Positions 1 to 64,000 of a stretch of DNA of 64,000 nt are shown here, in pieces. A program made the position numbers and the translations under genes. The stretch is from Flavobacteriales bacterium (GTDB taxonomy: Bacteria; Bacteroidota; Bacteroidia; Flavobacteriales_D; Sanyastnellaceae). Within the stretch, counting starts at the first letter, position 1; every line of letters starts with the position of its first letter. The notes under the pieces are model-generated. The model saw nothing but the letters and a program-made list of their open reading frames with translations. It did not search any database and was not told the origin of the DNA. The stretch is taken from assembly GCA_027491075.1 (NCBI GenBank), contig JAIXWX010000025.1, positions 124,001 through 188,000 of the forward strand, given 5' to 3'.

Positions 1-127
1 CCATAATTAAGGGGCCTGTCAAGTCAGCATCCACTGGTCGAAGAGATCGGGAAGGAGACAGGAATCCTGGGAAAGTCAGAAGACCTGCCATTTCGAATTA
101 TAACCGAATGTGCTCGGGAAGAAGCAC
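1..127 (+). promoter_or_regulatory. cobalamin riboswitch, 3' half (cut by window edge)
   Basis: The 3' half of a cobalamin riboswitch can be read: CCACTG at 31-36, CGGGAAGG at 48-55, and the B12-box-like AAGTCAGAAGACCTGCC at 73-89. These occur in the order and approximate spacing of the family consensus. The 5' half lies beyond the left edge. After the aptamer comes a short hairpin, GTGCT (110-114) with AGCAC (123-127), ending 8 bases before the ATG at 136. I infer that this is the expression-platform stem that hides the translation start when B12 is bound. The downstream receptor and BtuG-like lipoprotein fit B12 control. Confidence 0.88.
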
Positions 128-135
128 TGCAGGAT

Positions 136-2058
136 ATGAAGACTTACATTTTATCTTTAATATCAGCGTCTGCGTTTGCGCATTCTGTTTGTGCGCAATC
201 GGATTCAACGATGCAGGAGAAGGATTTGCAAAGCCTAGAGTTTGTTTCTAACAGTTATGGCTTTCATTCTACGCTTGATTCATTGAACAGGGAACGTTAT
301 GCGTCTTCGAGTTTGGGCCAAATGCTTCAGATTACTAACTCAGCGCAGGTGTTACAATACGGTCCGCAGGGATCGTTGATAACGGCGCGAATCAATGGGG
401 GAGCCTCGGATCATACCGTAGTGAGTTGGAATAACCTGGTAATCAATTCGCCGTCGCTTGGCCTTACGGATCTTTCGCTTGTTCCTTCCTTTTTCTTTGA
501 TCAACCTGTTTTGGGTTTTGGGCATTCCCGAAATGCAGGCCAAGGTGGTCTTTCAGCACAATTGGGTTTGGAATCTCCAAGAAAATCTCAACGAAAGGTG
601 AAATGGATTTCGGGCATCAATTCTATGCAGAATACCTTCGGTGCATTGCAGTATACGGATGATTTGGGTGCATTTTTTACCGATTGGAGAATTCTAAAAG
701 AAAGCAATCGCAACGAGTTTCAATACAGAGACATCTTTCAACTTCGGAGCCCATTGGTACTGCAAGAAAACAATAATGCCATTCAAGATGCAGTTCAAGG
801 GACTCTTGGTTGGCGTTCAGAAAGGAGAAACTTACATGCTAGAGTATACGGTTGGTGGCAACATCGTCGATTGAATATTCCGGGCATCATGGGCGTGGAC
901 AACGATGTAATAGCGAATCAGGTAGATTCTATTTTTCGTTGGGGGGGAGAATTCCAGTTTACTGCTCTTGGTCATTGGAAAGTTAGCTTCAATCGGAGTG
1001 AGGAGTTTCAGCGGTATAGGAGTTATTTTAATGCGTTTCTTCCAGCTACCATTGATTCTAGATTGAGAACAGTCGTTGATCAATTTGCTGTAAATTATAT
1101 TTGGTCAAAGAGAAGGTGGGAAGTGTTTTCTGATGGAAGGATTCAGCGAGCTGTAGCCCGTAATTCCAATTTCGAGAATGGGCAAGTAGAAGAGTGGATA
1201 AAAGTAGTAAATGCTTCGGTGAAGTATTTATGCACTCAGTACATCCAAACAGAAGCTTTTATATATTTTGAGCATCGATCCGATTTAAGGACTTCCCCAG
1301 CATTTGGACTGAAGATTTTAATTGAAGAAAAGCAAGCGGGCGATTTTGCTCCAGGAGTATTGATTCAAGGAGGAAGAAAATTCCGTGTTCCAGATTTTAA
1401 CGAGCGATTTTGGCAACCATCAGGTAATCCAAATCTATTACCAGAACATGGTTGGAATGTATCAACCCGTTTTCATTGGAAGTTGCTAGAGTCATCTGCG
1501 TGGCGATCATCGATTAAAATAGAAGGATTGTATCAGTCTATTGAGAATTGGATTCAATGGGTGCCATTGCAGCAGTGGACTCCTGTTAACTATAAAACGG
1601 TCCGATCCGCGACATTGAATTTTTCTGCTGACATGGAGTATCGTTTTCGGACGCTCAAAATTCTTACCACTGCGCGTTATCAATGGAATAGAACCCGTGG
1701 GGTGAATGACGCGAATTGGAATGAGACAAGAGCATTCATCTTGCCTTATACTGCTTCAGGATTGGGTTTTGCGGGATTAGATTTATTATGGAAAAGATGG
1801 GAGTTTGGGAGCAATTTTCGATTCACTTCGGTTCGTTATTTTCAAGAGTTTATGGGACAAGGTCTCACTCCTTTGATGCCGTCCTTTTATACCATCGATG
1901 GTCACTTTGGGATGAGGTTGGATAGAGAAGGGATACATGTACTCAGATTGAGGTGTGAGAATGTTTTGAACGAGCAGTACCAGATGATCCGTGCCTACGC
2001 TATGCCTGGGAGAGTTTGGAGTATTCAGTACAATTTGAGTATTCAATTAAAAAAATAA
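136..2058 (+). CDS. btuB: TonB-dependent vitamin B12 receptor (BtuB-like)
   Basis: A 640-residue outer-membrane receptor. A signal peptide of about 20 residues ends at CAQ. The TonB-dependent plug covers about residues 55-145 (LGQMLQITN... then ITARINGGASDHTVVSWNN, the usual plug pattern around a surface loop). The rest is alternating aromatic-rich beta-barrel, with the family segment RVPDFNERFWQPSGNPNL around residue 420 and a terminal strand ending in IQLKK. There is no N-terminal carboxypeptidase-regulatory domain, so the protein is compact like E. coli BtuB. The cobalamin riboswitch directly upstream, and the BtuG-like lipoprotein six bases downstream, make B12 or a cobamide the likely substrate. 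The receptor family is certain; the substrate is inferred from context. Confidence 0.85.
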   Translation: MKTYILSLISASAFAHSVCAQSDSTMQEKDLQSLEFVSNSYGFHSTLDSLNRERYASSSLGQMLQITNSAQVLQYGPQGSLITARINGGASDHTVVSWNNLVINSPSLGLTDLSLVPSFFFDQPVLGFGHSRNAGQGGLSAQLGLESPRKSQRKVKWISGINSMQNTFGALQYTDDLGAFFTDWRILKESNRNEFQYRDIFQLRSPLVLQENNNAIQDAVQGTLGWRSERRNLHARVYGWWQHRRLNIPGIMGVDNDVIANQVDSIFRWGGEFQFTALGHWKVSFNRSEEFQRYRSYFNAFLPATIDSRLRTVVDQFAVNYIWSKRRWEVFSDGRIQRAVARNSNFENGQVEEWIKVVNASVKYLCTQYIQTEAFIYFEHRSDLRTSPAFGLKILIEEKQAGDFAPGVLIQGGRKFRVPDFNERFWQPSGNPNLLPEHGWNVSTRFHWKLLESSAWRSSIKIEGLYQSIENWIQWVPLQQWTPVNYKTVRSATLNFSADMEYRFRTLKILTTARYQWNRTRGVNDANWNETRAFILPYTASGLGFAGLDLLWKRWEFGSNFRFTSVRYFQEFMGQGLTPLMPSFYTIDGHFGMRLDREGIHVLRLRCENVLNEQYQMIRAYAMPGRVWSIQYNLSIQLKK

Positions 2059-2064
2059 ATTGCT

Positions 2065-3120
2065 ATGAAAAAGTTTTTTCTTTTTATGTTGGTTTCTTCA
2101 ATCTTATTCTCTTGTAGAAAAGATGAAGAGGTTCCTTCGCAGACCGTGCCAGAACTCAGTGCTCAAGGTGCATACATTGTCAATGAAGGGAATTTCTTAT
2201 CAAATAATGCCACTATTTCATTCATGAATGATTCGTTCGCAATTTCCGCAGATCCTTATCTCGCGGCAAACGGCGTAGGGCTTGGCGATGTGCTTACTTC
2301 GTTTTTAAATACCGATGGAAAGGGTTACGCCGTTCTAAATAATAATAACAAGGTGGAAGTATTTAACCTTAGCAATTGGTTGAACGTGGCGACCATTGCC
2401 GGGGTAAGTTATCCTAGGCATATTGTGAAGGCAAACAATGGGAAGCTTTATTTAAGCGGCGGAAATTTTACAGGAACAGTTTATGTCATTAATGGCTCTA
2501 CCAATACGGTAGAGTCTACTATATCGGTTGGCAACGGGCCAGAAAGAATGCAAGTGCTCAGTGATAAGCTTTATGTATGCAATAGTGGAGGCTGGTTGGA
2601 AGATAATTCGGTATCCGTCATTGATTTGAATTCTAACACAGTGATTTCGACCGTTCAAGTGGGCGATCGACCTGTGGATATTGAAATAGATAACGATGGT
2701 CAGCTTTGGGTAATGTGTATGGGAAAAACAGTTTATAATGAAGATTTTTCTGCAATTATTGAAGAGACGCCAAGTAGACTAGTAAAAATAGACCCTTCTA
2801 CAAATTTGGTTATTTGGAGTGAGCAGATAGGAGAAGTAGGAGACCACGCTTCGGTGTTGGAATTCAATTCAAATACCAACCAATTAATGTACGTGAATGA
2901 TGGAGTGTATAGCCTATCAGTGAATGAACCAACCTTGCCTGGAGACCTATTTGTAAATGGAGATTATGCTTCAGTGGATGTGCGTGACAATGGTGAGGTA
3001 TGGCTCACATCAAAATCCAACTTCATTAATAATAGTATCCTTTACCAATATTCTCCGCAAGGAGGTTTAATCGAGCAACACGCAGGGGGAATGGGCACTA
3101 ATGCAGTGGTCTTTTTTTAA
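2065..3120 (+). CDS. BtuG-like beta-propeller surface lipoprotein
   Basis: A 351-residue lipoprotein with signal peptide and lipobox LFSC (Cys at residue 17). The mature part is a YncE/DUF5074-type seven-bladed beta-propeller: repeated blades such as GTVYVINGSTNTVESTISVG and NSVSVIDLNSNTVISTVQVG are easy to see. In Bacteroides, BtuG is a surface propeller lipoprotein that caps BtuB and binds B12 with extremely high affinity. Position six bases after the riboswitch-controlled receptor gene supports the same job here, as a co-transcribed pair. The last 23 bases overlap the convergent yitT-like gene. B12 binding is inferred from family and context; no binding residues can be assigned by eye. Confidence 0.75.
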   Translation: MKKFFLFMLVSSILFSCRKDEEVPSQTVPELSAQGAYIVNEGNFLSNNATISFMNDSFAISADPYLAANGVGLGDVLTSFLNTDGKGYAVLNNNNKVEVFNLSNWLNVATIAGVSYPRHIVKANNGKLYLSGGNFTGTVYVINGSTNTVESTISVGNGPERMQVLSDKLYVCNSGGWLEDNSVSVIDLNSNTVISTVQVGDRPVDIEIDNDGQLWVMCMGKTVYNEDFSAIIEETPSRLVKIDPSTNLVIWSEQIGEVGDHASVLEFNSNTNQLMYVNDGVYSLSVNEPTLPGDLFVNGDYASVDVRDNGEVWLTSKSNFINNSILYQYSPQGGLIEQHAGGMGTNAVVFF

Positions 3121-4054
3121 TCATACCACCTCTTGTATCCTTCACACTGTGCATCACAACAAATGCATTGGGATCTATTTTTTGGATTTCATTGGTAAGG
3201 GAGGTAAGTTCCAAACGAGTTACGACGGTGAATAGAATTTCTACGTCATAAGATTCGCCATTTTTACCAAAGCCTCTCCTGCCCGTGTAGACAGTCATGC
3301 CTCGTCCAAGTTTTGTAGTAACCATGCTTCTGATCTCTTCATTGTGTGACGAAACAATGGTGACACCTGTATATTCTTCTATTCCTTCAATGATGAAATC
3401 GACTGTTTTTGCAGCAGCGAGGTACGTAATCATGGAGTAAAGCGCTGTTTCAATACTGAGTAGATAAGCAGCTAAAGAAAATACGAATACATTAATCACA
3501 AGAATGATATCGCCAATGGTAGCACTAGTTTTCCTGCTGAGAAAAATCGCAAGTACTTCCGTTCCATCCAAAACACTACCTCCTCTAACGGCGAGTCCAA
3601 TACCAGCTCCAAGAAAGAAACCTCCAAATACAGCCACCAGCAGTTTGTCATTGGTGATTTCTGGGAAATGCACGAATGCGAGTATAATTGCTAGACTAAG
3701 TATGGCGAGCGATGTTTTGAGGGCAAACTCTTTTCCCAATATTTTATAGCCCAGGGCAATGAATGGCGCGTTGATGATTATCAACAAGGCCGCAAGTGGA
3801 AGCGAAGTCACTTCCGTTCCAAGAAGTGCGAGTCCCGTTGCTCCGCCATCTATGAAAGAATTGGGAAGGAGAAAGCTGTCGAGGCCGAAAGCCGCACTAA
3901 ACATCCCTGTGATGATAAAGGCGGATTGCTTTAGTCTTTGCAAAAAAGTAACACGCATGTAGCGTATTTCTTTGGCAATCGCAAAAGAAGTGGGGTGTTT
4001 GATGTGTTTCCCGTGCAGACGGGTTATAGCAAGTCGTTTTATAAAACCAATCAT
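3098..4054 (-). CDS. YitT-family (DUF161/DUF2179) membrane protein
   Basis: A 318-residue integral membrane protein. About five to six hydrophobic segments lie between residues 45 and 215, including the family pattern FLLPNSFIDGGATGLALL after the first helix and GGSVLDGTEVLAIFLSRK near residue 160. A soluble DUF2179 domain follows (about 220-310: TGVTIVSSHNEEIRSMV, RGMTVYTGRRGFG, VVTRLELTSL). The function of YitT proteins is unknown; transport has been suggested. The start at 4054 gives a 32-residue basic leader; an internal ATG at 3958 is an alternative that would remove it. The gene is convergent with the BtuG-like gene and shares 23 bases with its end, so neither has room for its own terminator. 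Confidence 0.88.
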   Translation of the reverse strand: MIGFIKRLAITRLHGKHIKHPTSFAIAKEIRYMRVTFLQRLKQSAFIITGMFSAAFGLDSFLLPNSFIDGGATGLALLGTEVTSLPLAALLIIINAPFIALGYKILGKEFALKTSLAILSLAIILAFVHFPEITNDKLLVAVFGGFFLGAGIGLAVRGGSVLDGTEVLAIFLSRKTSATIGDIILVINVFVFSLAAYLLSIETALYSMITYLAAAKTVDFIIEGIEEYTGVTIVSSHNEEIRSMVTTKLGRGMTVYTGRRGFGKNGESYDVEILFTVVTRLELTSLTNEIQKIDPNAFVVMHSVKDTRGGMIKKRPLH

Positions 4055-4091
4055 GGATGCAAGATAGGCATTCTGATTTTACGTTTATATC

Positions 4092-6893
4092 CTATTTTGT
4101 AATAAGGAAGGGCACAGTGTAGTATCTCTCCTCATTGTAAATTTTTACTATAAAATAACCACTTTCAAAAGTTTCTAGTGACAAGCGTGTCGCACTAGAA
4201 TGGGTCCTTGATTTTTCTAGTATTACACGTCCTGTCAAATCCAGAACTTGGATGCGGTCATTTTCATCGAAAGGACCGGTGATATATACTTCGTCTCTTG
4301 CTGGAACAGGAAATACCTTAAAGAGCTGTTCGGTAAAAGTCTCTTGTGTCGAGGAAATACCAGGGGGAGTACAATCTCCATTGAAGGGATCTTGTATTTC
4401 GATCGTGTATGATTCGTTTTCTTGAGAGGTAATGGTAATAACTACGGATTCTCCGCATTCGAAGGGCCCAAGATTGAAGGTGCCCATACTTGAAATAAAT
4501 AGGATCTCATCATTGAGACTGTTTGAAAGTGTATATGGAGGATCGTTACCCAAAAAGGTCATGTTTAATGCAATAGAATAACTGAACTCGCTGGGGATAA
4601 CCACCGTGTTTGCCTCAAACAATGGAAGTGCTAAATTGTATTGGCACGAATAGTCTTCATATTGAGCTGTCGGATCGAAATTATATGCGAGCGGATCAGT
4701 GCAACCGAAGCAGGTATACTCGCACCATCCAGCTTCACAGGTGGCGTTAGGATCAAAATTGCATGCAGTTGGATCCGTGCATCCTCCAATATCACCCGCT
4801 TCTGAAATAAGGGGGATGAATACCCAACCTATCTCAGTTGAAACCCCGCTAGTAACAATGTCTCCAGAAGCATTCATCACTGTAAATTCTAGAGGAGTTC
4901 CATCGTAATTGCATGTTAGCAGTGCAGAGCACGATCCATCAAAACAAAACCCGTTTTGAAAGGGATAAAAACCAGATACTCCGTTTCCTTCAGAACTTTG
5001 ATACATCCAATTATGGTCCATGTTAAAGGCAATAGTATACCATTCTTCATAACAACACGAGTTATCATCCATGGTGGCTTCGGCATTGTAATTTAATGCG
5101 GCTGGGTCGATGCACCCGTAGCAGTCATACTCACACAATCCATAGCTTCCGAACATACAAGTGGCGGCTGGGTCGTAGTTGCAAGCGTTGGGATTGGTGC
5201 ATCCGATGATGTTTTCTCCAGAGAACAATAAGGAGAAAGAACCGCTGGAATTGAAGGTTCCAATTCCTGAAGCAATGGTGTCACCTTGTGGATTCATCAC
5301 GAGATATGGAACTGTTTCATCGAAGGCTTGGTTAAAGCGCAATTCAAAGCAGGATTCGGGCATACAAAATCCTTGATCCATGGGGTAAACACCAAGAGTG
5401 GATGAGATATTGAAATCAGCCGTTATTGCGTGGAATGACACTCCATCTGCAGTTTCAATTCTGTAAAAATCAGCATAGCAGCAGCTACCATCATTGAATA
5501 TTGCTTCTGGGTCATAATTTGCTGCAGTTGGATCTGTGCAGCCAAAGCAGTATTCATTACAAAATGTAAAGTCACCGCAATTGGCAAGGGGATCATAGTT
5601 GCAATAGTTGGGATTGGTACATCCCCAGATCAGATTGTCTGTATACAAAGAAATTTGTACGATGATAGGACTGCTATTAGAAGAAAGAAAGATTTGATCA
5701 ACTATTTCCCCTTCAGCATTGGTAACGGTTATTGTCCCAGGTTCTGTATGGGAATAAACCAATAAGTTGAATGTTCTGCAGCCAGTATCTATGCAAATTG
5801 AATAGTCACCATTATCGGTCAAATAAGTATACACCTCCTCTAACGAATCGTAGTAGTCCTCGTTCCATTGGATGGGTAAGGTCGTGGTAAGGGTAAACGA
5901 ATGATAGCAGCATTGGCCAGTTTCGATAGTCGCCTCTGGATTGTAGTTATCGGCTTCAGGATCCATACATCCGTAGCAATCGTAGTTGCAAGAAAAGTCA
6001 TAGCAATCGGCTTCTGGATTGTAGTTGCAGGCGTTAGGCACAATGCAACCAGCGGTCAGTCCTCCTGTGCCAATAACAATTTCATTTGTAAAATTTTCTA
6101 CCGTTAAGTTAGCGAGTGTATCATTATCAAATCCAATAATTGAAATATTTGCAGGTACATTAAATCCATAGTTTATATCATGAATTTGAAAAAAATGGCA
6201 ATCGTCTTGAAGGCAAATAGGATATGGAATGAAGGGCTCTAGCTCAATGGGATTTAGACTTCCGAGATAATAGTCACTAGTTGAATAGAAAATTATCTTA
6301 GGTAAATCAGAAATGATGTAGGCCATTCTTGTGCTATCGCAACAGTTGCCGTGATCCATTGTGGCATTGGGATCGAAGTTGGCCGCCTCTGGGTCCATGC
6401 AACCGTAGCATTCATAGTTACAGAGGGAATAGTCTGCACAACTCGCCCATGGATGATAGTTGCATGCGGCAGGATCGGTACATCCCGGAGTACCTCCTGC
6501 ATCGACGTCTATCGACCCCCAATATTCTTCTCCTGAATAATCAAAAACCAAAGGCCCCCCATACCGTGATATCTGCAGATCTATGGTAGAAGAACCAAAA
6601 ATTTGATCGAGATAAATACTAAAGCAACTATCTGGAATACAGAATCCCGTGACAAAGGGATAGTATACATCTATATAGGTTCCATTATCGTTATAAATGA
6701 ACAAATCACATGGATGGGATGCGTTTATTTCAAAATAGTTTTCGGTACTGTAACAGCAAAGGCCATTATCTGATTCTGCCAAAGGACTATAATTGAGGGC
6801 ATTTGGATCCGTGCATCCAGGGTATTGTCCGAGTATGCCATTGGAATATATCAGTAACGATATCGTAACAAGAAAAGTTAGCGAACGAGTCAT
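4092..6893 (-). CDS. giant Cys-rich GCTDP-repeat T9SS-secreted protein (copy A)
   Basis: A 933-residue secreted protein. A signal peptide (about 1-22) is followed by one single and five paired Cys-rich motifs of the form GCTDPxAxNYxPxAxxDxxSCC. The two motifs of each pair are joined by a C-x-Y-x-C-x-GC linker, and pairs are separated by 70-90 residues of beta-rich sequence. The region from about 770 to 840 is a final beta domain, and the C-terminus (about 850-933) is a type A T9SS sorting domain (KVFPVPARDEVYITGP, LDLTGRVILEKS, GYFIVKIYN). It therefore crosses the outer membrane by T9SS and is anchored or released. The repeat is common in marine Bacteroidota; its function is unknown. Asp/Asn-rich ends may bind calcium (inference). 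It is a paralogue of the gene at 7830-11006. Confidence 0.85.
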   Translation of the reverse strand: MTRSLTFLVTISLLIYSNGILGQYPGCTDPNALNYSPLAESDNGLCCYSTENYFEINASHPCDLFIYNDNGTYIDVYYPFVTGFCIPDSCFSIYLDQIFGSSTIDLQISRYGGPLVFDYSGEEYWGSIDVDAGGTPGCTDPAACNYHPWASCADYSLCNYECYGCMDPEAANFDPNATMDHGNCCDSTRMAYIISDLPKIIFYSTSDYYLGSLNPIELEPFIPYPICLQDDCHFFQIHDINYGFNVPANISIIGFDNDTLANLTVENFTNEIVIGTGGLTAGCIVPNACNYNPEADCYDFSCNYDCYGCMDPEADNYNPEATIETGQCCYHSFTLTTTLPIQWNEDYYDSLEEVYTYLTDNGDYSICIDTGCRTFNLLVYSHTEPGTITVTNAEGEIVDQIFLSSNSSPIIVQISLYTDNLIWGCTNPNYCNYDPLANCGDFTFCNEYCFGCTDPTAANYDPEAIFNDGSCCYADFYRIETADGVSFHAITADFNISSTLGVYPMDQGFCMPESCFELRFNQAFDETVPYLVMNPQGDTIASGIGTFNSSGSFSLLFSGENIIGCTNPNACNYDPAATCMFGSYGLCEYDCYGCIDPAALNYNAEATMDDNSCCYEEWYTIAFNMDHNWMYQSSEGNGVSGFYPFQNGFCFDGSCSALLTCNYDGTPLEFTVMNASGDIVTSGVSTEIGWVFIPLISEAGDIGGCTDPTACNFDPNATCEAGWCEYTCFGCTDPLAYNFDPTAQYEDYSCQYNLALPLFEANTVVIPSEFSYSIALNMTFLGNDPPYTLSNSLNDEILFISSMGTFNLGPFECGESVVITITSQENESYTIEIQDPFNGDCTPPGISSTQETFTEQLFKVFPVPARDEVYITGPFDENDRIQVLDLTGRVILEKSRTHSSATRLSLETFESGYFIVKIYNEERYYTVPFLITK

Positions 6894-6943
6894 GGTTTTT
6901 GGTTTGGATGTCTAAGTTACAAACATCTCCCCATCCACCCTAA

Positions 6944-6976
6944 AGAAAAAAGGGCAGGAATATATTCCTGCCCTTC
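6944..6976 (-). terminator. intrinsic terminator after the 218-residue lipoprotein gene
   Basis: AAGGGCAGGAA (6950-6960) pairs perfectly with TTCCTGCCCTT (6965-6975) around a 4-base loop. Read on the minus strand, the stem is followed by a run of T (the A run at 6945-6950). It lies just downstream of the gene ending at 7008 and separates it from the repeat-protein gene starting at 6893, so the two genes are probably separate transcripts. Confidence 0.85.
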
Positions 6977-7007
6977 CATCTTGTAAAGTATCACTAAGAA
7001 AGAAACA

Positions 7008-7664
7008 CTAAGACGCTTTTGGATTGAACGGTAGTGCTGATTTATGCACGATCAATCTCAATTTTCCATCCTTGCCTTTTTTGAATACAAATGTTTTGTC
7101 GACCATGACTTCTGTACCATCTGCTGCAGTGAGATATACATTTCCCATGGTGATAGCCACCGAACCGTAAATTTGAATTCCTTCGTTCTTTTCACCTAAG
7201 TTATCAAATGTTACCTTGGTCCATGGCTTTAATGCGAAACCATTATCGCTGGGGTAATTTGGATCTCCTCCAATAAAATAAGCCATTGCTCCTTCTTTTG
7301 TAGTGCGAAAGGTTTGATCTCCATAAGTAAGGGTTGGCTTGAAGAAAACCTTTCCCAAGTCGTAGTTATACGCATCAGAAATGAGTTGGCTGGTATACGA
7401 CTTGTAATCACCACCTGTAGAATATAGTTCACCAATTTTTACTAGACCATCGCACCATGCTTGTTGGGCTGCATTCACTTCATCATAAGTGATAATTGTT
7501 TGGGCACCTTCTTCGACGTAGGTGAGACCAAGGTCCTTAATCGTTTTCTCGACTTCTCCGTTGACGATTTTTTTGACGTCTTGCTCAACCTGTGCTGCTT
7601 GATCGCAAGAACTAAATAAAGAGATTAAAATGATCCCAAAGGATAAGGCGAATGTGTATTTCAT
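7008..7664 (-). CDS. predicted lipoprotein, possibly NTF2/SnoaL-like
   Basis: A 218-residue protein with a signal peptide and lipobox LFSSC (Cys about residue 20). A short helical stretch rich in E, V and K (VEQDVKKIVNGEVEKTIKDL) is followed by a mixed alpha/beta body. The pattern of two helices, then strands GIQIYGSVAITMGNVYLTAADG and KTFVFKKGKDGKLRLIVHKS near the end, resembles the cone-shaped NTF2/SnoaL-like fold. I could not identify a catalytic motif. It lies between two giant paralogous T9SS proteins on the same strand but has its own terminator, so a functional link is not shown. No function is proposed. Confidence 0.75.
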   Translation of the reverse strand: MKYTFALSFGIILISLFSSCDQAAQVEQDVKKIVNGEVEKTIKDLGLTYVEEGAQTIITYDEVNAAQQAWCDGLVKIGELYSTGGDYKSYTSQLISDAYNYDLGKVFFKPTLTYGDQTFRTTKEGAMAYFIGGDPNYPSDNGFALKPWTKVTFDNLGEKNEGIQIYGSVAITMGNVYLTAADGTEVMVDKTFVFKKGKDGKLRLIVHKSALPFNPKAS

Positions 7665-7767
7665 GTTGTAATTATTTATAGAACAATATTACACTGAGAG
7701 AGTCATGGATGTTATATCTCGCGAAGTGAATTGGACTTAATTGGCGTTTGCGTTAAAAAAGGAAAAT

Positions 7768-7798
7768 AAAAACCCCTCGCCATCGGCGAGGGGTTTTT
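7768..7798 (-). terminator. intrinsic terminator, strong, bidirectional
   Basis: AAAAACCCCTCGCC (7768-7781) and GGCGAGGGGTTTTT (7785-7798) form a 14-bp perfect stem with a 3-base loop. It is flanked by A on one side and T on the other, so it can work on both strands. It sits 32 bases beyond the end of the minus-strand repeat-protein gene at 7830. Confidence 0.88.
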
Positions 7799-7829
7799 GC
7801 TGATTAGTATGTAGAGAGTGAGAAGTGCT

Positions 7830-10800
7830 TTACTTCTTGATAATGATTGGTAAGTTCTCGTTTCTATCTGATTGGATGATCTTTATCTGATAGTATCCAT
7901 TGGACAAGAATTGAAGATCTAATGGCGATGTAGTATTCATTTGATCATAGTATTTTTCAAACACTACTCGGCCTGTCATATCCATGATTCTAACGGTTGT
8001 GTTTTCAGAAACTGGACCAGCTAATTGAATGATGCCATTGGATGGATTAGGATAAGCATTGAATAGATTCATTTCCACTTTTGTTTCGGAAGTGTTTTGA
8101 ATAATTCCACAGCCTCCGGACAATGGATCGCTAATCATGTATTCCTGCATTCCATAAACAGCAGAGTTTACAGATATAGTCACATCTTCACCACAAGAGA
8201 ATGGACCAAACATGTACTGACCATTTTCATTGACCATCATCATTTGAGTGTTTTGGTCGTTGGATAGAATGTACGGCGCACCGTTACCGAGTTGCAATAC
8301 ATCCGCTCTCACGTAATATTGCTCCTGTGTAAGGTCTTCTTCTGTTTCTAGAACGAACATGGGAGGTTCTATGTCATAGAAGCAAGAGCCATCATCAAAT
8401 CCAGCATTGGGGTCGTAGTTGATGGCTGTGGGATCCAAACAACCACCGCAGTAATACACGCAATTTCCCGCGTTACAAGTGGCGGCAGGATTAAAGTTAC
8501 AAGCCAATGGATCATTACAGCCCGGTATGTCACTGTCGGAGAAGCTCAGTGGCACATTTATGAATCCAAATTGTTCAGCAATACCTGATTCCACGACACT
8601 TTGCATTTCGTCATAAACAGTATAAGTAAGTGATTCTCCTGAATAGCTGTACGCTTGTAATATTACACAGTCACCGCTGTTACAAAATCCATTTTGGTCA
8701 GGATAATTTCCAGCAGTGTATTCACCGGTGGTGTTATTATATACAATCCAGAAAGCAGGTCCGCTGAATTCTACGGTGAACCATGAAGAGGTACAACAGC
8801 TTCCATCGTTGATAGTAGCATTTGCGTTGTAGTTCGGCGCTGTTGGATCAGTACAACCGTAACAGCTATAGTCACATAGCCAATAGTATCCACAATCTGC
8901 GGCAGGATCAAAGTTACATGCCAATGGATCAGCGCAACCGATGGTTTGATTTCCACCAAATACGAGTTCTACGAATCCAGTATTTTGTTCTTCACTCTGT
9001 GCGAAAACGGAACCGTCTGGTGCATAAATAGTATAAGAAATTGGTTGACCAAAGATGCTATATATGCTCACGCCAAAACAACTCTCGTCCATGCAGAATC
9101 CAGTGCTGGTTTGGTTGCCTCCAGCGTAGTATGCTCCACTACCACTCAAAGAGTAGGCATACCAATAAGTGTCAACTGAGGTTTGGATGGTATAATAATC
9201 GTCGTAGCAGCAACTGTTGTCGTTTATGGAAGCTGTTGGATTAAAGTTCGCTGCGTTGGTATCGGTGCATCCATAACAATCGTAAGTACATGAACTTTGA
9301 ACCCAGCAATTGGCTTCTGGGTTGTAATTACATGCACTGGGATCAAGACATCCTTCTATCGCATTTACCGAGAAGTTTGCATAAGCATGATTACCAGAAT
9401 CAGAAGAACCTTCTATAACGACGTTGCCTTCTTCATCTAGGATAGCGTAAGTGAATGGAACAAAGTCCCAGCTGTAAAGAGTAAGGTAGAAACAACCTTC
9501 GTTTACACACATTTCATTCTGGCCAAACTGAGTGTCACCATAGTAATATAAGTTACCTAAAGAAGAACTCAACGACCAAGACAAATCTACCGAGGCGCTA
9601 ATGGTATAGGTGTTCAAACAACAGCTTTGATCGTCAATGGTGGCATCTGGATTAAAGTTAGAGGCTTCAGGATTGGTACATCCATAGCACGAGTAATCGC
9701 ATAGACTATGATCTGAGCAGGTTACAGTAGGATCGTAGTTACAGGCACCTGGTTCTCCGCACCCGCTTATAGCATCGTACGCAAACTGACTGAAGAAGAA
9801 GTTTGAATTTAACGTTGTTTCGAAAAGAAGGGTTCCTGCGGAGGAGGTAATCGTTGTATTAAATCCAAGGACATCGAAGTTCTCCGTATATAGTTCAATA
9901 TTATAACATCCAGGAGGCAGACAAACGTTTTGTGGTTCGTTGGCTATCAAATAAACTTGTTCGAAAATACCAATGGAGTAGTTTGAAATGTAAACGTAAA
10001 CATTTTCTTCAGCCACTAGCGTTGCCCAAGAATCAGAGTTGCAGCAAGAACCATCATCGATTGTTGCGTTTGGATCATAGTTTATTGCCGCAGAATCTGT
10101 GCAACCCAAGCAAGAATAATCACACAATGAATTGTCTATGCAAGTGACATTGGGAAGATAATTGCATGCACTTGGATCACCACAAGCACTTGTACCATCT
10201 AATGAAACATTTAATAGAGTAGCAGAAGTTGCAGAGGCAGCACCTTGCGCAATCAATTCACCGGCAGCAGTATAAACTTGGAAATTGGTCAAGCCTTCGT
10301 CTTCAAGGGCGAAAACGTTAATATCAAAACAAGAAGACGACATGCAAAAGCCATTTGAATTTGGGTAATTGGCGTAAGCGAATTCACCAGTCGCATAGCT
10401 ATTGGCGTATAATACTATTGGGCCTTCGGAGATGACAGTATAATAGGTGTTTTGGTCGTAACAGCATGTTCCAGAATTGATAGTCGCATTGGCATCGAAG
10501 TTTATTGCAGTAGGATCTGTACACCCATAACAATCATAGGAACACTCTCCAGGGCAGTTGGCTTGCGGATCATAATTACAGGCCGAGGAGTCCATACAAC
10601 CTGAGATTGTTCCACCTATTGATGATTCAAATATGCTGCTCTCGAAAGGAGCTACTGTGAGGGTGTAATTATTGCCATCGCTGTCTGTGAAGCTAATCTC
10701 TAGCGGTGTGGGACCGTAATTCAGGATATCAAAAGTTAAACAACCTATGTCAGAACAGAAAGTGGAGGTGCCAGGGAAATGGATGTAGTCCCAGCTTGTG

Positions 10801-11006
10801 AAGTTGCCGGAAGTGAGATACAAATCTCCATTTCCTTGAGAAGATATGGTTAAAAAAACATCGCTATAGCAGCAAGAGCTGTTATCTATAACCGCATCAG
10901 GATTGTAGTTGGTTGCCGTTGGATCCGTGCAACCTAAGACATCAGTTTGGGAATACGAACAAAAGGCGAGTGTTAAGAGAAGTAATGTGCTTAAATATTT
11001 TTTCAT
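7830..11006 (-). CDS. giant Cys-rich GCTDP-repeat T9SS-secreted protein (copy B)
   Basis: A 1058-residue paralogue of the protein at 4092-6893. Signal peptide about 1-19 (ends FCSYSQ). There is one single motif (LGCTDPTATNYNPDAV) and six paired Cys-rich motifs such as SGCMDSSACNYDPQANC joined to YGCTDPTAINFDANATINSG, each pair separated by 70-90 residues of beta-rich, aromatic sequence. The C-terminal 85 residues are a type A T9SS sorting domain (NLFNAYPNPSNGIIQLAGP, MDMTGRVVFEKYY, GYYQIKI). Compared with copy A it has one more repeat pair, consistent with growth by internal duplication. Many CC and C-x3-C pairs suggest disulfide-stabilised modules. Function unknown; surface adhesion or display is only a guess. 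Confidence 0.85.
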   Translation of the reverse strand: MKKYLSTLLLLTLAFCSYSQTDVLGCTDPTATNYNPDAVIDNSSCCYSDVFLTISSQGNGDLYLTSGNFTSWDYIHFPGTSTFCSDIGCLTFDILNYGPTPLEISFTDSDGNNYTLTVAPFESSIFESSIGGTISGCMDSSACNYDPQANCPGECSYDCYGCTDPTAINFDANATINSGTCCYDQNTYYTVISEGPIVLYANSYATGEFAYANYPNSNGFCMSSSCFDINVFALEDEGLTNFQVYTAAGELIAQGAASATSATLLNVSLDGTSACGDPSACNYLPNVTCIDNSLCDYSCLGCTDSAAINYDPNATIDDGSCCNSDSWATLVAEENVYVYISNYSIGIFEQVYLIANEPQNVCLPPGCYNIELYTENFDVLGFNTTITSSAGTLLFETTLNSNFFFSQFAYDAISGCGEPGACNYDPTVTCSDHSLCDYSCYGCTNPEASNFNPDATIDDQSCCLNTYTISASVDLSWSLSSSLGNLYYYGDTQFGQNEMCVNEGCFYLTLYSWDFVPFTYAILDEEGNVVIEGSSDSGNHAYANFSVNAIEGCLDPSACNYNPEANCWVQSSCTYDCYGCTDTNAANFNPTASINDNSCCYDDYYTIQTSVDTYWYAYSLSGSGAYYAGGNQTSTGFCMDESCFGVSIYSIFGQPISYTIYAPDGSVFAQSEEQNTGFVELVFGGNQTIGCADPLACNFDPAADCGYYWLCDYSCYGCTDPTAPNYNANATINDGSCCTSSWFTVEFSGPAFWIVYNNTTGEYTAGNYPDQNGFCNSGDCVILQAYSYSGESLTYTVYDEMQSVVESGIAEQFGFINVPLSFSDSDIPGCNDPLACNFNPAATCNAGNCVYYCGGCLDPTAINYDPNAGFDDGSCFYDIEPPMFVLETEEDLTQEQYYVRADVLQLGNGAPYILSNDQNTQMMMVNENGQYMFGPFSCGEDVTISVNSAVYGMQEYMISDPLSGGCGIIQNTSETKVEMNLFNAYPNPSNGIIQLAGPVSENTTVRIMDMTGRVVFEKYYDQMNTTSPLDLQFLSNGYYQIKIIQSDRNENLPIIIKK

Positions 11007-11262
11007 AATCTGTTTTTGGGTGCTACAATACCTAAGATGCTATTCAATGCAAAGAGGTTGCATACAAAAGTTAGGGGAAAATGCATTTAATCAGGAAGTT
11101 AGGTTGGTGTTTGGGGGTGTAGAATATTGATTTTAAAAATCTAAAGTGTTTAACGTGTTGTGAATTTCGTTAAACAAAATAGTAAATAACCTTACGTTAA
11201 TGGGGAATTTTAACAAATGCTAGAAGTTCAAGAAGTAGTTCTAAAAAAAAAATTGGTATAAG
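11007..11262. other. gene-free stretch with GTTAA-type inverted repeats
   Basis: No credible gene is present. It contains a perfect 8-bp inverted repeat GTTTAACG (11148-11155) / CGTTAAAC (11168-11175), followed by related GTTAA and TTAAC words near 11200-11215. The region must hold the promoter of the minus-strand repeat-protein gene starting at 11006, but I could not settle on a clear TAnnTTTG box for it. The repeats could be an operator between that gene and the divergent RNA candidate to the right. Confidence 0.4.
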
Positions 11263-11294
11263 TTGAGTCTAAAAGGTAACAAAGTATAACTTTG
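11263..11294 (+). promoter_or_regulatory. Bacteroidota-type promoter for the RNA candidate
   Basis: TTG at 11263-11265 and TAACTTTG at 11287-11294, separated by 21 bases, match the Bacteroidota sigma-A pattern TTG / TAnnTTTG. The predicted start is near 11300-11303. There is no protein gene to serve on this strand before 16096, so the promoter points to a short transcript. Confidence 0.55.
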
Positions 11295-11301
11295 TCGGTA
11301 T

Positions 11302-11426
11302 AAAACACTGCGCTGTTAAAAGTGCAGAGTCTATGTGAAGGGAGAAATCGGGATAATTTTCTCTCAGGTCATAGTTATTTAAGTAATCAAGAGCCAATAA
11401 AGCCCCACAACGAGTGGGGCTTTTTG
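11302..11426 (+). ncRNA. candidate small structured RNA of about 125 nt
   Basis: Between a good promoter (-7 box ending 11294) and a strong terminator hairpin (11399-11425) lie about 125 bases without a plausible reading frame. Two further hairpins are visible: CTGCGC (about 11309) with GTGCAG around the loop TGTTAAAA, and GGAGAAA (about 11341) with TTTCTCT. The transcript would be free-standing, between two minus-strand genes and opposite to both. It does not match the SRP RNA, tmRNA or RNase P cores that I know; a 6S-like role cannot be excluded. Family unknown. Confidence 0.42.
11397..11426 (+). terminator. intrinsic terminator of the RNA candidate
   Basis: AAAGCCCCAC and GTGGGGCTTTTT form a 10-bp GC-rich stem around AACGA, followed by T5 on the plus strand. 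It lies 20 bases beyond the end of the minus-strand gene at 11446 and may also end that transcript, although the minus-strand T run is weaker. Confidence 0.8.
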
Positions 11427-11445
11427 GTTATATACGATTTTAGTA

Positions 11446-12480
11446 TTAGCGATTCGCACTGCGCGATAATATGTTCTTTAGCTCCATTATAGAAGCGACA
11501 TCGGGACTCTTGATGACCTTATCGATTTGAGTTTTGAGATCTTCATGCAGTTCTTGCTGAGCTGTTTGCAGGTTGTGTTTTTGTTTTTCTAATTCTTCTA
11601 ATTTCCGTTTTAAATCGCGAACGGTTTGATCACTAAAAATTAATTGTTTTTGTTTTAAGCTTAATTCCTCATGGTAAGCCGAATGAACGGCTACACTTTG
11701 TTCTGCAATTCCGTTTTTCTTTTTGTATTTCATAAATACAAGCAACAACAATAGCGCAAGACTGACGGTGGTGGCGATAAGGGTTATGTTTAGCGCAGTC
11801 AGTATTTTTTTTGATGAATCAGTATTTGGGACGACTGGTTGGGGTTTTTCTTTGTTAGTTGAAAGATGGTTTATTAATCCTTGAACGAATCCTTCATATT
11901 GCGATTTTTGAAATTGGTGAAAAGCTATTAGCGAATCTTGAGCTTCCGTTAGTTTGTCTCTTTTCTTATAAATTGAAGCGAATCTTTTTTTCTCTTCGAG
12001 TAAATGCAAATTCAAATAGGGGTTTTTTGAAAGAAATAATATAGAATCTATGCATTGAAAAATAAGTTGTTTATCTTTAATGAGTGATTGAAAATTATGC
12101 ATCGTTCTAAGATTATGCAGTGCATTTTCGATGGAGGAAAATTCTAAATTCTTAAGACTATCTTTTAATACTGAAATATCTTGTTTTTTAATCTTTCTTT
12201 TCTTAGAAGGATTAGCACCTTTGATTTGTTCTTCGTATTGAAGCAGCACGCTATCTGAAATGAGGTATTTGGCTTTTTCAATGGCTTTAGAATTCAATTG
12301 TTTTGTTGAAGCAATTTGCAGCAATGCATAAGGATTGTTTTGATCTAGTAGTGCTGTAAAGATCTTGTTCCAATAAGCGGTATCGCTCGAGGGAGTGTTG
12401 AAAGTGGTGTCAGAAACTTGAGAAAGTCCGTGAAGACCTCCAAATAAAATGATCAACAGGATCAATCTACTTTTTCGCAT
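11446..12480 (-). CDS. membrane protein with periplasmic helical part and C-terminal coiled coil, unknown function
   Basis: A 344-residue protein starting at ATG 12480, which is preferred because a signal peptide (MRKSRLILLIILFGGLHGLSQ) begins there. A longer frame to 12564 would only extend into the upstream gene. Residues 25-190 are helical and charged, with the pattern QNPYALLQIASTKQLN. A transmembrane helix (LTALNITLIATTVSLALLLLLVF) follows near 215-240, then about 75 residues of cytoplasmic coiled coil (LKRKLEELEKQKHNLQTAQQ). The start overlaps the end of the S41 peptidase gene by 14 bases, so translation is probably coupled. The layout resembles a sensor or scaffold rather than an enzyme. 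I do not recognise the family. Confidence 0.75.
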   Translation of the reverse strand: MRKSRLILLIILFGGLHGLSQVSDTTFNTPSSDTAYWNKIFTALLDQNNPYALLQIASTKQLNSKAIEKAKYLISDSVLLQYEEQIKGANPSKKRKIKKQDISVLKDSLKNLEFSSIENALHNLRTMHNFQSLIKDKQLIFQCIDSILFLSKNPYLNLHLLEEKKRFASIYKKRDKLTEAQDSLIAFHQFQKSQYEGFVQGLINHLSTNKEKPQPVVPNTDSSKKILTALNITLIATTVSLALLLLLVFMKYKKKNGIAEQSVAVHSAYHEELSLKQKQLIFSDQTVRDLKRKLEELEKQKHNLQTAQQELHEDLKTQIDKVIKSPDVASIMELKNILSRSANR

Positions 12481-13939
12481 TTTCTTTAATGTATTTTTTC
12501 CAAGCGGTAATGCATGCATCTTTTTTAATTGCGAGAAGTTCTGGTGTAACTTCAGCAAGAACATTTGGTTTTATAGGTGATTCTACATACTCAAAACGAT
12601 CATCGTAATTATATCGTATGGTGCTAATTGAGAATTTAAGTTTTGAGTTTTTCATTGTGTAAGATGCGGGGTTTCCAAAAGTTCCAGCATGCGGTCCGAG
12701 GCAGGGTTCTCCGATGATTAAACCTCGTTTATCATTATAAAATGAATTGGCAAAATCAACACCTGCGGAAGCGGTTAGTCCGTTTATGAAAAGAACACAG
12801 TTTCCTGTATAAACGTATTTTTCTTTTTGAATTTCTTTATCGAAAAAATACAAAGTGTCTAATTTTTCATCTTGAAGCTCCAACATTTTAATGAACCCTT
12901 TAACATCTTCATTTCTTCCAAAAAATAATTTTAGAATAAATTTTGCAAATCCATTGTCGTCTATAAATGATCTATCTCTTGCAAGTTTGCTTCCTTTTGC
13001 AATGATATTGTGAGGGGTGTTGTGTCCTTCTTTTTTCAGATAAGACATCAGTACCTCAACTTGGTGGCTGTGTCCGCCTCCATTGTCGCGAAGATCAACC
13101 GCGAGATATTGCACATTTTTTTCTTTGATTTCTTTGAACGCACTTCTTAAATATTTTTCTTGAGCTCTAATATTAGAGGGTGCAAATGTCCCCACTTTTA
13201 ATACCGCGAGGGAATCGTTAGCAGTAAATTTTAGGGAAAGATTTCTGCTGCCCTCTTTTTGTAGGCTTTTCTGACGTGCATACCATTTGTCTTTTTTATA
13301 GACAGGATATTTTATCTCTCTGATATCTTCTTCTCCATACGGTATGAAGTCTATGGTAAGGCTATCGCCCAGAGGATAGTCGAGTCCAATCACAGAGGTA
13401 AAAAGTGCATCCGTGATTCTGCGCTGGCCTGTAAGCGCATTGCCCTCAATAAGGCTGTATTTTAGTGCATCGGGGTAGAATTTGAACGCTTCTCGATTAT
13501 CGATGCAAGCCAATTTGGAACCAGGTGGGATCAAAGAATCGGCGTCTGAAATGGTGTACAACGCACCATCAATACTGATTACACGAATAGGCGCAATTCC
13601 CCTTTTATTTTCCAGCCACCATCGCTGAAGGTATTCGTAGTCAGGACCGGTGTGCGAGTCTTTTATCTGCCGAAGAAAACTACATGTAATCGCAAAAAAA
13701 GTCTTCAGACTTGTAGTTGAGTCGATGGATGCTTCTGCACGTTCAAAGGACTCGTTGAGTTTTTCCTTTGAAACGAATGCATACGGATTAGGATGTGCAG
13801 CAAGAATTTCTGAATATATGGCCTTCAAATCAGCCAAAAGAGCTTCTTTTCCAAGTAGGGTATCTAGAGACAGGTATTGTTGCCCCTTCGCAGGGAAGTA
13901 AAGGCTCAAACACACGAAGAGAACAAGAGTCAATCTCAT
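12467..13939 (-). CDS. S41-family (C-terminal processing-like) serine peptidase, secreted
   Basis: A 490-residue protein with a cleavable signal peptide (MRLTLVLFVCLSLYFPAKGQ). An N-terminal helical domain (about 25-110) is followed by a domain with a PDZ-like position (about 120-220) and the S41 peptidase core (about 230-460). Core signatures are VDLRDNGGGHSHQVEVL and INGLTASAGVDFANS, where Ser391 aligns with the catalytic Ser of the family. GLIIGEPCLGPHAGTFGNP is the usual following strand and loop. Most likely periplasmic or outer-membrane associated. The first base of its ATG overlaps the stop codon of paaZ (ATGA at 13936-13939), and its end overlaps the coiled-coil membrane protein, giving a three-gene operon. 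Substrate unknown. Confidence 0.85.
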   Translation of the reverse strand: MRLTLVLFVCLSLYFPAKGQQYLSLDTLLGKEALLADLKAIYSEILAAHPNPYAFVSKEKLNESFERAEASIDSTTSLKTFFAITCSFLRQIKDSHTGPDYEYLQRWWLENKRGIAPIRVISIDGALYTISDADSLIPPGSKLACIDNREAFKFYPDALKYSLIEGNALTGQRRITDALFTSVIGLDYPLGDSLTIDFIPYGEEDIREIKYPVYKKDKWYARQKSLQKEGSRNLSLKFTANDSLAVLKVGTFAPSNIRAQEKYLRSAFKEIKEKNVQYLAVDLRDNGGGHSHQVEVLMSYLKKEGHNTPHNIIAKGSKLARDRSFIDDNGFAKFILKLFFGRNEDVKGFIKMLELQDEKLDTLYFFDKEIQKEKYVYTGNCVLFINGLTASAGVDFANSFYNDKRGLIIGEPCLGPHAGTFGNPASYTMKNSKLKFSISTIRYNYDDRFEYVESPIKPNVLAEVTPELLAIKKDACITAWKKYIKENAKK

Positions 13940-15984
13940 TCCTGATTGCGTTTTTTTACCATGGTAAGGATGGTTGCGAGCGCTACAGTTTCTCCTGTTT
14001 CATCATATACGTCTACTAAGAATTTTACAATTCCTTTAGCAATGTCCTCAGGTGATTTTTTTTCTTGATCCACTTTTTCTTTAACTGTAAAGCGAACACC
14101 AATTGTCATACCCGGGTACACAGGCTTGGTGAATCGCGCCTCATCGAGGCCATAATTTAATAGAACGGGTCCTTTCTTAGGATCGACGAAAAGACCAGCT
14201 GCCTTGGATAAAACGAAGTATCCGTGTGCCACACGTCTTTCGAAAATCGTGCCCTCTAATGAGGTCGCATCCATATGTGCATAGAAATTATCACCGCTCA
14301 CATTTGCAAAGTTGACGATGTCTGCTTCGGTAACAGTGTGTTTGTGTGTGAATACTGTTTCTCCGACGTGCATTTCTTCGAAGTGTTTTCTAAACAAATG
14401 AGGATTGGCTTCGGGCTGTTCTGCACCATATTGATAGACATTGGTAACAGCAGTTAGAAAACTGGGTGATCCTTGAATGGCTGTTCTTTGAAGATAATGA
14501 AGCACGCCTCGTTTTCCACCCATTTCCTCGCCACCTCCAGCTCTTCCGGGTCCTCCATGCACAAGCAATGGCATCGGTGATCCATGACCAGTACTTTCTT
14601 TAGCACTTTCTCTGTTGAGAATTAAAACACGTCCATGATAGGAAGCGCTGCCAATGGTAAAATCTCTCGCTATTTTTTTGTCATAGGTTGCAATGCTACA
14701 TACAAGACTTCCTTTACCCATCTTGGTGATTTGTATGGCGTCATCCAATGTTTTATAAGGCATGAGTGTGGTAATAGGTCCAAAAGCCTCCACTTCATGC
14801 GTAAGAGTATTGGTAAATGGATCTTTATTTAGCAGAAGAATAGGAGAGAAGAATGCACCTTTATTGTAATCAGCATCGATCAACTGAAGTGTTTCAGGAT
14901 TGCCATAAACAATCTCCGATTGAGTTTTCAGCAGTTGTAGTTTTTCCAGTACATCTTCTCGTTGAGACATTCCAGCTAAGGCGCCCATTCTAACGTTTTC
15001 ATTTCTTGGATCGCCCACTGCGGTTTTTCCGAAAGCTTGACCCAATGCTATTTGCACATCTTCTATATATTTCTCGGGAACAATAACTCTTCGAATGGCG
15101 GTACATTTTTGACCGCACTTTACGGTTACTTCTTTTCGTACTTCTTTGATGAACGCATCAAACTCCGGTGTACCAGGAGCTGCGTCTTCTCCAAGAACAC
15201 ATGCATTTAGAGAATCTGCTTCCATATTGAATGGCACTGCTTCATCCACAATGCGAGGGTGTCTTTTGAGCATTCTACCTGTATGGGCACTTCCGGTGAA
15301 TGTCACTACATCTTGAGAGATAATATGATCCAAAAGTCCTTCTGCGCTGCCACAAATCAACTGCAATGCCCCCTCTGGAAGAATTCCCGAAGCGATGATG
15401 TCTTTTGTTATAGCTTCTGTTAAGTAGGAAGTAATCGTTGCTGGTTTAACAACAGCGGGCATTCCCGCCAATAGATTTACGGCAATTTTCTCCAACATTC
15501 CCCAAATAGGAAAATTGAATGCATTGATATGTATTGCCACTCCTTCCTTCGGAACCATGATATGGTGACCGATGAAAGTGCCGCCCTTCGAAAGTTTGGC
15601 CGTTTCTCCATCTACATAATATGTTTCGTTGGGGAACTGTCGACGCAGACTAGCATAGGCAAACAAGTTTCCTATTCCACCATCAATATCAATCCATGAG
15701 TCAATTTTAGTTGCCCCAGTGCGATAGGATAGTTCGTAATACGAAGCTTTTCGCTCATTTAAGAAAAGAGCTAAATTTTTGAGCATACGACCTCTTTCAT
15801 GAAAGGTCATTTTACGAAGCGCGAAGCCGCCCGTCGATCTTGCATATTGAAGCATTGCTCCGAAATCCAGTCCATCAGAGCTTGCAGTAGCGATGGAGTC
15901 GCCAGTCACTGCATCAAAAAGGGTTTTATGATTTTTCGCTCCCGATATCCATTGACCGAGAGCATAATTCTGCAAAGTATTCAT
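13936..15984 (-). CDS. paaZ: PaaZ: oxepin-CoA hydrolase / semialdehyde dehydrogenase
   Basis: A 682-residue bifunctional cytoplasmic enzyme of aerobic phenylacetate degradation. Known role: the C-terminal MaoC-like hydratase opens the ring of oxepin-CoA and the N-terminal aldehyde dehydrogenase oxidises the resulting semialdehyde with NADP. The ALDH domain (about 1-520) has the general base Glu255 (FNMEADSLNACVLG) and nucleophile Cys294 (KCGQKCTAIRRV). The MaoC domain covers about 540-680 (HTVTEADIVNFANVSGD, RRVAHGYFVLSKAAGL). A start three codons earlier would be TTG and lies inside the promoter -7 box, so ATG 15984 is chosen. No paaABCDE, paaG or paaK is nearby, so the rest of the pathway must be elsewhere or the enzyme has another role. 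Confidence 0.93.
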   Translation of the reverse strand: MNTLQNYALGQWISGAKNHKTLFDAVTGDSIATASSDGLDFGAMLQYARSTGGFALRKMTFHERGRMLKNLALFLNERKASYYELSYRTGATKIDSWIDIDGGIGNLFAYASLRRQFPNETYYVDGETAKLSKGGTFIGHHIMVPKEGVAIHINAFNFPIWGMLEKIAVNLLAGMPAVVKPATITSYLTEAITKDIIASGILPEGALQLICGSAEGLLDHIISQDVVTFTGSAHTGRMLKRHPRIVDEAVPFNMEADSLNACVLGEDAAPGTPEFDAFIKEVRKEVTVKCGQKCTAIRRVIVPEKYIEDVQIALGQAFGKTAVGDPRNENVRMGALAGMSQREDVLEKLQLLKTQSEIVYGNPETLQLIDADYNKGAFFSPILLLNKDPFTNTLTHEVEAFGPITTLMPYKTLDDAIQITKMGKGSLVCSIATYDKKIARDFTIGSASYHGRVLILNRESAKESTGHGSPMPLLVHGGPGRAGGGEEMGGKRGVLHYLQRTAIQGSPSFLTAVTNVYQYGAEQPEANPHLFRKHFEEMHVGETVFTHKHTVTEADIVNFANVSGDNFYAHMDATSLEGTIFERRVAHGYFVLSKAAGLFVDPKKGPVLLNYGLDEARFTKPVYPGMTIGVRFTVKEKVDQEKKSPEDIAKGIVKFLVDVYDETGETVALATILTMVKKRNQE

Positions 15985-15990
15985 AGTTGT

Positions 15991-15998
15991 CAAATATA
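15991..15998 (-). promoter_or_regulatory. -7 promoter box of paaZ, six bases from ATG
   Basis: On the minus strand TATATTTG matches TAnnTTTG perfectly and is followed by ACAACT and then the paaZ ATG. With the usual 5-7 bases between box and start site, transcription would begin at or next to the A of ATG, giving a leaderless or nearly leaderless mRNA. No convincing TTG at -33 was seen. Confidence 0.5.
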
Positions 15999-16033
15999 CT
16001 GGAAAGGGTAAAATTCCTTTTCGAAAAAAAAAG

Positions 16034-16063
16034 TTGCAGATATCATTCCTTTGAGTATATTTG
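16034..16063 (+). promoter_or_regulatory. promoter of the choice-of-anchor-L protein gene
   Basis: TTG (16034-16036), 19 bases, TATATTTG (16056-16063): a full match to the Bacteroidota housekeeping promoter. The start site would be near 16069, giving a leader of about 27 bases before ATG 16096. It is divergent from the paaZ promoter about 60 bases away. Confidence 0.7.
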
Positions 16064-16095
16064 TTTGAAAACCAATTTAATCTAAATCAAACTAC

Positions 16096-17631
16096 ATGAA
16101 AAATCTTTACATAATGGCGTGTTTGTTTTTTGCGGGAATAAGCATGCAAGCCCAAATCGTTGTGGATGCCAATGTATCTGCTCAGGAAGCAGTAGAGGAA
16201 TTTTTCTTAGGCAATGGTATCTTCATCAACAATCTCACCTACAATGGTCAGAGCGCGTCTGGGGTGTTGAACAACAAGATAGCTCCATTTGAGCAAACGG
16301 GTGCTGAAGGTGTAGGAATTTACTCAGGCCTTTTACTCTCCACAGGTGACGCGGCGAGCGTAGACTTAAATGCGTCTTCTAATCCGTCGGATTATTTTAC
16401 GACTCAAGATTTGGACATATTAAGCCTTCTTCCACAAGCTAGCTACATAGGTGAAGTGAGTGTGGTAGAATTTGATTTTATTGCCACTGGAGACTCTTTG
16501 GCATTTCAATATGTATTTGCATCAGATGAATATCCAGAATTTGTAAACTCAGTTTTCAATGATTATTTCGGATTCTTTGTAAGTGGTCCTGGAATACAAG
16601 GTCCTTTTACCAATGGCGCAGTGAATATTGCGAAGATTCCTGATACAGAAATAGGGGTAAGTATAAATAGTCTAAATGCGGATAGCTATTCACAGTATTA
16701 TGTAGACAACCAAAGTGGTTGGATTCCTGTTGGTTTTGACGCATGGACAACAGTACTTCATGCTTGTATAGGACAATTGGTAGTTGGAGAGACCTACCAT
16801 ATTAAGTTGATCATTACAGACGTGTCAGATTCTGCTCTAGACAGTGGAGTCTTTCTCAGTGGTTCTAGCTTTGACCAGTATTGCAATGCGGAAGATGGAC
16901 CTCGTTCTAGTGGATGCCTACTGAGTAGCCTAGATGCACGAGTGGAATACACCGAAACTTGTGGAACAGTAATGTTGTCTAATCTTTCAGATATTCAACT
17001 TGAAACAACGGGGTGTTATTTTGAAATGGGAGACGGAGGAACTACTGATGCGTGTGATTTGAATACCCTGTACTCTTATGAGGAACCTGGTGTATATGAG
17101 GTCAAGTTGGTGTATGATGTGAACGGATATAAGGCCAAGTTTACTGTCGCAGAAATTCTAGTAGGCATGACAGCAGCCCCCACACCGTCCATTATCGTTG
17201 AAAATGGAAATTTAGTTTTAGCCAATTGGGATGGAGATTCACAAATTCAATGGATGTTGAATGGAGAGCCAGTTCCGGGTGCAAATTCTCTTCAATGGAT
17301 TCCTCAAGCCAGCGGAAATTATAGCGTTCAAATGAACAATGGTTGTCCATCTGAGAGTGATGAAGTTTCGATAGTGGTTGGAGTAGAAGGAACTTATGTG
17401 GGCGAGCAGCTTTCAATCTATCCTAATCCTTCTCAAGGTACTGCTGTAGTTCGTTTGCCTTCAGGAGCGAGCCTATTGCAAATATTCAATACAGCAGGAC
17501 AACTCGTCTCATCAGAGAATGTGAATGGAATGAAAACCATAGAAATCACATTGCCAACAGGAGTATACAATGTTAGGACACTTAGCGACCAAGGTCAAAT
17601 CAGCGCTCCATTCCGTTGGATGGTGAAGTAA
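16096..17631 (+). CDS. T9SS-secreted protein with choice-of-anchor-L and PKD-like domains
   Basis: A 511-residue secreted protein. Signal peptide about 1-20 (ends SMQAQ). The choice-of-anchor-L domain covers about 25-260: GVGIYSGLLLSTGDAASV, VEFDFIATGDSLAFQYVFAS, DEYPEFVNSVFNDYFGFFVS, and a later GVFLSGSSF. This domain is found at the N-terminus of many Bacteroidota surface proteins. A PKD-like segment follows (about 290-355: FEMGDGGTTDACDLNTLYSY, EEPGVYEVKLVYD), then a short Ig-like segment and the type A T9SS sorting domain (about 430-511: LSIYPNPSQGTAVVRLPSG). It has its own promoter and terminator and stands alone. A specific function cannot be given. Confidence 0.85.
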   Translation: MKNLYIMACLFFAGISMQAQIVVDANVSAQEAVEEFFLGNGIFINNLTYNGQSASGVLNNKIAPFEQTGAEGVGIYSGLLLSTGDAASVDLNASSNPSDYFTTQDLDILSLLPQASYIGEVSVVEFDFIATGDSLAFQYVFASDEYPEFVNSVFNDYFGFFVSGPGIQGPFTNGAVNIAKIPDTEIGVSINSLNADSYSQYYVDNQSGWIPVGFDAWTTVLHACIGQLVVGETYHIKLIITDVSDSALDSGVFLSGSSFDQYCNAEDGPRSSGCLLSSLDARVEYTETCGTVMLSNLSDIQLETTGCYFEMGDGGTTDACDLNTLYSYEEPGVYEVKLVYDVNGYKAKFTVAEILVGMTAAPTPSIIVENGNLVLANWDGDSQIQWMLNGEPVPGANSLQWIPQASGNYSVQMNNGCPSESDEVSIVVGVEGTYVGEQLSIYPNPSQGTAVVRLPSGASLLQIFNTAGQLVSSENVNGMKTIEITLPTGVYNVRTLSDQGQISAPFRWMVK

Positions 17632-17653
17632 GCGTGTAATTTCTTCAAAATAT

Positions 17654-17694
17654 AATCCCAGCCTCCAATATTAACGAGGCTGGGATTTTTTTTT
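17654..17694 (+). terminator. intrinsic terminator
   Basis: AATCCCAGCCTC (17654-17665) pairs with GAGGCTGGGATT (17676-17687) across a 10-base loop and is followed by nine T. It ends the 511-residue protein gene and insulates it from the carbon-uptake operon that begins at 17781. Confidence 0.9.
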
Positions 17695-17780
17695 GAATAG
17701 GTTAATGGGAAGTTAATTTGTTTAATTCAATGTTATGATAGAAGGCGTTTGTGACTCTTTAGAGCATCTTTGTTTTGTTC

Positions 17781-18131
17781 ATGAAAAGTACCAAGAGAAT
17801 AAAGTCACTGTCACTCACGATCAATTTGTGGGTGTTATTGTTGGGTATCTTTTTAGGAACAAATGGCATTTCCTCTGCTTTTGGTGATGAGGATGAGAAT
17901 TGTGCAACAAGTCACTATTATTTTATAGAGGGAAATGCAGAGGCTGATTCAGATCAAGGCGGGGGAGAGGACGAAGATCAGTTATTTATCAGTAGTGAAA
18001 AAGAAATTCTATTCTCTCATTTCTATAATGGATACTTAAGAGAGTTTGAAAAGTCTTACGATAAAGTAAAGGGAAGCATTCCGCTTTACTTGCTCTATCA
18101 CAATTTCCGATTTGATGACAAGATAGCCTAA
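17781..18131 (+). CDS. small secreted or membrane-anchored protein heading the dabAB operon, unknown
   Basis: A 116-residue protein starting at ATG 17781 (the in-frame TTG six bases earlier is less likely). A basic N-terminus and one hydrophobic segment (LTINLWVLLLGIFLGTNGISS) form a signal peptide or anchor. An acidic, Gly-rich linker (GNAEADSDQGGGEDEDQ) is followed by a C-terminal helical region rich in aromatic residues (EILFSHFYNGYLREFEKSY, IPLYLLYHNFRFDD). There is a single Cys in the mature part. A terminator lies upstream and dabA starts 60 bases downstream with no terminator between, so it is probably co-transcribed with the DabAB-SulP genes. I know no family for it; an accessory or assembly role is inference from position alone. 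Confidence 0.65.
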   Translation: MKSTKRIKSLSLTINLWVLLLGIFLGTNGISSAFGDEDENCATSHYYFIEGNAEADSDQGGGEDEDQLFISSEKEILFSHFYNGYLREFEKSYDKVKGSIPLYLLYHNFRFDDKIA

Positions 18132-18191
18132 TTTATTATCTCGCACGTTTCGCGAGCAAATTGGGTTTAACTAATATCTTGTTTTTGTCTT

Positions 18192-20690
18192 ATGTCAGAA
18201 TTGAAAGCGTTCTTCTCTGAAGAACATGTGCTTCACGAGCTGAAGCATTATTTGCCCAATCAGGCACCATTAAAAGATTTTATTCATCACAATACGCTAC
18301 ATTCTTTTCAGGAGTATCCTTTTGAAGAAGCATTGCGGAGAGCGAGACTTGCTTTTGGTTATAGAGTGTATCGTCCTCTTGCTGAGTATCGCAAAACATT
18401 TTTTGAGGGGCGGTTTTCTGAATCGGTCTTGGAAGATGTCATACAGAATCATTTTGGAGCTGCGTTAATGGAAGATTGGCGTAGAAACCTTTTGTACAAA
18501 GCGTATGACACTTCCTCGACTTCTTCTGTAGGGAACTTAAGAGCCCATTGGAAGAGTGATCATAAGCTAAATATGGATAAGGAAACGCATCCTATTCTAT
18601 TTCGTTGGGTGAGTAGCTTTTTAGATCAAGGTATTGGCTTTGCAGGTTTTCCGTACAAAGATTTGTCTCTTATAGAGGCCATGAGAAAGCTTGATAGCAA
18701 TAGTTTTCAAGGTGTATTCAAGAATAGTACAACACGTTCTCTTTTGCAAAGCGTCACTTCATTAAAGCCATTATTGAGATTGGTCGTTGGAGTTAGAGAA
18801 GATCTCTATGAGTGTTATCTTTTTGATCAGCAATTTGCTCACCCTGGTTGGTCGGGTATGGTCGCGGTATTGGAAACAACAAGCGGAAGCTTGCTTGATA
18901 GGCGTAAAATCTCTTTGAAGGACTTTATTACACTTGAGCTTTTATTGGAAGTAGATGCACTTATTTCGAAATTTGGTGAGCGGTTTCCCGACGTAAGCGC
19001 GCGTTTGGAGGATTTTAATAATGATTACTTTATTGATCGTCCTGATGATGAGTACATGAAAGTGCTTTCTCTTTGGCAGGAAGTATCGGAATGGAATTAT
19101 TACGATCAAGTGCTTTTGGGCATGAGCAGACCACAGGCAATTGCTTCCTATCCTGTTCCCAGCTTTCAAAGTATTTTTTGCATAGATGATCGAGAGTGTT
19201 CATTTAGAAGGTACTTGGAGAATGAGGATCCTGCTTGTCAAACCTTCGGTACTGCAGGCTTCTTTGGATTGGATTTGTCATTCAAACCAGAACATGGATT
19301 GTTTGATACGAAGAGTTGTCCCGCTCCTATAACTCCTTCCACGGTGATATTAGAATCAGAGTCGGAGAAACGCCATAGGAAAGACAATCATTTTCATCAT
19401 GGTTCTTACAGTCTTTTGGGTGGGTGGCTGCTTTCTCAGACCATGGGTTTTTGGTCAGCCTTGAAGCTAACGGCATCGATATTTTATCCAACAGAGACAA
19501 AGTCTATGGTTTCTTCATTTAAACACATGGATAAGGAAGGTAAGCTCACTTTTAAGTTTGATGAAAAGCAAAGCAGAGAGGGTTTTAAAGTGGGGTATAC
19601 TTCCACTGAAATGGCAGATAAGATGGCCGCATTGCTGTACTCTATTGGTTTGGTAGAAGGTTTTGCTCCAGTAGTATACATTGTTGGGCATGGAGCGAGT
19701 AGCATGAACAACACGCATTATGCCGGATATGATTGTGGCGCATGTTCTGGAAGGCCAGGAAGTGTGAATGCAAGAGTGGCAGCTGCGATGTTGAATATGG
19801 CTGAAGTGAGATTTCTTTTAATAGAAAGGGATATCATTATCCCGAAAGAAACAGTATTTATTGGTGCGTTGCATGATACCACAAAGGATGAGATAGAATT
19901 CTATGATGAAGCTACGTTAGGAGAGATTGAGAAGAACAGACACTTTAACTGTAAGTCTGTTTTTGAAAAAGCCTTACGAAAGAACGCGCGCGAGAGGTCA
20001 AGAAGATTTCTTTTGATTGACTCTCATCGCAAAGAGACCAGTGTGCATCGTTTGGTGAAGAAAAGAGCCATGAGCTTGTTTGAACCTCGACCAGAGTGGA
20101 ATCATGCTACGAATGCTTTGTGTATAGTAGGAAGAAGATCAACCAATAGACATTTATTTCTTGATAGAAGAGCATTTCTCAACTCCTTTGACTACAGGCT
20201 CGATACAGAAGGAAAGTATCTCACAGGAATTTTGAATGCGGTGGCGCCTGTGTGTGGAGGAATTAATCTAGAGTATTACTTCTCACGAGTCGACAATTAT
20301 CGCTTGGGGGCTGGTACAAAGTTGCCCCATAATGTGATTGGATTAATAGGTGTAGCAAACGGAATGGATGGCGATCTTCGTACAGGTCTGCCAGCTCAAA
20401 TGATAAATATTCATGAGCCTTTGAGACTCCTTGTAATCGTGGAGCATGAGCCACAGATTGTATTGAACGTACTTCAAGCAAATCCTGTGACCAAGCAGTG
20501 GTTTTACAATGAGTGGATTCATCTGGCTTGTTTGAACCCATTAGATGGCAAGATTTACATCTATAAGCACCATGTTTTTAAAGAGTATAAATTCTGTGCT
20601 AATCACATCAGTAGATTGGATTCTTTAGAAGCGATTCGCATTGAGGAGCATGATAACTTACCTGTATCTTATTTGGAGGCGCAGCCATGA
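18192..20690 (+). CDS. dabA: DabA, inorganic-carbon transporter catalytic subunit (DUF2309/UPF0753)
   Basis: An 832-residue cytoplasmic-face subunit. In characterised DabAB complexes, DabA is a beta-carbonic-anhydrase-like zinc protein that hydrates CO2 in one direction, driven by ion flow through DabB. The zinc and active-site set can be read: Cys330 and Asp332 (SIFCIDDREC), His500 (IVGHGASS) and Cys515 (GYDCGACSGRPG). The spacing (C-x-D; His to Cys 15 residues) is the same as in the Halothiobacillus protein. Other family blocks are LHELKHYLPNQAPLKDFIHH near the N-terminus and NLEYYFSRVDNYRLGAGTKL near residue 695. Its stop overlaps the dabB start (ATGA, 20687-20690), which supports one complex. 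Confidence 0.94.
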   Translation: MSELKAFFSEEHVLHELKHYLPNQAPLKDFIHHNTLHSFQEYPFEEALRRARLAFGYRVYRPLAEYRKTFFEGRFSESVLEDVIQNHFGAALMEDWRRNLLYKAYDTSSTSSVGNLRAHWKSDHKLNMDKETHPILFRWVSSFLDQGIGFAGFPYKDLSLIEAMRKLDSNSFQGVFKNSTTRSLLQSVTSLKPLLRLVVGVREDLYECYLFDQQFAHPGWSGMVAVLETTSGSLLDRRKISLKDFITLELLLEVDALISKFGERFPDVSARLEDFNNDYFIDRPDDEYMKVLSLWQEVSEWNYYDQVLLGMSRPQAIASYPVPSFQSIFCIDDRECSFRRYLENEDPACQTFGTAGFFGLDLSFKPEHGLFDTKSCPAPITPSTVILESESEKRHRKDNHFHHGSYSLLGGWLLSQTMGFWSALKLTASIFYPTETKSMVSSFKHMDKEGKLTFKFDEKQSREGFKVGYTSTEMADKMAALLYSIGLVEGFAPVVYIVGHGASSMNNTHYAGYDCGACSGRPGSVNARVAAAMLNMAEVRFLLIERDIIIPKETVFIGALHDTTKDEIEFYDEATLGEIEKNRHFNCKSVFEKALRKNARERSRRFLLIDSHRKETSVHRLVKKRAMSLFEPRPEWNHATNALCIVGRRSTNRHLFLDRRAFLNSFDYRLDTEGKYLTGILNAVAPVCGGINLEYYFSRVDNYRLGAGTKLPHNVIGLIGVANGMDGDLRTGLPAQMINIHEPLRLLVIVEHEPQIVLNVLQANPVTKQWFYNEWIHLACLNPLDGKIYIYKHHVFKEYKFCANHISRLDSLEAIRIEEHDNLPVSYLEAQP

Positions 20691-22564
20691 AACTAGACAT
20701 AGTTATACTATTACTCTTTGTTATTCCTTTCCTTGGATTTATCTCTGTTGTTGCTACCTCAGGAAAGAAAGAGACTCTCATTTCGAAACTGGCTTTTGTA
20801 TTTGTGTCAATGCACTTATTGGCAGTGCTTAGTGCTACGGTGCTCTGGATTCTTTCCGGGAATGATGCATTGAACATTCCAGAAGTGACCTTATTTAGAT
20901 CCGAAGAGTATGTATTTATCATAGATTTTTATTTTGATAAACTCACTGTTTTTTTTCTGTTGGTGGGAAGTTTTATTATGCTTCTCATTACGCGTTATAG
21001 CCGTTACTACATGCATTTGGAAAGAGGGTATAAACGTTTTTTTGCGACCATATTGTTTTTCTACACAGGGTTTTCATTGACTGTTCTTGCGGGAAATTTT
21101 GAAACGTTATTCATGGGCTGGGAAATTCTTGGGATATCTTCATTTCTTCTGATTGGTTTTTATAGAGAGCGGTATTTGCCAGTAAGAAATGCAGTAAAAG
21201 TGTTTTCGATTTATAGAATTGGGGACGTGGGTATTTTGTTAGCCATGTGGGCTAGTCATCACTTATGGCATGAGAACATTACCTTTTTTAAACTGCACAA
21301 TCAACTATTAGTAGATAGTACAATTAGCACTCATAGTGGGATAGGATTGTTTATCGCTCTTTGTTTGTTGCTTGCCGCAGCGGCGAAGTCGGCTCAATTT
21401 CCGTTTAGTTCGTGGTTGCCAAGAGCCATGGAAGGCCCGACACCTTCTAGTGCGATATTTTACGGTTCCTTATCTGTTCACCTTGGAGTTTTCTTATTGT
21501 TGCGAACACATCCGTTATGGGAGCATCAGTGGCTGGCTAGAGTGCTCATAGGCCTTATCGGTTTGATAACTGCCATTATGGGGTACTTCATAGCAAGCGT
21601 TCAAAGTACCATTAAAACACAAGTTGCTTATGCTTCAGTGAGTCAAATTGGTATTATGTTTATTACGCTTTCTCTTGGATTTGAGAATTTGGTATTGTTT
21701 CACTTCCTTGGAAATGCTTTCTTGAGAATGTATCAACTCTTGGTAAGCCCTAGTATAGTAAGTTACAAGATCCGAGATCAATTTTATCATTTTAATCCTG
21801 AGCGAAAATCTATTTTCAATTTCTTACCGCAACGGCTGAGTAATTCTCTATACATATGGTCTTTGAAGGAATGGAACTTGGATAGCTTAATGAACAAGCT
21901 TGTTTTTGCGAGAGCGAAGTACTTTGGGCATAGGTTGGACTTTCTCAATCAAGGCAATGCTCTGTTTTTCCTTGTTCCTTTTTATTTATTCGGAGTGTTC
22001 GTTTTCTTTCGCTACACTAACTCGGAGCATGGATTGATGGGCTATTTTCCAGAAGTATTCTCCTTCATTGGATTATTGCTAGTTTTTAGAGCATTTAGTG
22101 AGCGTATACAGCCCAAGCTAGCTTGGTTATTTATTCTAATGAACCATTTTTGGGTAGCGCTATCGATTGCTTTCAATGAACATTTCGATTTATCTCACGT
22201 GGTCCTGTACTTGAGCGGGGTAGTTGTTTCGGCAAGTATTGGCTATTTTGTTCTCCATCGTTTGCGATCAGCACAACCGCAAGCGTATCATTTGAATGGA
22301 TATCTCGGTCACATAAGTCGGCACCGAACGTGGGCTTTTATCTTTCTTTTGGCCTCTCTAGGATTGATGGGATTTCCAATAACTGTGAGTTTTATCGGAG
22401 AAGATTTAATATTTAGTCACATTCAAGAGAGTCAATATCTATTAGCAACAATGAATGCCTTGGGATATGTATTCTCAGGCATCGCATTGATTCGAATGTA
22501 CTCGCGTTTGTTTCTTGGACCAGACGTCAAATTAGAGTATCCAACATCACTTAAATCAGCATAA
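20687..22564 (+). CDS. dabB: DabB, ion-conducting membrane subunit (NuoL/MrpA-like)
   Basis: A 625-residue polytopic membrane protein of the proton-conducting NuoL/ND5/MrpA family. Family residues are present: the Glu in MGWEILGISSFLLIGFYRER (helix 5 region) and the Lys in LLLAAAAKSAQFPFSSWLP, with the following MEGPTPSSAIFYGSL. Roughly 14-16 hydrophobic helices can be counted. Next to dabA with a 4-base overlap, it is DabB rather than a respiratory complex I or Mrp subunit; none of the other nuo or mrp genes is nearby. It supplies cation (probably proton) flow to drive CO2 hydration by DabA. Confidence 0.93.
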   Translation: MKLDIVILLLFVIPFLGFISVVATSGKKETLISKLAFVFVSMHLLAVLSATVLWILSGNDALNIPEVTLFRSEEYVFIIDFYFDKLTVFFLLVGSFIMLLITRYSRYYMHLERGYKRFFATILFFYTGFSLTVLAGNFETLFMGWEILGISSFLLIGFYRERYLPVRNAVKVFSIYRIGDVGILLAMWASHHLWHENITFFKLHNQLLVDSTISTHSGIGLFIALCLLLAAAAKSAQFPFSSWLPRAMEGPTPSSAIFYGSLSVHLGVFLLLRTHPLWEHQWLARVLIGLIGLITAIMGYFIASVQSTIKTQVAYASVSQIGIMFITLSLGFENLVLFHFLGNAFLRMYQLLVSPSIVSYKIRDQFYHFNPERKSIFNFLPQRLSNSLYIWSLKEWNLDSLMNKLVFARAKYFGHRLDFLNQGNALFFLVPFYLFGVFVFFRYTNSEHGLMGYFPEVFSFIGLLLVFRAFSERIQPKLAWLFILMNHFWVALSIAFNEHFDLSHVVLYLSGVVVSASIGYFVLHRLRSAQPQAYHLNGYLGHISRHRTWAFIFLLASLGLMGFPITVSFIGEDLIFSHIQESQYLLATMNALGYVFSGIALIRMYSRLFLGPDVKLEYPTSLKSA

Positions 22565-22568
22565 AAAA

Positions 22569-24209
22569 ATGACAAATAACAGAAATAATGATTTGCTTGA
22601 AAAGCCTTTGAAAGGGTTCAAAGGTTTAGCACAGAACTGGAAGAGTGATATAACTAGTGGTTTTTTAGTTTTTCTCATCGCTCTGCCATTGTGTCTTGGG
22701 ATTTCCATGGCAAGTGGTTTCCCACCTGTAGCGGGTATTTTCACGGCCATTATAGGTGGTGTTTTTGTTAGTTTTTTTGGGGGATCCGATTTGACTATTA
22801 AAGGACCGGCTGCAGGATTGATTGTAATTGCGCTTGGAGCTGTTCAAGAACTGGGTCAAGGTGATGCTATGCTTGGTTATAAACTTGCTTTAGCTACTAT
22901 TGCAGTTGCAGGTATGGTGCAAGTTCTTTTTGGTTTGATTCGTTCTGGAGTGTTAGCGGATTTTTTTCCAAGTGCTGCAGTTCACGGGATGTTGGCTGCA
23001 ATAGGTTTAATTATTGGTGTCAAGCAGATTTTTACTTTGATGGGCGTGAAGCCACAAGGTAGGGAAACACTCGATTTGTTTGCAGAACTCCCTCGTGCTA
23101 TTCAAGAAATGAATCCAGAGATTGCAATCATTGGATTGATTTCGTTGGTAATACTTTTCGCACTTCCCCAAATCAAGAATAAGTACATAAGAAGAATTCC
23201 GGCACCTTTGATTGTCATACTTGTAGCTATTCCTTTGGGAAGAATGTTTGACTTAGAACATGAACACACCTACTTATTTCTGGATTCTCACCAATATTCA
23301 ATCGGGCCTAAGTTCTTGGTAACGCTTCCTGCGAGCTTAATGAGTGCTATTACTAGTCCAGATTTTTCTCAAGTTTTTTCAGGAACAAGTATTAAGTATA
23401 TTATCATGTTTGCGGTAGTTGGAAGTCTTGAGTCGTTATTGAGTTCAAAAGCCATTGACTCCCTGGATCCTTACAAACGAAAGAGTAACATGAATAGGGA
23501 TTTGATTGGAGTTGGATTGGGAAATACTCTGGCAGGTTTTATTGGTGGACTTCCTATGATCTCGGAAATTGTTAGAAGTTCTGCAAACATTAACAATGGA
23601 GCTAAGACATGGTGGTCGAATGTTTTTCATGGATTATTCTTATTGCTTTTTGTGGCTTTTCTTCCTTTCATTATTCATCAAATTCCGTTATCGGCTTTAG
23701 CGGGTATGCTTATTTATACTGGATATAGACTTGCTTCTCCAAAGGAGTTTTTTAAAACCTACAAAATCGGAAAAGAACAACTTTTGATTTTTGTGGTAAC
23801 TATTATTTTCACACTTTCAACTGATTTATTGATTGGTATCGGCATGGGAATTCTCACCAAGTTTATCATGCATTTCTTAAATGGATTGCCAGTGAAGTAT
23901 ATATTTAAGCCGCTGTTTACAGTCACTGAGAACGAGGAACAAACAGAATTTACAGTTGATGTTTTTCATTCTGCTGTATTCAGTAACTATATAAAGTTGA
24001 AGAAGTCTATAGATGCCCTTCCAAGAGGAAAAAAAGTCATTATTGATTTTTCTAATAGCCATTTGGTGGATCACACCGTAATGGAAAATTTGCATCAATA
24101 TGCAAGTGATTATACGCATCAAGGAGGCATTTTCGAAATTCAAGGTTTGGAGCATTTGAAAGCATTTTCACAACACGACTTGGCGGCAAGAAAGAAGCCT
24201 GTGTTTTAA
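22569..24209 (+). CDS. SulP-family anion transporter with STAS domain, probable bicarbonate importer
   Basis: A 546-residue transporter of the SulP (SLC26) family. The membrane part spans about 25-430 with 12 or more hydrophobic segments; the family signature FGGSDLTIKGPAAGLIVIAL is near residues 73-92 and SAITSPDFSQVFSGTSIKYI near 255. The cytoplasmic STAS domain is about 435-546 (KVIIDFSNSHLVDHTVMENL). The start is 5 bases after dabB, so it belongs to the dabAB operon. SulP proteins carry sulfate, bicarbonate or dicarboxylates; bicarbonate (as in cyanobacterial BicA) is inferred from the neighbours. There is no fused carbonic anhydrase domain. Confidence 0.87.
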   Translation: MTNNRNNDLLEKPLKGFKGLAQNWKSDITSGFLVFLIALPLCLGISMASGFPPVAGIFTAIIGGVFVSFFGGSDLTIKGPAAGLIVIALGAVQELGQGDAMLGYKLALATIAVAGMVQVLFGLIRSGVLADFFPSAAVHGMLAAIGLIIGVKQIFTLMGVKPQGRETLDLFAELPRAIQEMNPEIAIIGLISLVILFALPQIKNKYIRRIPAPLIVILVAIPLGRMFDLEHEHTYLFLDSHQYSIGPKFLVTLPASLMSAITSPDFSQVFSGTSIKYIIMFAVVGSLESLLSSKAIDSLDPYKRKSNMNRDLIGVGLGNTLAGFIGGLPMISEIVRSSANINNGAKTWWSNVFHGLFLLLFVAFLPFIIHQIPLSALAGMLIYTGYRLASPKEFFKTYKIGKEQLLIFVVTIIFTLSTDLLIGIGMGILTKFIMHFLNGLPVKYIFKPLFTVTENEEQTEFTVDVFHSAVFSNYIKLKKSIDALPRGKKVIIDFSNSHLVDHTVMENLHQYASDYTHQGGIFEIQGLEHLKAFSQHDLAARKKPVF

Positions 24210-24354
24210 ATAGCATAATGCGGATAAAGTGCAGACAGTTATCCCTCCTCAACTGCATTCAACGGAAATGGGAAGAGGGGTTTTCTTTCTACACAAGTGG
24301 TAACAGAAAGCAATTCATTACGTCTATATTGCAACACTCAATTATTTATAGATT

Positions 24355-27300
24355 ATGAGAATTATGAAATTGCTTATCGTTTCACTCTTTGTGGCATCAT
24401 TCACTGTTATTCAAGCTCAAGTCAAACCCGAATGGATTCGTTTTCCGGCGATATCGCCTGATGGAGATCAGATTGCCTTTTGTTACAATGGTGATATCTT
24501 TATTGGCAAATCAGACGGGGCTGGAATGGCCTTTCCAATTGTCAATTCATCAGCTTATGAAGAGCGCCCTGTGTGGTCTCCAGATGGGAAGTGGATTGCA
24601 TACATGTCCAATGAGTTCGGTAACGAAGATGTATTCATTATTTCTTCTGCAGGAGGAAGTCCAAAGCGCTTGACATTTCATTCGGCTGGCGATGCAATTT
24701 GTGATTTTTCTAATGATAGTCGTCTAATTATATTTAATTCAAGTCGGCAAGACGATCCAAAGAATCAAATGTTTCCAACGGGAATGTTGGGTGAATTGTA
24801 TGCTGTATCTATAGACGGCGGGAGAGAAACTCGATTGTACACACTTCCTTTGAATAAGGCGCAGTATAGTTCAGATGGTTCACAGATTTTATATCAAGAT
24901 ATTAAAGGGTATGAAGATAATTTTAGGAAACACCATACATCGAGTGTTACAAGAGACATTTGGATCTTTGATACCTCAAAAGGAACGCATATCAAGTTGT
25001 CTGATTACTCGGGAGAGGACCTGAATCCTGTTTGGTCTGCTGATGGCAAGAGTGTTTATTATACCAGTGAGGAATTTGGAATCTTCAACATCGTGAAAAA
25101 GTCGGTAAATGGCGGAAAGTCACAACAGTTGACTTTTCATCAGCATCACCCTGTGCGTAATTTGACAATTAGTAACTCAGGAATTCTTTGCTATACCCAT
25201 CATGGGACAGTTTACACTTTCAAAGAGGGATCAGAGCCTAAGCCTGTGTCATTTACCATTTTTTCATTGCAAACTCAGAAAGATATGACCATGCCCATCC
25301 AAGGCATTTCTGAGTGTAGTATATCGCCTAATGGAAAAGAGTTCGCGTTTGTTTGCAGAGGAGATGTATTTGTTGCTAGCGTAGCAGAAGGCACAACCAA
25401 AAGAATTACCAATACACCGGAGCAAGAGCGAAGTGTAGATTTTGGACCTGACGGCAGAACACTTGTTTATGCAGGAGAGCGCAACGGAAGTTGGAACTTG
25501 TATCTGGCCAGGGTGGATCGGAAAGAAGAGAAATATTTTTTTAATTCTACCTTGATTAAAGAAGAGGCTTTGCTCACTAATCCAGAGGAAACTTTCCAAC
25601 CATATTTTTCTCCTGACGGAAAAGAAGTCGCCTACTTAGAAGAGCGGACCACCCTGCGTGTAGTCAATATTGCCTCCAAACAAAGCAGAACGATTTTGGC
25701 AGGAGATAGAAATTATTCATACGCTGATGGAGATCAATATTATCAATGGTCGCCCGATGGAAAGTGGTTTTTGGTGAGTTATTTACCCGGCAATAAGTGG
25801 ATAGGCCAAGTAGGTTTGGTATCCTCTGACGGAAAGGGAACGGTTCGTAATCTCACAGAAAGTGGATATGGAGGAGAGGCTCCTCAATGGATGATGGATG
25901 GAAAAATGATGATCTGGTTTTCTTCAAGAAATGGAATGAAGAATCATGCAAGCTGGGGTTTTCAGTCTGATGTATACGGAGCATTTTTTACAAGGAAAGC
26001 ATATGACGAGTTTAGAATGACACAAGAGGAGTATGATTTAATGAAGGAAGCGACTGCTGAGTCAAATGCGACAGAAGAGGAGAGCAAGTCTACCGAGGAG
26101 AAGAAGGATTCTAAGAAAAAGAAGGAGGAAAAGGGCGAAATCACTAAGGAGAAAGAGACGTTGAAATTGGAGTTAGATGATTTGAATGAAAGAAAGACAA
26201 GGTTGACTATACATAGCGGTATCATTTCTGACGCCTATGTTACCAATGATGGATCAAAGTTGTATTATTTGTGCATGGTGGAGAAAGGATTTGATTTGTG
26301 GGAAACCAATTTGAGAACGAAAGAAACAAAGATCGCTTTGAAATTGGGTATTGGAGGTGGAAGCATTGAGGCGGATAGTGCGGGTACCAATCTCTTTGTT
26401 TTGGGTGATGGAGTGCTTACGAAAATAGATTTAATGAAGAATGAGCCCAAGCCAATCATGCCCAAAGGGGAGATTACCATTAACGAACAAGCGGAGCGCG
26501 CTTATTTGTTTGAGCACATTTGGAGACAAGTCGTGAAGAAGTTTTACGTCACGAATCTGCATGAAGTAGACTGGAATTTTTACAAGGCAGAGTATCAAGC
26601 AAAATTGAAGGATGTGTATAATAATATTGATTTTGCTGATATGATGAGCGAAATGTTAGGAGAGTTAAATGCGTCGCATACAGGGGCTGGTTATTGGAAC
26701 ATGAATATGAATGGGGACAATACCGCTTCACTAGGATTGGTTTACGATGAGAGTTATAATGGAGATGGACTTAAAGTAGCCGAAGTGTTGAGGTATAATC
26801 CGGTCTTTGGGAATGCCAGCAAGATGAAGGAAGGTGTTGTTATAGAATCAATGAACGGACAAAAGATATCTGCTTCATTTAATTATTTGCCTTTGTTAAA
26901 CAAGGCTGAAGGCAAGCCAATGTTGCTTTCGCTATTCTATCCGAAGTCTGGAGAACGTTGGGAAGAAACCGTCAAGCCTGTGGGACTAGGATATGAGAAT
27001 GAGTTGTTGTATAAGCGGTGGGTAGAACGTTGTGAGCACTTGGTGGATAGTTTAAGCGGAGGGAAATTGGGCTATGTGCATGTGAGAGGTATGGATGATC
27101 CAAGTTTTCGTTTGGTCTATGAGAAGGCATTGGGTAAATACGCTTTTAAAGAGGGGCTTGTAGTGGATACTCGATTTAATGGAGGAGGTTGGTTGCATGA
27201 TGATTTGGCAACGTTCCTTTCAGGAAAAGAATATTTGCGTATTCAACCAAGAGATCAAGATTTAGGAACAGAGCCAATGTTTAAATGGTCGCGTCCAAGT

Positions 27301-27603
27301 GTAGTAGTGATGAGTGAGAGCAATTATTCCGATGCACACCTTTTTCCGTACACGTATAAAGAATTGGGGATTGGGAAGTTGGTAGGTATGCCAGTTCCTG
27401 GCACGGGAACAGCGGTTTGGTGGGAGATGTTACAGAACGGTGTTGTTTTTGGAATTCCACAAGTAGGAATGTTAGATGATGACAATCGCCCTGTAGAGAA
27501 TCAGCAATTGGAGCCAGATTTTAAGGTTTCCAATACGTACGAGACAATCATTTTGGGTAGAGATATGCAGCTAGAGCGGGCCGTGGAATCATTGATGAAA
27601 TAA
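24355..27603 (+). CDS. tricorn-like S41 peptidase, secreted
   Basis: A 1082-residue periplasmic or surface protease with signal peptide (ends FTVIQAQ, about residue 22). N-terminal beta-propeller repeats of TolB/WD40-like type cover about 25-330 (SPDGDQIAFCYNGDIFI, WSPDGKWIAYMSNEFG) and a second set about 330-560. A Lys/Glu-rich low-complexity insert lies at about 570-605. A helical C1 region (IWRQVVKKFYVTNLHEVDWN), a PDZ domain (about 780-890) and the S41 core follow. The core has VVDTRFNGGGWLHDDLATF and ESNYSDAHLFPY, where the Ser in NYSDAH is in the catalytic position. The order matches archaeal tricorn and its bacterial homologues, which cut oligopeptides. It stands alone in the genome context. 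Confidence 0.9.
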   Translation: MRIMKLLIVSLFVASFTVIQAQVKPEWIRFPAISPDGDQIAFCYNGDIFIGKSDGAGMAFPIVNSSAYEERPVWSPDGKWIAYMSNEFGNEDVFIISSAGGSPKRLTFHSAGDAICDFSNDSRLIIFNSSRQDDPKNQMFPTGMLGELYAVSIDGGRETRLYTLPLNKAQYSSDGSQILYQDIKGYEDNFRKHHTSSVTRDIWIFDTSKGTHIKLSDYSGEDLNPVWSADGKSVYYTSEEFGIFNIVKKSVNGGKSQQLTFHQHHPVRNLTISNSGILCYTHHGTVYTFKEGSEPKPVSFTIFSLQTQKDMTMPIQGISECSISPNGKEFAFVCRGDVFVASVAEGTTKRITNTPEQERSVDFGPDGRTLVYAGERNGSWNLYLARVDRKEEKYFFNSTLIKEEALLTNPEETFQPYFSPDGKEVAYLEERTTLRVVNIASKQSRTILAGDRNYSYADGDQYYQWSPDGKWFLVSYLPGNKWIGQVGLVSSDGKGTVRNLTESGYGGEAPQWMMDGKMMIWFSSRNGMKNHASWGFQSDVYGAFFTRKAYDEFRMTQEEYDLMKEATAESNATEEESKSTEEKKDSKKKKEEKGEITKEKETLKLELDDLNERKTRLTIHSGIISDAYVTNDGSKLYYLCMVEKGFDLWETNLRTKETKIALKLGIGGGSIEADSAGTNLFVLGDGVLTKIDLMKNEPKPIMPKGEITINEQAERAYLFEHIWRQVVKKFYVTNLHEVDWNFYKAEYQAKLKDVYNNIDFADMMSEMLGELNASHTGAGYWNMNMNGDNTASLGLVYDESYNGDGLKVAEVLRYNPVFGNASKMKEGVVIESMNGQKISASFNYLPLLNKAEGKPMLLSLFYPKSGERWEETVKPVGLGYENELLYKRWVERCEHLVDSLSGGKLGYVHVRGMDDPSFRLVYEKALGKYAFKEGLVVDTRFNGGGWLHDDLATFLSGKEYLRIQPRDQDLGTEPMFKWSRPSVVVMSESNYSDAHLFPYTYKELGIGKLVGMPVPGTGTAVWWEMLQNGVVFGIPQVGMLDDDNRPVENQQLEPDFKVSNTYETIILGRDMQLERAVESLMK

Positions 27604-27764
27604 TCTCATGCCTTATTTTGTTCGATTTGTGGTCTAAAAGCTGCATTTTGTTCTAACTTACAACCTCCTTTTGCCAGTATCAATTTTTTGAAACTTGCAT
27701 GAGGGGGTTTTTTTTATCATTTTTGAGACGGACTCACGGTTACTTTGTTATAGACCTTTACTGT

Positions 27765-30452
27765 ATGACCACACTGCTCGAAGCTTCTGATTTAGATAGC
27801 TTAAGACGTATTAAAGAACGCTATGATTTGGCGATTGAAGGTTCTAATGATGGGATCTGGGATTGGGATATTCAATCAGGTCTTGCTTTTTTCTCCAGAA
27901 AGTTTAGATCATTAATGGGCTATAGTGATGCAGACCATTTGGATGCGATGGATAGCCTTCTTCAAGTGGTACATCCAGAAGATCTGCAGCCCACCATAGA
28001 AGCGCTCCAAGCCCATTTAAACAATCATGAGCCGTATATACATGAGTATAGATTAAAGACTACTTCTCAAGGTTATCGTTGGTTTTTAGTGCGTGGCCAA
28101 GCACGATGGAATGAGAACGGAGAAGCATACAGAATGGCGGGTACGCTGACGGATATTCACGATTCGGTTATGAATCGCCAAGCGTTAAAGCAAGCAGGTG
28201 AAGTACATCATGAACAAGAGTTAAGATTCAAACAACTCTTATCTGCACTTCCTGATATTCTTATGCAAGTGAATAGCGATGGAATTATTCTGGATTTGCA
28301 TATAGCTCATAATTCGAGTTTTGTTAAACCTACAGCAATAAGGAAATTGATATCCGAGGTTTTACCTATAGAATGCGCTATTCAAATCAAAAATGCAATT
28401 AAAAAAGTACTTGCAGGTCATTTCAATGTTACGGTTGATTTTACCATCGCTTTAGACGGAAAGGAGTGCTACTACAGCATCAGGGTAGTTCCTTACTCTA
28501 CAGATAATTCTGCATTATTGATTATAAGAGATGTGACAGAGGTTTATTTGAATAAGTTTAAGTTAGAAGACTCCGATTCGTTAAATGAGACGATCATTGA
28601 GAGACTAACCGATGGCTTTGCTTTGGTAGACGCAAATGGAGTGCATCAGCGTGTAAACGACTCTTTCTGTAAAATGGTAGGTTACACCAAAGAAGAACTT
28701 ATAGGTTCGGGAATTCCTCATTTATATTGGTTGAAGGATAACGAAAAATCAATGTTGAATTTATTCAAAAGAGCTATAAAGGAGGATTTAATTGAAGTAG
28801 AAGTAGATTTCAAAAAGAAGAGCGGAGAGATATTTACCGCATTAGTAGCTCCTACAGTGATCAAGAATAAAGATGGGACAGTGAGACATGCCTTTTCAAC
28901 AATAAAGGACATATCCGCTTTAAGGAGAGAGCAGCAGCGAATCGAAGAGTTGAATATCGAACTAGAGAAGTTGGTGGAAAAGAGATCTTCTGAACTGATC
29001 AAAAAAGATAAAATGTTTGAGCAAGCTCAGATGTTGGTAAACCTTGGAAGTTTTGAGTGGGGAATTCAAAATGATAGGGTCATTTGGTCGGAAAAAATGT
29101 ATGATATATATGGTTTGGATTCTAAAGATGGAGTTCCTTCTAAGCAGTATTTACAAGCATCTGTGCACGATGAAGACCGTGATGCAGTAAATGCTATTGT
29201 CGGTGATGCAGTAGAAAACAATCGGTCATATGAACTTGAAACAAGAATTGTAAGGAAGAATGGCGAGGTAAGAAGCGTTTTAATTAAAGCCCTTCCAGAA
29301 TATGATGAGTTCGGAACACCTAAAAGAGTTATCGGAGTGGTAAAGGATATCACTGATATCAAAGAGAAGGAGAAGAGTTTGGAGAAATTGGGCGATACAC
29401 TGGAACTTGCGACCAACCAAAGCGGTGTTGGTGTTTGGGAGTGGTTTCCTGAAACCAATGAATTGATTTGGAATAGCACCATGTATGCTATTTATGGAGT
29501 TCGGACTGAGGAATTTGAAGGATATAGTACTTGGAGAAATTCTGTGCACCCGGAAGATTTGGAACGTGTAGAATACGAACAACAGCTAGGCATTGTTCAA
29601 AGAGGCCAGTTTAGTAATACATTTCGGATCGTACTTCCAGATGGCAGCATCCGTTATTTACAATCCAACGGAAACGCAAATCTAGATGCTAATGGAGCAA
29701 TAGTGTCGATTTTGGGAACCAATTGGGATATCACTAAAGACAAGCAAACGGAAGCCACTTTACGTCAAATGAATGATGAGTTAGAGTCTTTTGCTTATTC
29801 GGTATCACATGATTTAAGGGCACCTCTTCGGGGAATCGATGGTTGGAGTTTGGCCTTGTTGGAGGATTATGGCGATAAGATGGATGAGAATGGAAAGCTG
29901 TATATTCAAAGGGTCAGACAGCAAACACAACAAATGGGAGATCTGATTGATGATATCTTGAAGTTGGCCAGAGTGAACAGGGTGGATTTTGAGGAGCAAG
30001 AGGTAAATCTAAAAGAGATTTTCATTGAAATTCTTAAAAAGAATGAGGTGGATTTTGATAATGTAAAAATAGAAACAGGAGACGACGACGACTTTAAAGT
30101 ACTTGGTGACTCTAAATTATTGGCAATTATGTTGACTAACTTGTTGGAGAATGCGAATAAATTTAGTTCAAAGAAGGACCAACCACTGATTCAGTTCTTT
30201 TCAACCATGCTCAATGGTCGCAGGTGTTTTGTTATTTCGGATAATGGAGTAGGATTTAATGTGAGTGAAGCTAAGAATTTGTTTGCTCCTTTTCAACGTT
30301 TTCATAGAAAGTCAGACTTTCCAGGAACAGGAATAGGTCTGGCAACATGCCAAAGAGTTATTCGAATTCATGACGGTGATATTTGGATTGAATCTGAACC
30401 AGATTGCGGTACAAAGGTGTTTTTTTCAATCGGAGGTAAAGTATTGTCATGA
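27765..30452 (+). CDS. multi-PAS cytoplasmic sensor histidine kinase
   Basis: An 895-residue histidine kinase. ATG 27765 is chosen because the first PAS domain starts right after it; a longer frame to 27699 adds a non-conserved leader. Four PAS/PAC-type modules are clear and a further divergent one is present: about 15-135 (DGIWDWDIQSGLAFFSRKF), 155-255 (weak), 265-385 (ERLTDGFALVDANGVHQ), 415-535 and 540-660 (VWEWFPETNELIWNSTMYAI). HisKA has the phosphoacceptor His682 (AYSVSHDLRAPLRGIDG). The ATPase has N box LTNLLENANKFS, G1 SDNGVGFN and G2 GTGIGLATCQR. No transmembrane helix is seen, so the signal is intracellular. The stop overlaps the next response regulator by 4 bases. Confidence 0.92.
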   Translation: MTTLLEASDLDSLRRIKERYDLAIEGSNDGIWDWDIQSGLAFFSRKFRSLMGYSDADHLDAMDSLLQVVHPEDLQPTIEALQAHLNNHEPYIHEYRLKTTSQGYRWFLVRGQARWNENGEAYRMAGTLTDIHDSVMNRQALKQAGEVHHEQELRFKQLLSALPDILMQVNSDGIILDLHIAHNSSFVKPTAIRKLISEVLPIECAIQIKNAIKKVLAGHFNVTVDFTIALDGKECYYSIRVVPYSTDNSALLIIRDVTEVYLNKFKLEDSDSLNETIIERLTDGFALVDANGVHQRVNDSFCKMVGYTKEELIGSGIPHLYWLKDNEKSMLNLFKRAIKEDLIEVEVDFKKKSGEIFTALVAPTVIKNKDGTVRHAFSTIKDISALRREQQRIEELNIELEKLVEKRSSELIKKDKMFEQAQMLVNLGSFEWGIQNDRVIWSEKMYDIYGLDSKDGVPSKQYLQASVHDEDRDAVNAIVGDAVENNRSYELETRIVRKNGEVRSVLIKALPEYDEFGTPKRVIGVVKDITDIKEKEKSLEKLGDTLELATNQSGVGVWEWFPETNELIWNSTMYAIYGVRTEEFEGYSTWRNSVHPEDLERVEYEQQLGIVQRGQFSNTFRIVLPDGSIRYLQSNGNANLDANGAIVSILGTNWDITKDKQTEATLRQMNDELESFAYSVSHDLRAPLRGIDGWSLALLEDYGDKMDENGKLYIQRVRQQTQQMGDLIDDILKLARVNRVDFEEQEVNLKEIFIEILKKNEVDFDNVKIETGDDDDFKVLGDSKLLAIMLTNLLENANKFSSKKDQPLIQFFSTMLNGRRCFVISDNGVGFNVSEAKNLFAPFQRFHRKSDFPGTGIGLATCQRVIRIHDGDIWIESEPDCGTKVFFSIGGKVLS

Positions 30453-30901
30453 AATCGAAAACAATTTTAATAGTAGAGGATAATCCAAGCGATGCGGAAT
30501 TAGCCATCCGCGCGTTAAAGAGAAACAATGTCATTAATCCTGTCCAAGTTGTTGTTGATGGTGGTGAGGCTATAGATTATTTATTTGGTCGTGGTAAGTT
30601 TATTGGAAGAGATACGAGCGCTTTGCCAGGATTGGTACTATTGGATTTGAATCTTCCCGATATATCCGGAATAGAGGTTTTGAAAACCATACGTGAAACA
30701 GATTTTCTAAGGGAGTTATTGGTTATTGTTTTAACTTCTTCATTAGAAAAGAAAGATGTGGAGGAGTGTTACAGAAATTTTGCGAATAGTTATCTAAGAA
30801 AGCCTGTGGATTTTTTGGAATTTAGTTCAATCATTAAGCTAATTAGCGATTATTGGATTGGGACAAATGTCCCTCCAGCTGCATTAAGAGTGAATAAATG
30901 A
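30449..30901 (+). CDS. stand-alone receiver protein, Rcp1 type
   Basis: A 150-residue single-domain response regulator. Acidic pocket Glu10-Asp11 (ILIVEDNPSDAELAIRAL), phosphoacceptor Asp66 (LVLLDLNLPDISG), conserved Thr/Ser in IVLTSSLEKKD and the Lys in YLRKPVD. The NPSDAELAIRALKR start and the long loop before the phospho-Asp (FGRGKFIGRD) are typical of Rcp1-like regulators, which in cyanobacteria pair with phytochrome kinases. There is no output domain. Overlaps at both ends (ATGA at 30449 and 30898) place it between two kinases in one operon, as a likely phosphotransfer partner of the first. Confidence 0.92.
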   Translation: MKSKTILIVEDNPSDAELAIRALKRNNVINPVQVVVDGGEAIDYLFGRGKFIGRDTSALPGLVLLDLNLPDISGIEVLKTIRETDFLRELLVIVLTSSLEKKDVEECYRNFANSYLRKPVDFLEFSSIIKLISDYWIGTNVPPAALRVNK

Positions 30902-32811
30902 ATACTTTCATACAAATTTTATTTATAGAAGACAGCGAAAGCGATGCCGATCTTATAGTAAGAGAGCTCGCTCGCGCGGAATTTCATATTAAATCATTTC
31001 GTGTAGACAATGCAGAAAGTCTAAAGAATGCCCTTCAAACGGGAGAGTGGGATCTGGTTATTTCTGATTACAATATTCCAGGATTTGGAGCTATGGATGC
31101 TCTTCGAATTATACATGAGCACGGAAAAGATATTCCATTTATCCTTGTTAGCGGACAAATTGGTGAAGAGGAAGCTGTCAATCTTATGAAGAACGGAGTG
31201 AACGACTATGTGATGAAAGATAAGTTGGCACGATTGCCAATGGCTATTCGACGAGAGATAAAGGATGCAGCAGTTAGGGCAGAAAGGAATAATGCTCTTG
31301 AGAGACTAAGAGAGAACAGTGTGCTGATGAAACAAGCACAGAAATTGGCTAATCTAGGCTACTGGTTTTGGGATGTGCGAGTCAATACCGTTACTTGGAG
31401 TGATGAGTTGTATGCGATTTACGGAGTGGAAGGGAATTCATTTAAGGCAACTTTTGAGGGCTACCTTTCATTGATTCATATTGATGATAGAAGGAGAGTA
31501 GAGTCAATAATTATCAATGCACTTAAGGATAAGGAGTCATTCGAGTTCGAGGAAAGAATCGTGCGTCCAAATGGTGAAATCCGTTATTTAAAGTCATGGG
31601 GAGCGGTAAGAACCAATGAATATGGCATGCCAATAAAAATGTACGGCGCCTGTTTGGATATTACAGAAAGCAAGAAGGTCATGGAAGCCCTCCAAAACAA
31701 TGAAACTCGATTCCGGTCATTGGTGGAGAACATTGGAGACATCATCTCATTATTGGATGTGAATGGTACCGTTGTCTATGAGAGCGAATCCATAAAGAAT
31801 ATGCTCGGGTATGATGCCAGTGAGTTACTAGGTCAAAATATTTTTATGTTCGTCCATCCGGATGATACACGGCAAGTGACTTCTGCCTTCTCTAATGCGC
31901 TGCTTAAAGCTGGAATTGCGCCTTCGATTCAGTTTCGAATGCGAATGAAAAATGGAGATTACAAGTTTGTTGAAAGTACAGGAAACAATCAGTTGAATAA
32001 TCCTGCAATTAGAGCAGTGATTGTAACTACTCGTGATATTTCTGAGCGCAGAAAAGTAGAGGAGGCGATTCGACAGAAGAATTTGGAGTTGGAAAAAACC
32101 AATAACGAAATAGATCAGTTTGTATACAGTACTTCTCATGATTTAAGAGCCCCTCTTTTATCAGTACTTGGACTCATTGATTTATGCGAGGACCTGAATA
32201 AAGGCAACGAAGAACTGGTTAATCTTTATGACATGATGAAGACCAGTATTTATCGAATTGATGAGGTGATAAAGAGTATCATTGATTATTCTAGAAATTC
32301 AAGGCTGGAGAATCAAATTGAAGAAATCAACGCAAGGACAGCACTGGATGCTTTGATCGAAAATGTGAAGTATATGTCAGCTTCCAAAGGAATTGATTTC
32401 GAGTTGAAAATTATAGATGATTCTATATTTGCTGCAGATCGTATGAGGTTTACAACGATCATCAATAACCTTCTTACCAACGCTATCAAATTTCAAAGAG
32501 AAAATGAGCCGAATAAAAAGGTTAGTGTTCGATTTGAGAATACCGATTCTTTAACCATTATTGAAGTCGAGGATAACGGTGAGGGAATTCCCAGCGAAAA
32601 GATCGATGATGTATTTAAAATGTTTTTCCGATACAGTACAAGAAGTATTGGCTCAGGTTTGGGGTTATACATTTGTAAGGAAATGGTGAATAAGTTGAAT
32701 GGCAATATTTCTGTTCAATCAAAAGTCGGTGAAGGCACTGTGTTTAAAGTTGTATTGCCGAGGATTTATTTAAATAAACATGTATTGAATGAAGAGGATA
32801 TTACTAATTGA
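30898..32811 (+). CDS. hybrid histidine kinase, REC-PAS-PAS-HisKA-HATPase
   Basis: A 637-residue cytoplasmic kinase with an N-terminal receiver. REC about 5-120: acidic pair Glu11-Asp12 (LFIEDSESDADLI), phosphoacceptor Asp57 (DLVISDYNIPGFG) and the Lys in YVMKDKLARLP. PAS1 is about 145-260 (LGYWFWDVRVNTVTWSDELY) and PAS2 about 265-385 (VENIGDIISLLDVNGTVVYE). HisKA follows with His414 (VYSTSHDLRAPLLSVLG). The ATPase domain is about 515-625 with NNLLTNAIKFQ, VEDNGEGIPS and GSGLGLYICKEM. A receiver at the front means the protein can be switched by another kinase, plausibly the one at 27765-30452. It overlaps the following receiver gene by 23 bases. Confidence 0.92.
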   Translation: MNTFIQILFIEDSESDADLIVRELARAEFHIKSFRVDNAESLKNALQTGEWDLVISDYNIPGFGAMDALRIIHEHGKDIPFILVSGQIGEEEAVNLMKNGVNDYVMKDKLARLPMAIRREIKDAAVRAERNNALERLRENSVLMKQAQKLANLGYWFWDVRVNTVTWSDELYAIYGVEGNSFKATFEGYLSLIHIDDRRRVESIIINALKDKESFEFEERIVRPNGEIRYLKSWGAVRTNEYGMPIKMYGACLDITESKKVMEALQNNETRFRSLVENIGDIISLLDVNGTVVYESESIKNMLGYDASELLGQNIFMFVHPDDTRQVTSAFSNALLKAGIAPSIQFRMRMKNGDYKFVESTGNNQLNNPAIRAVIVTTRDISERRKVEEAIRQKNLELEKTNNEIDQFVYSTSHDLRAPLLSVLGLIDLCEDLNKGNEELVNLYDMMKTSIYRIDEVIKSIIDYSRNSRLENQIEEINARTALDALIENVKYMSASKGIDFELKIIDDSIFAADRMRFTTIINNLLTNAIKFQRENEPNKKVSVRFENTDSLTIIEVEDNGEGIPSEKIDDVFKMFFRYSTRSIGSGLGLYICKEMVNKLNGNISVQSKVGEGTVFKVVLPRIYLNKHVLNEEDITN

Positions 32812-33181
32812 TGATGACGAGATTTCGAACTTTCTGAATAAATCCATGATTAAAAAGTCTGGTTTGTTTGAGGAAGTGCACGTCCTGAGTAATGCGGTTT
32901 TTGCCTTGGAATTCCTCAGAGATTTGGAAAGTGAAAATAAACCATTTCCTGATGTCATTCTCCTCGATTTAATGATGCCTATAATGGATGGGTTTGAGTT
33001 TCTGAAAGAATTAGATAAAATGGATTCAAGGCTACAAAAGTCACTGAAGATTGTCATGCTTACCAGTTCATTGGATCCAAAGGATCGAATTTCGGCGTTA
33101 AACAATCCAAAAGTCATAGGTTTTTTAAGCAAGCCTATAAATCAAACCAAGATTTCGGAGTTGCTGGGGACAAAGGATTAG
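32789..33181 (+). CDS. stand-alone receiver protein (CheY-like)
   Basis: A 130-residue single-domain response regulator: acidic triplet Asp8-Asp10 (LLIDDDEISN), phosphoacceptor Asp60 (VILLDLMMPIMDG), IVMLTSSLDPKD and the Lys in GFLSKPINQ. It is the last gene of the four-gene kinase/receiver operon and starts inside the kinase gene. No output domain is present, so it most likely acts by protein-protein contact or as a phosphate sink. The PIMDGFEFLKEL pattern is of the type that in Bacteroidota often accompanies PAS kinases. Confidence 0.92.
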   Translation: MKRILLIDDDEISNFLNKSMIKKSGLFEEVHVLSNAVFALEFLRDLESENKPFPDVILLDLMMPIMDGFEFLKELDKMDSRLQKSLKIVMLTSSLDPKDRISALNNPKVIGFLSKPINQTKISELLGTKD

Positions 33182-33219
33182 GTTTTTTTGTATACTTGTA
33201 TTCATTAACCACGAAAGCC

Positions 33220-34185
33220 ATGAAGAATACAATGTCATTGGTCACTGCCTGTTTCATTTCGGCGGCGGCTATTGCAAGTAGTCCTGAACTCATAGTCGAA
33301 AAAGTACCAAACGGTGACTTTACTCAAGGCAATACCTACAGGCTCTATGCGCATGTTCCTTCCAATGATTGGTCTTTGCATGCGATCTGGGGAGACCAAC
33401 AACATCCGCTGAAAATTGAAAGTACGACCCCTTTTTTCCAGCACGCCATGGGTAGTTACAGTGCTGTTGGCCAGCATGAAACTCTTTTAGCTCTCGACGC
33501 CAGTCTGAAGTACGACTCTTACATTACTTTGGGCTACAGTAATCACGTCTCTAACTCCATGTGGGACATCGGAATCAGCTTCGAGGAGTTTGATAATTCG
33601 GGGGGTGCCATAGCAACACAGAATGGAGCTTGGTTTTTGCTTCCACAAGATATCAAGTGCCTTCCAAGTTCTAATCATTTGATATTGCTCGGTCAATTTA
33701 CCTTGACTGGAAATGCATCGGGAGTATTGAACTTGCAAGGATTAAACGAAGGTGGAGAGGTATGGAAAGCATACGACCTTCCATTTTCTACCCAAAATGC
33801 ATTCACTTTTGGATGCATGAATCCGGAGTCGGCCAATTATAATCAGCATGCGACTTGGGATGACGGAAGTTGTGGAGTAAATGAATTGGCGCTTTCCACT
33901 ACTGAGCTACAAAACAATCTGGACGCATGGACTATTTTTCCAAACCCAGTGAGAGAAAATCTCATTCACCTTCAACTGGAGCAAACTAACAATCCAGTCA
34001 ATAAGTTCCTAGTCGAGATTTGGGATATGTCTGGTAGAAAAATCGCTAGCCATGATTTGTCGAAAGGGAATTGGTCAGCACCAGGTAGAATTACATTAAA
34101 TCAAGCTCTATCACCTGGCAATTATACCATTACATTGATTCGTGATGATCGCACAGAGAGCAAGCAGCTCATTGTTGTAAAATAG
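33220..34185 (+). CDS. T9SS-secreted protein with unnamed N-terminal domain and one GCxxPxxxNY motif
   Basis: A 321-residue secreted protein from ATG 33220, where a signal peptide begins (MKNTMSLVTACFISAAAIAS); a TTG further upstream is unlikely. Residues 25-200 form a beta-rich domain with TYRLYAHVPSNDWSLHAIWG and LKYDSYITLGYSN. The same pattern occurs in the 843-residue protein at 42788-45319 (TTYRIYAECTNPG, LVYDSYVTIGRT). It is followed by one copy of the Cys motif FGCMNPESANYNQHATWDDG and a type A T9SS sorting domain (about 235-321: WTIFPNPVRENLIHLQLEQ). It ends 10 bases from the convergent CHU_C protein. Function unknown. Confidence 0.8.
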   Translation: MKNTMSLVTACFISAAAIASSPELIVEKVPNGDFTQGNTYRLYAHVPSNDWSLHAIWGDQQHPLKIESTTPFFQHAMGSYSAVGQHETLLALDASLKYDSYITLGYSNHVSNSMWDIGISFEEFDNSGGAIATQNGAWFLLPQDIKCLPSSNHLILLGQFTLTGNASGVLNLQGLNEGGEVWKAYDLPFSTQNAFTFGCMNPESANYNQHATWDDGSCGVNELALSTTELQNNLDAWTIFPNPVRENLIHLQLEQTNNPVNKFLVEIWDMSGRKIASHDLSKGNWSAPGRITLNQALSPGNYTITLIRDDRTESKQLIVVK

Positions 34186-34195
34186 ACAATAAGTC

Positions 34196-36883
34196 TCATT
34201 TCAATATGAGTACATGGCCGGAATATGCGTGAGCAGTTCCGGCCATGTCTTTTACAATTATTTGATAGTGGTAAGCATCTGGTACAGCGAAGTAGTCTCC
34301 TCCTCTTACATTGCCTAACCAAGGTTGCTCTTTGTCCATTGTCTCGAAGATGATACTACCCCAACGATCATAAATCTTGCAATGATAAGAACTGATTCCT
34401 GTCATTTGTGGCATCCATATATCGTTGAGACCATCTCCATTGGGTGAAAAGGAATTTGGAGCAAAGAACAAGTAACCATTGATGAAAACCTTGCCTTCTT
34501 GCTGATCGGTGCATCCAAATTCATTCATTACTGTTTGAGTTACGGTTTGATAGCCGGCTCTAGAAAACTCATAGGAAAAGTCACATTCGGTAATGACTCC
34601 TCCATCGCTCATGAGATAGGAACAAAAAATGCTGCCAATCGATAAATCTTCGACACTGATGATGGGCTCTAGAATGTCAATTTCACCATTTGTGAATTGA
34701 AAATTTGCAAATGGTTCCGGATGTACTACGACTGTGTCGGGAAAAAACTCTGTGAGCTCGGCAGCACATCCTTCGCTGGTAATGGCAATGAGAGCAATGC
34801 TATAAGTGCCTGGGAAATTGAAAAATTTAACGCCACTTTCTTGATTGGAGCTACTGCCATCTCCGAAGTCCCATTGAAAAGTCATTGGACTATCGGATTG
34901 CCCGTTTGCAGAATACTCAATACCTAATGGCGGGCATCCTGTCAGATTATCCAAAACAACATCGATTTCCGGCACAGATGCAACCCACACTTGCTCCTCA
35001 AAAGTCCGTTCGCAGCCATTTTCTGAGATGGTCAGAATGACATTGTGCTGAGCCGCTGCATTGAAAGAAATATTGGTTGGAGTGGGTAATGAGGAAGTGG
35101 GTGTAGAAGCATTGGGGCCAAAATTCCAATTAAAAATGGCGTCTTCGGAGGTATATCCCAAGGCTATAAAATCGAAAGAATTAGTAGGAAGACATTGCGG
35201 CTCAGGGGCGATAAAACTAGGATCGAGTAAGTCGAAAATGGAAAACTGCAAGACACTCGTGTCAGGACATGTAAATGGAGCGCTGGCTATGAGAGTAATA
35301 GGAAAAACACCTTGGTCAGGAAAGGTAAACGTGGGTTCTTCTTCCGCACTGCCATCATTCCCAAACATGGTCCCGAAATCCCAAGAAAACGCGGTAGCGT
35401 TGACGGAGTTGTTTTCAAGCGTATAAGTATAACCATTGCAGAAACTCTCTTGATTAACAATGGTTGAAATGGGCTCTGGGGGATTCGCAAGATTCAATGA
35501 CGCATTGCCAAAACACCCATCGTCTTCGATTTCGAGTGAAACGAGGTAGGCCGCCTCTTCATTATTGAGGATAATGTTCTGCGGATCTTCTTCATTCGAG
35601 AAGGAGGGAAGGGCAGAAGCTCCAAAACTCCAAGAGAACACTGCCGCATCCGTTGTATTCGAATTACTGAAGAAATTGTACTTTACATTGGGCCACTGAC
35701 AGCCTGCTTCTTCTGCGCTTATGATGGCGGAAATGGGTTCTCTAATATCGAATATAGTGAAGGCAGTATCAGCACATGGCCAACCAGGATTAGCGATCAG
35801 TTGGATTTCATAATCTCCAGGTTCTGAATATGTGTAAGTAGGAGCAATTTCAGTACTTGTATCATTCGTGCTGTTTGGATCTCCGAAGTCCCAAGCAAAG
35901 AAATTTCCATTGGTAGAAACATTGCCAAATGATACCGATAGTCCTCCACAAACTGATGTTTGCTGTGGAATTGAGGCTATGATGTTCGGATCGCAAAGTG
36001 TTACATTGAATTGAAAATCGCGATAGCTATTATTAATCATCACACTATCTCTATACTCCGCCACACACACACCGATCACATATTGACCTATTTGGGTCGC
36101 CGTGCCAGTAATGTATCCTGTATTGGGATTAATATCAAAAGCGGGGTTCGCTGTAATTTGATAGGTTGCAGAGAATGTATTAGCCCAATTGACATCAACA
36201 TATGGAGGGTCGAATGGCGGATTGGGAGCGGGATTGGTGGTGCTACCTCCGTGATTCGGGGTGCAAAAACTGTATACCAAAGAGTCGCCGTCTGCGTCCT
36301 CAGCGCCGTGATCAAAGAAAAACTCTGCATTAATACAAAGCGCTACAGGAGGAGTATTTAAGAAATGTGCGGATGAGTTATTCCCAGATGCAAGCACATT
36401 GGTTCCTGGAATGGTAGTGCTTAAAGTAACACCCGTGTCGTCGGGGAAATCCAAATTATTTATTGAAGGATTTCGGCAGCAGCGCTGATACACGATGAGG
36501 TAGCCTTCTGGAGAAGGCGGCAATGTCCAAACAGTGGTGTAGGTCGCTTTATCTACGCATAGATCAGGAGGTGGAACAAAACAGGGGTTTTCTAGCTCAA
36601 CAGGTAATTGTTCTACATCTCCAAAATCAAGCGGAATGGAAAAACTTTCCAGGAGGTCATTTGTAATGGGATCAAATATCCCAATAGCGGCGTTTGGGTC
36701 AAAACCGGTTCCATTGACGTTGGAAGGACCGCAGTCTCTATAAACCACGACCGATATGAGATAGTCATTATTCCCAAGATGCTCATAGTAAATCTCACCG
36801 CCTACTAAGTGTGTGGCCTTGGATTCAAAGCAGATCAGTGCTGCCAAGATGCAAAATAAGCTATGATAAATAAATGATTTCAA
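34196..36883 (-). CDS. PKD-repeat protein with gliding-motility-associated C-terminal (type B T9SS) domain
   Basis: An 895-residue secreted protein. Signal peptide about 1-23. The N-terminal domain THLVGGEIYYEHLGNNDYL ... VVVYRDCGPSN is a well-known opening of Bacteroidota surface proteins of this class. From about 300 to 790 there are six or so PKD-like beta-sandwich repeats (FAWDFGDPNSTND, FSWSFGASALPSF, FSWDFGTMFGND, FNWNFGPNASTPT, FQWDFGDGSSSNQ). The last 90 residues are the CHU_C/gliding-motility domain: FFAPNSFSPNGDGLNDIW, CKIYDRWGSIIFET, YHYQIIVKDMAG. In Flavobacterium this type B signal exports SprB-like adhesins together with a PorP/SprF partner; no sprF-like gene is next to it here. 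Likely role: surface adhesin or gliding-related. Confidence 0.88.
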   Translation of the reverse strand: MKSFIYHSLFCILAALICFESKATHLVGGEIYYEHLGNNDYLISVVVYRDCGPSNVNGTGFDPNAAIGIFDPITNDLLESFSIPLDFGDVEQLPVELENPCFVPPPDLCVDKATYTTVWTLPPSPEGYLIVYQRCCRNPSINNLDFPDDTGVTLSTTIPGTNVLASGNNSSAHFLNTPPVALCINAEFFFDHGAEDADGDSLVYSFCTPNHGGSTTNPAPNPPFDPPYVDVNWANTFSATYQITANPAFDINPNTGYITGTATQIGQYVIGVCVAEYRDSVMINNSYRDFQFNVTLCDPNIIASIPQQTSVCGGLSVSFGNVSTNGNFFAWDFGDPNSTNDTSTEIAPTYTYSEPGDYEIQLIANPGWPCADTAFTIFDIREPISAIISAEEAGCQWPNVKYNFFSNSNTTDAAVFSWSFGASALPSFSNEEDPQNIILNNEEAAYLVSLEIEDDGCFGNASLNLANPPEPISTIVNQESFCNGYTYTLENNSVNATAFSWDFGTMFGNDGSAEEEPTFTFPDQGVFPITLIASAPFTCPDTSVLQFSIFDLLDPSFIAPEPQCLPTNSFDFIALGYTSEDAIFNWNFGPNASTPTSSLPTPTNISFNAAAQHNVILTISENGCERTFEEQVWVASVPEIDVVLDNLTGCPPLGIEYSANGQSDSPMTFQWDFGDGSSSNQESGVKFFNFPGTYSIALIAITSEGCAAELTEFFPDTVVVHPEPFANFQFTNGEIDILEPIISVEDLSIGSIFCSYLMSDGGVITECDFSYEFSRAGYQTVTQTVMNEFGCTDQQEGKVFINGYLFFAPNSFSPNGDGLNDIWMPQMTGISSYHCKIYDRWGSIIFETMDKEQPWLGNVRGGDYFAVPDAYHYQIIVKDMAGTAHAYSGHVLILK

Positions 36884-36958
36884 ATGGGAAGGGCATTCTC
36901 TGTTCGAATATAATCAAAATAGATTTAACCCTACCAATGTTCGCTGTACCTTCGCAAT

Positions 36959-37432
36959 ATGAACGATTTCACACATATTAATAGTGAGGGGAATGCCTCC
37001 ATGGTGGATGTGTCTGGAAAGGAGGTCACACGCCGAACAGCCAAGGCTAGAGCTAGAATTTTCATGCCCAAGGAAGTGAAGGAGAAGTTGGAACAATCAG
37101 GATTTCAGTCTGGTAAAGGAAATATTCTTCAAACTGCTATTATAGCAGGTATAATGGGAGCTAAGAAAACCTCTGAGTTGATTCCCATGTGTCATCCATT
37201 GATGATTACAAAAATTGATGTACAGTTTGAATCGATTACTGAAGGGCTAGAGGTTATTTGCACTGCCGTTTTGGATGGAAAGACCGGTGTAGAGATGGAA
37301 GCACTTACCGGTGCAAGTATTGCTGCCCTAACCGTATACGACATGTGTAAAGCTCTTTCACATGAGATTTGCATTCAAGAAATAAAGCTGCTAGAAAAAA
37401 CTGGCGGCAAGAGCGACTTTAACGCGAAATAA
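36959..37432 (+). CDS. moaC: MoaC, cyclic pyranopterin monophosphate synthase
   Basis: A 157-residue cytoplasmic enzyme of molybdenum cofactor synthesis. With MoaA it converts GTP to cyclic pyranopterin monophosphate. Length and all family blocks match: FTHINSEGNASMVDVSGKEV at the start, KGNILQTAIIAGIMGAKKTS, LIPMCHPLMITKIDV and GKTGVEMEALTGASIAALTV. A box TACCTTCG four bases before the ATG is close to the -7 consensus. Its stop shares a base with the next start (TAATG at 37430-37434), so it is coupled to the MobA-like gene. moaA, moaB/mogA, moaD, moaE and moeA are not in the window. Confidence 0.96.
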   Translation: MNDFTHINSEGNASMVDVSGKEVTRRTAKARARIFMPKEVKEKLEQSGFQSGKGNILQTAIIAGIMGAKKTSELIPMCHPLMITKIDVQFESITEGLEVICTAVLDGKTGVEMEALTGASIAALTVYDMCKALSHEICIQEIKLLEKTGGKSDFNAK

Positions 37433-38511
37433 TGAGTCATTCAAAATTACCTAAGAGAGATGGTTTTCTTTTTCACCCTAAAGAAGTTGCTCTTTTAGGC
37501 ATTTCTTGTGAAGAAATAAACTCCGTTTTTCAAGAGCTGCGAAAAAATTTCTCAAGTAAAAAAATTGTACTCATAGACGGTACTCATGATCATAACTTGA
37601 ATTCTCAACAAGCCTTGGTCTTTCACAAGGACCACTTTTCTCTTGAAATGAATGGATCAAGTAAAACTTTTGAGAACTTCGCTCTGCTGCATGCCCTTGA
37701 TACAGTAGTTGTGAATGGAAATCACTTTGCTGCACGAGAACACATTTTGTTTTGTGACCCATCCAAAAGAGGCACATTGTTGCGAAGACAAGATCAATTG
37801 AAAAGAATAAGTGCTGTGGTGCTTTCAGAAGGGATGGATTCCGTGCCAGAAGATGTTTTGAATGTAATTCCAAACAAAGACTTCTCTCTTTTATATTCCA
37901 AGAACGAACTATTCCATTTTTTTGAGAAAGATTATCTTTCTGCACCGCCATTAAAAGCATTGGTTCTAACAGGTGGTGAGTCTTTGCGAATGGGAACGGA
38001 TAAAAGCCAGTTGAATTACCACGGAGTTCCACAGTGGAAGTTTTTGGAACAAGAAGTTTTATCATCTGGAATTCCTGTGTTTTTTTCTGTGAGAAAAGCT
38101 ACCGGGATTGATCGTCCAGAACTAGAAGATCGATTTGTTGGAATGGGGGCGTTGGGAGGAATCATGTCAGCGATGTTGGAACATCCCGGTCATGCATTTC
38201 TCATCATAGCTTGTGATATGCCTAACATAGATCGAAAGACTATAACTGCACTGCTCGAACAAAGAAGTGCTTCTCAGTTTGCAACGTGTTTCTACAATGA
38301 ACACAAAGGATGGGCAGAGCCACTTTTTGCTATTTGGGAGCCGAAGTCATTACACGCGATGTTGCATTATTTAGCCTTGGGCAAGTCATGTCCAAGAAAG
38401 TTACTCTCTGAATTAGATATACATTCGATTATACCAGGGCACTCTGATTTTCTTATCAATGTAAATACACCGGAAGAGAGGTCTGATTGGTTTAAAGAAA
38501 GAAACATATGA
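37432..38511 (+). CDS. MobA-like nucleotidyltransferase with an extra N-terminal domain
   Basis: A 359-residue protein. The C-terminal half (about 178-359) is a MobA-type NTP transferase: KALVLTGGESLRMGTDKSQL carries the nucleotide-binding loop and conserved Lys, and IIACDMPNIDRKTI carries the metal-binding Asp. MobA joins GMP to molybdopterin. The N-terminal ~175 residues are not part of MobA. They read like a worn alpha/beta domain (KKIVLIDGTHDHNL, LDTVVVNGNHFAARE, LKRISAVVLSEGMDSVP) without a P-loop; a degenerate MobB-like GTPase is possible but not shown. Between moaC and the thioesterase with overlaps of 1 and 4 bases. MobA activity is likely; the front domain is unknown. Confidence 0.85.
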   Translation: MSHSKLPKRDGFLFHPKEVALLGISCEEINSVFQELRKNFSSKKIVLIDGTHDHNLNSQQALVFHKDHFSLEMNGSSKTFENFALLHALDTVVVNGNHFAAREHILFCDPSKRGTLLRRQDQLKRISAVVLSEGMDSVPEDVLNVIPNKDFSLLYSKNELFHFFEKDYLSAPPLKALVLTGGESLRMGTDKSQLNYHGVPQWKFLEQEVLSSGIPVFFSVRKATGIDRPELEDRFVGMGALGGIMSAMLEHPGHAFLIIACDMPNIDRKTITALLEQRSASQFATCFYNEHKGWAEPLFAIWEPKSLHAMLHYLALGKSCPRKLLSELDIHSIIPGHSDFLINVNTPEERSDWFKERNI

Positions 38512-38930
38512 AATATACTCCATACACACCCGAGATACGATTTGCCGATATTGACGCCATGGGTCACGTGAACAACGCCACGTATTTAACGTATTTGGAA
38601 CAAGCTAGAATTCATTATTTTTCTCAAATGGATTTAGGTACTTGGGATTGGAAAAAGCACGGTGTGATTGTCGCTCGTCATGAAATCGATTACAAGCGCC
38701 CCATCTACTCTCGCGATCGTGTGTTTATACAGTTGGGTTGTAAGAATATCGGAGGAAAGAGCCTTCACATGGATTATAAAGTTACAGTAGTGGACGGCGA
38801 TGGCCAACAAACCATTGCGGCTTTTGCAAGCACAGTTCTGGTTTGTTTTGATCACACTTCACAACAAACCATTTCTGTTCCCGAAAAGTGGAAAGAGAAA
38901 ATGCTAGCATTGCCTTCTGTTACTTCCTAA
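38508..38930 (+). CDS. acyl-CoA thioesterase, YbgC/4HBT hotdog family
   Basis: A 140-residue single hotdog domain. The start has the family pattern RFADIDAMGHVNNATYLTYL, with the Asp of D-x-x-GHVNN in the catalytic position, followed by EQARIHYFSQMDLG, IDYKRPIYSRDRVFIQL and GKSLHMDYKV. These enzymes hydrolyse acyl-CoA or 4-hydroxybenzoyl-CoA thioesters in the cytoplasm; the substrate cannot be told from sequence. It overlaps the MobA-like gene by 4 bases (ATGA) and converges with the alpha-amylase gene with an 11-base overlap. A link with molybdenum cofactor genes is not obvious. Confidence 0.9.
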   Translation: MKYTPYTPEIRFADIDAMGHVNNATYLTYLEQARIHYFSQMDLGTWDWKKHGVIVARHEIDYKRPIYSRDRVFIQLGCKNIGGKSLHMDYKVTVVDGDGQQTIAAFASTVLVCFDHTSQQTISVPEKWKEKMLALPSVTS

Positions 38931-40818
38931 AGTGAATCAAACTACAGCTTTTGGCACCTACTTGGAAAGATCCAGCGATAGTGGCTCGCTGTCCACTGCA
39001 AATATCCATTCCTGTTGTTAGGGTACCTAAGCATTCAGCGAATCGTGATAAATCAGGTTGGACATCTTTATCGTTCATGTTGTAAACACACATCAATACG
39101 TTTTCAGCATCGTGTCTAAAGTATACATACACATTATCAAAGGGCACAAATTGGGTAGTTGCAGCGTCCTTTATCCAGCCGTTGTTTTTTCTCCAAAGAA
39201 ATAATGTCTGAATAAAATCGAATGCTTCTCCTTCTTGTTGATTGAGATTTTCTCTTTTGAACTTATCGATAGGATCTCCAGGCCAACCTCCTGGAAAATC
39301 TTCTCGGACTTTGGCATCCGGGTCAGAGAAGTTTTTCATAAGAATTTCATGGCCATAATAAATACATGGAATTCCTCGCATGGTTGCAATCATGGCATTT
39401 CCCATCTTCCACTTCTTAAGATCTTCACCAACTATGGAGTAGAATCTACTGAGATCATGATTGTCTAAGAAAGTGACATTTCTAGTTGGGTCTTCATAAA
39501 GAATATCCGATCCAAGCGTCATTTGAATCCTTCGCAAACCTTCTTCCCATCCAAAGTTTTCGTTCAAACCTTTTGTGATTGCAAAATAGAGAATAAAGTC
39601 AGTTACTCCTTGCATATTGGAGTTAAATGCGGTGTTGAGTTTATTGTTTTTTGGAAACCATGCCTGAACGGTATTGCCTTGGACCCATGTCTCTCCGAAG
39701 ATGAAGAAGGTTGGATATTCTCTCATCAATGCGGTGTTCAACTTACTCATAAAAATCTGATCTGGGTAGGAGTAGGTATCTACTCTAAACGCATCTATTC
39801 CTAAAAACTCAATCCACCAAATAGAGTTCTGAATAAGATATGTCGCCAAATGTGGATCTTGTTGATTCAGATCAGGCATGTGTTTGTCAAACCATGCATT
39901 CGCGAAAACTTCTCTATCTTTTTTGGAAGAATAGGGATCCATTAAAACTTCTGTTCGATAGGTAGTTCGGGTGAAATCTACAAACCAATGGACCCAGTTG
40001 CTATCAGGTAAGTCTTTGAATAGATAATGTTCATTTCCCCAATGGTTATACACGACATCCCAGACCATTTTAATATCCCTTTGGTGCAATGAGTCCACTA
40101 AGTTCTTCAGCATCGTATTGCTCCCAAGGCGCGGGTCGACCTTATAGGAATCAGTGGCTGCGTATCCATGATAACTTTCAAACGGCTGATTGTTTTCCAA
40201 AAGCGGATTAATCCATAGTGCGGTTGTGCCCAAGCTAGAGAGGTAATCCAAGTGGTCCATAATTCCTTTGATGTCGCCACCGTGTCTTCCTTTTAATGCC
40301 TTTCTATCTGCCGTTTTTTCATTCAGATCGTCCATTGCGTCGTTTGAGGGATCCCCATTTGCAAATCGATCAGGAAATAGTAAATACATGTTGTCAGCAG
40401 AATGGAGACCTTGGGGTGAATATCCAGATCGTTTCCAAAGGGGGTAGGAGTAAACAACGGGTTTTTTAGTTTTTGGAAAGAAAAAGCGGAAGTCAATGCT
40501 CCCCGCCGCTTGTTGCTTTCCGATAACGATGGTAACATATTGATAGCATTTGTTCCTAGCGGGTTCAGTTTTGATAATTTTCGTAAACCCAGCATCTAGT
40601 TCGACCCGTGCATTTCCAATGTTGGGACCCTTAAAAAGAAGCTCGAGCGTATCGGTGTTCATTGCTACCCACCAATTGGATGGATCGACTCTTTCTATCC
40701 TCGAAGGTGAATTCTTAGAATAAGTACCTAGGGTAATGAAAGCGAAAATGGTAACTAATACGAACGTATAAAGTCGTTGTGGATAATCTTTTGAGGTTTT
40801 TTTTGCAGAGATGTGCAT
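38920..40818 (-). CDS. GH13 alpha-amylase / cyclomaltodextrinase-type enzyme, exported
   Basis: A 632-residue glycoside hydrolase. An N-terminal hydrophobic segment (LYTFVLVTIFAFITLGTYS) acts as signal or anchor. An N-terminal beta domain of the cyclomaltodextrinase type (about 40-130: IERVDPSNWWVAMNTDTLEL) precedes the TIM barrel (about 140-540) and a C-terminal beta domain. Catalytic residues can be placed: nucleophile Asp347 (GIDAFRVDTYSYP), acid/base Glu376 (FIFGETWVQG) and Asp455 (TFLDNHDLSRF). VVYNHWGNEH is conserved region I. It acts on alpha-1,4-glucans or maltodextrins outside the cytoplasm, probably in the periplasm or as SusG-like. It is divergent from a T9SS protein with starch-binding-like modules, which supports glucan use. 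Confidence 0.92.
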   Translation of the reverse strand: MHISAKKTSKDYPQRLYTFVLVTIFAFITLGTYSKNSPSRIERVDPSNWWVAMNTDTLELLFKGPNIGNARVELDAGFTKIIKTEPARNKCYQYVTIVIGKQQAAGSIDFRFFFPKTKKPVVYSYPLWKRSGYSPQGLHSADNMYLLFPDRFANGDPSNDAMDDLNEKTADRKALKGRHGGDIKGIMDHLDYLSSLGTTALWINPLLENNQPFESYHGYAATDSYKVDPRLGSNTMLKNLVDSLHQRDIKMVWDVVYNHWGNEHYLFKDLPDSNWVHWFVDFTRTTYRTEVLMDPYSSKKDREVFANAWFDKHMPDLNQQDPHLATYLIQNSIWWIEFLGIDAFRVDTYSYPDQIFMSKLNTALMREYPTFFIFGETWVQGNTVQAWFPKNNKLNTAFNSNMQGVTDFILYFAITKGLNENFGWEEGLRRIQMTLGSDILYEDPTRNVTFLDNHDLSRFYSIVGEDLKKWKMGNAMIATMRGIPCIYYGHEILMKNFSDPDAKVREDFPGGWPGDPIDKFKRENLNQQEGEAFDFIQTLFLWRKNNGWIKDAATTQFVPFDNVYVYFRHDAENVLMCVYNMNDKDVQPDLSRFAECLGTLTTGMDICSGQRATIAGSFQVGAKSCSLIHFRK

Positions 40819-40890
40819 GTTTGTTATGAAAAATGTTACTTTTGGAAAGTGTTAAATGTACACCAAGTATAACCCAAACAACAAATACCA

Positions 40891-42633
40891 ATGAAAAAAA
40901 TCTACACAATGTTTTTCGCCAGTGTTTTGAGCGTGGCCTCCATGGCTCAAGCAACGGTGACTTTCAATGTGGACATGAACCAGCAGACTGTAAGTCCTGA
41001 TGGTGTTCACATTGCAGGTAATTTTGCTGATCTCAATTACGACGGCAATCTTGAGAATCCTTCTTACGTGAATTGGAGTCCAACTGCTTATCAATTATCC
41101 GATGTCGACATGGACGGTGTTTACAGCTTTTCCTTCGATTTGGTACCAGGAGCTTATGAATTCAAGTTTATCAATGGTAATAACTGGCCATTTGAAGAGG
41201 TAGTTCCAAATGCATGCCGTGCCAACCAATCTGGAAACTCTAACCGCATTCTTTATGTATTTGAAGACGCTACAAGTTACGATGTGTGTTTTGGTGCTTG
41301 TGCAGCTTGTGGTTCAAAGACGGCTCTTTTCCGTGTTGATGCCAATTTCATAGACACCGATGGTGATGGCACACCTGGAGAATTGGGCGAGGACATTTCT
41401 CCATTAGGTATTCACGTAGCTGGAGATTGGCAAAATCCACAATGGCAACCCAATACTCATCCGTTGAATGACTTCGATGGAGATGGTATTTGGAGCGCTG
41501 TTTATCCTATTGCAGATCAAGATGTAATGCAGTTCAAGTTCATCAACGGAAACGACTGGGTTGATGGTATTCCAGAATCTGTATCAGGATCATGTGCGGC
41601 TGGTGACAACAGACAGTTTGATCTTACAGAAGACAACACCGTTCTTCCTGTGTATTGCTGGAATTCTTGCGATCCTTGCGTTCAACCAAGTATGATTACT
41701 TTCCAAGTGAACATGTCAGTTTATTGTGGCGACCTATCCGAAGGAGTTAATTTGATGGGTACTGCTACCAACTGGTCTTCTGGAGAGCCGATGTCTGATT
41801 CTGACGGTGATGGAATTTATACTTTGACTTTACCTCTTCAACCAGGAGCCTATGAATTTAAGTTTAGAGTGGGTGGAAATGGATGGGAAGGAGTTGGTAA
41901 TCGTCCATTGACTGTTGAGCAGTCAACAGATGCAACTCTAGATGCTGTGTGCTTTAGTTCTATGGAGCCTTGCGGACAAGCTTTCGATCCAGCAGATGTA
42001 CTCTTCCGTGTTAATCCAGGCACCAATGAAGTACCTGTAGGTCAGGTTCTTTGGGTAATGGGAGACTTTACAGGATGGCAGAGCGGAGCTTTAACAATGA
42101 CGGATGATGATGGTGACGGTATCTGGGAAAGGCTTATAGAAGATTTTTGTCCACAAGAAGGTTTCTTCAAGTTTGTAATTGGAGCTGATAATACTCAAAC
42201 TGGAACAAACTGGACGGAAGAGACTGCTGATTTCTCTGAGCTTGAAGGAGCATGCGGAGTGAATAATCCTGGCTTCTCTGACAACAGAAAATTTGTAAGA
42301 CCATCTGCCGATGCAATGGAAATTTGCTTCACTTTCAATACTTGCGGAACTTGCTTAGTAGGAGTGGATGAAACTACCGTAGTAGAGTCATTGAAGGTTT
42401 TCCCAAATCCAGCGCAGGACATTTTGAATGTTAGCTTTGAGTCATTGGTTGCTCAGAATGTTGTGATCAACGTGATCAATAACTTGGGTCAAATAGTAAT
42501 GACACAAAATCTAGGTAACGTAGTAGGTCAGCGCACGGTTCAAATGAACGTGAACAACCTTTCTACTGGAGTATATGCTATTCAAATTTCAAATGGTAGC
42601 AGCACTCAAGTGGAGCGTGTTACTGTGAAGTAA
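40891..42633 (+). CDS. T9SS-secreted protein with four starch-binding-like (CBM20/48-like) modules
   Basis: A 580-residue secreted protein. Signal peptide about 1-19 (ends SMAQ). There are four repeats of about 100-120 residues, each with the pattern G-x-(F/W)-x-x-W ... D-x-D-G-D-G-x-(W/Y) ... PGAYEFKF-x-x-G-x-x-W: SDVDMDGVYSFSFDLVPGAY; NDFDGDGIWSAVYPIADQ; SDSDGDGIYTLTLPLQPGAY; TDDDGDGIWERLIEDFCP. This is the sequence style of CBM20/CBM48 and AMPK glycogen-binding modules. The last 80 residues are a type A T9SS sorting domain (LKVFPNPAQDILNVSFESL). A box TACTTTTG at 40837-40844 may be its -7 promoter element. Next to the divergent alpha-amylase gene, so alpha-glucan binding is a reasonable inference. 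Confidence 0.83.
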   Translation: MKKIYTMFFASVLSVASMAQATVTFNVDMNQQTVSPDGVHIAGNFADLNYDGNLENPSYVNWSPTAYQLSDVDMDGVYSFSFDLVPGAYEFKFINGNNWPFEEVVPNACRANQSGNSNRILYVFEDATSYDVCFGACAACGSKTALFRVDANFIDTDGDGTPGELGEDISPLGIHVAGDWQNPQWQPNTHPLNDFDGDGIWSAVYPIADQDVMQFKFINGNDWVDGIPESVSGSCAAGDNRQFDLTEDNTVLPVYCWNSCDPCVQPSMITFQVNMSVYCGDLSEGVNLMGTATNWSSGEPMSDSDGDGIYTLTLPLQPGAYEFKFRVGGNGWEGVGNRPLTVEQSTDATLDAVCFSSMEPCGQAFDPADVLFRVNPGTNEVPVGQVLWVMGDFTGWQSGALTMTDDDGDGIWERLIEDFCPQEGFFKFVIGADNTQTGTNWTEETADFSELEGACGVNNPGFSDNRKFVRPSADAMEICFTFNTCGTCLVGVDETTVVESLKVFPNPAQDILNVSFESLVAQNVVINVINNLGQIVMTQNLGNVVGQRTVQMNVNNLSTGVYAIQISNGSSTQVERVTVK

Positions 42634-42655
42634 TAGTTTTTAATGAAATGATGAG

Positions 42656-42686
42656 AAAAGGCCGGGCAATGCCCGGCCTTTTTTTA
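42656..42686 (+). terminator. intrinsic terminator
   Basis: GGCCGGGC (42660-42667) pairs with GCCCGGCC (42671-42678) around a 3-base loop, flanked by A4 before and T7 after. It ends the starch-binding-like protein gene. Confidence 0.92.
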
Positions 42687-42714
42687 TTGTTAGATAGGAA
42701 AAAGGGTCAAAAAG

Positions 42715-42744
42715 TTGGCAGATTCAATGATTCTGTTATTTTTG
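42715..42744 (+). promoter_or_regulatory. promoter of the SprB-repeat protein gene
   Basis: TTG at 42715-42717, 19 bases, TATTTTTG at 42737-42744: a full match to the Bacteroidota promoter. The predicted start is near 42750, 38 bases before ATG 42788. Confidence 0.7.
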
Positions 42745-42787
42745 ACAATTCATTGCAAAGCCTTTTAAACCAAAATCAAATCATCAC

Positions 42788-45319
42788 ATGAAGAAAAGTC
42801 TACTTACACTTTTCATTACTGTGTTTTTCACAGGAGCTGCCAGTGCCCAAGTTATCGGTATTAGTGTAGAGGAATTCTACTCGGACAACGGGACCATAAC
42901 AGGATATCCCAGTGGTCATACGACCTACAGAATTTATGCCGAGTGCACCAATCCCGGAGACAGAGTTCTAAGTGTTGTTGGCTATGATGAGGCTCCCTTA
43001 GCATTGAACGTTCCTGATGGAATATGGAGTCACCCGGAGCCTTCGGGTGTATTAGGTTCGGATAACAGTTGTAATCTTTATACTCTTTTTCCCGCACTGG
43101 TTTATGACTCATATGTCACTATCGGTCGCACCTGTAATACCGATCCAGGAGGGACTATTTTTTCCGCGGAGGATACTGATCAGCCTTGGAGAAGCTCTTT
43201 TGATACAAATCCCTATGGTAACGGAACAATTCTTTTAAATAGTACCGTGGGTGGTGGCTGGAGTTCCCCACCTCAAGACGGTCAAGGCAATCCTTTTGTA
43301 AATGTGGTAGCAGGTACTGACTTAAAAGTTCTCATTGCTCAAATAACTACAACGGGGAGCATATGTGGATCTTTCAATGTGCAGTGCAGACTTCAGGGAC
43401 AATCGACAGGGGCAATCGTCTACTCGGGTTTGGTTTTCGGAACGGAAGATTGTGGTACCCCAGGTTGTAACGACGACACGGCTTTGAACTTCGATCCAGC
43501 AGCAGGTTTTAATGATGGAACATGTCTTTATGATTGTGCCATAGCCTTTGAAAGCATTCTATCGGAAAACCCCACATGCCCAGGCGGTGACAATGGATCA
43601 ATCGATGTGGTGGTGACAGGATATCAAGATGTACTGGAAATAGAGTTTAATGGAGGATCACCATTTGTAAGTGATGGATCCTTTAGTGTTTCAAATTTAG
43701 AAGAGGGCATATATCAAATTGTTGCTCGCGATAGAAAGTTCTACAATGAAGTTTTCAATCCAGGGGGCATGTATGGAACTTGTGAGGCTATTGAATTTAT
43801 TGAATTGTTTACTGATCCAATCGTTTACAGTGCTATTGAGACTACTAATCCCACCTGTGGTGGTGATCAAGATGGATGTGCCATTGCGGCATTCAGCGGA
43901 GGTTTTGGAAGCTCTAGCTTTATGATTTACGACGCGTCTTCAAATACTCCACTAACTGAAACAAATGGAGAGGAAATTGTACTTCCTTCACCTGATTACT
44001 GCGGGTTGTCTTCAGGGGTTTATTTCTTTATGGGGCAAGATGAAAATGGATGTACCGCAATATCAGAAGAGTTTTCGATTGTTTCTCCAGCTCCTTTGAA
44101 TATCATTGTCGGAGCATCTGCTCCAGCGGAGTGCTTTAACTCGCCTGATGGTGTGCAAGTACTCACTTGGTCAGGTGGGACGGGTGATGTGGATTGGAGT
44201 CTCGAAGATGATGGTGTTTACGATCTAGAAGGCGGAGTTTCCACCATTATACTAGAGGATCTTATTCCTGGGGAGTATATGGCTTACGCTCAAGATGTCA
44301 ACGGTTGCCAGGATACTCAATCGTTTACTGTTACAGGAGGTCCAGAGTTCATAGTAGAGTTTACATCTATTGCTCCTGAATGCCCAGGCGAAATCAATGG
44401 CGGCCTTTCTGTAGTTGCTACTGGTGGAGCAGGTGGCTTCACTTATGATTTCGAGTGCCAAGGAGCTCTTGGATCGCAGAATACTTGGTCAGGTCTAGCG
44501 CCTGGATCTTATGATGTGTGTATCATGGATGAAACCGGATGTTTTGGAGCGTTCGAAGGACAGGTATTCGATGCTGTTCCATTATCCGTAAACGTAATTT
44601 CAACAGGAATTTCCTGCAATGGATCTCAAGACGGATCTATTGACATTATCGTAAATGGTGGCTCGGGCGACTATCAATTCAGTATTGACGGAGAAGAATT
44701 TTCTTTGTCTTCTAATTTCTCAAACTTAGAGGCGGGCAGCTATGATGTTATAGTAGTTGATGGAAATGGATGTACACTTATCAGCACGGATGTGGCTCTG
44801 ATCCTTGAGCCAGAAGTCTTGACAGTTGAACTCGTTGATGCCGGTGGAGATGGTGGATTCGCAGAGGGTTTCATAGATATTAACGTTGCTGGCGGATCGT
44901 CCCCTTATTCGTTTCAGTGGTCAAATGCCAATGGACCAGTAAGTGCCGATGAGGATCCATTCAACTTAACTGAAGGCTCCTACTCAGTAGTTGTTACGGA
45001 TGCTAACGCATGCTCTATCACGGTCAATAATTTGGCAATCATTACCGGGGTTGCAGAACTCGCTAATGGTACTTCTTTGATGGTACTTCCAAACCCAACC
45101 AATGGAATCTTTGACATCCGTTTCGAAGGTTTGTCTGGTCAGAAAGTAGCGTATTCTATTCTTGATGCACAAGGTCGTGTTTTATTGAACAAGGAACTCG
45201 GAAACATCACCGGCCAGATCATAGAGAATATTGACGGAAGCGATTTTGCTTCAGGCATATATCATATTAACGTATTTGTAGGAGAAGAATTTAAAAACAT
45301 GAAATTGATTGTTCAATAA
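42788..45319 (+). CDS. T9SS-secreted protein with SprB-like repeats
   Basis: An 843-residue secreted protein. Signal peptide about 1-20 (ends GAASAQ). Residues 20-215 are the unnamed domain shared with the protein at 33220-34185 (TTYRIYAECTNPG, LVYDSYVTIGRT), followed by one Cys motif PGCNDDTALNFDPAAGFNDG. From about 255 to 740 there are six to seven SprB-like repeats of 70-80 residues with the core C-x-G-x-x-(D/N)-G-x-(I/L) ... GG ... Y-x-(F/W) ... L-x-x-G-x-Y-x-V-x-V-x-D-x-x-G-C, e.g. ISCNGSQDGSIDIIVNGGSG and LEAGSYDVIVVDGNGC. A type A T9SS sorting domain (LMVLPNPTNGIFDIRFEGL) ends it. SprB repeats occur in mobile gliding adhesins; this protein is much shorter than SprB, so adhesion is possible but unproven. 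Confidence 0.85.
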   Translation: MKKSLLTLFITVFFTGAASAQVIGISVEEFYSDNGTITGYPSGHTTYRIYAECTNPGDRVLSVVGYDEAPLALNVPDGIWSHPEPSGVLGSDNSCNLYTLFPALVYDSYVTIGRTCNTDPGGTIFSAEDTDQPWRSSFDTNPYGNGTILLNSTVGGGWSSPPQDGQGNPFVNVVAGTDLKVLIAQITTTGSICGSFNVQCRLQGQSTGAIVYSGLVFGTEDCGTPGCNDDTALNFDPAAGFNDGTCLYDCAIAFESILSENPTCPGGDNGSIDVVVTGYQDVLEIEFNGGSPFVSDGSFSVSNLEEGIYQIVARDRKFYNEVFNPGGMYGTCEAIEFIELFTDPIVYSAIETTNPTCGGDQDGCAIAAFSGGFGSSSFMIYDASSNTPLTETNGEEIVLPSPDYCGLSSGVYFFMGQDENGCTAISEEFSIVSPAPLNIIVGASAPAECFNSPDGVQVLTWSGGTGDVDWSLEDDGVYDLEGGVSTIILEDLIPGEYMAYAQDVNGCQDTQSFTVTGGPEFIVEFTSIAPECPGEINGGLSVVATGGAGGFTYDFECQGALGSQNTWSGLAPGSYDVCIMDETGCFGAFEGQVFDAVPLSVNVISTGISCNGSQDGSIDIIVNGGSGDYQFSIDGEEFSLSSNFSNLEAGSYDVIVVDGNGCTLISTDVALILEPEVLTVELVDAGGDGGFAEGFIDINVAGGSSPYSFQWSNANGPVSADEDPFNLTEGSYSVVVTDANACSITVNNLAIITGVAELANGTSLMVLPNPTNGIFDIRFEGLSGQKVAYSILDAQGRVLLNKELGNITGQIIENIDGSDFASGIYHINVFVGEEFKNMKLIVQ

Positions 45320-45338
45320 ATTTCCTGATCACTAACAA

Positions 45339-45382
45339 AAATTACCCTTGTCTTGAGCAATCAGACAGGGGTAATTTGTTTT
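45339..45382 (+). terminator. intrinsic terminator
   Basis: AATTACCCTTGTCT pairs with AGACAGGGGTAATT (one G-T pair) around the loop TGAGCAATC and is followed by TTGTTTT. It ends the SprB-repeat protein gene. Confidence 0.75.
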
Positions 45383-45467
45383 AGGACTACAAGAAACAAA
45401 TGATTCTGAAAATATTAGATTGACGATTTATTCTTATTATAGCATATTGAAACCAAATCCAGATACA

Positions 45468-48197
45468 ATGAGAAATCAATCCTTTTTTAAGAAAACTTTA
45501 TTCGTTTTCTTCAGTATTCTGTCCTATTTGTTGAACGGGCAAGTCACATTTAATGCTACCAATACGGGGTTACAGACTGTTTCAGGAAGTAGTTTTGCCA
45601 ACTGTGCAGTAGATATGAACGGAGATGGATTGGACGATATCGTGCGTGTTCTTGGCTCAGGTATTTACATAGACTATCAGCAGCCCAATGGAGTTTTTAC
45701 CGGAAGTTTTTTTCCAATGAGTCTTGAGAATCTTCCATCTTGGAGTATTTGTGCTGCTGATATTGATGACAATGGGTACACGGACCTTTGTCTTGGAGCA
45801 GGCGACGCAGTGTCCTTTGTTTACGCTAATGACAATGGAACGGCTTACACGGAAGATGCACATCCTGAGTATATCTTTTCTCAACGCAGCACATTCGCGG
45901 ATATAGATAACGATGGAAAATTGGATGCATTTGTTTGCCATGATGTAGATCAATCTCATGCCTACCACAACATTAATGGTATCCTACAATTGGACATTAG
46001 TTTACTACCTACTTTGGATGCTGGCGGTAACTATGCTGCCATTTGGGTGGACTATGACAATGACTGGGATTCTGACCTCTATATAACCAAGTGTCGTGGT
46101 GGTGCTCCTGCTGGAGACCCTCAGCGTATCAACTTATTATATAGAAACAACGGAGATGGTACATTTAGCTCAGTAGGGCCAGAAGCCAACATGGATGATG
46201 GAGACCAGAGTTGGGCAACTGTATTCGAAGACTTTGATAACGATGGTGACTTCGATGCTTTCACAGTTAATCATCAGTGGGCCAATCGTTTTATGGAAAA
46301 CAATGGAGATGGGACGTTTACAGATATCATCGGTTCAACAGGCATAGATGCAGGAGATCTTGGCGCATGGAACTGCGACGCACACGATTTTGATAATAAT
46401 GGTTTCGTAGATATTTTCTCAGAAATGAATAACGAAATGTACTGGAACAATGGTAATGGAACGTTTACCGGTGGCCAGTTGTCCTTTAGTTCAGGTGGTG
46501 TGGGCGATTTTAATAACGATGGTTTCCTGGATGTCATTTCTGTAAATACGCGTCACATGAACAACGGGAATTCTAATAACTGGGTAAAGTTTCATCTTGA
46601 AGGTATTGTGACTGCGAAAGATGCCATTGGAGCGCGAGTAGAAATTTATGGAGATTGGGGAATTCAAATTCGTGAGGTGAGAGCAGGTGAGAGTTTTGAT
46701 CCAGGTTCTTCACTTACTGTACACTTCGGATTAGGTCAGGCTACAGCCATCAATCAGGTCATTGTAAAGTGGCCAAGCGGGATGATTACGACAATTGAAA
46801 ATCCAGAAATTAATCAGCAGCACTTGGTGCTCGAGTCCAATTGTATACTCGATCCAGTAGCACTCGTGGTGAATGGAAATACCAACCTTTGTGAAGGACA
46901 GTCAGTAGTATTATCTGCACCAGATGGAGATTCTTATTTCTGGTCCAATGGTGAAACAACTCAAAGCATTCAAGTATCGAGTGGAGGAAATTACTCTGTC
47001 GTTGTTTACGATGAAAGCGATTGTGTCGCTATGTCGAATCAAGTGGAAGTAAATGTGATTATAGAGGAAGATCCATCTATTTCTGCCTCAGGAGATACTT
47101 ATTTCTGCGAAGGAGGAAGCGTTGTTCTTACAGCCTCTCCTTCGTCATCTTATCTATGGAATGGAGGGGAAACATCTTCAACCATTGTGGTAACGGAGAG
47201 TGGCGTATATAACGTTTCTACTACTGGTCTATGCAGCGGAAATCCATTGGTAAGTCAGTCTATTGAAGTTATTGTTTTAGATAGTCCAGAACCAGGTGTT
47301 GAGAATATTCAAATTGGTGAGTCCGCTTCTATTGATATCACCGCTAGCGGAACAAACGTGGAATGGTTCGAATCAGAAACTGCTGATTTTCCTATGGCTA
47401 CAGGAAATACTTATACCACGCCAGTGGTAGAGTCTGAAGCTACGTATTGGGTCCAGTCTACTACCATTTATGGAGGAGAAGAGCAGAGCGGAGGCAAACC
47501 GGATTTCGGATCTGGTGGATTGCCCTCTACAGGAGGACGAATGTTTTTCAATGTAACCGAACCCTTCACTCTTGTAGAATTCAAGTGTAACGTGCCTGCG
47601 TCGGGTGTTGCAGGAAACAGAACTTTACAAATATTTGACGCTGCTGGAGCATTGATTACTACTTATTCTTTCTTCGCAGAAATTGGGGATAACGTCATTT
47701 CGTGTGATATTGAAGTTCCATCAGGAGAAGGCTTACAACTAGCGTTGGCGGAAAATAATTTGTTTAGAAATAACTCAGGCGTGGCTTATCCATATCCGAT
47801 TGGTGACATAGGAGAAATTACGAACTCTACTTTTGGAAGCTCGTACTATTATTATTTTTATGATTGGAAAATCGAAAAGGAATCAATGGAGTGTGTTTCA
47901 GATCGTGTTCCTGTCACTGTAACTGTTGTTAGCACTGAAGAGATCACAGCATCCGATTGGTCTATCTATCCTGTTCCGGTAAAAGACCAATTGAATATTA
48001 GACTTCCCGATGGAATGAGAACGGTAAATATGAGAATCATTGATGCTACGGGAAGAGTGGTTATTGAGACGATGAAGACATCGAATGATCAAGCACTATT
48101 GATTATCCCAACAGAGGCCTTTACATCGGGTATCTACACCCTTTCCATTAGCAATGAAAATCACATTATCCAAAAGACTTTTGTGATAGAAAAATAA
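45468..48197 (+). CDS. T9SS-secreted FG-GAP/VCBS propeller protein with ASPIC/UnbV domain
   Basis: A 909-residue protein from ATG 45468, where the signal peptide starts (FFKKTLFVFFSILSYLLNGQ); an in-frame TTG 48 bases upstream is rejected. About 30-340 is a beta-propeller with seven or so calcium-type loops, D-x-N-x-D-x-x-D (DMNGDGLDDIV, DIDDNGYTDLC, DIDNDGKLDAF, DFDNDGDFDAF, DFNNDGFLDVI). About 350-450 is an ASPIC/UnbV domain (VEIYGDWGIQIREVRAGESF, HFGLGQATAINQVIVKWPSG). Two Ig-like segments follow (SYFWSNGETTQSIQVSSGGN, SYLWNGGETSSTIVVTESG), then a further beta domain and a type A T9SS sorting domain (WSIYPVPVKDQLNIRLPDG). Integrin-like propellers bind surfaces or calcium; the ligand is unknown. 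Confidence 0.88.
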   Translation: MRNQSFFKKTLFVFFSILSYLLNGQVTFNATNTGLQTVSGSSFANCAVDMNGDGLDDIVRVLGSGIYIDYQQPNGVFTGSFFPMSLENLPSWSICAADIDDNGYTDLCLGAGDAVSFVYANDNGTAYTEDAHPEYIFSQRSTFADIDNDGKLDAFVCHDVDQSHAYHNINGILQLDISLLPTLDAGGNYAAIWVDYDNDWDSDLYITKCRGGAPAGDPQRINLLYRNNGDGTFSSVGPEANMDDGDQSWATVFEDFDNDGDFDAFTVNHQWANRFMENNGDGTFTDIIGSTGIDAGDLGAWNCDAHDFDNNGFVDIFSEMNNEMYWNNGNGTFTGGQLSFSSGGVGDFNNDGFLDVISVNTRHMNNGNSNNWVKFHLEGIVTAKDAIGARVEIYGDWGIQIREVRAGESFDPGSSLTVHFGLGQATAINQVIVKWPSGMITTIENPEINQQHLVLESNCILDPVALVVNGNTNLCEGQSVVLSAPDGDSYFWSNGETTQSIQVSSGGNYSVVVYDESDCVAMSNQVEVNVIIEEDPSISASGDTYFCEGGSVVLTASPSSSYLWNGGETSSTIVVTESGVYNVSTTGLCSGNPLVSQSIEVIVLDSPEPGVENIQIGESASIDITASGTNVEWFESETADFPMATGNTYTTPVVESEATYWVQSTTIYGGEEQSGGKPDFGSGGLPSTGGRMFFNVTEPFTLVEFKCNVPASGVAGNRTLQIFDAAGALITTYSFFAEIGDNVISCDIEVPSGEGLQLALAENNLFRNNSGVAYPYPIGDIGEITNSTFGSSYYYYFYDWKIEKESMECVSDRVPVTVTVVSTEEITASDWSIYPVPVKDQLNIRLPDGMRTVNMRIIDATGRVVIETMKTSNDQALLIIPTEAFTSGIYTLSISNENHIIQKTFVIEK

Positions 48198-48251
48198 AGT
48201 TATAAGAGTTATATGAGTTGTAAGAGTTATTGAATGTAACTCTTACAACTC
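48198..48251. repeat. four tandem 9-bp units forming one arm of a 15-bp hairpin
   Basis: AGTTATAAG, AGTTATATG, AGTTGTAAG and AGTTATTGA lie head to tail at 48198-48233. The third and part of the fourth make GAGTTGTAAGAGTTA (48215-48229), which pairs perfectly with TAACTCTTACAACTC (48237-48251) around 7 bases. It fills the whole space between two convergent genes and may serve as a terminator for both, though there is no clean T run. The unit looks like intergenic repeats seen in other Flavobacteriales, which would need a genome search to confirm. Confidence 0.7.
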
Positions 48252-48254
48252 TTC

Positions 48255-49844
48255 TTATTCTCTCAGCCGATACACCAAAATATTCTGAATAGTATCTATG
48301 GGAGTTCCGATAAAGAGCGTATCGAGGCCCATGTTACATGCCCTTTGGAAGTCGTTGATCAAAAGAAATTGTGCACCACAATCTATTTTTCTTTTTATCC
48401 CTTCTTTGGTAAAATTATCTTTTTGGCCTCCTGTCCAGCCTTTACGGTGCATCATGAAAAGGCTTGCTTGGAATGATTCATCCGGCATTGAAATAACTTT
48501 TACATCACGGGTAATTCCTAAACGATTTAATTCAGATTCTATATTGTCAAAAGCCCTAAAGTGCTCCACGTGATACCAGCTATGATATTTCATTAGTTCC
48601 GCTTCTTTGGTGTTGGTTACTAATGAGTAGTTCTTATTGTGCTTCGGAGCGTATCGTAATTGCACGTGTTGAGAAGCGTAGAAAACGTTAAAGGAGATGA
48701 GAGCTACGCCAAGAACTGCGGCAATTCTTTTTGCAGAAGTGAATTGAATAGTTTTTATTCTGAAGTATAACGTAGCTAGAATTACCAGAGGAAAAGGCAG
48801 TAATGCCAATGAATAATAATCGTGGACATCCCATTTGAAGAAAAGTAAGATATACGCGACTGATCCAATAAGAGTAAAGAGCAATACCAATCTGGATAAA
48901 ATGGTTTCTTTATTGCGATCTATAAAAACGATGAGCAAAGAAGCGCCCAAGAATAGAAACATAGAGGCACTAAAAACTTTGGGAAATAGAAAGTAGGGTG
49001 CCATTTCTAGATAACGGTTAATATCTTCCTGGGGTTGATTCCACGGGGTAAAAATGGCGTTCGGTGTAAACCAGCCTCCATATGTGTTGTTGTAGTGTGC
49101 TACCCAAAGCAAGTACATCGCGTTCACAACAAACACTAAAAAAAATCCCATTATTGTGATCAATAAGCTCGGAAACAATTGGTGTGTTTTTAATCGAAAT
49201 AAACTCGTGATATCTAGAATCCAAAGTAGACCGATTACACCGAATGGAATCACAGCAGTAGGTTTGATAAGGGCTGCTAAACAGAAGAGCAGTAGCGATA
49301 TCCACCAATGACCTATTCTTTGAAAAATGACGAAGCGTATATAGAAAAAGGACGCGATAAGCGAAATCGAAACCGCGTGCATATCGGGAAGGAAATTAGT
49401 ACTGTAAATTACTACCGCAGGTGATGTACAGGCAAGTATCAAGCTGAATGTACTATAAAATCTAGAAACGCCTAAAAGTCGAAACGCCCTAAACGTGGAA
49501 TACAGCGCCATGGAAAACAATGTCAGGGTTATAACTCGAAGTACCCATAGGTTTTCTCCAGTGATCTTCCAAATACATGCGGTCAAATAGTAGACAATCG
49601 GAAACTCTCCAATGGTTTTATTGGATTCGAAATCCTTAAAAAGGTATGCCTGAATCCCCGTATCGAAAAATTTTAATCCATTTTCATAATAGTATCTGCA
49701 AAATGAAAGACTATCTGTTTGTCTCCACAAGTGAACAGAACAGAGAGGGCTTTGAAGAACATATGGGGTGGAATAAATTAGGAAAACAATGACAAGTGCA
49801 AGCAGGGGGTAGTATTGGTGTAAGATTTTCCTCATCTCAAGCAT
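48255..49844 (-). CDS. GT39-like (GT-C fold) polytopic membrane glycosyltransferase
   Basis: A 529-residue membrane protein with about ten or more transmembrane helices. The first periplasmic loop has the family pattern SVHLWRQTDSLSFCRYYYEN followed by an acidic site, as in ArnT/PMT-type GT-C enzymes (where a D/E pair in this loop is catalytic; here HLWRQTDS and FKDFESNKTIGEFPIVYYL). A soluble C-terminal part of about 130 residues lies outside the membrane (VKVISMPDESFQASLFMMH). Such enzymes move a sugar from a polyprenyl phosphate to lipid or protein in the periplasm. The start is 49844 (MLEMRK) or 49835. Not linked to a glycan gene cluster here, so the acceptor is unknown. Confidence 0.75.
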   Translation of the reverse strand: MLEMRKILHQYYPLLALVIVFLIYSTPYVLQSPLCSVHLWRQTDSLSFCRYYYENGLKFFDTGIQAYLFKDFESNKTIGEFPIVYYLTACIWKITGENLWVLRVITLTLFSMALYSTFRAFRLLGVSRFYSTFSLILACTSPAVVIYSTNFLPDMHAVSISLIASFFYIRFVIFQRIGHWWISLLLFCLAALIKPTAVIPFGVIGLLWILDITSLFRLKTHQLFPSLLITIMGFFLVFVVNAMYLLWVAHYNNTYGGWFTPNAIFTPWNQPQEDINRYLEMAPYFLFPKVFSASMFLFLGASLLIVFIDRNKETILSRLVLLFTLIGSVAYILLFFKWDVHDYYSLALLPFPLVILATLYFRIKTIQFTSAKRIAAVLGVALISFNVFYASQHVQLRYAPKHNKNYSLVTNTKEAELMKYHSWYHVEHFRAFDNIESELNRLGITRDVKVISMPDESFQASLFMMHRKGWTGGQKDNFTKEGIKRKIDCGAQFLLINDFQRACNMGLDTLFIGTPIDTIQNILVYRLRE

Positions 49845-49936
49845 TAGTGAGACGAAGTTATTCTATTTTACTCATTAAACTGATAATTATTTTAAAAGGG
49901 ATTTTTTAGAAAATGCAACAGCCGGATGGATAAGAA

Positions 49937-50473
49937 TTATTCAGGCATCTCTGCGACGCTGTATAGCTGAGCCTTTATTTTTTCAGTATACTCCATATTC
50001 CATTCCATGTTTCCCGTAGTGATATCGAAATGAGCCACTGCAAAAGGGGTGGAACAGAGATCTATTAGTTCTTGATTTTCTTTTTTGGGATACAGTGTAA
50101 TATCCGTTAGGCATTTTATTGCTTGTTCACCTTCAGACGCGGAAACCTTCGAGCAATTGAGTTGAAAACTCTTACAGTGATACCCTTCTTTCTCAAAAAC
50201 AACTTTATAGTCCTGGCCAGCTTCCAGTAGTATGGCATAGAAGCCAGTATCTCTTGATTTGATGGCAGATATAAGTGAGTCTTTGCAAAACACATTCACG
50301 TTGACTTCTGCAATTTTTTGGGTTTTTTTTGCTCGTTTTTGTTCTATTTCAGTTGCAATAGAACCTGATTCTGTATAGCCATAAAACATCACTTGGGTTT
50401 TCTGTGCGCAGAGCATTTCTCCAAGGGAAATAACTAAAATAAACGTCAATAGGGTTTTCATTCTGATTTTCAA
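49937..50473 (-). CDS. small secreted protein with carboxypeptidase-regulatory-like beta domain
   Basis: A 178-residue protein with signal peptide (ends EMLCAQ, about residue 23). About 25-130 is a beta-sandwich of the carboxypeptidase-regulatory type: VNVNVFCKDSLISAIKSRDT, GFYAILLEAGQDYKVVFEKE and GYHCKSFQLNCSK. A short tail with the pattern FAVAHFDITTGNMEWNMEYT follows. Such domains occur in Bacteroidota periplasmic lipoproteins and in envelope proteins near gliding genes, but no partner domain is present here. The start could be 50473 or 50461. It lies downstream of the phospholipase gene with a 58-base gap and may be a separate transcript. Function unknown. Confidence 0.7.
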   Translation of the reverse strand: MKIRMKTLLTFILVISLGEMLCAQKTQVMFYGYTESGSIATEIEQKRAKKTQKIAEVNVNVFCKDSLISAIKSRDTGFYAILLEAGQDYKVVFEKEGYHCKSFQLNCSKVSASEGEQAIKCLTDITLYPKKENQELIDLCSTPFAVAHFDITTGNMEWNMEYTEKIKAQLYSVAEMPE

Positions 50474-50531
50474 ATGTGGCCTTTATACCTTCATTTCCGG
50501 TATAAGGTTTCATTTTCAAGGAATGAAAATG

Positions 50532-51539
50532 TTATTCGTGGTCCCGAATGGACAGAGAATCAGGCTTGCTGACTGGAAGTTCAGGCTGATATTCGGGTAA
50601 GTTTCCTTTGGAAATAAATTTGGATAAATCGGGTTGTCCCGCATTTACCCACGCGGTGTACCAATAGCTTCCAATGGTCAAGACCGCACTCTTCATGCGG
50701 CGTTCGACTTGTCCTTGAAGCATTTGATGATAGGTGTTACTATATTCCTCGCTATACACTTTCACTTGCGCTTGACCACGCACTTCATAACTGTATTTTC
50801 TATCCGAAGGAAAAGTGGAGTTGAGTTGTTGTTCCATCAATAAAACAGAATCAACAGCGGCATAACTCTGACGAATTTTTCCCCAAATATGATCCAAAGG
50901 AGTTTTTATGTATTCCGCCTTGCCGATGAAAAAGTCATAATTTAAATCGTACAACTCAGGAAGTCTGCTTTCCCAGAAACCATGAATCCCACGTTGATTT
51001 GTTTTCTGGCCATTGTAGTTAGAGGTTGTGTGCAACGGAACGTGTGCATCTCCGATGTAGTGGCCTAGTTCTGCGCTTAAATGCAATACGCGAGTTATAT
51101 TCTCTTCTTCAAAAGCTTTAGTGAGTTTATAAACCATAAGATTTACGTGCCAAGGAACAATTCCATGTGCACGTAAACTATCCTCACTGTACTTGGCTAC
51201 TGCATCATTCCAATGTTTAGGGACATTCTCAAAAGGATCGCATCCCGCTTGCCCGAAGCAGTAACGATCCATGTCTATATAGTGGCATTCTGCTTCACCT
51301 TTTACACCATAGCGTCTTTTATCTGGATCCACACTGTGCTCAATGATAAAGTCCATATTCGCTTTGTAAAAGCCGAACATTCCTTCGGGCAACGAATATA
51401 TCGCGAGTTCATTGATGCGCTTATGGCCGTAGAAGCCCCAAGAGGAATGATTTTCACATGAGTGAATATCTTTCTCAAGAAATCCACATAGAATAGGAAT
51501 CAATGCGACAAGGGCGACTATGGAAACGATTTTTTTCAT
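50532..51539 (-). CDS. zinc-dependent phospholipase C / S1-P1 nuclease-like protein
   Basis: A 335-residue protein starting at ATG 51539, where a signal peptide begins (MKKIVSIVALVALIPILCGF). A longer frame reaching 51701 lies wholly inside comB and is rejected. Helical metal-binding motifs of the zinc PLC/S1-P1 nuclease fold are present: WGFYGHKRINELAIYSLP near the N-terminus, HYIDMDRY, and HLSAELGHYIGDAHVPLHTT, which supply His and Asp ligands for a tri-zinc site. Bacteroidota members are annotated as zinc-dependent phospholipase C; the substrate could be phospholipid or nucleic acid. It overlaps comB by 4 bases (ATGA) and is the last gene of the operon that starts with the DPP-IV gene. Confidence 0.82.
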   Translation of the reverse strand: MKKIVSIVALVALIPILCGFLEKDIHSCENHSSWGFYGHKRINELAIYSLPEGMFGFYKANMDFIIEHSVDPDKRRYGVKGEAECHYIDMDRYCFGQAGCDPFENVPKHWNDAVAKYSEDSLRAHGIVPWHVNLMVYKLTKAFEEENITRVLHLSAELGHYIGDAHVPLHTTSNYNGQKTNQRGIHGFWESRLPELYDLNYDFFIGKAEYIKTPLDHIWGKIRQSYAAVDSVLLMEQQLNSTFPSDRKYSYEVRGQAQVKVYSEEYSNTYHQMLQGQVERRMKSAVLTIGSYWYTAWVNAGQPDLSKFISKGNLPEYQPELPVSKPDSLSIRDHE

Positions 51540-52297
51540 GAATGTTCCACCGCATTTTCCACTTTCATTTTTACCAAGGCTCCATCTTCTAAAATAGGAA
51601 TGGTATCGACGGTATTGAGCGTCAAACAATATTTTACATCTTTCTGAATGTTCAGTTTGATCAATCGGCGACGGTGAGAGCTCGATCGCAAGAAACTCCA
51701 TAAGTGCTCTTTGGCACTTCGATAGATGAATTTTGCAGCGACAGTGCTGTCTTCATCGGCTCTGAATTTTCTACTTTCTAAAAGAATATCTGCAATGGCT
51801 CCGCCACAAATCGTATCTTCTAAATTGATTTTATCTTTCCAACCTGACGCAAGGATTAAGGTGTTTCGGTGTTGTTCAATAAGCCACTTACATAAAGCAT
51901 CCAGATTATTCAAACAGCCGATCACCACGATTTTTCTATCAGAAGCCATGTGAATCGCTTTGGTTCCGTTGGTAGTGGTGAGCACTACTGTTTTGCCCTT
52001 CAATTCTGGATCCATGAATGCGTAAGGCGAATTTCCGAAGGGAAATCCTTCGACAACTTGACCATCCCTTTCCGCTGCAGCAATATAACCTTGTGCTTGA
52101 TATGCGCGGGCCTCTTGAACTGAACTCACGGGAATGATTTTCTCCACACCATGATGCAGTGCAGAACAAATCGCACTGGTCGCTCTCAATACATCAATAA
52201 CAACGACGATTTCGAAGTTCTCTTTGTAAAGATTGTACTGACCTGGAGTGTAACACACTTCAACCAGTTTGCGGTCTGCGAGCGGAAACATAGGCAT
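51536..52297 (-). CDS. comB: ComB, 2-phosphosulfolactate phosphatase family
   Basis: A 253-residue protein of the ComB family (known activity: removal of phosphate from 2-phospho-3-sulfolactate in coenzyme M synthesis, magnesium dependent). Family blocks are present: VVVIDVLRATSAICSALHHG near the start, AAERDGQVVEGFPFGNSPYA, GKTVVLTTTNGTKAIHMASD, and the C-terminal DVKYCLTLNTVDTIPILEDG. Bacteroidota do not make coenzyme M, so the natural substrate is unclear. Sulfolactate or another phosphorylated acid is possible. The start shares one base with the gcvT stop (TAATG). A second ATG two codons in (52291) is also possible. Confidence 0.9.
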   Translation of the reverse strand: MPMFPLADRKLVEVCYTPGQYNLYKENFEIVVVIDVLRATSAICSALHHGVEKIIPVSSVQEARAYQAQGYIAAAERDGQVVEGFPFGNSPYAFMDPELKGKTVVLTTTNGTKAIHMASDRKIVVIGCLNNLDALCKWLIEQHRNTLILASGWKDKINLEDTICGGAIADILLESRKFRADEDSTVAAKFIYRSAKEHLWSFLRSSSHRRRLIKLNIQKDVKYCLTLNTVDTIPILEDGALVKMKVENAVEHS

Positions 52298-53406
52298 TAC
52301 TGTTTGTGAAATGGGATGGAAGTGGTAATCGCTTTTAGGGATTTACCTCGAACGCTAATAAAAATTTCATTTCCGGGTTTAGATAATGCGGTGGGCACAT
52401 ATCCCAATCCAACAGCTTTGCCAAGTGTTGGGCTTTGCGTGCCACTTGTTACTACTCCGATAACTTGCTGAGTCGCGTCCACAATTTCGTAACCGTGACG
52501 TGGTATACCTTTATCAATCATCTCAAATCCGACCAGTCGTTTGGCGGTACCATTTTCTTTATGTCCCTTGATGTATTCGCTGTTTACAAATGTTTTGGTA
52601 AACTTGGTAATCCAACCTAAGCCAGCTTCTATAGGACTTGTTGTGTCGTCGATATCGTTTCCGTATAAGCAGAATCCCATTTCCAATCGAAGAGTGTCGC
52701 GGGCTCCAAGGCCGATGGGTTGAATAGAAAATTCTTTCCCAGCGTCAAATATTTTATCCCACATTTCATTGGCTACTTCGTTGGGAAAGTACACCTCAAA
52801 TCCTCCAGCTCCTGTATATCCAGTCGTAGAGATTAAAATGTTATCGAACCCCGCGAAATTGCCTCTTTTGAATGAATAGTATTCCATTTCGCCGAGATCC
52901 ATCGCGGTAAGTTTTTGAAGTACTTTGATAGCATTGGGTCCTTGCACGGCTAAAAGTGATGTTTGCTCACTTTCATCGGTCATTTCTACTCCGAACTCGG
53001 CCGCATAGGATTGTAGCCAGTTCCAATCTTTCTCAATGTTGGAAGCATTTACCACAAGATAATATTCACCCTCTGAAACGCGATATACCAGCAGGTCGTC
53101 TATGATTCCTCCTGTTGCATTCGGCATACAACTATATTGTACTTTACCATCAAATAGCTTGCTCACATCATTGCTTGTAGTGTACTGTAAAAAGTCCAGA
53201 GCCCTTTGGCCTTTTACCCGAAATTCCCCCATGTGACTTACATCGAATACCCCTACATTATTGCGAACGCAGTGGTGTTCTTCGATGAGTCCTTTGTATT
53301 GAACAGGCATGTTATATCCAGCAAAAGGCACCATTTTGGCACCAAGACTAATATGCTTTTCAGAGAGCGCTGTGCTCTTTAATGCGGTTGTTTCCATTGA
53401 TTCCAT
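52297..53406 (-). CDS. gcvT: GcvT, glycine cleavage system aminomethyltransferase (T protein)
   Basis: A 369-residue enzyme that moves the methylene group from the aminomethyl-lipoyl H protein to tetrahydrofolate and releases ammonia. Family blocks: GAKMVPFAGYNMPVQYKGLI, VGVFDVSHMGEFRVKG, SLLAVQGPNAIKVLQKL, ISTTGYTGAGGFEVYFPNEV and LGARDTLRLEMGFCLYGNDI, with the folate-binding Asp region LLVYRVSEGEYYLVVNASN. ATG 53406 (or 53397) is the start; the TTG at 53415 is part of a promoter box. gcvH and gcvP are not near. Placed between a DPP-IV peptidase gene and comB on the same strand, probably with an extra internal promoter. Confidence 0.95.
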   Translation of the reverse strand: MESMETTALKSTALSEKHISLGAKMVPFAGYNMPVQYKGLIEEHHCVRNNVGVFDVSHMGEFRVKGQRALDFLQYTTSNDVSKLFDGKVQYSCMPNATGGIIDDLLVYRVSEGEYYLVVNASNIEKDWNWLQSYAAEFGVEMTDESEQTSLLAVQGPNAIKVLQKLTAMDLGEMEYYSFKRGNFAGFDNILISTTGYTGAGGFEVYFPNEVANEMWDKIFDAGKEFSIQPIGLGARDTLRLEMGFCLYGNDIDDTTSPIEAGLGWITKFTKTFVNSEYIKGHKENGTAKRLVGFEMIDKGIPRHGYEIVDATQQVIGVVTSGTQSPTLGKAVGLGYVPTALSKPGNEIFISVRGKSLKAITTSIPFHKQ

Positions 53407-53412
53407 TTGTGA

Positions 53413-53420
53413 CAAATATA
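53413..53420 (-). promoter_or_regulatory. -7 promoter box six bases before gcvT
   Basis: On the minus strand TATATTTG, then TCACAA, then ATG. This is the same box and the same six-base gap as at paaZ. It would start a leaderless or nearly leaderless gcvT-comB-phospholipase mRNA in addition to read-through from the peptidase gene. No good TTG at -33 was found. Confidence 0.48.
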
Positions 53421-53433
53421 AGGCTTCAGCAAT

Positions 53434-55560
53434 TTATAAGTTAGAGGTAAGGTAGTCGATGACTTTGCGCATGAGATGAACGCGGTCTTTTCCAACTACG
53501 TTGTGGGCATGCCCTGGATAAGCGAAGAAGTCTACTTGTACTCCTTGATCTATGCAGGTTTTAAGAAACTTCATATTGTGTTGCATTACCACCACATCGT
53601 CGTCTGCACCGTGGATCATAAGCAATTTACCTTGAAGATTTTTAACATACTTGGTCAAGTCGGCTGAATCATACCCTTCAGGATTTTCTGCTGGAGTGTC
53701 CATGTATCTTTCAGTGTACATTACTTCATAGAGTTTCCAATCGATGACAGGGCCTCCTGCAACTCCTACTTTAAAAGCACCCGGAGCGCGTAACATAAGA
53801 CCTGTGGTCATAAACCCTCCAAAGCTCCAACCGTGCACTCCCATTCTATTGGAGTCGACGAATGGCTGTTGTTTTAACCATTCTACTCCGCTCAATTGAT
53901 CTTCCATTTCCACAGCACCTAGCTGTCGATGTATCGCCTGTTCGAATTGTTTTCCTCGGTGGTCTGAACCTCTTCCGTCGAGTGTAAACACGAGATAACC
54001 CTGTTCTGCCAGGTAGTGCATCCATAGAGAAGCGCCTCCTAAGAAGGAATTAGTCACCAATTGCACATGCGGACCATTGTATACATAAACTACTACTGGA
54101 TACTTTTTCGTAGGGTCGAAATCATGAGGCTTGATGAGTCGACAATGAAGCGGTATGCCTGATTTGCCAGTGATGGTGAAGAGCTCAGTAATGCCAATTG
54201 TTTTTCCCTCCAGTGGGTTTTTGGAAATGAGTAAGTTCTTTATCACTTTTCCCCCATCGCCCAGTAAGTCTAATTTGTAGGGGGTGTTTGGGTTGGAATA
54301 ACCATCCAGAAATAATTTTCCACTGCCTGCAATACGCACAGAGTGCACTCCTTGAGTCTTTGTTATTTGTTGCACATTCATATCACTGCAACGTATTTTG
54401 AACAAGTGAGATTCTGTTGGATCTGCTCCTGTTCCCATAGAGAAGAAGAATTCTCCTTTGTTGTCGAATCCTTCAAAGGTGGTCATCTCAAATGCAACTT
54501 TTGTTTTTCCTAACAACTTGCCTGAAGTGTCGTATTTATACCACTGATGGAATCCGTCGCGTTGAGAGTAAAAAAGAAACTGATTCGGAGAATTGGGAAT
54601 GAAGGTGATGGGCAATGTGGGCTCGACCCAGCGGTCATCACTTTCGGTGAACAATGTTTGTCTTTGTTTTCCTGAAATAGCATCGAACGCAACGAGCTTC
54701 ATGCTGTCGGTCTTGCGACTCATTAGAATGATATAAATCGTGTTGTCTGGACTCCAAGCAAGATTGGTGGCGTAGTATTGGTCATTTTCTTCTTCCCAAA
54801 GTTGCAAATAGATGGTTTTTTGATTGCGGGTATCAAACACACCTACACGCACGAGTTCGCTGGTCTGACCTGCCATCGGATATCGGATGTTTTTTACTGT
54901 AGCGGGCTCTGTTTTATAATTGATCAACGGATATTCTGTTACTTGCCTTTCGTCTTTTTGATAGAAAGCAAGAAGAGATCCATCTTCATTCCAAAAAGTT
55001 CCATTTGAAATCCCATATTCATTGCGTGAAATGGATTGACCACTGACCACACCTTCAGGCAGATCGGTTACTCTATAAGTAGCTTTCGGGGTTTTTACCA
55101 AGAGATTATTCTTTTCATTGAAAGCAAAGTTCCCCGACTTAGCATGAAAGTCTGAAACATCACCGTCGCCTTCGATCTGTGCTTGCCGAATAAAAATTCG
55201 GTTTTTAAAATCAATGGTGTAATAATAATTGTCTTCCGAAATAAAATAAGCTGCTGCACTATTCAGCCAATTCAGTTGAGGAATTCGATTTAGTCCCGAG
55301 GGGGCATTTTTATATGCTTTTAAATTATCAAGAGTTAACCAAACTTTTTCTTTTCCTGATTTGTCACCTTGAAAAATCTGATTGTCTTTCACATAGACAT
55401 ATACATCCGACTGAGGTAAGAAATTCAATGCTTGTCTTCTTTCGGCTGCAAACTGTCTTCCTTGTCCTAAAACAGCCTCCTCTAGTGTCAATGGAGTGGT
55501 TTGGGCAAATGTGAAAATTTGATAAAAACAAACAATAGTGGTGATTACCAATGTCTTCAT
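53434..55560 (-). CDS. dipeptidyl peptidase IV-like S9 serine peptidase, exported
   Basis: A 708-residue protein with signal peptide (ends YQIFTFAQ). N-terminal beta-propeller of the DPP-IV type about 40-430, with EYGISNGTFWNEDGSLLAFY and the substrate-binding Glu region. The C-terminal alpha/beta hydrolase is about 450-708. The catalytic triad can be read: Ser579 in GVHGWSFGGFMTTG, Asp in LMIHGADDDVVVMQ, and His in FAYPGHAHNVVGKDR. Members remove dipeptides from peptide N-termini in the periplasm. It is the first gene of a minus-strand run with gcvT, comB and the phospholipase. The promoter is probably near 55585 (minus-strand TATTTTCG, one mismatch). Confidence 0.93.
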   Translation of the reverse strand: MKTLVITTIVCFYQIFTFAQTTPLTLEEAVLGQGRQFAAERRQALNFLPQSDVYVYVKDNQIFQGDKSGKEKVWLTLDNLKAYKNAPSGLNRIPQLNWLNSAAAYFISEDNYYYTIDFKNRIFIRQAQIEGDGDVSDFHAKSGNFAFNEKNNLLVKTPKATYRVTDLPEGVVSGQSISRNEYGISNGTFWNEDGSLLAFYQKDERQVTEYPLINYKTEPATVKNIRYPMAGQTSELVRVGVFDTRNQKTIYLQLWEEENDQYYATNLAWSPDNTIYIILMSRKTDSMKLVAFDAISGKQRQTLFTESDDRWVEPTLPITFIPNSPNQFLFYSQRDGFHQWYKYDTSGKLLGKTKVAFEMTTFEGFDNKGEFFFSMGTGADPTESHLFKIRCSDMNVQQITKTQGVHSVRIAGSGKLFLDGYSNPNTPYKLDLLGDGGKVIKNLLISKNPLEGKTIGITELFTITGKSGIPLHCRLIKPHDFDPTKKYPVVVYVYNGPHVQLVTNSFLGGASLWMHYLAEQGYLVFTLDGRGSDHRGKQFEQAIHRQLGAVEMEDQLSGVEWLKQQPFVDSNRMGVHGWSFGGFMTTGLMLRAPGAFKVGVAGGPVIDWKLYEVMYTERYMDTPAENPEGYDSADLTKYVKNLQGKLLMIHGADDDVVVMQHNMKFLKTCIDQGVQVDFFAYPGHAHNVVGKDRVHLMRKVIDYLTSNL

Positions 55561-55610
55561 AAAGGTTAATTTTGGTCGAAAATAAGAGGTAATGTGATTC
55601 CATTAAACCT

Positions 55611-55618
55611 TATTTTTG
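55611..55618 (+). promoter_or_regulatory. -7 promoter box before the His-rich protein gene
   Basis: TATTTTTG at 55611-55618 matches TAnnTTTG; ATG follows eight bases later at 55627. The mRNA of the putative metal-uptake operon would have a leader of only one to three bases. No TTG at the expected -33 place was seen, so an activator or repressor may matter here. Confidence 0.45.
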
Positions 55619-55626
55619 CACAGAAA

Positions 55627-55980
55627 ATGAGAAAGCATACACACTGGACAGTCTTTAAGGCGTTGTTCATGGTTCTAACCATGGCGTGGCTTTATGGCTA
55701 CCAGTCTTACCACCGCTTGGTGGAGCATGCGAATCACAATCACCCATCGTGTGAATCAACTCATTCTCATTCTCATTCTCACTCACCTTCTGATGCTAGT
55801 TCGGGTTCTGATTCGGACTGCGAGGTGTGTAAGGTTATTGCCTCGGCATTTGCGGGCTCGCCTACTTATTCTTATGAATCTCTGAAGCAAGAAGGAGAAA
55901 CCGTTTACTTTAATTTTTATAATACACCGAGCTATCCATCGGTGATTCTTTCTCCGCCCCATCGCGGACCGCCTGCGTGA
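55627..55980 (+). CDS. small His-rich membrane-anchored protein, putative metal-binding
   Basis: A 117-residue protein from ATG 55627 (a GTG 33 bases earlier is in the promoter box region). One hydrophobic helix near the N-terminus (FKALFMVLTMAWLYGYQSY) is followed by a His-rich run HANHNHPSCESTHSHSHSHS, a C-x-x-C pair (DCEVCKV) and a Pro-rich end. The run and Cys pair suggest binding of zinc, copper or nickel at the outer face of the inner membrane or in the periplasm. The layout resembles DUF2946-type short proteins that precede copper or zinc receptor genes. The TonB receptor starts 47 bases downstream, so the two are likely one transcript. Confidence 0.75.
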   Translation: MRKHTHWTVFKALFMVLTMAWLYGYQSYHRLVEHANHNHPSCESTHSHSHSHSPSDASSGSDSDCEVCKVIASAFAGSPTYSYESLKQEGETVYFNFYNTPSYPSVILSPPHRGPPA

Positions 55981-56027
55981 TAAATCTTACTTTCTAATCA
56001 CGTTATTCTTTTCTTTATTCAATTATC

Positions 56028-58406
56028 ATGAGATTCCTAATGATCTTGTGTTTGATGGTGGTCATCTGCCACTCATCAACGCAAGCTCAAAACTTTGTTG
56101 TTGCGGGAACAGTAATTGACAAAACAACGGGAGAGCCTCTCACGGGTGTATTTGTTCATAGCCATGAAGCGCATCTGTTATGTTACACAGATAGCTTGGG
56201 CAGATTTCTGTTTCCTTCATTTCCTGCTGGTTCGCATCATTTACATGCTGAATTAACGGGGTATGTTGGCTTTGCAGAGTATTACACAATATCCCAGGAC
56301 ACGACTTCATTGATCTTGATACTTGAGGAATCTACCATTGAATTAAGAAGTTTAGTGATTGAAAGCGAGGTCTTCCTTTCTTCTTACAAGGCACAGTCGC
56401 AAGACTTAATCATTTTGAGCAAAGACGAATTAAAGGATGGCAATGCCATGACATTATCACAGAAATTTACTCGTTTACCAGGCATTCACCAACAACAAAC
56501 AGGCGCCTCTATTTCACGACCTGTCATGAGGGGATTGCAAGGGAATCGCATTGTGGTGAGTGATCTTGGCATGAAGCAAGAAGGCCAACAATGGGGCACC
56601 GACCATGGGCTGGAGATTGATGCTTTTGGAGCTGAAAGGGTAGAAGTAATAAAAGGTCCAGCCTCTCTACTATACGGAAGTGATGCGCTGGGAGGGGTGA
56701 TTCGTATACAAACACCCTCCATACCCATGCCAGGGTGGAGAGGCGAGGTCCAAAGTTTAGCACGCACAAACAACGATTACCTCGCATCCTCTGTTTCTTT
56801 AGAGGCTGCGAAGGGAAAGTGGTTTGTAAAAGGCAGAACTACTTGGGCAGAGTTTGGTGATTATCGTGTTCCCGCAAGTTCATTCACGTATCTCAATAGA
56901 ACGCTTCCAATCAATAATCAACGTTTGAGAAATACAGGAGGTCGAGAGTTACACTACCAATCAACATTTGGATATGTATCTGAGAGTATGACCTTGAAAT
57001 GGACCTGGAGTCACTTTCATCAGAAGAATGGTTTGTTTCCAGGAATTGTAGGTATTCCAACTGCCACCAGTGTACGTGATGACGGTGATACACGCGACAT
57101 TGATTTGCCGCATCAATTAGTAGATCACATGAAAATGGCGTTTAATGGTGTTTTCAATTTGGAAAAAGGACAATTGAAAGTGGATGGAGGCTGGCAGCGG
57201 AACCATCGTCAAGAGCTAATTCGCCCGCACAGAAACGGCTATGCTCCGTTGCCTTCTACTCCTCTAGCGCATCAATTGAGACTAAGTACTTGGCAACTGG
57301 CAGCTCGGTATCATTTGCACAGAAGAGGACCTTGGAAATTCATTCCAGGTATAAGTTCTTCTATTCAGAGAAATACAAGAGAGGGATGGGAGTTTTTACT
57401 ACCGAATCATCGCTCGGTAGATGCAGGTGTATTTCTATACGCAGAATATGACATTCAAGACAATCTTGTTTGGAGTGGTGGCGCCCGATTGGATTATGGT
57501 GAGAGGCATTCAACGGCTTTTTCCCTAGCCAACTACAGTTCTGAAAATGTCATTTCAGGATATAGCCTGCGTGCTCCAGAGGTGGATCGGTCATTTTTCA
57601 ATTGGAGTGCTTCATCTGGTTTGAGTTATACGCCTAGTAACAAATGGAATTTAAAGGCGAATGTGGCAAGGAGTTTTAGAATTCCCAATGCGGCGGAACT
57701 ATTGATCAATGGAGTGCATCATGGCACTTTTAGGCATGAGCAAGGTGATGCATCTCTAAAAAGTGAAATAGGGTATCAAGCAGATGTAAGTCTATTATTT
57801 GAGTTGGATGACGTGTATTGCAAGCTTACTCCTTATTTTAATTATTTTGAAGGATATATTTATCTACGTCCATCTGCGCGGTTTTCAGAATTGCCGGATG
57901 GTGGCCAGGTGTATATCTATTCACAACACGACGCCATTTTCACAGGAGCGGAGCTGTACACGGAATGGCATCCTGTAAAGCCAATACACATCGAGTGGAC
58001 TGTTGACGGTGTGTATAGCTACAACATCACTACTACACTTGCGCTTCCCTTTACACCTCCTTTGCGAAATCGATTGCAAGTTTCTTATGAAAAAGAAATG
58101 GAGAGCAGTGGTCTTCAGTCTTGGAATGTGGGAGGTGCATGGGTTATTTGGGCCAATCAATCCAATGTAGATCGAAATGAACTAAACACTCCCGGTGCAG
58201 GTGTTGTAGAATTGTTCACAGCGATATCATTGAAATTTGGTCAAGAAATGTGCACCTTGAAATTGGGCGTACAAAATTTATTCAACCGCTACTACATGTC
58301 TCATCTGAGTGCATATAGAGCGTTATCTCTTCCAGAGCAAGGAAGAAACTATTCAATTTATTTAACCATTCCCTTTTCGGGAAATAAAAAACAAAATTCG
58401 AATTAA
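56028..58406 (+). CDS. TonB-dependent outer-membrane receptor, probable metal uptake
   Basis: A 792-residue receptor. Signal peptide about 1-20 (ends SSTQAQ). An N-terminal carboxypeptidase-regulatory domain (about 22-105: VVAGTVIDKTTGEPLTGVFV) precedes the plug (about 120-235: KFTRLPGIHQQQTGASISRP, RVEVIKGPASLLYGSDALGG) and a 22-strand barrel. The terminal part has the family pattern LGVQNLFNRYYMSHLSAYRA. His residues are frequent in the plug and loops. Between a His-rich small protein and a His-rich DUF4625 lipoprotein, so zinc, copper or a metallophore is a better guess than siderophore or sugar; no SusD-like partner is present. Substrate is inference. Confidence 0.88.
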   Translation: MRFLMILCLMVVICHSSTQAQNFVVAGTVIDKTTGEPLTGVFVHSHEAHLLCYTDSLGRFLFPSFPAGSHHLHAELTGYVGFAEYYTISQDTTSLILILEESTIELRSLVIESEVFLSSYKAQSQDLIILSKDELKDGNAMTLSQKFTRLPGIHQQQTGASISRPVMRGLQGNRIVVSDLGMKQEGQQWGTDHGLEIDAFGAERVEVIKGPASLLYGSDALGGVIRIQTPSIPMPGWRGEVQSLARTNNDYLASSVSLEAAKGKWFVKGRTTWAEFGDYRVPASSFTYLNRTLPINNQRLRNTGGRELHYQSTFGYVSESMTLKWTWSHFHQKNGLFPGIVGIPTATSVRDDGDTRDIDLPHQLVDHMKMAFNGVFNLEKGQLKVDGGWQRNHRQELIRPHRNGYAPLPSTPLAHQLRLSTWQLAARYHLHRRGPWKFIPGISSSIQRNTREGWEFLLPNHRSVDAGVFLYAEYDIQDNLVWSGGARLDYGERHSTAFSLANYSSENVISGYSLRAPEVDRSFFNWSASSGLSYTPSNKWNLKANVARSFRIPNAAELLINGVHHGTFRHEQGDASLKSEIGYQADVSLLFELDDVYCKLTPYFNYFEGYIYLRPSARFSELPDGGQVYIYSQHDAIFTGAELYTEWHPVKPIHIEWTVDGVYSYNITTTLALPFTPPLRNRLQVSYEKEMESSGLQSWNVGGAWVIWANQSNVDRNELNTPGAGVVELFTAISLKFGQEMCTLKLGVQNLFNRYYMSHLSAYRALSLPEQGRNYSIYLTIPFSGNKKQNSN

Positions 58407-58417
58407 AATTTAAACAA

Positions 58418-59182
58418 ATGAAAAAGTTAGTATTGTTATTTGCTGTAATCATCGCTTTTGCTTCATGTAAGAAAGAGGAAACGGATACCACGGCTCCAAA
58501 GATCAATAGTGTGAGAGTAAATGGTGTATCTGCAGACGAACATGATTTAAATGCCGGAACCGCCATTGAAATTGCCGTTGATGTGAGCGACAACGAAGCG
58601 CTCAACCAAGTAAAGCTAGATATTCATGCCGCTGATGATGGCCACACTCATGATGATAGCTCGACTGGAGAAATGGAAGCTCCCAATATTGGTGCTTGGA
58701 GCGAACTTCGTACAGAAAACCTTTCTGGAAAGTCAACAACTCGAACCTTTAACTTAACCGTTCCAGCAACTATCGCTGGCCACTGGCACATTGAGGTTAA
58801 ATTGATCGATAAAGAAGGAAATGAGGCAACAGAGTACATTACCACATTGCATATTGAGAATGAAAACCTACCGGTATTCAATGTTACTTCTACTCCTGCT
58901 ACCGTGAATTATGAGATTGAAGTTCCAATTAACGGAACGATTACACTCAACGGTAATGTGACAGATCCGGATGGTTTAGTTGAAGTTCACTGGGAACTAG
59001 AGAATGAAACAACAGGTGCTGTGGTCATGGAAGGTGAGCTTCCTGGAGTAACTGGAACTTCTTTTGATCTCGGATCTATCGCTATTGGACCTATTGCTGC
59101 CGGTGAATATCATCTACACATACACGCTGAAGATAGTCAAGGTTATGTTGGAGAATGGGCGGTCCATGTTCACGCAGAATAG
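58418..59182 (+). CDS. DUF4625 lipoprotein, His-rich
   Basis: A 254-residue lipoprotein: signal peptide and lipobox FASC (Cys at about residue 17), then two Ig-like beta domains of the DUF4625 type (about 28-150 and 155-254). His clusters stand out: LDIHAADDGHTHDDSSTGEM, AGHWHIEVKL, GEYHLHIHAEDSQGY and the very end WAVHVHAE. Such a pattern fits divalent metal capture. It starts 12 bases after the TonB receptor gene, so it is probably the surface or periplasmic partner of that receptor. DUF4625 has no assigned function that I can name. The stop is 5 bases from the convergent prfC stop. Confidence 0.82.
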   Translation: MKKLVLLFAVIIAFASCKKEETDTTAPKINSVRVNGVSADEHDLNAGTAIEIAVDVSDNEALNQVKLDIHAADDGHTHDDSSTGEMEAPNIGAWSELRTENLSGKSTTRTFNLTVPATIAGHWHIEVKLIDKEGNEATEYITTLHIENENLPVFNVTSTPATVNYEIEVPINGTITLNGNVTDPDGLVEVHWELENETTGAVVMEGELPGVTGTSFDLGSIAIGPIAAGEYHLHIHAEDSQGYVGEWAVHVHAE

Positions 59183-59187
59183 ACCGT

Positions 59188-60765
59188 TTAGAGTTCGCTG
59201 GTAAAATGGAAAGTCAGTTCTGGAAAGTTCTGCTGTTCCATTTCTAAAATGAATTTAGAAGGGGCAAGGAAGACGTCATTGTCTTCCTTGTCTTTTACCA
59301 TATTGGTTCCTTTGATTCTTTTAAATTCTTCTAGTTTTGAAGGTGTGTCTGTAGTTATCCAGCAGGCTTTGTAGTAAGATTTAGGCTCAAATTCACATTT
59401 TGCACCGTACTCATTCTCCAGTCTGTACCGAATTACTTCGAATTGAAGTTCGCCTACCGTTCCAACAATTTTTCTTGATCCTGGTTCTTGAAGAAATAGC
59501 TGAGCAACACCTTCTTCGGTCAATTGACGAATGCCTTTATCCAGTTGTTTAGTTTTCATTGGATCTCGGTTCACGAGTTCCTTAAATATTTCTGGAGAAA
59601 AAGAAGGGATGCCTTTAAACATCATGTTTTCTCCTTCGGTCAATGTGTCTCCAATTTTGAAGTTTCCAGTATCGTAAAGTCCAATTACATCTCCTGGGTA
59701 AGCTTCATCAATAGTGCTTTTTGCTTGTGCTAAAAAAGTAGCGGGGTTGGGATACTTGAATTCTTTTTCAAGACGAACATGCTTGTAGAATTTATTGCGC
59801 TCGAATCTTCCACTGCATACGCGCAAAAATGCAATGCGATCGCGGTGACGAGGGTCAATGTTGGCGTGAATTTTAAATATAAATCCGCTGAATTTATTTT
59901 CATCAGGAAGAACTTCACGCGTAGAGCTCTGTCTGCTTTGAGGTTCAGGAGCAATTTCTACGAATTTATCTAGAAGTTCTTTGACTCCGAAATTATTCAT
60001 TGCAGAACCAAAAAATACAGGAGCAAGCTTCCCTTCTAGGTATTCTTGAACACTAAAGGGTTCGTAGACATTTTCTATTAAGTCCACATCCTCTCTTAGT
60101 TGTTGAGCGTATTCGCCAACGAGTTGGTCGAGTGTAGGATCGGAGAGATCAGAAATAGAAACGACCTCATCACTGATTTTTGTTTTTAAAGATTCAAAAA
60201 GATGAAGTTCTTTATCGTATAATTTATACACGCCTTTGAACGAGTACCCTTTCGAAATAGGCCAAGACAGCGGCTGGACTTTGATGTTGAGTTTTTCCTC
60301 CAGCTCGTCAAGTAAATCAAATGGATCTTGTCCCTCCAAATCCATCTTATTGATGAATACGATTACTGGAGTATCACGCATTCTACAGACTTCCATCAAA
60401 CGCTTGGTTTGCGCTTCAACTCCTTTTACACTATCAATAACTAGAATAACGCTGTCAACAGCAGTGAGGGTTCGGTAGGTATCCTCCGCAAAATCTTTGT
60501 GACCGGGAGTATCCAGCAGGTTGACCTGTTTGCCATTGTATTCAAAAACCATCACAGAAGTAGCCACGGATATACCACGTTGACGCTCGATTTCCATAAA
60601 GTCGGAAGCAGCGGTTTTGGTAATCTTGTTGCTTTTTACCGCTCCCGCAGTTTGAATGGCTCCTCCAAAGAGAAGGAGTTTCTCCGTTAAGGTAGTCTTT
60701 CCTGCGTCGGGGTGGCTAATGATAGCAAACGTACGTCTGCGGCTGATTTCACTTGAATGGCTCAT
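59188..60765 (-). CDS. prfC: PrfC, peptide chain release factor 3
   Basis: A 525-residue GTPase that recycles RF1/RF2 from the ribosome after termination. GTPase motifs: G1 [16 protein letters not shown]2 region [12 protein letters not shown]3 [16 protein letters not shown] and G4 [10 protein letters not shown]. The factor-specific C-terminal half has [31 protein letters not shown] and [20 protein letters not shown]. Length and order agree with E. coli RF3 (529 residues), and there is no lepA or fusA type domain V. The start is ATG 60765; a clear promoter lies 23 bases upstream. Confidence 0.97.
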
Positions 60766-60787
60766 GTCGTATGGTCAAAAACGAGCG

Positions 60788-60815
60788 CAAAAGTAACGCA
60801 ATTCATCCAACCCAA
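60788..60815 (-). promoter_or_regulatory. promoter of prfC
   Basis: On the minus strand TTG (60815-60813), 17 bases, TACTTTTG (60795-60788): a full -7 match with a -33 at the short end of the accepted spacing. The start site would be near 60782, about 17 bases before ATG. Confidence 0.6.
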
Positions 60816-60842
60816 CTTCCTATGGCCTGTGCTGGACTAGGA

Positions 60843-62250
60843 TTACTTTTTGCTTTGCTCATCTAAATAGTACAGGATGAAGCCATATTTATCGGCTCTT
60901 TCCATGTTTGTATCGTAAGCGGACGCGCCACCAAGGTGACCCGCATCTGATGCAACATGAAGTAAGATGGGACTGGTTCCTTTTTGAGCATTTTGTAAAG
61001 CTGCAGTGAATTTATAGCTATGAAATGGAGGTACACGATCGTCGTTCTCCCCAGTGCGAATCAATACAGCTGGATATTTTGCATCTTTGACTAAATGATA
61101 AGGAGAGTATTTTACGATGTAATCAAATTCATCTTTTATATCTGGATTCCCGAACTCTTCTAGGTGAAACTTACCCACAGTAAATCGATGGTAGCGCAGC
61201 ATTTCAAATGCTCCTACTTCGGGAACGGCGGCAGCTGGTGCACCAGTGTCATGGGTATTTCTTGCCCATCATCTGCTTTAAACGAGATTCTTTCTACGAT
61301 GATAGAGGCAGGATCCAGAACCACTTCTGTTGAACCATAAGGGCTAAGTTCAAAGGTTTGAAGATCGACCTTATACATGATTCCTGGAGCACCATAGCCG
61401 CTGAAGGTCAGAAATGCACTTTGATCTTTTGACTCGGTTTGAAAGTTGGTGAGTGAATATCCTAAGGGCAATTGAATGTTTTTTTTCTCCTTACCTTCTA
61501 AATCGAAGATAGTAAGCTCTTCAATACCCTCGGCTTCATATAGACAAATCACTAAGCCTTGAGATAGCCATGCATTGCTCAATTTGCTGTCTTCAAAGGG
61601 CGCAACCACCACTTCCCATTTTCGAGCACTGCTCTTGTTAAATCGCACTATCATTCCATTGGGTGCTTTGTTGGTGGTGTAGGCGTAAAAAACAGTATCT
61701 AAGTTCCCTATAATGCTAAATCGCTCTTCATCCTTTACGCGCGTGATGAGAGGATTGATAACAGTATCGTTTTTGGAATGATCTTTATAATAATAGTTGG
61801 ATACTCCCGAAGTAGTGAACTCTTGAATAATTAAAAACCGATTGTCGTCGGTGGTGAAGAGATCCATGTTTTTGTTTCGTGAAATAACAAGTCGATCCTG
61901 AGATGCATCCGTTCCTAATTTGTGGAAATAAATTTCTCGACCAACGGTTTCTCCAAACTTCGTATAGGGGTATTTAGCATAATAAAATCCATCATTGTTC
62001 CAGTATATTCCACTGAATTTTACATTTTCTATTCGATCTTTTAACACTGTTTCTGTTTGAATATCGACCACTCCGATTTCTCTCCAATCAGAGCCATTTC
62101 TGCTGTAGGAAAAAGCAACTTACTTGCCATCGGGTGAAACTTTATAGTAGGAGAAATCGATTATATCTTTTGCTGAAATATCGTGAGGATCTATTAGTTT
62201 ATGATATCCTTCTTTTAGATCTTTTTTAAAATATAAAGAAGCGCTTCTCT
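60843..62250 (-). pseudogene. decayed prolyl oligopeptidase (S9A), missing start and catalytic Ser region
   Basis: Three fragments in order match prolyl oligopeptidase. (1) About 62242-62072: SASLYFKKDLKEGYHKLIDP ... FSYYKVSPDGK, interrupted by TAA at 62122-62120, then VAFSYSRNGSDWREIGVVDI. (2) In the same frame to 61214: the rest of the beta-propeller, ending at the hydrolase start (FKADDGQEIPMTLVHQL). (3) From about 61236 in another frame: AAVPEVGAFEMLRYHRFTVG to the end, keeping the Asp (GENDDRVPPFHSYKF) and His (DAGHLGGAS) of the triad. Roughly 130 residues with the nucleophile GGSNGG block are deleted between (2) and (3), and about 90 N-terminal residues are gone. The active gene would have been periplasmic. 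Dead for catalysis. Confidence 0.9.
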
Positions 62251-62256
62251 ATTCCA

Positions 62257-63120
62257 TTACTTTAACCAAGCCCTGAACCGCTCTTTCCATGATCTCTCCG
62301 AATGATCATGTCCAGTAAAAACGAGGGAGGTAAAGTGCTTCTTATATCCTTTTTGTCGAATAAGAAGGTCTGCCATTTCTTGCCAAGGTCCATACAAACT
62401 ATCCAGACCTTCAGTTCCTCTGTCCATATAAAGGGATCTGCGTTTCGAAGACGGTAGTTTCGTATTTAAATACGCAAGCCACAATTCTGGAATCTCAGGA
62501 TTCATGTGCTTTAAACTTCCCGGCCAATGGGTGGAAAAACATATTGCATTTGGAAAAACCTCTGGATATTCACAGAAAGCATAAAGCGTCGCGTTGCCGC
62601 CAGAACTTGCCCCACACAAGTAGCGATCGCGTGCGCGTTTACTCACCAAATAATGACTTTCGATATAGGGAATTACTTCGAATACCAGATACTTTAAATA
62701 TTCGTCTGAACGACTATCGCCTTGCCATTCATCTTTTATTAGAACAGTTTTTAGGGAATCACTTAAAGCATGAAACACTTTTTCAGGAAAATATTCTGAT
62801 TTTCGTTTCACTCCGTTGTTGGGAATTCCAACAATCAGATAAGGCTCCATACCCTGCTTGTTAACTTTCACATTCATGCTTTCATCCACACACCATTCTT
62901 GTTGATTCCAAGTACTAGTGCTATCAAAAAGCATTTGCCCATCGTGCATGTAGATGACCTTTAAGGGCTTTTTTATTGCGTATTGCGGAACTAGTATATA
63001 CAATGGACGGTCATCCACGAACTCACTCTTTATCGCATTCACCGTGTCGATGCGAAACGTGACCTGACCAGAAAGGTAAGTGGTGAAAAAAAGAAGGCTA
63101 AGTATGAAGAATGATTTCAT
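62257..63120 (-). CDS. secreted alpha/beta-hydrolase esterase (PF00756-like)
   Basis: A 287-residue protein with signal peptide (ends FTTYLSGQ, about 19). The fold is the esterase D/putative-esterase alpha/beta hydrolase: KVIYMHDGQMLFDSTSTWN, YLIVGIPNNGVKRKSEYFPE, then nucleophile Ser in YLCGASSGGNATLYA, Asp region YMDRGTEGLDSLYG, and His in VFTGHDHSERSWKERF. Such enzymes cut ester bonds in siderophores, acyl sugars or esters; the substrate is not evident. The ATG overlaps the end of the SbtA-like gene by 23 bases, so it is co-translated with a bicarbonate transporter. Its end is 7 bases from the remains of the prolyl oligopeptidase. Confidence 0.83.
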   Translation of the reverse strand: MKSFFILSLLFFTTYLSGQVTFRIDTVNAIKSEFVDDRPLYILVPQYAIKKPLKVIYMHDGQMLFDSTSTWNQQEWCVDESMNVKVNKQGMEPYLIVGIPNNGVKRKSEYFPEKVFHALSDSLKTVLIKDEWQGDSRSDEYLKYLVFEVIPYIESHYLVSKRARDRYLCGASSGGNATLYAFCEYPEVFPNAICFSTHWPGSLKHMNPEIPELWLAYLNTKLPSSKRRSLYMDRGTEGLDSLYGPWQEMADLLIRQKGYKKHFTSLVFTGHDHSERSWKERFRAWLK

Positions 63121-64000
63121 AAAACAAAGGCATACCTATGGTGATATTGAAGGGAAAAGTTACTCCAAGCGCCATCGGAATATACAATCCAGGATCTGCT
63201 TTCGGTGCTGCCAATCGCATGGCTGCTGGAACGGCAATGTAGGACGCACTGGCAGCGAGTATGGCAAACATAAATCGGTTGCCGATATCTTGAGTGACGG
63301 TGCCGCTTAAAATGGCTACTGCAGTTCCGTTGATAATTGGCATCAACAAGGCAAAGAGCGTCACAAACCAACCGTATTTTCTAAATGCCTTGAATCGTTT
63401 GGCGGTAATCATTCCCATTTCTAATAAGAAGATGGCCAAGAAGCCCTTGAAAATATCGGTCGTGAATGGCTTGATACCTTCGGCTTGTTTGGTGTCTGCA
63501 ATCAGCCCAATCACCAAACTTCCCATAACCATCAAAACGCTACCATTGGTCAGAGAGTGTCGTATGATTTCTCCAATAGAGGTTTTTGAAGATTCTTCTT
63601 TGTCGTAGCGACCAATGAGAATAACGCCAACGATTATAGCAGGGGCTTCCATCAAAGCCATCACTGCCACCATGTGCCCCCCAAAATCTTGTCCTTGAAT
63701 GTCGAGAAAGGTGTTGGCTGATACGAAGGTTACAGCACTAACAGAGCCGTATGCCGCCGCCGCCGCTCCCGCATCATGAATACTAAGTTTTTGCTTTAGA
63801 ATAAAAAAAGTATAAAAGGGAATGGTCGCCGCAACGGCGAGCCCTAACAAAATAGAAAACAATATTTCACTATTAAAACTACTATGCGCCAACTCTTGAC
63901 CTCCCTTGAAACCAATGGAAAAAAGCAGGTACAGAGAAATGAATTTGGAGGTAGTAGGAGGTATCTCTAAGTCACTTTTTACCGCACTTGCCAATATTCC
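63098..64000 (-). CDS. sbtA: SbtA-family sodium-dependent bicarbonate transporter (5' end cut by window)
   Basis: The readable 300 residues lack only the extreme N-terminus; the frame is open to the right edge (GILASAVKSDLEIPP). In the SbtA family about 15-20 residues are expected before this point. Features: LYLLFSIGFKGGQELAH, SIHDAGAAAAAYGSVSAVTF (the sodium/bicarbonate site segment), ANTFLDIQGQDFGGHMVAVM, ALMEAPAIIVGVIL, and the second inverted half with GMITAKRFKAFRKYGW, ASASYIAVPAAMRLAAPKAD and GVTFPFNITIGMPLF. About ten helices are present. SbtA imports bicarbonate with sodium in cyanobacteria. This is a second, unrelated carbon-uptake system besides DabAB-SulP at 18192-24209. Confidence 0.93.
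   Translation of the reverse strand, partial: GILASAVKSDLEIPPTTSKFISLYLLFSIGFKGGQELAHSSFNSEILFSILLGLAVAATIPFYTFFILKQKLSIHDAGAAAAAYGSVSAVTFVSANTFLDIQGQDFGGHMVAVMALMEAPAIIVGVILIGRYDKEESSKTSIGEIIRHSLTNGSVLMVMGSLVIGLIADTKQAEGIKPFTTDIFKGFLAIFLLEMGMITAKRFKAFRKYGWFVTLFALLMPIINGTAVAILSGTVTQDIGNRFMFAILAASASYIAVPAAMRLAAPKADPGLYIPMALGVTFPFNITIGMPLFYEIILHT

Follow-up and report, generated by a model that had tools for sequence, protein, structure and literature searches.

DabAB is already known from a heterotroph. In the excerpted description of MpsAB, the DabAB homologue of Staphylococcus aureus, MpsAB takes the place of carbonic anhydrase in E. coli and sustains S. aureus at the CO2 level of air, and its expression drops at 5% CO2; the downstream mpsC is dispensable, and no SulP partner is mentioned in that excerpt (PMC6689103). 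DAB2 of Halothiobacillus neapolitanus (DabA2-DabB2, PDB 9rd0) has the same two subunits as the pump analysed here and, in the part of its account available to us, is a two-subunit complex for which neither a SulP partner nor an exported leader is mentioned; DAB1 of the same organism comes with a small membrane protein (PMC13144422). Unlike the bacterium considered here, H. neapolitanus is an autotroph with RuBisCO. Two further kinds of system invite comparison. SulP proteins that adjoin or are fused to carbonic anhydrase were reportedly noted by Felce and Saier in 2004, and SecM, VemP and MifM are arrest peptides that sense export. A literature search, with the main DAB paper of 2019 outside its scope, found no account of DabAB with SulP and no paper on Bacteroidetes leaders such as the one described below.

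We analysed a 64,000-nucleotide stretch of DNA (the window) from a Flavobacteriales genome of 3.02 Mb that is 99.7% complete. A first-pass annotation had read one of its loci as a DabA-DabB-SulP operon with a small protein in front. The operon is present, and we consider it rather likely that it is an inorganic-carbon uptake operon standing behind a translationally coupled, cis-acting leader.

Gene content of the locus

The + strand order of the window is a 116-aa ORF, dabA, dabB and the SulP gene (Table 1), the last three with domain matches. The SulP gene does lie close behind dabB, as had been noted, but the gap between the dabB stop codon and its start is 4 bases, not 5. Upstream of the small ORF, a terminator-like element, read by eye, consists of TCCCAGCCTC, a 10-nt loop that exceeds the limit of the terminator scan, GAGGCTGGGA and T9; it would separate the operon from the preceding gene. 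Elsewhere in the window (55570-58406) a His-rich DUF2946-like small protein ending in HRGPPA is followed directly by a TonB-dependent receptor, another pairing of a small gene with a transporter.

Table 1. Features of the operon and of the region preceding it, in window positions
Feature	Position	Strand	Description
Intrinsic-terminator-like hairpin and T-run	17656..17694	+	Closes the preceding unit; read from sequence
Leader gene, 116 aa	17781..18131	+	Signal sequence, acidic middle, C-terminal IPLYLLYHNFRF; profile match
5' arm of predicted junction stem	18117..18134	+	Last codons of leader, its stop codon and 3 nt
Inner hairpin CTCGC/GCGAG	18140..18156	+	Between both arms; RNA folding prediction
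3' arm of predicted junction stem	18158..18183	+	Terminates 8 nt 5' of dabA ATG
dabA	18192..20690	+	832 aa, PF10070; cytoplasmic zinc subunit of inorganic-carbon pump
dabB	20687..22564	+	625 aa, Proton_antipo_M; NuoL/antiporter-like membrane subunit
SulP anion transporter gene	22569..24209	+	546 aa, PF00916; probable bicarbonate transporter

DabA matches PF10070 at 691 bits (cut-off 25, E 2.6e-207), and DabB, whose gene overlaps dabA by 4 bp, matches Proton_antipo_M at 138 bits. The zinc set C330, D332, H500 and C515 had been called intact, and the alignment bears this out: the four residues are invariant in 12 relatives and all align with those of the solved H. neapolitanus DabA2. With a domain score above cut-off, the zinc residues and an adjacent antiporter-like DabB, the pair belongs with the DAB pumps, and energy-coupled CO2 hydration is predicted. 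DabAB is not simply a replacement for carbonic anhydrase, because most DabAB genomes also carry the latter (co-absence with beta-carbonic anhydrase was checked by eye). A second, distant DabA type of about 30% identity occurs in the phylum (L019, L020, L169 and L170), with no SulP match near any of these four.

A small gene at the start of the operon

What is the small protein in front of dabA? In 54 of 80 named loci an ORF of 95-160 aa stands directly in front of the operon, and 55 upstream ORFs share one architecture in alignment: an N-terminus that by eye resembles a signal sequence, a variable middle with an acidic cluster (52 of the 55), and a conserved C-terminal PLYxL motif, near P-L/I-Y-x-L and, where found, mostly 11 or 14 residues short of the C-terminus. 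Flavobacterium leaders share 64% identity over their final 16 residues and 21% over the remainder. The family is unnamed and was recognised through genomic position only; Pfam and NCBIfam gave no consistent match for 41 members, and a peptide-pattern search with the window protein found no relative because only its C-terminus is conserved. A dN/dS of 0.15-0.51 in eight pairs points to an ORF that is translated and selected as a protein. AlphaFold2 predicts no folded domain other than an N-terminal helix, mostly at low confidence (pLDDT 64.5). Outside its training set most matches of the leader profile are ORFs that lie 60-200 bp in front of dabA or sulP, and within the window's genome it matches the leader gene alone (E 6.6e-8).

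The position of these ORFs follows the transcription unit. A leader precedes 89 of 114 dabA or sulP genes that stand first in their unit (dabA 67/84, sulP 22/30; about a quarter thus have no detected leader) and 2 of 72 internal ones (dabA 1/22, sulP 1/50, both doubtful), although related genera do not count as fully independent, here or in the junction tests below. Loci with dabAB and SulP in separate units may have one leader for each; 10 such loci are listed, 9 of them convincing. The small gene is a widely conserved leader that probably governs when the membrane proteins of the operon are made.

Similar proteins occur in front of other operons. The HYC_CC_PP proteins (NF047658) are likewise small exported Bacteroidota proteins that precede metal-related operons and carry a similar C-terminal PPLYxLYC, but their middle is Cys-rich. 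The NF047658 model matches neither the window leader nor any of the 41 members, while the leader profile weakly finds HYC_CC_PP members before copper or TonB genes. Examples before such genes are L087 2316-2723, L072 2295-2702, L096 1147-1566 and L157 413-805, all with a C-terminal PPLYxLYC pattern, or a variant of it, in common with the leader. Leader-like ORFs also stand directly before RND efflux operons in L154 and L156, from genomes without DabA, and before a hydrogenase-4/NuoL-like membrane-subunit operon facing away from dabA (L086 5279-5641, - strand). The profile matches before RND genes and the PPLYxLYC shared with HYC_CC_PP suggest a wider class of exported leaders beyond dabA and sulP.

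The small protein could instead be an accessory subunit, membrane-anchored or periplasmic, which binds DabB or SulP and whose acidic stretch handles protons or metal ions, the junction stem then only setting protein ratios. Such a subunit would fit the purifying selection at the protein level, the signal sequence and the acidic middle; the C-terminal motif could be its docking site, and the excerpted account of H. neapolitanus DAB1 offers a precedent in its small membrane protein (PMC13144422). It fits less well with a gene that stays at the 5' end of the unit no matter whether dabA or sulP comes first, that is duplicated where units split, and that has relatives before unrelated pumps (RND efflux, copper genes). 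The low confidence of most of the predicted structure and a dabA-dabB-sulP operon of Azotobacter in which no leader was detected also speak against a subunit, which we regard as rather unlikely.

The SulP transporter and its ties to CO2-hydrating enzymes

The window SulP matches the PF00916 transporter domain at 225.7 bits (cut-off 23.2, E 1e-66), and residues 412-546 (at least about 110 residues) extend beyond that domain; Pfam makes no STAS call in this protein and a weak one in one relative. It scores 155 bits against the BicA model NF050096, far below the cut-off of 880. Its best solved relative is 6ki1, which we take to be the bicarbonate transporter BicA. Ion coupling may differ between the two, because what is presumably the Na+-binding Asp258 of BicA aligns with a Glu.

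A survey of gene order around dabA in Bacteroidota, which the first-pass annotation had called for, shows that 60 of 80 named Bacteroidota-type loci have a SulP gene no more than 6 kb from dabAB; the 80 were picked by DabA similarity, and several of the 20 without SulP end at a contig end. At this frequency the operon is far beyond chance. The order dabA-dabB-sulP is found in the window and most relatives, others having sulP-dabA-dabB or divergent units, and some loci hold a 440-460-aa gene or a DUF2490 gene in between. Genome G008 (L030 6309-10493) encodes SulP and DabA in one frame of 1394 aa in which both domains are complete and the zinc-site residues are kept; no further fusion was found in the window's family, the phylum sample or one genus. 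Genome G346 has SulP, beta-carbonic anhydrase, DabA and DabB consecutively in one operon. The window's own genome has two SulPs only, and the second adjoins its sole beta-carbonic anhydrase gene, which overlaps the end of the SulP gene by 8 bases on the window's contig (L118 6141-8310; G000:C25:244140-246309). This second pair parallels the transporters joined to a CO2-hydrating enzyme that Felce and Saier are said to have described. Unlike in those systems, the partner of the window SulP is DabA, to which SulP is fused in frame in one genome. Clustering of SulP with sulfur assimilation genes, which would have spoken against a role in carbon uptake, was not seen beside these SulPs, whose neighbours are partially annotated.

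SulP proteins carry many anions, however, and the window protein might move sulfate, a dicarboxylate or chloride, with the dabAB link serving pH or charge balance. In NCBIfam it comes nearest to the C4-dicarboxylate transporter DauA, with a score below cut-off, and sulfate transporters are among its closest PDB matches. The repeated association with CO2-hydrating enzymes (DabAB, beta-carbonic anhydrase and the fusion), which extends to both SulPs of this genome, makes another anion improbable. Bicarbonate is the probable substrate, and the earlier suggestion that DabAB and SulP act jointly on inorganic carbon draws support from the synteny, the SulP-DabA fusion, the four-gene operon and the pairing of SulP with carbonic anhydrase. 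That DabAB and SulP form a carbon-uptake module is likely.

Several variations accompany these loci. SulPs near dabAB in L045, L047, L069, L076, L084 and L092 are longer at the C-terminus by about 200 aa, a region that in L069, the one tested, has no Pfam domain match. Long SulPs (730-766 aa) were considered as fusions with carbonic anhydrase, but in the one example run against Pfam no such domain was found. A secreted, porin-like protein of 440-460 aa is encoded upstream of dabA in L074, L080, L092, L101, L107 and L061 and near sulP in L041, L095 and L116; the two tested had no Pfam match, and the protein is possibly an outer-membrane channel of the same system. Azotobacter chroococcum (L093) has a dabA-dabB-sulP operon that resembles those of Bacteroidota and probably reached it by transfer.

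The predicted junction stem

The leader end pairs with the region before the downstream start in 62% of 55 junctions, compared with 31% for 150 other pairs of genes at these loci and 32% for shuffled sequences (Fisher p 9e-5). When arms were swapped between loci, own arms paired at -8.9 and swapped arms at -6.3 kcal/mol, and 26% of native pairings fell within the best 5% (p = 8e-7), against 7% for 122 control gene pairs (p = 0.16). The median native rank is 0.24, so half of the loci do no better than about the best quarter of swapped arms. The window junction is among the top five, no swapped arm pairing as well, and its predicted stem takes in the leader stop codon. The stop codon also lies within a stem in most Flavobacterium leaders, and in many Flavobacterium loci the dabA start codon sits in a second small hairpin. 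RNAalifold gave no consensus structure for 27 Flavobacterium junctions, so covariation of the stem is unproven and we claim none. A riboswitch was considered and set aside, since Rfam gave only a chance match. The stem might also act in mRNA stability or partial termination, as an ordinary element without a tie to leader translation. This is unlikely, for although these genomes have many stable intergenic hairpins (controls mean z -1.5), control gene pairs show no excess of pairing between an upstream ORF end and the pre-start region.

Physiology of the host

The absence of carbon fixation genes noted for the window holds across the whole genome for RuBisCO, which has no match there. The anaplerotic use of bicarbonate suggested in the first-pass annotation finds no support as far as PEP or pyruvate carboxylase is concerned: neither PEP carboxylase (PF00311) nor pyruvate carboxylase/OadA (PF02436) has a match in the 99.7% complete genome. 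The carboxylase search covered RuBisCO and these two models, and the use of bicarbonate would have to fall to other enzymes, candidates being acetyl-CoA carboxylase, carbamoyl-phosphate synthase and those of purine synthesis. A rhodopsin, for which a check had been proposed, is present. The host is a rhodopsin-bearing heterotroph without sign of CO2 fixation for growth.

Discussion

How might the leader and the pump work together? In the mechanism that we propose, DabAB would couple an ion gradient to cytoplasmic CO2 hydration and SulP would import or exchange bicarbonate. The leader would be a small exported protein whose own translation controls that of the first gene in cis: the end of its ORF would pair with the stretch of RNA that leads up to the start of dabA (or sulP), and the stem would open when a ribosome arrives, or pauses, at the conserved C-terminal motif and the stop codon, so that the pump is made. 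Control of the operon in cis appears reasonably probable to us from the position of the leader and the complementarity of the arms above controls, whereas a true arrest of the nascent chain is a tentative proposal.

The leader is possibly a SecM-like arrest peptide (SecM is cited in PMC10951299). With SecM, VemP and MifM it has in common a signal sequence, a variable middle, a short conserved C-terminal motif near the stop codon, a place before the gene that it would control and a predicted RNA stem at the junction. The stem, which would hide the downstream start, is in excess over controls across the family and is not found in every member. The leader differs in that a sequence relation to the three is not shown and in that it would control a carbon pump, not export machinery; ribosome stalling at its motif is putative and drawn by analogy.

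The leader may even be one member of a large class of exported arrest peptides in Bacteroidota that has so far gone unrecognised and follows one nascent-chain-sensing logic, an extension that we hold to be conceivable but doubtful. The signal sequence would bring the nascent chain to the membrane, where the variable domain, acidic here and Cys- or His-rich before metal operons, would meet a periplasmic signal, and the shared PLYxL motif would pause the ribosome beside the stem that masks the transporter operon's start. If this is true, DabAB, SulP, RND pumps and copper systems share nascent-chain sensing.

The synteny, operon and gene fusion that tie SulP to the DAB carbon pump give it a concrete CO2-hydration partner in heterotrophs, and a 'hypothetical protein' becomes a testable leader with a motif, a stem and a position that can be mutated. 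To our knowledge, nascent-chain control has so far been found mainly in the regulation of the export machinery and in responses to antibiotics or tryptophan. Should pausing be confirmed, transporter operons would have nascent-chain sensors as well, in a family particular to a phylum with a central part in carbon turnover.
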